Position numbers and translations under genes: made by a program
NCBI GenBank assembly: GCA_020056155.1
Contig: JAGVII010000224.1
Location: 1 to 11,114, forward strand
Direction of reading: 5' to 3'
DNA: 11,114 nucleotides
Source: Afipia sp.
GTDB lineage: Bacteria > Pseudomonadota > Alphaproteobacteria > Rhizobiales > Xanthobacteraceae
Shown: positions 1 through 11,114 of the stretch, in pieces
Position numbering within the stretch: position 1 is the first letter of the stretch
Layout: each line of letters begins with the position of its first letter
The notes under the pieces: generated by a model
Told to the model about the DNA's origin: nothing
Seen by the model: the letters and a program-made list of their open reading frames with translations, nothing else
Database searches by the model: none

Positions 1-443
1 CCGATGGTCAGCATCTGCTGTTCGCCGCCGGAGAGCTGCTGCCCGCCGTTGGTTCGACGCGCGTGCAATCGCGGAAACAGCTCGTAGATTTTCTCCAGCG
101 TCCACGCGCGGCGTCCATCGATACCCGGCCGCGCCGCCATCACGAGATTTTCCACCACTGACAACGAGCCGAACACGCCGCGGCCTTCAGGCACCAGCGC
201 CACGCCCGCGCGCGCGATCGCTTCGGGAGCCGCGCGCATGATGTCGCGGCCGTTGAGATTGATCTGGCCGCGCCGCTCAGTGACCAGGCCCATCAATGAT
301 CGCAGCAGCGTGGTCTTGCCCATGCCGTTGCGGCCGAGCAGCGCGATCTGTTCGCCGCGCGCGACCGAGAGCGCCACGCCATGCAGCACCTGGCCTGCGC
401 CGTAGAACGCCTCTAGCTTTTGCACATCGAGTAACGTGCTCAC
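1..443 (-). CDS. livF: Branched-chain/aromatic-acid ABC importer, ATP-binding protein LivF (partial, C-terminus beyond window)
   Basis: This is the second ATPase of a LivFGHMK-type (HAAT) importer and powers uptake of amino or aromatic acids at the cytoplasmic face of the inner membrane. About 147 residues are visible of the roughly 235 usual for the family. The Walker A motif GRNGMGKTT is at residues 37-45. The Q-loop region reads LVPEGRG, typical of LivF. The ABC signature LSGGEQQ lies close to the window edge. Walker B, D-loop and H-loop lie outside the window. I chose the GTG start at 443 because it overlaps the TGA stop of livG in a GTGA arrangement, the usual sign of translational coupling. 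The gene is the last of the minus-strand operon visible here. The family assignment is secure; the substrate is not shown by this subunit. Confidence 0.95.
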   Translation of the reverse strand, partial: MSTLLDVQKLEAFYGAGQVLHGVALSVARGEQIALLGRNGMGKTTLLRSLMGLVTERRGQINLNGRDIMRAAPEAIARAGVALVPEGRGVFGSLSVVENLVMAARPGIDGRRAWTLEKIYELFPRLHARRTNGGQQLSGGEQQMLTI

Positions 444-1219
444 GCGTCCTCCTCCGCGCCGAGATAGGCGAGCCGCACCGCCGGATCGATGCGGACATCC
501 TGCGGCAGCCCGCTGGCGATCACATGGCCGTCCGCCATGACCGTGAGCCGATCCGCCAGTTCGAACACCGCGTCCATGTCGTGCTCGACCACCAGCACCG
601 CGCGGCCCTTCTTCAGCGAGGCGATCAGATCGACCACCTTGCGCGCCTCGGATTGGCCCATGCCCGCCAGCGGCTCATCCAGCAGGATGATGCGCGGCTG
701 CGTCGCCAGCACCATCGCGATTTCAAGCTGACGCTGCTCGCCGTGGGACAGATGTGTCGCGATCATCTGCGCGCGCGCCGCCAGCCCCGCCTGCTCCAGC
801 GCCTCGCTTGTGCCGCGATTGACGTCGGCATCGGACGTCACGTCGCCGAACATTTTTAACGGCGACGCGGCATGCGCCTGCGCCGCCAGCCGCACATTCT
901 CCTGCGCGGTGAATTGCGGGAAGATCGTGGTCTTCTGATACGAACGGCCCAAACCCGCGCGGGCGCGGCGGTCCGGCGCAAGGCGCGTAATATCGTTTTC
1001 ACCCAGCATGATTTCGCCAGCACTCGGCGTCAGATCGCCGGACAACAGATTGATCAGCGTCGATTTTCCCGCCCCGTTCGGTCCGATCACGGCGTGGATT
1101 TCGCCGGTGTGAACGTCGAGCGAAACATCGGAGACGGCGGTGAGGCCGCCGAAATGCTTTCTTAGGCCCACGGCGCGCAAGGCGACGTGCGTGTTGTCAG
1201 TCTTTGCGTTCTCAGCCAT
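440..1219 (-). CDS. livG: Branched-chain/aromatic-acid ABC importer, ATP-binding protein LivG
   Basis: This is the first ATPase of the HAAT importer and pairs with LivF under the LivH/LivM permease. The 259-residue protein is complete. Walker A GPNGAGKST is at residues 46-54, followed by the Q-loop stretch GLGRSYQKTTIF, the signature LSHGEQRQLEIA, Walker B with IILLDEP, and the H-loop VVEHD. The signature has His where most ABC proteins have Gly (LSGGE); this variant is common in LivG. The ATG start is supported by GGGAGG (plus strand 1225-1230) five bases upstream. That Shine-Dalgarno and the start codon lie inside the last codons of livM, an 8-base overlap, so translation of the two genes is probably coupled. 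The stop overlaps the livF start. Confidence 0.96.
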   Translation of the reverse strand: MAENAKTDNTHVALRAVGLRKHFGGLTAVSDVSLDVHTGEIHAVIGPNGAGKSTLINLLSGDLTPSAGEIMLGENDITRLAPDRRARAGLGRSYQKTTIFPQFTAQENVRLAAQAHAASPLKMFGDVTSDADVNRGTSEALEQAGLAARAQMIATHLSHGEQRQLEIAMVLATQPRIILLDEPLAGMGQSEARKVVDLIASLKKGRAVLVVEHDMDAVFELADRLTVMADGHVIASGLPQDVRIDPAVRLAYLGAEEDA

Positions 1220-2324
1220 GGCGGCCTCCCGCTACACCGTCATTGCGAGGAGCGTTTGCGACGAAGCAATCCCCCTCCCTTCCCTCCCCCGCTTGCGGGG
1301 GAGGGTTAGGGTGGGGGCCTCTGGATTGCTTCGCATCGCTCGCAATGACGGGAGAAGATTCTGAGCTTGAATCCTGCGCCTCCGCATTCGACGCCGGAAG
1401 CACCATTTTCAACAGATCGCGCACGCCATTGGGCAACAGCAGCACGATCAGAATCACGACCAGCCCTTCCGCGAGTTTCCAGTGTTCGGTTGTGGCTTTC
1501 AGCACTTCCTCAAGCCCGATCAGCACCAGCGCGCCGACCAGCGGCCCCGCCACCGAGCGCTGACCGCCGATCAGCACCATCACCAATACCGTCGCCGACA
1601 GATGCCAGCCGAGCATCTGCGGCGCGACGAAGCCGAACTGCGCGGCCGCGAAATAACCCGCGATGCCCGCAATCGCGCCAGAGATCACGAACGCCGTCAG
1701 CCGCACGCGAAACACCGGAAAGCCGAGTGCGCGGGCGCGGCGTTCGTTGTCGCGGGCCGCGGCCAGCGCATGACCGAACGGCGAGCGCACGATCATGGTC
1801 AGCAGCGCGATCACCGCCACCAGCGCGGCCAGCACCACGAAGTAATAGGCCAGCGGCTTTTCGAGATCGAGCAGCGTGATGTCGCCCAGCATCATCGACG
1901 GCTTGTTGTAGATGAAGGCGCCGTCGGAGCCGCCGGCGAACTTGCTGTCATGAAAGAAGAAGAACAGCATCTCGCCGAACGCCAGCGTCACCATGATGAA
2001 GTAGATGCCACGGGTGCGCAGCGCCAGCGCGCCGATCACCGCGGCGGCAGCGGCGGATGCCGCCACCGCAAGCGGCAGCGTCCACCACAGCGCCGCCGGA
2101 TCGTATTTCGGCGAGGCCAGCGCCAGCGCATAGCCCGCGATGCCGAAGAACGCCGCGTGGCACAGGCTCACCAGTCCGCCATAGCCGACCACGAGATTGA
2201 GCGACATCGCAAGGATGCCCATGATCAGCGCCTTGCTGAAGAACTGCACATAGTAGGTCGGCACGACGAATGGCAGCGCGACAGCGAGCGCGAGAAGGAT
2301 CGCGGGCACCAGCCACACGCGCAT
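1212..2324 (-). CDS. livM: Branched-chain/aromatic-acid ABC importer, permease LivM with repeat-derived C-terminal tail
   Basis: This inner-membrane permease forms the translocation pore with LivH. The predicted protein has 370 residues. Several hydrophobic helices run from residue 4 to about 298, and the family motif SLNLVVGYGGLVSLCHAAFFG is near residues 41-61. The cytoplasmic coupling segment ALAAARDNERRARALGFPV (about 186-204) contacts the ATPases in this family. I placed the start at 2324, not at the in-frame ATG at 2366. AAGGAG sits nine bases before 2324, whereas the extra 14 residues (MAGTSPAMT...) are just translation of a palindromic repeat. The natural permease seems to end near residue 310-324. 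Residues 326-363 are encoded by a palindromic repeat (1238-1350) and read VIASDAKQS...NAPRNDG. The tail is hydrophilic and unrelated to the permease fold. Confidence 0.93.
   Translation of the reverse strand: MRVWLVPAILLALAVALPFVVPTYYVQFFSKALIMGILAMSLNLVVGYGGLVSLCHAAFFGIAGYALALASPKYDPAALWWTLPLAVAASAAAAAVIGALALRTRGIYFIMVTLAFGEMLFFFFHDSKFAGGSDGAFIYNKPSMMLGDITLLDLEKPLAYYFVVLAALVAVIALLTMIVRSPFGHALAAARDNERRARALGFPVFRVRLTAFVISGAIAGIAGYFAAAQFGFVAPQMLGWHLSATVLVMVLIGGQRSVAGPLVGALVLIGLEEVLKATTEHWKLAEGLVVILIVLLLPNGVRDLLKMVLPASNAEAQDSSSESSPVIASDAKQSRGPHPNPPPQAGEGREGDCFVANAPRNDGVAGGRHG
1238..1350. repeat. Palindromic repeat family A, interrupted in its loop by a second repeat
   Basis: The left arm (1238-1272) begins CGTCATTGCGAGGAGC and ends GAAGCAATCC. 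The right arm (1323-1350) is its imperfect inverse, GGATTGCTTCG...CGCAATGACG. The same arms recur at 3351-3430. Here the loop is expanded by a different GC-rich palindrome. The element lies inside the end of livM and is open in the livM frame. Short dispersed repeats of this kind are common in Bradyrhizobium relatives; mobility cannot be judged from one window. Confidence 0.9.
1282..1305. repeat. GC-rich palindrome nested inside the family A repeat
   Basis: CCCTCCCCC, a GCTTGC loop, and GGGGGAGGG form a perfect 9-bp stem, followed by TTAGGGTGGGGGCC. In the livM frame it encodes PHPNPPPQAGEG, a peptide familiar as translated repeat in alphaproteobacterial genomes. It sits in the loop of the family A palindrome, giving a repeat-in-repeat structure. 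There is no T-run, so it does not look like an intrinsic terminator. Confidence 0.75.
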
Positions 2325-2333
2325 ATGAATCTG

Positions 2334-2339
2334 CTCCTT
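2334..2339 (-). promoter_or_regulatory. Shine-Dalgarno that sets the livM start
   Basis: On the minus strand AAGGAG lies nine bases before the ATG at 2324. The family B repeat begins at the very next base (2340), so the repeat stops exactly where the ribosome-binding site begins. This decides against the longer start at 2366, which lies inside the repeat. Confidence 0.85.
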
Positions 2340-2429
2340 CGTCATCGCCGGGCTCGTCCCGGCCATCCACGTCTTTTGTCCTGTGCAATAAGCAAGACGT
2401 GGATGCCCGCGACAAGCGCGGGCATGACG
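2340..2429. repeat. Palindromic repeat family B (copy 1)
   Basis: The arms are 2340-2375 and 2394-2429, each 36 bases. They share CGTCAT at the outer ends and CATCCACGTCTT next to the loop, and differ at a few middle positions. Each arm also contains a smaller internal inverted repeat (CCGGGCTCGTCCCGG-like). It fills most of the 126-base livH/livM gap. A second copy is at 3446-3531. It may form a strong hairpin in the operon mRNA. Confidence 0.92.
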
Positions 2430-2450
2430 GGTTGAGAGATACGGCTCATG

Positions 2451-3323
2451 CTACACCTCCCGCCGGCCGAGAATGCCGTTCGGACGCCACAGCAACACCG
2501 CCGCCATCAGCACATAGATCAGAACACTCGACACGCTCGGGAAGAACACCTTGCCGAACGTATCGGTGAGGCCGATCAGCAGCGCACCGATTGCCGCGCC
2601 GCCGATCGAGCCGATGCCGCCGAGCACGACCACGACGAAGGAAAGAATAAGCATGCTGTCGCCCATGCCGGGATAGACCGTCGAGATCGGCGCGACGACG
2701 ATGCCCCCAAGCGCCGCAAGCGCAATGCCGACTGCGAACACGTAGCGGTTTACCGTGTCGAAGTTGATGCCGAGCGTGCGCGTCATTTCGCGGTTCTCCG
2801 CACCGGCGCGCACGATCATCCCGATTTTGGTGCGGGTGATGACGAGGAAGATGATGGCCGCGGCCACCAGACAGAACGCGCAGATCGCCAGCCGGTAGAC
2901 CGGATAGGACAGATTGTCCGTGAGCTGGATCGCGCCGCGCAGCCCTTCCGGCGGCAGCACCGAATGCACATCCTTGCCGAACAGCAACTGCCTGACCTCA
3001 TCGATCACAAGGATCAGGCCGAACGAGAGCAGCACCTGCGCCAGATGATCGCGGCCATAGAGCCTGCGGATGAAGACATTCTCCAGCAGAAGCCCCACGA
3101 CGAAGGCGATGGCGACACCGGCGATGACGGCAACCCAGAAGCTGCCGGTGTAGGCCGCAATCCAGTAGGCGAGATAGGCACCCAGCATGTAGAACGCGCC
3201 GTGCGCCAGATTGATGACGCCGAGAATGCCGAACACCAGCGTCAGCCCGCTGGCGACGAGAAACAGGACCGTCCCATACTGAATGGCATTCAGAAGCTGA
3301 ACGCCGAGGGTTACAAGGTCCAT
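2451..3323 (-). CDS. livH: Branched-chain/aromatic-acid ABC importer, permease LivH
   Basis: This is the second inner-membrane permease of the HAAT importer. The 290-residue protein is of normal family length. It is almost wholly hydrophobic, with about eight helices, and carries the LivH hallmark VFGILGVINLAHGAFYMLGAY at residues 30-50. The cytoplasmic coupling segment VRAGAENREMTRTLGIN is at about 171-187, and a glycine-rich GGIGSIGGAAIGALLIG helix at about 235-251. The ATG is preceded by GGGAAG (plus strand 3331-3336) seven bases upstream. Palindromic repeats lie on both sides of the gene, two upstream and one downstream, all between cotranscribed genes. Confidence 0.95.
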   Translation of the reverse strand: MDLVTLGVQLLNAIQYGTVLFLVASGLTLVFGILGVINLAHGAFYMLGAYLAYWIAAYTGSFWVAVIAGVAIAFVVGLLLENVFIRRLYGRDHLAQVLLSFGLILVIDEVRQLLFGKDVHSVLPPEGLRGAIQLTDNLSYPVYRLAICAFCLVAAAIIFLVITRTKIGMIVRAGAENREMTRTLGINFDTVNRYVFAVGIALAALGGIVVAPISTVYPGMGDSMLILSFVVVVLGGIGSIGGAAIGALLIGLTDTFGKVFFPSVSSVLIYVLMAAVLLWRPNGILGRREV

Positions 3324-3350
3324 CGAGATACTTCCCGTCTGAAAAACATT

Positions 3351-3430
3351 GTCATTGCGAGGAGCACTTGCGACGAAGCAATCCAGTTCTTCCTTGTGGC
3401 CATGGATTGCTTCGCTTCGCTCGCAATGAC
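3351..3430. repeat. Palindromic repeat family A (simple copy)
   Basis: The left arm is 3351-3384 (GTCATTGCGAGGAGCACTTG...AATCC) and the right arm is 3404-3430 (GGATTGCTTCG...CGCAATGAC). The loop is about 19 bases with no nested palindrome, so this looks like the plain form of the element at 1238-1350. It lies about 15 bases upstream of the livH Shine-Dalgarno. Confidence 0.9.
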
Positions 3431-3445
3431 GACTTATCTCTCAAC

Positions 3446-3531
3446 CGTCATGGCCGGGTTTGTCCCGGCCATCCACGTCTTGCGCAGCATCATGAAAGGC
3501 GTGGATGCCCGGGACAAGCCCGGGCATGACG
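3446..3531. repeat. Palindromic repeat family B (copy 2)
   Basis: The left arm is 3446-3481 and the right arm about 3497-3531. The sequence matches copy 1 at 2340-2429 in the outer CGTCATG and the inner CATCCACGTCTT portions. Each arm is itself a small hairpin (GGCCGGGTTTGTCCCGGCC and CCCGGGACAAGCCCGGG). It stands in tandem with the family A copy in the 226-base livK/livH gap, which otherwise holds nothing recognisable. Confidence 0.9.
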
Positions 3532-3549
3532 ACTCGAGCCCGTATCCGC

Positions 3550-4749
3550 TTACGTCATCTTGCAGCCGCGTGCGGGATCGTTGACGCTGGCCTGCGCGAT
3601 CGACACCATTTCGTTGCGGCCGTTGCGCACCTCACGCAGATAGATGTTCTGGATCGGGTTGTGCGCCTTGTTGAAACTCAGCGGCCCGCGCGGGGAATCG
3701 ATCTTCGCCGCGCCCATGGCCGCGATCATCTTGTCCTGCGCCTTGGCGTCGCCGCCGGCCGCCGTGAGGCCGATATCGAACAGCGCGGCGGCGTCATAGC
3801 CCTGCACGGCATAGATGTCGCCGTCGTTTCCGGTTTTTGCCTTGAACGCTTTCAGGAAGGCGATGTTGGCCGGATTGTCGAGATTATCGGCATAATGCAG
3901 CGTGGTCTTGATGCCGTTGGCCGCCTCGCCCTGCGCCTGAATGGTGCCGTCGGTGAGGAAACCCGCTCCATACAGCGGAATGGTCTTGTTGAGACCCGCC
4001 GCCGCGTAATCCTTGACGAACTTCACAGCACCACCGCCGGCAAAGAACGAGAACACCGCGTCGGGCTTCAGGGTGGCGATGCGGGTGATGAGCGCCTGGA
4101 ATTCCACTTCGGGGAACGGCAGCGTCAGATCCTCGACGATCTTGCCGCCGGACTTGGTGAAGTTTTCCGAGAACGCGCTGATCATTTCCGCGCCGGCGGT
4201 GTAGCGCCAGGTGATGGTGACGACGTTCTTGACGCCGGCATCGACCAGCACCTTGCCGGCGGGATAGGTGGTCTGCCAGTTCGAGAACGAGGTGCGGAAC
4301 ACGTTCGGCGCGCACAGTGCGCCGGTGGCGTCGTTGGCGCCCGCGTTGGGAATGATGAGCATGGTCTTGGTATCGCGGGCCACCTTGACCATCGCCATGG
4401 CGACGCCGGAATGCACCGTGCCGACCACGACATCGACCTTCTCGCGCCCGACCAGACGGTTCATGTTGTCGGTCGCGGCTTCCGGCTTGGATTCGTCGTC
4501 TACCTTGACGAACGTTACCTCACGGCCGCCGAGTTTGAGGCCCTTCTGCTGATAGTAAAGCTCGAAGCCGTTATCGATGAACTGGCCGAGCTTCGCGAAT
4601 GTGCCGGTATAGGGCAGCATCAGGCCCACCTTCAGCGGCGCATTCTGCGCAATCGCCGGACTGAACAGGCGCGGGGTCACGGCGAGTGTCGCGGCTCCCG
4701 CCGCGCCGGACAGCAGCGTCCGGCGGCTCACCTTCAAAATTCTGGACAT
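3550..4749 (-). CDS. Periplasmic substrate-binding protein of the ABC importer (LivK-like, Peripla_BP_6 family)
   Basis: This protein captures the substrate in the periplasm and hands it to LivHM. It has 399 residues from the ATG at 4749, which has GGGAG six bases upstream; the in-frame ATG at 4797 lacks such a site. The N-terminus is a signal peptide with a twin-arginine pair (S-R-R-T-L-L, residues 8-13), a hydrophobic stretch, and an A-I-A motif ending at residue 34, suggesting Tat export or a Tat-like Sec signal. The mature part starts LKVGLMLPYTGTFAKLG, the usual opening of type I binding proteins of the HAAT class. It also has VVGTVHSGVAMAM and the hinge-like FFAGGGAVKFVKDYAAAGL. It follows the ligase gene by 82 bases. 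Members of this family bind amino acids, amides, or aromatic acids such as coumarate. The ligase neighbour favours an aromatic or other carboxylic acid here, by inference. Confidence 0.93.
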   Translation of the reverse strand: MSRILKVSRRTLLSGAAGAATLAVTPRLFSPAIAQNAPLKVGLMLPYTGTFAKLGQFIDNGFELYYQQKGLKLGGREVTFVKVDDESKPEAATDNMNRLVGREKVDVVVGTVHSGVAMAMVKVARDTKTMLIIPNAGANDATGALCAPNVFRTSFSNWQTTYPAGKVLVDAGVKNVVTITWRYTAGAEMISAFSENFTKSGGKIVEDLTLPFPEVEFQALITRIATLKPDAVFSFFAGGGAVKFVKDYAAAGLNKTIPLYGAGFLTDGTIQAQGEAANGIKTTLHYADNLDNPANIAFLKAFKAKTGNDGDIYAVQGYDAAALFDIGLTAAGGDAKAQDKMIAAMGAAKIDSPRGPLSFNKAHNPIQNIYLREVRNGRNEMVSIAQASVNDPARGCKMT

Positions 4750-4831
4750 AGACGTCTCCCTCTCGTTTTTATGCTTGAATCCGATTGCAGCACGCATGGC
4801 CTGCCGGTTTCAAGATCAACGTGTGCGGCTG

Positions 4832-6691
4832 TCACGCCGGACATCCGATCCAGTCGCCGCATCCGTCGTCGTCGAGCCGTGCGAGGTCTGAAGCGCGCCG
4901 CGACAGTACCGCACGCTGGTTGATGTAGCCCTTGTCGGTGATCTCGCCGCCGTCCACCGAGGGCAGATCCGCCAGCAGCAGCGCGCGGGTGGCGAAGCTT
5001 GAGGAGCCGCCGCCCTTCGCCTTCAGGCGCGCGAGTCCTTGCGCCACCGCCTCGCGGACAACCGGCGCGCGCAGCACCTCGGCAACATCGGCGTCGGGCA
5101 GCTTGGCCCGCGCGCGGCAGGCCGGAATGTTCGGAAACACCAGAAAGCGGACGTCGTCCTTGTCATGGCCGGCGACCACGATGTCCTGCGCCAGCGGTGC
5201 GAGCGCGGCGATACCGGCGATGCGCAGCGTGCCGACGCTGACCCAGGTGCCTGACGTGAGCTTGAAATCCTCGGCAACGCGGCCGTCGAAAAACAGGCCG
5301 AGTTCGGGACGCGCGGCATCCGCGAAGGTCATCGCGTCGCCCATCAGATAGAAACCGTCGGCATCGAACGCCTTCGCGGTCTGCTCCGGCGCTTTCCAGT
5401 AGCCCGGCGTGACGTTCGGGCCGCGCACCCGCGCCTCGAGTTTGTCGCCTGTCGGCACCAGCTTGATCTCGGTGCCGGGAATCGGGACGCCGATATTGCC
5501 CGAACGCTGTGCCTGGAAATGACAGTCCGTCGCCAGCGGCGCGGTCTCGGTCGAGCCCCACGACGACACCATCGGCACGGCATGGCCGACGGTCGCAATC
5601 GACAACGCCTCCAGCGCCTCCCAGAGATTCTGCGGCAGCGCCGCGCCCGCATAGAACAGCAGCTTCACCTGAGAGAAGAAGCGCCGGCGCAGATCGTCGT
5701 CCTCGCGCAACGCTGCGATCAGCATATCGTAGCCGCGCGGCACGTTGAAATACACCGTCGGAATCACGTCGCGCAGATTGGCGAGCGACAGCGCGAACAG
5801 GCCGGGCGCCGGCTTGCCGCTGTCGATATAGAGCGTGCCGCCGTTGCGCAGCACGCAGTTGAAATTGTGATTGGCGCCGAACGTATGGCTCCACGGCAGC
5901 CAGTCGAGGGTGGTGAGGTTGGGTTCGCCAAGAAACGGCCAGGTCTGGATTTTCGCGGCCTGGTTCGAGGTCAGCATGCGCTGGGTGTTGATGACGGCCT
6001 TCGGCGTGCCGGTCGAACCGGACGTGAACAGAAACTTCGCGATGGTGTCATGACCGACAGCGGCGAAGGCACGCGCGACCTCCAGCGTCTCCGCGGCGGC
6101 CGTCAACGACGAGAATGAAATCACGTCGTCGAAGCCGTCCGGATCGCCGGCGACGACGATCGCCGTGTGCAGCGGCGCGATGGCGTTCAGCGCGGGGGCG
6201 AACATCTTTGCGCTGGAGACATAGATCGCGCCGGGATCGAGCAGCGCGATCATGCTTTTCAGCTTGTCGAAATCCTTCGACACCAGCGAATAGGCCGGCG
6301 AGACCGGCGCCGCCGGCACGCCGACATGCATCGCCGCCAGCATGAACACGGCATGGTCGATCGAATTGTCTGACAGGATCGCAAGCGGGCGATCCGCGCT
6401 CATGCCCTGCGCCAGAATCCATGCCCCCGCGGCGCGCACCCGCCGCAACGCTTCGCGATAGGTCAGCTTGGTCCACGGCGCGTCGACGCTGCTGCGCTCT
6501 GCAAGGAAAACCGTATCGGGCGTGTCGCGCGCCCATTGCTCCAGCCAGTCGCCGACACAGCGCGCGAACGGCTGCAACGGCGCCGTCGATTTCAGCCATA
6601 TGCTTCCGTCAGGTTTGCGCTCGGCCACAATATCCGGTGCGGCGAACAACGCCCGCGCGCTGGCCTGACGATGAGCGGTCGCCGCCGTCAT
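4832..6691 (-). CDS. Acyl-CoA ligase of the feruloyl-CoA synthase type (AMP-binding family)
   Basis: An ATP-dependent acid:CoA ligase of the ANL superfamily: it adenylates a carboxylic acid and transfers it to CoA. The protein has 619 residues from the ATG at 6691. Motifs in order are the P-loop FTSGSTGTPK (222-231), LPWSHTFGANHNFN (265-278), WGSTET (378-383), GDAM (451-454), and FDGRVAEDFKLTSGTWVS (468-485). The last of these replaces the usual R-x-K hinge and is characteristic of feruloyl-CoA synthase relatives. Near the end, GGEITDKGYINQR carries the likely catalytic lysine K587. The chosen start has no Shine-Dalgarno of its own but overlaps the stop of a short upstream ORF. The gene heads the ABC importer operon, so ligase and importer probably share a substrate. 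Ferulate or coumarate is only a family-based guess, since no hydratase/aldolase gene is in view. Confidence 0.85.
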   Translation of the reverse strand: MTAATAHRQASARALFAAPDIVAERKPDGSIWLKSTAPLQPFARCVGDWLEQWARDTPDTVFLAERSSVDAPWTKLTYREALRRVRAAGAWILAQGMSADRPLAILSDNSIDHAVFMLAAMHVGVPAAPVSPAYSLVSKDFDKLKSMIALLDPGAIYVSSAKMFAPALNAIAPLHTAIVVAGDPDGFDDVISFSSLTAAAETLEVARAFAAVGHDTIAKFLFTSGSTGTPKAVINTQRMLTSNQAAKIQTWPFLGEPNLTTLDWLPWSHTFGANHNFNCVLRNGGTLYIDSGKPAPGLFALSLANLRDVIPTVYFNVPRGYDMLIAALREDDDLRRRFFSQVKLLFYAGAALPQNLWEALEALSIATVGHAVPMVSSWGSTETAPLATDCHFQAQRSGNIGVPIPGTEIKLVPTGDKLEARVRGPNVTPGYWKAPEQTAKAFDADGFYLMGDAMTFADAARPELGLFFDGRVAEDFKLTSGTWVSVGTLRIAGIAALAPLAQDIVVAGHDKDDVRFLVFPNIPACRARAKLPDADVAEVLRAPVVREAVAQGLARLKAKGGGSSSFATRALLLADLPSVDGGEITDKGYINQRAVLSRRASDLARLDDDGCGDWIGCPA

Positions 6692-6744
6692 GGCCGCGCA
6701 CCAGCCAGCATTTCTTCCGCCGCAGGTTCTGCGAACGCAGGCAT
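6688..6744 (-). CDS. Possible 18-codon leader ORF translationally coupled to the acyl-CoA ligase
   Basis: The ORF encodes MPAFAEPAAEEMLAGARP. Its ATG is preceded by a very strong purine-rich site, GAGGGGAGGG (plus strand 6751-6760), six bases upstream. Its TGA overlaps the ligase ATG as ATGA. The ligase start itself has no visible Shine-Dalgarno, so ribosomes loaded here could reinitiate on the ligase. No family is recognised. Alternatively, a one-base indel may have separated the true ligase N-terminus from its body, in which case this is the displaced start of the ligase. Confidence 0.45.
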   Translation of the reverse strand: MPAFAEPAAEEMLAGARP

Positions 6745-6780
6745 CGGCTTCCCTCCCCTCGGAGACTGCATCCATAGAAT

Positions 6781-6795
6781 AATAATGCAGTTATT
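6781..6795. promoter_or_regulatory. Inverted repeat AATAA-TGCAG-TTATT, candidate second operator of the ligase operon
   Basis: AATAATGCAGTTATT is a perfect 5-bp inverted repeat around TGCAG. It shares ATAATGCAG with the site at 6824-6832, exactly 42 bases apart, about four helical turns. It lies downstream of the predicted ligase transcription start. Cooperative binding of one regulator to both sites is plausible but inferred. Confidence 0.45.
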
Positions 6796-6814
6796 GCTGT
6801 CGCTCTTCGGCGAC

Positions 6815-6832
6815 TAATGCAATATAATGCAG
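6815..6832. promoter_or_regulatory. TGCA-N6-TGCA palindrome overlapping the ligase -10, candidate repressor operator
   Basis: TAATGCAATATAATGCAG contains two TAATGCA heptamers ten bases apart. Read as TGCAATATAATGCA (6818-6831), it is a near-perfect palindrome with one mismatched pair. The AT-rich motif stands out in otherwise GC-rich DNA and coincides with the predicted -10 of the minus-strand promoter, as expected for a repressor such as a MarR-type regulator. No regulator gene is in the window. Confidence 0.55.
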
Positions 6833-6851
6833 ATTGTTTAGAACGTGTCAA
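6822..6851 (-). promoter_or_regulatory. Predicted sigma-70 promoter of the ligase/ABC importer operon
   Basis: On the minus strand a perfect -35 TTGACA (plus strand 6846-6851) is followed after 18 bases by TTATAT (6822-6827), or after 17 by ATTATA. The transcription start would fall near 6815, giving a leader of about 70 bases before the short ORF at 6744. The -10 is covered by the palindrome at 6815-6832. Confidence 0.55.
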
Positions 6852-7009
6852 TTGCCGTCCGTGTGGCGTGACCGCGGCAGCATGACGCCTAAAATTTAAG
6901 CGCCGGCACGAATCCCTATCCGGCGTTCGCCGCCCCACCGGCCCGCGCCGCGCGCATCAACCCGTTGTTCTGCATCGCCAATCTCCCGCCTCGGGGATCG
7001 CATCGAACG
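6852..7009. other. Intergenic stretch with no gene recognised
   Basis: This is the middle of the divergent control region. It holds a weak inverted repeat, GGCGT (6865-6869) with ACGCC (6885-6889), and a short AT tract near 6891-6899. I looked for an NtrC site (TGCAC-N7-GTGCA type) that would serve as enhancer for the sigma-54 promoter and saw no clear match. No convincing ORF or RNA gene is seen. Confidence 0.5.
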
Positions 7010-7019
7010 TTGTACACAA
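7010..7019. promoter_or_regulatory. TTGT-AC-ACAA inverted repeat next to the sigma-54 promoter
   Basis: TTGTACACAA contains TTGT and ACAA as inverted 4-bp arms and directly abuts the -24 element. Sites of this shape are typical of FadR-subfamily GntR regulators, so it could be an operator. At this length a chance occurrence is possible. Confidence 0.3.
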
Positions 7020-7035
7020 TGGCACACCGCTTGCT
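7020..7035 (+). promoter_or_regulatory. Sigma-54 (RpoN) promoter of the biuret hydrolase / permease / allophanate hydrolase cluster
   Basis: TGGCACACCGCTTGCT matches the -24/-12 consensus TGGCAC-N5-TTGCW. The invariant GG (7021-7022) and GC (7033-7034) are separated by exactly ten bases. Transcription would start near 7046, about 20 bases before the hydrolase ATG at 7066, leaving room for the Shine-Dalgarno. Sigma-54 promoters often serve nitrogen-limitation genes activated by NtrC, which fits the cluster. Confidence 0.8.
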
Positions 7036-7065
7036 TCGTTGAGACCGACGAAGAAGGTGATGCCG

Positions 7066-7764
7066 ATGCCGCCAATTAAAAATTCGCTCGTGGCCGAACC
7101 GGCCCCGGTCAGCGTGGTGTGGACGAAGACAGCACTCGTCATCATCGACATGCAGCGCGACTTCCTCGAGCCCGGCGGCTTCGGTGAGACCCTCGGCAAC
7201 GATGTCTCGCAACTCGCAAGCGCCGTGAGACCTTGCGGCCGCGTGCTCGACGCGTTTCGCAAGGCGGGCCTGCTCGTCATTCACACACGCGAAGGTCATC
7301 TGCCGGATCTGTCAGACGCGCCACCCGCCAAGATCGAACGCGGCGCGCCGTCGCTGCGCATCGGCGATCCCGGTCCGATGGGGCGCATTCTCATTCGCGG
7401 CGAAGCGGGCCACGACATCGTCGAAGCGCTGTATCCGGTCAACGGCGAGATCGTGATCGACAAGCCCGGCAAGGGCGCGTTCTACGCGACCGATCTCGGC
7501 GACATTCTGAAACAGCGCGGCATCGAAACGCTGCTGGTGTGCGGCGTCACCACCGAGGTCTGCGTCAACACCACCGTGCGCGAAGCCAACGACCGCGGCT
7601 ACCGCTGCGTCGTGCTGGCGGACTGCTGCGCATCCTACTTCCCCGAATTTCACGAGATGGGCCTGCGCATGATCAAGGCGCAGGGCGGTATCTTCGGCTG
7701 GGTCAGTTCATCGTCAGAGGTTTTAGCGGCACTGAGTTCCGAACCATCGAAAATGATCGCATAG
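7066..7764 (+). CDS. Isochorismatase-fold cysteine amidohydrolase, probable biuret hydrolase (BiuH-like)
   Basis: This is a cytoplasmic amidase of the isochorismatase-like cysteine hydrolase family, 232 residues. The catalytic triad is visible: Asp28 in IIDMQRDF, Lys133 in IDKPGKG, and Cys166 in VTTEVCV. The Lys-Cys spacing of 33 equals that of the characterised Rhizobium BiuH (Asp36, Lys142, Cys175). The segments [40 protein letters not shown] and KAQGGIFG also resemble BiuH as I remember it. The loop after the catalytic Cys ([10 protein letters not shown]) differs from my memory of BiuH. BiuH turns biuret into allophanate plus ammonia, and allophanate hydrolase lies two genes downstream. 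I chose ATG 7066 because AAGG is eight bases upstream; ATG 7060 is too close to it and TTG 7039 would lie upstream of the predicted transcription start. Alternatives are triuret hydrolase or another ureide amidase such as a RutB relative. Confidence 0.8.
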
Positions 7765-7773
7765 GGGCGCGTG

Positions 7774-9360
7774 ATGAGCACATCAGACACGGCTGTGGCT
7801 TCCGGCAAACCGATCCTGTGGGCCCCGGGCGACTGGAACGCCTTTTTCGGCTTCGGCACCAACATTCTCGTCAACATGCTGACGCTGACGGCGCTGCTGC
7901 GCTTCGTGCTGAAAATGCCGGACTCGCTGGTGTTCGGGCGCATCCTGCCGGCGCTCGGGCTGATGATGTTCCTCTCAACGATGTATTACGCGTGGCTGGC
8001 CTATCGCCTTGCGCAGAAGACGGGACGCAACGATGTCTGTGCATTGCCATCAGGCGTCAGCGTTCCGCACATGTTCATCGTCACGTTCGTGATCATGCTG
8101 CCGATCCTGTTAAAAACCAACGATCCGATCAAGGCATGGGAAGCAGGCCTCACCTGGGTGTTCATCCAGAGCTTCATCCTGATGGCGGGCGGCTTCATCG
8201 CGCCATGGATTCAACGCATCACGCCGCGCGCGGCGCTGCTCGGCACGCTCGCCGGCGTTTCGATCGCGTTCATTTCGATGCGCCCGGCGTTCGAGATGTT
8301 CATGACGCCCGTGATCGGCCTGACATGTTTCGCCGTCATTCTCGCGAGCTGGTTCGGCGGCGTGAAATATCCCAAGGGCATTCCGGCGGGCCTCGTGGCC
8401 ATTTTCGTCGGCACCGTGATCGCGTGGGGCTCGAACGTCTTCGGCCTCAATATCGGCGGCATGAGTCTGGCGAAGCTCGGCGCGGCGTTCAGCAATATCG
8501 GTTTCTCGCTGCCGATCCCCGCCATTGGCCACGTGTTCTCAGGCTTTGAATTCATCGGCATCATTCTCGTCACCGCGATTCCGTTCGGCGTCTACGATCT
8601 GGTCGAGGCGATGGACAACGTGGAGAGCGCGGAAGCCGCGGGCGATCACTATCCGACCACGCGCGTGCTGACCGCCGACGGCGTGGTCAGCCTGATCGGC
8701 GCGCTGATGGGCAATCCCTTCATCAACGCGGTCTACATCGGCCATCCCGGCTGGAAGGCGATGGGCGGCCGCATCGGTTACTCGGCCGCGACCGGGGTCA
8801 TGGTGATCGTGCTGGCGTGGCTAGGCGTGATCTCGCTGCTGCTGAATCTTGTGCCGGTCGTCGCGATCCTGCCGATCCTGCTTTACATCGGCATGCTGGT
8901 CGGCGCGCAGGCATTTCAGGCGACGCCCGCGAGCCACGCGCCGGCCATCGTACTCGCATTGACGCCGCATCTCGCCGCATGGGGCAAAACCCTTGTGGAC
9001 GGCGCACTCACGGCGGCCGGCACCAGCGCCGCAGCCGTCGGCATGGACAAACTCGGCGCCACCGGCGTGCTTTATCGCGGCCTCGAAATTCTCGGCGAAG
9101 GCTCGATCCTCTCGGGACTGGTGCTGGCCGCGATGGCGGTGTTCGTGATCGAGCGGGATTTCGTCAAGGCCTCCGCCTTCGCGGCAGCCGGTGCCGTTCT
9201 CACCTTCTTCGGCTTCATGCACGGGCCGGCGGTCGGGATCGGCGTGACGCCGGAGGTTGCGCTGGCCTATGCTCTGGTGGCTGCGGGCTTCTTCGCCTAT
9301 GCCAGATCGGGCGCGGCGACGGCGGCAATGCCCAAGCCTGCCACCGTGCCGGCGGAATAA
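7774..9360 (+). CDS. NCS2/AzgA-like inner-membrane permease, probable ureide or heterocycle importer
   Basis: A 528-residue integral membrane protein with about 12-14 hydrophobic helices, resembling the xanthine/uracil/AzgA permeases of the UraA fold. Candidate substrate-site segments are IPFGVYDLVEAMDNVESAEAAGDHYP (about 269-294, TM8 region) and GNPFINAVYIGHPGWKAMGGR (313-333, TM10 region). The TM10 region aligns with the UraA stretch that ends in TTYGENIG, but here YIGHPG stands in place of the conserved acidic position, so the substrate is probably not a plain nucleobase. I took ATG 7774 over GTG 7771 because AGGGG ends six bases upstream. It begins nine bases after the hydrolase stop, so the two are cotranscribed. 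Uptake of biuret or a related ureide is inferred from the neighbours only. Confidence 0.82.
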   Translation: MSTSDTAVASGKPILWAPGDWNAFFGFGTNILVNMLTLTALLRFVLKMPDSLVFGRILPALGLMMFLSTMYYAWLAYRLAQKTGRNDVCALPSGVSVPHMFIVTFVIMLPILLKTNDPIKAWEAGLTWVFIQSFILMAGGFIAPWIQRITPRAALLGTLAGVSIAFISMRPAFEMFMTPVIGLTCFAVILASWFGGVKYPKGIPAGLVAIFVGTVIAWGSNVFGLNIGGMSLAKLGAAFSNIGFSLPIPAIGHVFSGFEFIGIILVTAIPFGVYDLVEAMDNVESAEAAGDHYPTTRVLTADGVVSLIGALMGNPFINAVYIGHPGWKAMGGRIGYSAATGVMVIVLAWLGVISLLLNLVPVVAILPILLYIGMLVGAQAFQATPASHAPAIVLALTPHLAAWGKTLVDGALTAAGTSAAAVGMDKLGATGVLYRGLEILGEGSILSGLVLAAMAVFVIERDFVKASAFAAAGAVLTFFGFMHGPAVGIGVTPEVALAYALVAAGFFAYARSGAATAAMPKPATVPAE

Positions 9361-9391
9361 GATCAATCATCCAGATGACGGGAAGCGATTT

Positions 9392-11114
9392 GTGACCGAG
9401 ACTGTTGCCGAGATCGTCGCCGCGCATCGCGCGCGGACGACATCACCTGCCGAGACCGTTGCACGCAGCTTCCAGCGCATCCGCGACCACGGCGATGAAG
9501 CCATCTTCATCAGCCTGCGCAATGAGGCCGAGGCCATCGCCGAAGCCGAGGCGCTGATGGCGAAGGGCGACACGTCGCTGCCGCTGTATGGCGTGCCGGT
9601 GGCCGTGAAGGACAACATCGACGTCGCGGGCCTTGCAACCACTGCCGCCTGCCCTGCCTTCTCCTATATGCCGGCGCAAGACGCCAACACGGTGGCACGG
9701 CTGCGCGCAGCCGGCGCCATCGTGATCGGCAAGACCAACCTCGATCAGTTCGCGACGGGCCTCGTCGGCGTGCGCTCGCCCTACGGCATTCCGAAGAATG
9801 CGGTGAATGGCGATCTCGTCCCCGGCGGATCGAGTTCGGGCTCCGCTGTCGCGGTGTCGGCGGGACTGGTGCCGCTGTCGCTCGGCACCGATACCGCAGG
9901 CTCCGGCCGTGTACCCGCGATGCTCAACAACATCGTCGGGCTTAAACCCTCTTTGGGGCTGATGTCGACCTCGGGCGTGCTGCCCGCCTGCCGCACTCTC
10001 GATTGCGTGTCGATCTTCTCGCTCAATGTCGACGACGCCATGATCGCGCTCAATGCGATGGCCGGATACGACGCCGCCGATCCCTATTCGCGCGACCGCT
10101 TTGTCGGCCCGGTGACGGGTTTTCCGCCGGGCATCCGGCTCGGCATTCCGCGCAAGGGACAACTGAAATTTTTCGGCGATGCTCTCTCCGAGCAGGGTTA
10201 CGACGCGGCGGTGGCGCGGCTGACCGCGCTCGGCGCCACGCCGGTCGAGTTCGACCTCGAGCCATTCTACGAGACCGCGCGGTTGCTCTACGAAGGGCCG
10301 TGGGTCGCGGAGCGATATCTGGTGATCCGCGATCTGCTCGCGGCCGATCCCGATGCGGTTCATCCGGTGACGCGCGAAATCACGCTTCAGGGAGAAAAAC
10401 TCACGGCTGCGGACACCTTCGCGGCGCTCTACAAGCTAGAGGCCATGCGGCAAATCAGCCGGACGACCTTCGAGAGCATCGATGCCATGGTGCTGCCGAC
10501 CGCGCCAACGGCCTACACCGTCGAACAGGTGCTGGCGAACCCGATCGAACTGAACAGCCGCAACGGCACCTACACCAATTTCGTCAACCTGCTGGACCTG
10601 TGCGGCCTCGCCGTGCCGGCATCGATGCGCAGCGACGGCATTCCGTTCGGCATCACGCTGCTCGCGCCTGCGGGCCGCGATGCGCAACTCGCCAGCATCG
10701 GGCGCGTGTTTCATGCCGACACCAAGCTCAAGACCGGCGCCAAGGGCGTGGCGCAACCGCCGCTCACGCCGGTCTCGAAAGAACCCGGCAAGGACGAAGT
10801 GGCCATCGTCGCGGTCGGCGCGCACCTGTCGGGCATGGCGCTGAACCATGAACTGCTGTCGCTCGGCGGCCGCCTGATCGAGGCGACATCGACCACGCCG
10901 GACTACAGGCTCTATGCGCTGAAGGGCACGGTGCCGCCCAAACCCGGGATGCTGCGCGTCGACCCCGGCACGGGTTCTGCCATCGCCGTCGAAGTGTGGG
11001 CGCTGCCGACAAAGGCTTTCGGCGCATTCGTCGCCGCGATTCCCTCGCCGCTGTCGATCGGCACCGTGCGTCTTGCAGACGGCTCCGGCGTCAAGGGCTT
11101 TCTGGTCGAGGCCG
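9392..11114 (+). CDS. atzF: Allophanate hydrolase (partial, C-terminal end beyond window)
   Basis: This enzyme hydrolyses allophanate, ending in ammonia and CO2. About 574 of the usual 600 or so residues are visible, and the frame stays open to the window edge. The amidase-signature domain has the Ser-cisSer-Lys triad: Lys73 in VAVKDN, Ser147 in PGGSSSGSA, and Ser171 in DTAGSGRVPA. The 74 and 24 residue spacings match those of AtzF (Lys91, Ser165, Ser189). LLYEGPWVAERY (298-309) holds the Tyr/Arg pair, eight apart, that binds allophanate in the yeast enzyme. From about residue 468 the second, AtzF-type domain begins, with VGAHLSGMALNHELLSLGG. The GTG start has GGGAAG six bases upstream. It follows the permease by 31 bases. 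No urea carboxylase is in view, so allophanate probably comes from the BiuH-like enzyme. Confidence 0.93.
   Translation, partial: MTETVAEIVAAHRARTTSPAETVARSFQRIRDHGDEAIFISLRNEAEAIAEAEALMAKGDTSLPLYGVPVAVKDNIDVAGLATTAACPAFSYMPAQDANTVARLRAAGAIVIGKTNLDQFATGLVGVRSPYGIPKNAVNGDLVPGGSSSGSAVAVSAGLVPLSLGTDTAGSGRVPAMLNNIVGLKPSLGLMSTSGVLPACRTLDCVSIFSLNVDDAMIALNAMAGYDAADPYSRDRFVGPVTGFPPGIRLGIPRKGQLKFFGDALSEQGYDAAVARLTALGATPVEFDLEPFYETARLLYEGPWVAERYLVIRDLLAADPDAVHPVTREITLQGEKLTAADTFAALYKLEAMRQISRTTFESIDAMVLPTAPTAYTVEQVLANPIELNSRNGTYTNFVNLLDLCGLAVPASMRSDGIPFGITLLAPAGRDAQLASIGRVFHADTKLKTGAKGVAQPPLTPVSKEPGKDEVAIVAVGAHLSGMALNHELLSLGGRLIEATSTTPDYRLYALKGTVPPKPGMLRVDPGTGSAIAVEVWALPTKAFGAFVAAIPSPLSIGTVRLADGSGVKGFLVEA

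Follow-up and report, generated by a model that had tools for sequence, protein, structure and literature searches.

Alphaproteobacterial promoters governed by NtrC and sigma-54, such as that of glnB(A), combine a -24/-12 element with a dyad located ~100-150 bases upstream and serve a nitrogen function; glnB and glnK are classical NtrC targets, and NtrC controls glnB. In Pseudomonas sp. ADP, the atzDGEHF genes stand under the LysR regulator AtzR and under nitrogen control. Their products process 1-carboxybiuret, which is deaminated by AtzEG, with AtzH indicated to turn the resulting compound into allophanate before AtzF acts (PMC6219798, in part). In Herbaspirillum, triuret, a fertiliser impurity and urate oxidation product whose degraders are largely plant-associated, is degraded through TrtA, BiuH and AtzF, with carboxybiuret as the product of TrtA (PMC7948467, in part). 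In Bradyrhizobium sp. DOA9, genes for AtzF, AtzE and an isochorismatase fall in expression in rpoN mutants kept under microaerobic conditions without fixed nitrogen; the isochorismatase gene, BRADOA9_v1_41390, bears the site TGGCACGGCGCTTGC at -37 and was placed among infection- or virulence-like genes (PMC13207237, 2026, in part).

The window analysed here, a stretch of 11,114 nucleotides from Afipia sp., carries three consecutive genes, for a hydrolase, a permease and an allophanate hydrolase, which a preliminary description had placed under RpoN. We consider it probable that these genes are headed by a working sigma-54 promoter, one of three co-regulated kinds activated by NtrC and repressed by a GntR-type regulator, and that they serve a triuret route free of BiuH. 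The features of the window that bear on this reading are the following:

6886-6902, + strand: enhancer-like dyad CGCCTAAAATTTAAGCG, candidate NtrC site, 134 bases 5' of the T of the -24 element, centred at about -152 from the predicted start
7010-7019, no strand: operator-like box TTGTACACAA, adjoining the -24 element, at predicted positions -36 to -27
7020-7035, + strand: sigma-54 -24/-12 promoter element TGGCACACCGCTTGCT, matching 11 of 11 consensus positions, of a kind present in 70 of 99 trtA loci
7046, + strand: predicted transcription start, 12 bases 3' of the C in the -12 GC, placed by sigma-54 promoter geometry
7052-7057, + strand: Shine-Dalgarno-like AGAAGG, read from the sequence, 8 bases 5' of ATG 7066
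7066-7764, + strand: TrtA-like cysteine hydrolase (predicted triuret hydrolase), from structure match, diagnostic residues and a BiuH score below cut-off
7774-9360, + strand: permease, predicted to take up triuret or a related ureide, from the names of its relatives and its linkage to trtA
9392-11113, + strand: allophanate hydrolase AtzF, NCBIfam TIGR02713, 780 bits for a cut-off of 511, running off the contig end, with a predicted start codon

The first gene of the unit had been described as BiuH-like, an assignment that our comparisons do not uphold. Its closest solved structure is 6xix, a TrtA (276 bits), ahead of the BiuH structures (222-227 bits), and its 265 bits did not reach the 370-bit cut-off of the BiuH equivalog NF050097. 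Six positions distinguish TrtA from BiuH (PMC7948467, in part), and all six carry the TrtA-diagnostic residue (F35, N41, A134, E160, Y187 and I205); the catalytic D24, K129 and C162 are all present. In terms of predicted activity, triuret hydrolase (TrtA-like) is a better reading of the gene than biuret hydrolase. An operon serving biuret or another ureide, with a promiscuous BiuH or a hydrolase of different substrate at its head, would be compatible with the close kinship of TrtA and BiuH and with the known promiscuity of one BiuH, RhdBiuH (PMC7948467, in part), but it is quite unlikely in view of the diagnostic residues, the top structure match and the sub-cut-off score. The permease matched none of the Pfam or NCBIfam families at E <= 0.001; it is named AGZA xanthine/uracil permease-like in JGI and 'regulator' in some NCBI records, and 65 of 80 trtA loci have a homologue of it in the stretch fetched. 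The conserved 226-aa gene that follows atzF in the same genus was considered as a GntR regulator and rejected, its sequence reading as an iron-dependent hydroxylase.

Upstream of trtA, the element TGGCACACCGCTTGCT places GG at 7021-7022 and GC at 7033-7034 with a spacing of ten bases, agrees with TGGCAC-N5-TTGCW at each of its 11 specified positions and ends 30 bases before ATG 7066, a start that agrees with AGAAGG at 7052-7057 and with the start in same-genus relatives. The GG-N10-GC core, the full consensus and the distance of about 30 bases reported in the preliminary description are thus borne out. It is the sole full match in the window, for ~0.009 expected per 11 kb at the genome's own base composition; over the 4.56-Mb genome, 5 full matches were found for 3.7 expected, and sites with at most one mismatch showed no excess (106 versus 110 in the reversed control). 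The string match alone is weak evidence given these two comparisons, and the reality of the sigma-54 element therefore rests on its conservation in relatives.

This conservation is extensive. The permease occurs in 7 of the 28 same-genus relatives searched, and an alignment of related genomes, which had been proposed as a check, revealed that all seven retain both the GG and the GC before the hydrolase gene while much of the flanking sequence drifts; loss of either dinucleotide in a close relative keeping the gene order was not seen. The order trtA-permease-atzF is kept in six of these seven cluster relatives, and in G011 the permease reads as two pieces with no atzF after it. At a broader scale, we examined 99 loci of trtA, 80 of them the best among 573 confirmed matches and 19 taken from the 20 stretches of relatives (L054, which had no TrtA match, was left out), with at least three genomes entered twice (L065/L078, L061/L101 and L060/L110). 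A site matching at least 9 of 11 positions and both dinucleotides was present in 70 of them, for ~3 expected from shuffled upstream regions. All 36 loci of the Bradyrhizobium/Afipia group and 34 of the 63 others bore such a site (shuffle means of 1.0 and 2.0), the group having been set by hand so that it takes in L079 and L101, with L058 and L061 counted among the others despite bearing the fused site described below. By the same criterion 29 of the 99 loci had no sigma-54 site, including all five actinobacterial loci (L145, L146, L150, L153 and L154). A chance consensus match, with which the genome-wide counts of 5 found and ~3.7 expected would agree, is extremely improbable and already largely contradicted by the conservation of position and dinucleotides across species and genera, as well as by the rpoN-mutant data in a relative (PMC13207237, in part). 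The window's genome also encodes rpoN, and we read 7020-7035 as a conserved sigma-54 promoter heading trtA-permease-atzF.

The DOA9 data bear on this promoter more closely. The TGGCACGGCGCTTGC core recurs in seven Bradyrhizobium trtA loci of our set, and it also stands before an unrelated EF-hand gene in the DOA9 table (PMC13207237, in part). From the shared core, BRADOA9_v1_41390 is probably trtA, and the RpoN dependence of atzF, atzE and the isochorismatase gene shown by others in this relative (PMC13207237, in part) would then cover the first gene of the cluster. Control of the hydrolase, permease and allophanate hydrolase by an RpoN promoter, as earlier proposed, is consequently supported by the conserved sigma-54 site and by the DOA9 mutants, and the link to nitrogen limitation is likely, as the three transcripts fall in rpoN mutants without fixed nitrogen (PMC13207237, in part). 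The RpoN regulon of DOA9 would have atzF, atzE and, if the isochorismatase bearing the TGGCACGGCGCTTGC core is trtA, this gene too in common with the regulon proposed here. If our reading is true, an enzyme grouped there with infection- or virulence-like genes would probably be a nitrogen-scavenging one. Neither the string TTGTACACAA nor the word GntR appears in the main text of that study (PMC13207237), and among the papers listed we recognised none dealing with the control of triuret or biuret genes by RpoN, NtrC or GntR.

Adjoining the -24 element, the box TTGTACACAA is a conserved element that the preliminary description overlooked. The 4.56-Mb genome contains just two copies of TTGTRYACAA, the second inside a frame reading as an ABC permease. 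Within the seven same-genus cluster relatives, five carry TTGTACACAA, one carries TTGTGCACAA and G011 has a more distant variant. The fused box and promoter, TTGTACACAATGGCAYN5TTGC, was found at 53 sites in 44 of 296 family genomes and nowhere in the reversed control, and the genes downstream of these sites were trtA (42) and atzF (11) and nothing else. Nine genomes have two fused sites, one before trtA and one before atzF, which there forms a separate unit. Of the 36 group loci, 32 had the looser pattern WTGYRYRCAW in the 250 bases before trtA, as did 21 of the 63 others (shuffle means of 1.5 and 1.6, maximum 4), the box patterns having been written after sight of these sequences. The elements are therefore conserved, they keep preferred positions, and the fused string is exclusive to trtA and atzF. 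If our reading is true, this string would constitute a sequence signature by which triuret genes can be recognised in the family, having been right in all 53 of its occurrences across the 296 genomes.

The box is not confined to one position: it adjoins the -24 element before trtA and atzF, lies near -106 in the transporter operon described below, and stands between the -12 element and the gene in other lineages, namely Ancylobacter and methanotroph loci, with WTGYRYRCAW found ~100 bases upstream in a few others. A box belonging to the sigma-54 consensus itself was ruled out by these shifts relative to -24, and, because its position differs between units and lineages, one repression mechanism may not fit all of them. 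In three Ancylobacter loci (L122, L129 and L140), inverted words ATGCATACA...TGTATGCA lie between the -12 element and the gene and not 5' of the -24 element, and L111 and L122 have a second operator-like word near -95 to -115. In the same-genus genome G002 (L264/L318), which has no permease match, the fused promoter lies directly before atzF and the 8 kb read contain no trtA, as though the promoter had outlasted a loss of trtA and the permease. Repeated words of the ATAATGCA type were also observed at 6776-6850 of the window, between the trtA promoter and a divergently oriented gene for an acyl-CoA ligase; they are partly conserved in four same-genus relatives and are possibly an operator of the divergent operon.

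Further upstream, the preliminary description had seen no clear NtrC enhancer site and had left open whether the activator was NtrC at a degenerate site or a dedicated enhancer-binding protein. The E. coli-type NtrC consensus is TGCACC-N5-GGTGCA, and for this type the statement stands, such dyads not being clearly enriched (14 of 70 scored at least 9, for ~9 expected from shuffles). A dyad of the glnB/glnK kind is nevertheless present at 6886-6902, so that the motif search then suggested does yield a candidate 134 bases before the -24 element. This is the sole match to GCNYA-N5-TRNGC in the window and the best match there to a matrix built from 12 glnB and glnK upstream sites of relatives (14.9 bits, the next scoring 5.9). 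Over the 53 fused promoters, the best matrix match exceeded the 95% shuffle level in 42, leaving 11 with no dyad above it, and fell at -134 to -120 in 41, a range in which 5% of positions lie; in the same-genus G019 and G025, the best match was elsewhere, near -287, and not at the place of the dyad. The matrix result is partly circular because the glnB/glnK sites were first picked with a template from trtA loci, and the glnK loci used had no convincing sigma-54 site. When twelve glnB promoters, representing two related groups, were searched blind to trtA, the upstream 17-mer of highest conservation coincided with the dyad, which lessens this circularity. An initial dyad pattern, which matched 16 of 42 Bradyrhizobium trtA upstream regions but none of 11 for atzF, was discarded and widened to GCNYA-N5-TRNGC. 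The latter, fitted to these data, matched 24 of 42 trtA and 9 of 11 atzF upstream regions (shuffle means of 0.4 and 0.2), exclusively at -119 to -123, -111/-112 and -84/-85 from the box. A candidate dyad is found at about the same position before the other two promoters of the proposed regulon.

The resemblance to glnB/glnK sites makes NtrC the likely activator at this dyad, to which it would bind. Six same-genus relatives encode five to eight enhancer-binding proteins each (E <= 1e-30), five of them shared by frame length, and the nearly complete G001, G014 and G015 have only five at this threshold, NtrC among them. Those of G014 are, by score, NtrC (741 bits for a cut-off of 559), NtrX, FlbD and an unnamed response regulator, the fifth being of PAS-type length; NtrC was recognised by frame length in the five other relatives. 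None of the enhancer-binding proteins found in the six relatives is encoded within 150 kb of trtA or, where that gene lies on a different contig, on that contig. The small number in the three nearly complete relatives, NtrC included, and the lack of any near trtA in the six make a dedicated enhancer-binding protein unlikely. Another member of the family might still activate the promoter with the dyad as its site, whether NtrX, a 643-aa PAS protein whose gene adjoins one reading as a nitrate-type ABC binding protein, or a response regulator of ~510 aa. All three are encoded in the window's own incomplete assembly, where ntrC was not found, and the dyad departs from the E. coli consensus. We nonetheless judge this improbable, since the own ntrX contig begins only 182 bases before ntrX, G014 carries a high-scoring NtrC, and the similar dyads stand upstream of genes that NtrC is known to control.

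With NtrC as the likely activator, the box calls for a second regulator, and its likely reader is an FCD-type GntR protein encoded in trans behind atzG-atzE-atzH, which would bind TTGTACACAA. In the window's genome, the corresponding gntR gene lies on another contig (G000:C624:3340-4005; 70% identity, FCD 89 bits, GntR 63 bits). Orthologs were defined by at least 60% identity to the query, G038's own protein, the match in G019 covering residues 71-226 only. All 7 same-genus genomes bearing the fused site had such an ortholog, compared with 4 of the 22 that lack the site (Fisher 2e-4); once the variant-site genomes G001 and G011 were moved over, the figures became 9 of 9 and 2 of 20 (5e-6), both tests ignoring kinship. 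Over 71 genomes, and with kinship likewise ignored, the ortholog was present in 12 of the 16 that have the permease and in 7 of the 55 that do not. It was also found in all 19 Bradyrhizobium genomes sampled, and a profile search located a GntR protein in the fetched stretch of 18 of the 99 trtA loci, including beta- and gammaproteobacteria. A gntR gene is likewise marked in biuH contigs of ammonia oxidisers in a figure legend of PMC12625717 (in part). The association is incomplete in both directions: ten loci have the ortholog and no strict box, and six box loci have no ortholog at 60% identity or more, four of these six having a more distant GntR nearby.

In the same genus, gntR is the last gene of an ABC transporter-atzG-atzE-atzH-gntR operon, whose products include AtzE (736 bits for a cut-off of 461), an AtzH-like protein (195 bits; HpxZ in NCBIfam naming) and an AtzG-like protein (63-67 bits). 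This operon has its own sigma-54 site 55-73 bases 5' of the first gene. Enough upstream sequence was at hand for 8 Bradyrhizobium and 4 Afipia-genus cases (L187, L189, L191 and L192 being too short); all 12 have TTGYATGCAA (TTGTATGCAA, once TTGCATGCAA) at -104 to -107, and 11 of them have the dyad at -133 to -135. Compared with glnB(A) promoters, the palindrome is thus the distinctive part, fused to the -24 element before trtA and atzF or, in the transporter operon, standing between the dyad and the sigma-54 site.

FadR-type GntR sites resemble one another. A further word, TTGTATACAA, was observed in seven same-genus genomes (L186-L192, ~13.4-14.4 kb) near what read from the sequence as apparent nicotinate catabolism genes beside the gntR operon; it was set aside on account of this likeness.

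These promoters could also be plain sigma-54/NtrC promoters, with the box an extended promoter feature or the site of an unrelated factor and the co-occurrence of GntR a matter of pathway linkage. The sigma-54 site and the NtrC-type dyad would suffice for nitrogen control, and the ten loci with the ortholog and no strict box fit this view. An extended promoter motif would not, however, recur at shifted positions in distant lineages and at about -106 in the gntR operon. The fused string, moreover, stands only before trtA and atzF, and we regard this explanation as unlikely.

Taken with the GntR reading of the box, these data outline three kinds of promoter. One belongs to trtA, the second to atzF, which in Bradyrhizobium forms a separate unit, and the third to the ABC transporter-atzG-atzE-atzH-gntR operon. 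Under nitrogen starvation, NtrC on the dyad at about -134 would drive opening of the sigma-54 complex. In the absence of the substrate or an intermediate, a dimer of the FCD-type GntR on the TTGTACACAA box, at -36 to -27, would hinder polymerase as a repressor, and the inducer, presumably the substrate or an intermediate, would release GntR from the box. The chances seem evenly balanced that Bradyrhizobium, Afipia and their relatives possess a three-promoter triuret regulon of this form, each promoter combining sigma-54, an NtrC-type enhancer and a GntR-type operator, with the operator fused to -24 in two of the units, with both starvation and inducer needed, and with a TrtA-AtzEG-AtzH-AtzF pathway. 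We found no earlier description of such a regulon in the literature searched. If true, it would provide a candidate regulator, a BiuH-free route and a case of a pathway operator fused to a sigma-54 -24 element.

In the proposed pathway, triuret would be converted successively by TrtA, AtzEG, AtzH and AtzF to ammonia, bypassing BiuH. No BiuH above the family cut-off was found in the window's own genome or in nine relatives. The locus shares TrtA and AtzF with the Herbaspirillum pathway and differs from it by this lack of a BiuH over the cut-off and by the presence of AtzG-AtzE-AtzH in the proposed regulon (PMC7948467, in part). It would share with atzDGEHF of Pseudomonas sp. ADP the passage from 1-carboxybiuret through AtzEG and AtzH to AtzF (PMC6219798, in part). 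The common ground would extend to the combination of this pathway with nitrogen control, and the differences would lie in entry by TrtA and not AtzD, in a GntR/FCD and not a LysR regulator, and in the distribution of the genes over separate sigma-54 units.

Elsewhere in the window's genome, one contig (G000:C628, L068) bears three sigma-54-like sites within 2 kb, at 213, 876 and 1960, two of them of full consensus. They stand ahead of branched-chain-type ABC genes, each ~30-50 bases before an open frame, and these frames read from the sequence as CoA-ligase-like fragments and a TctC-like binding protein.
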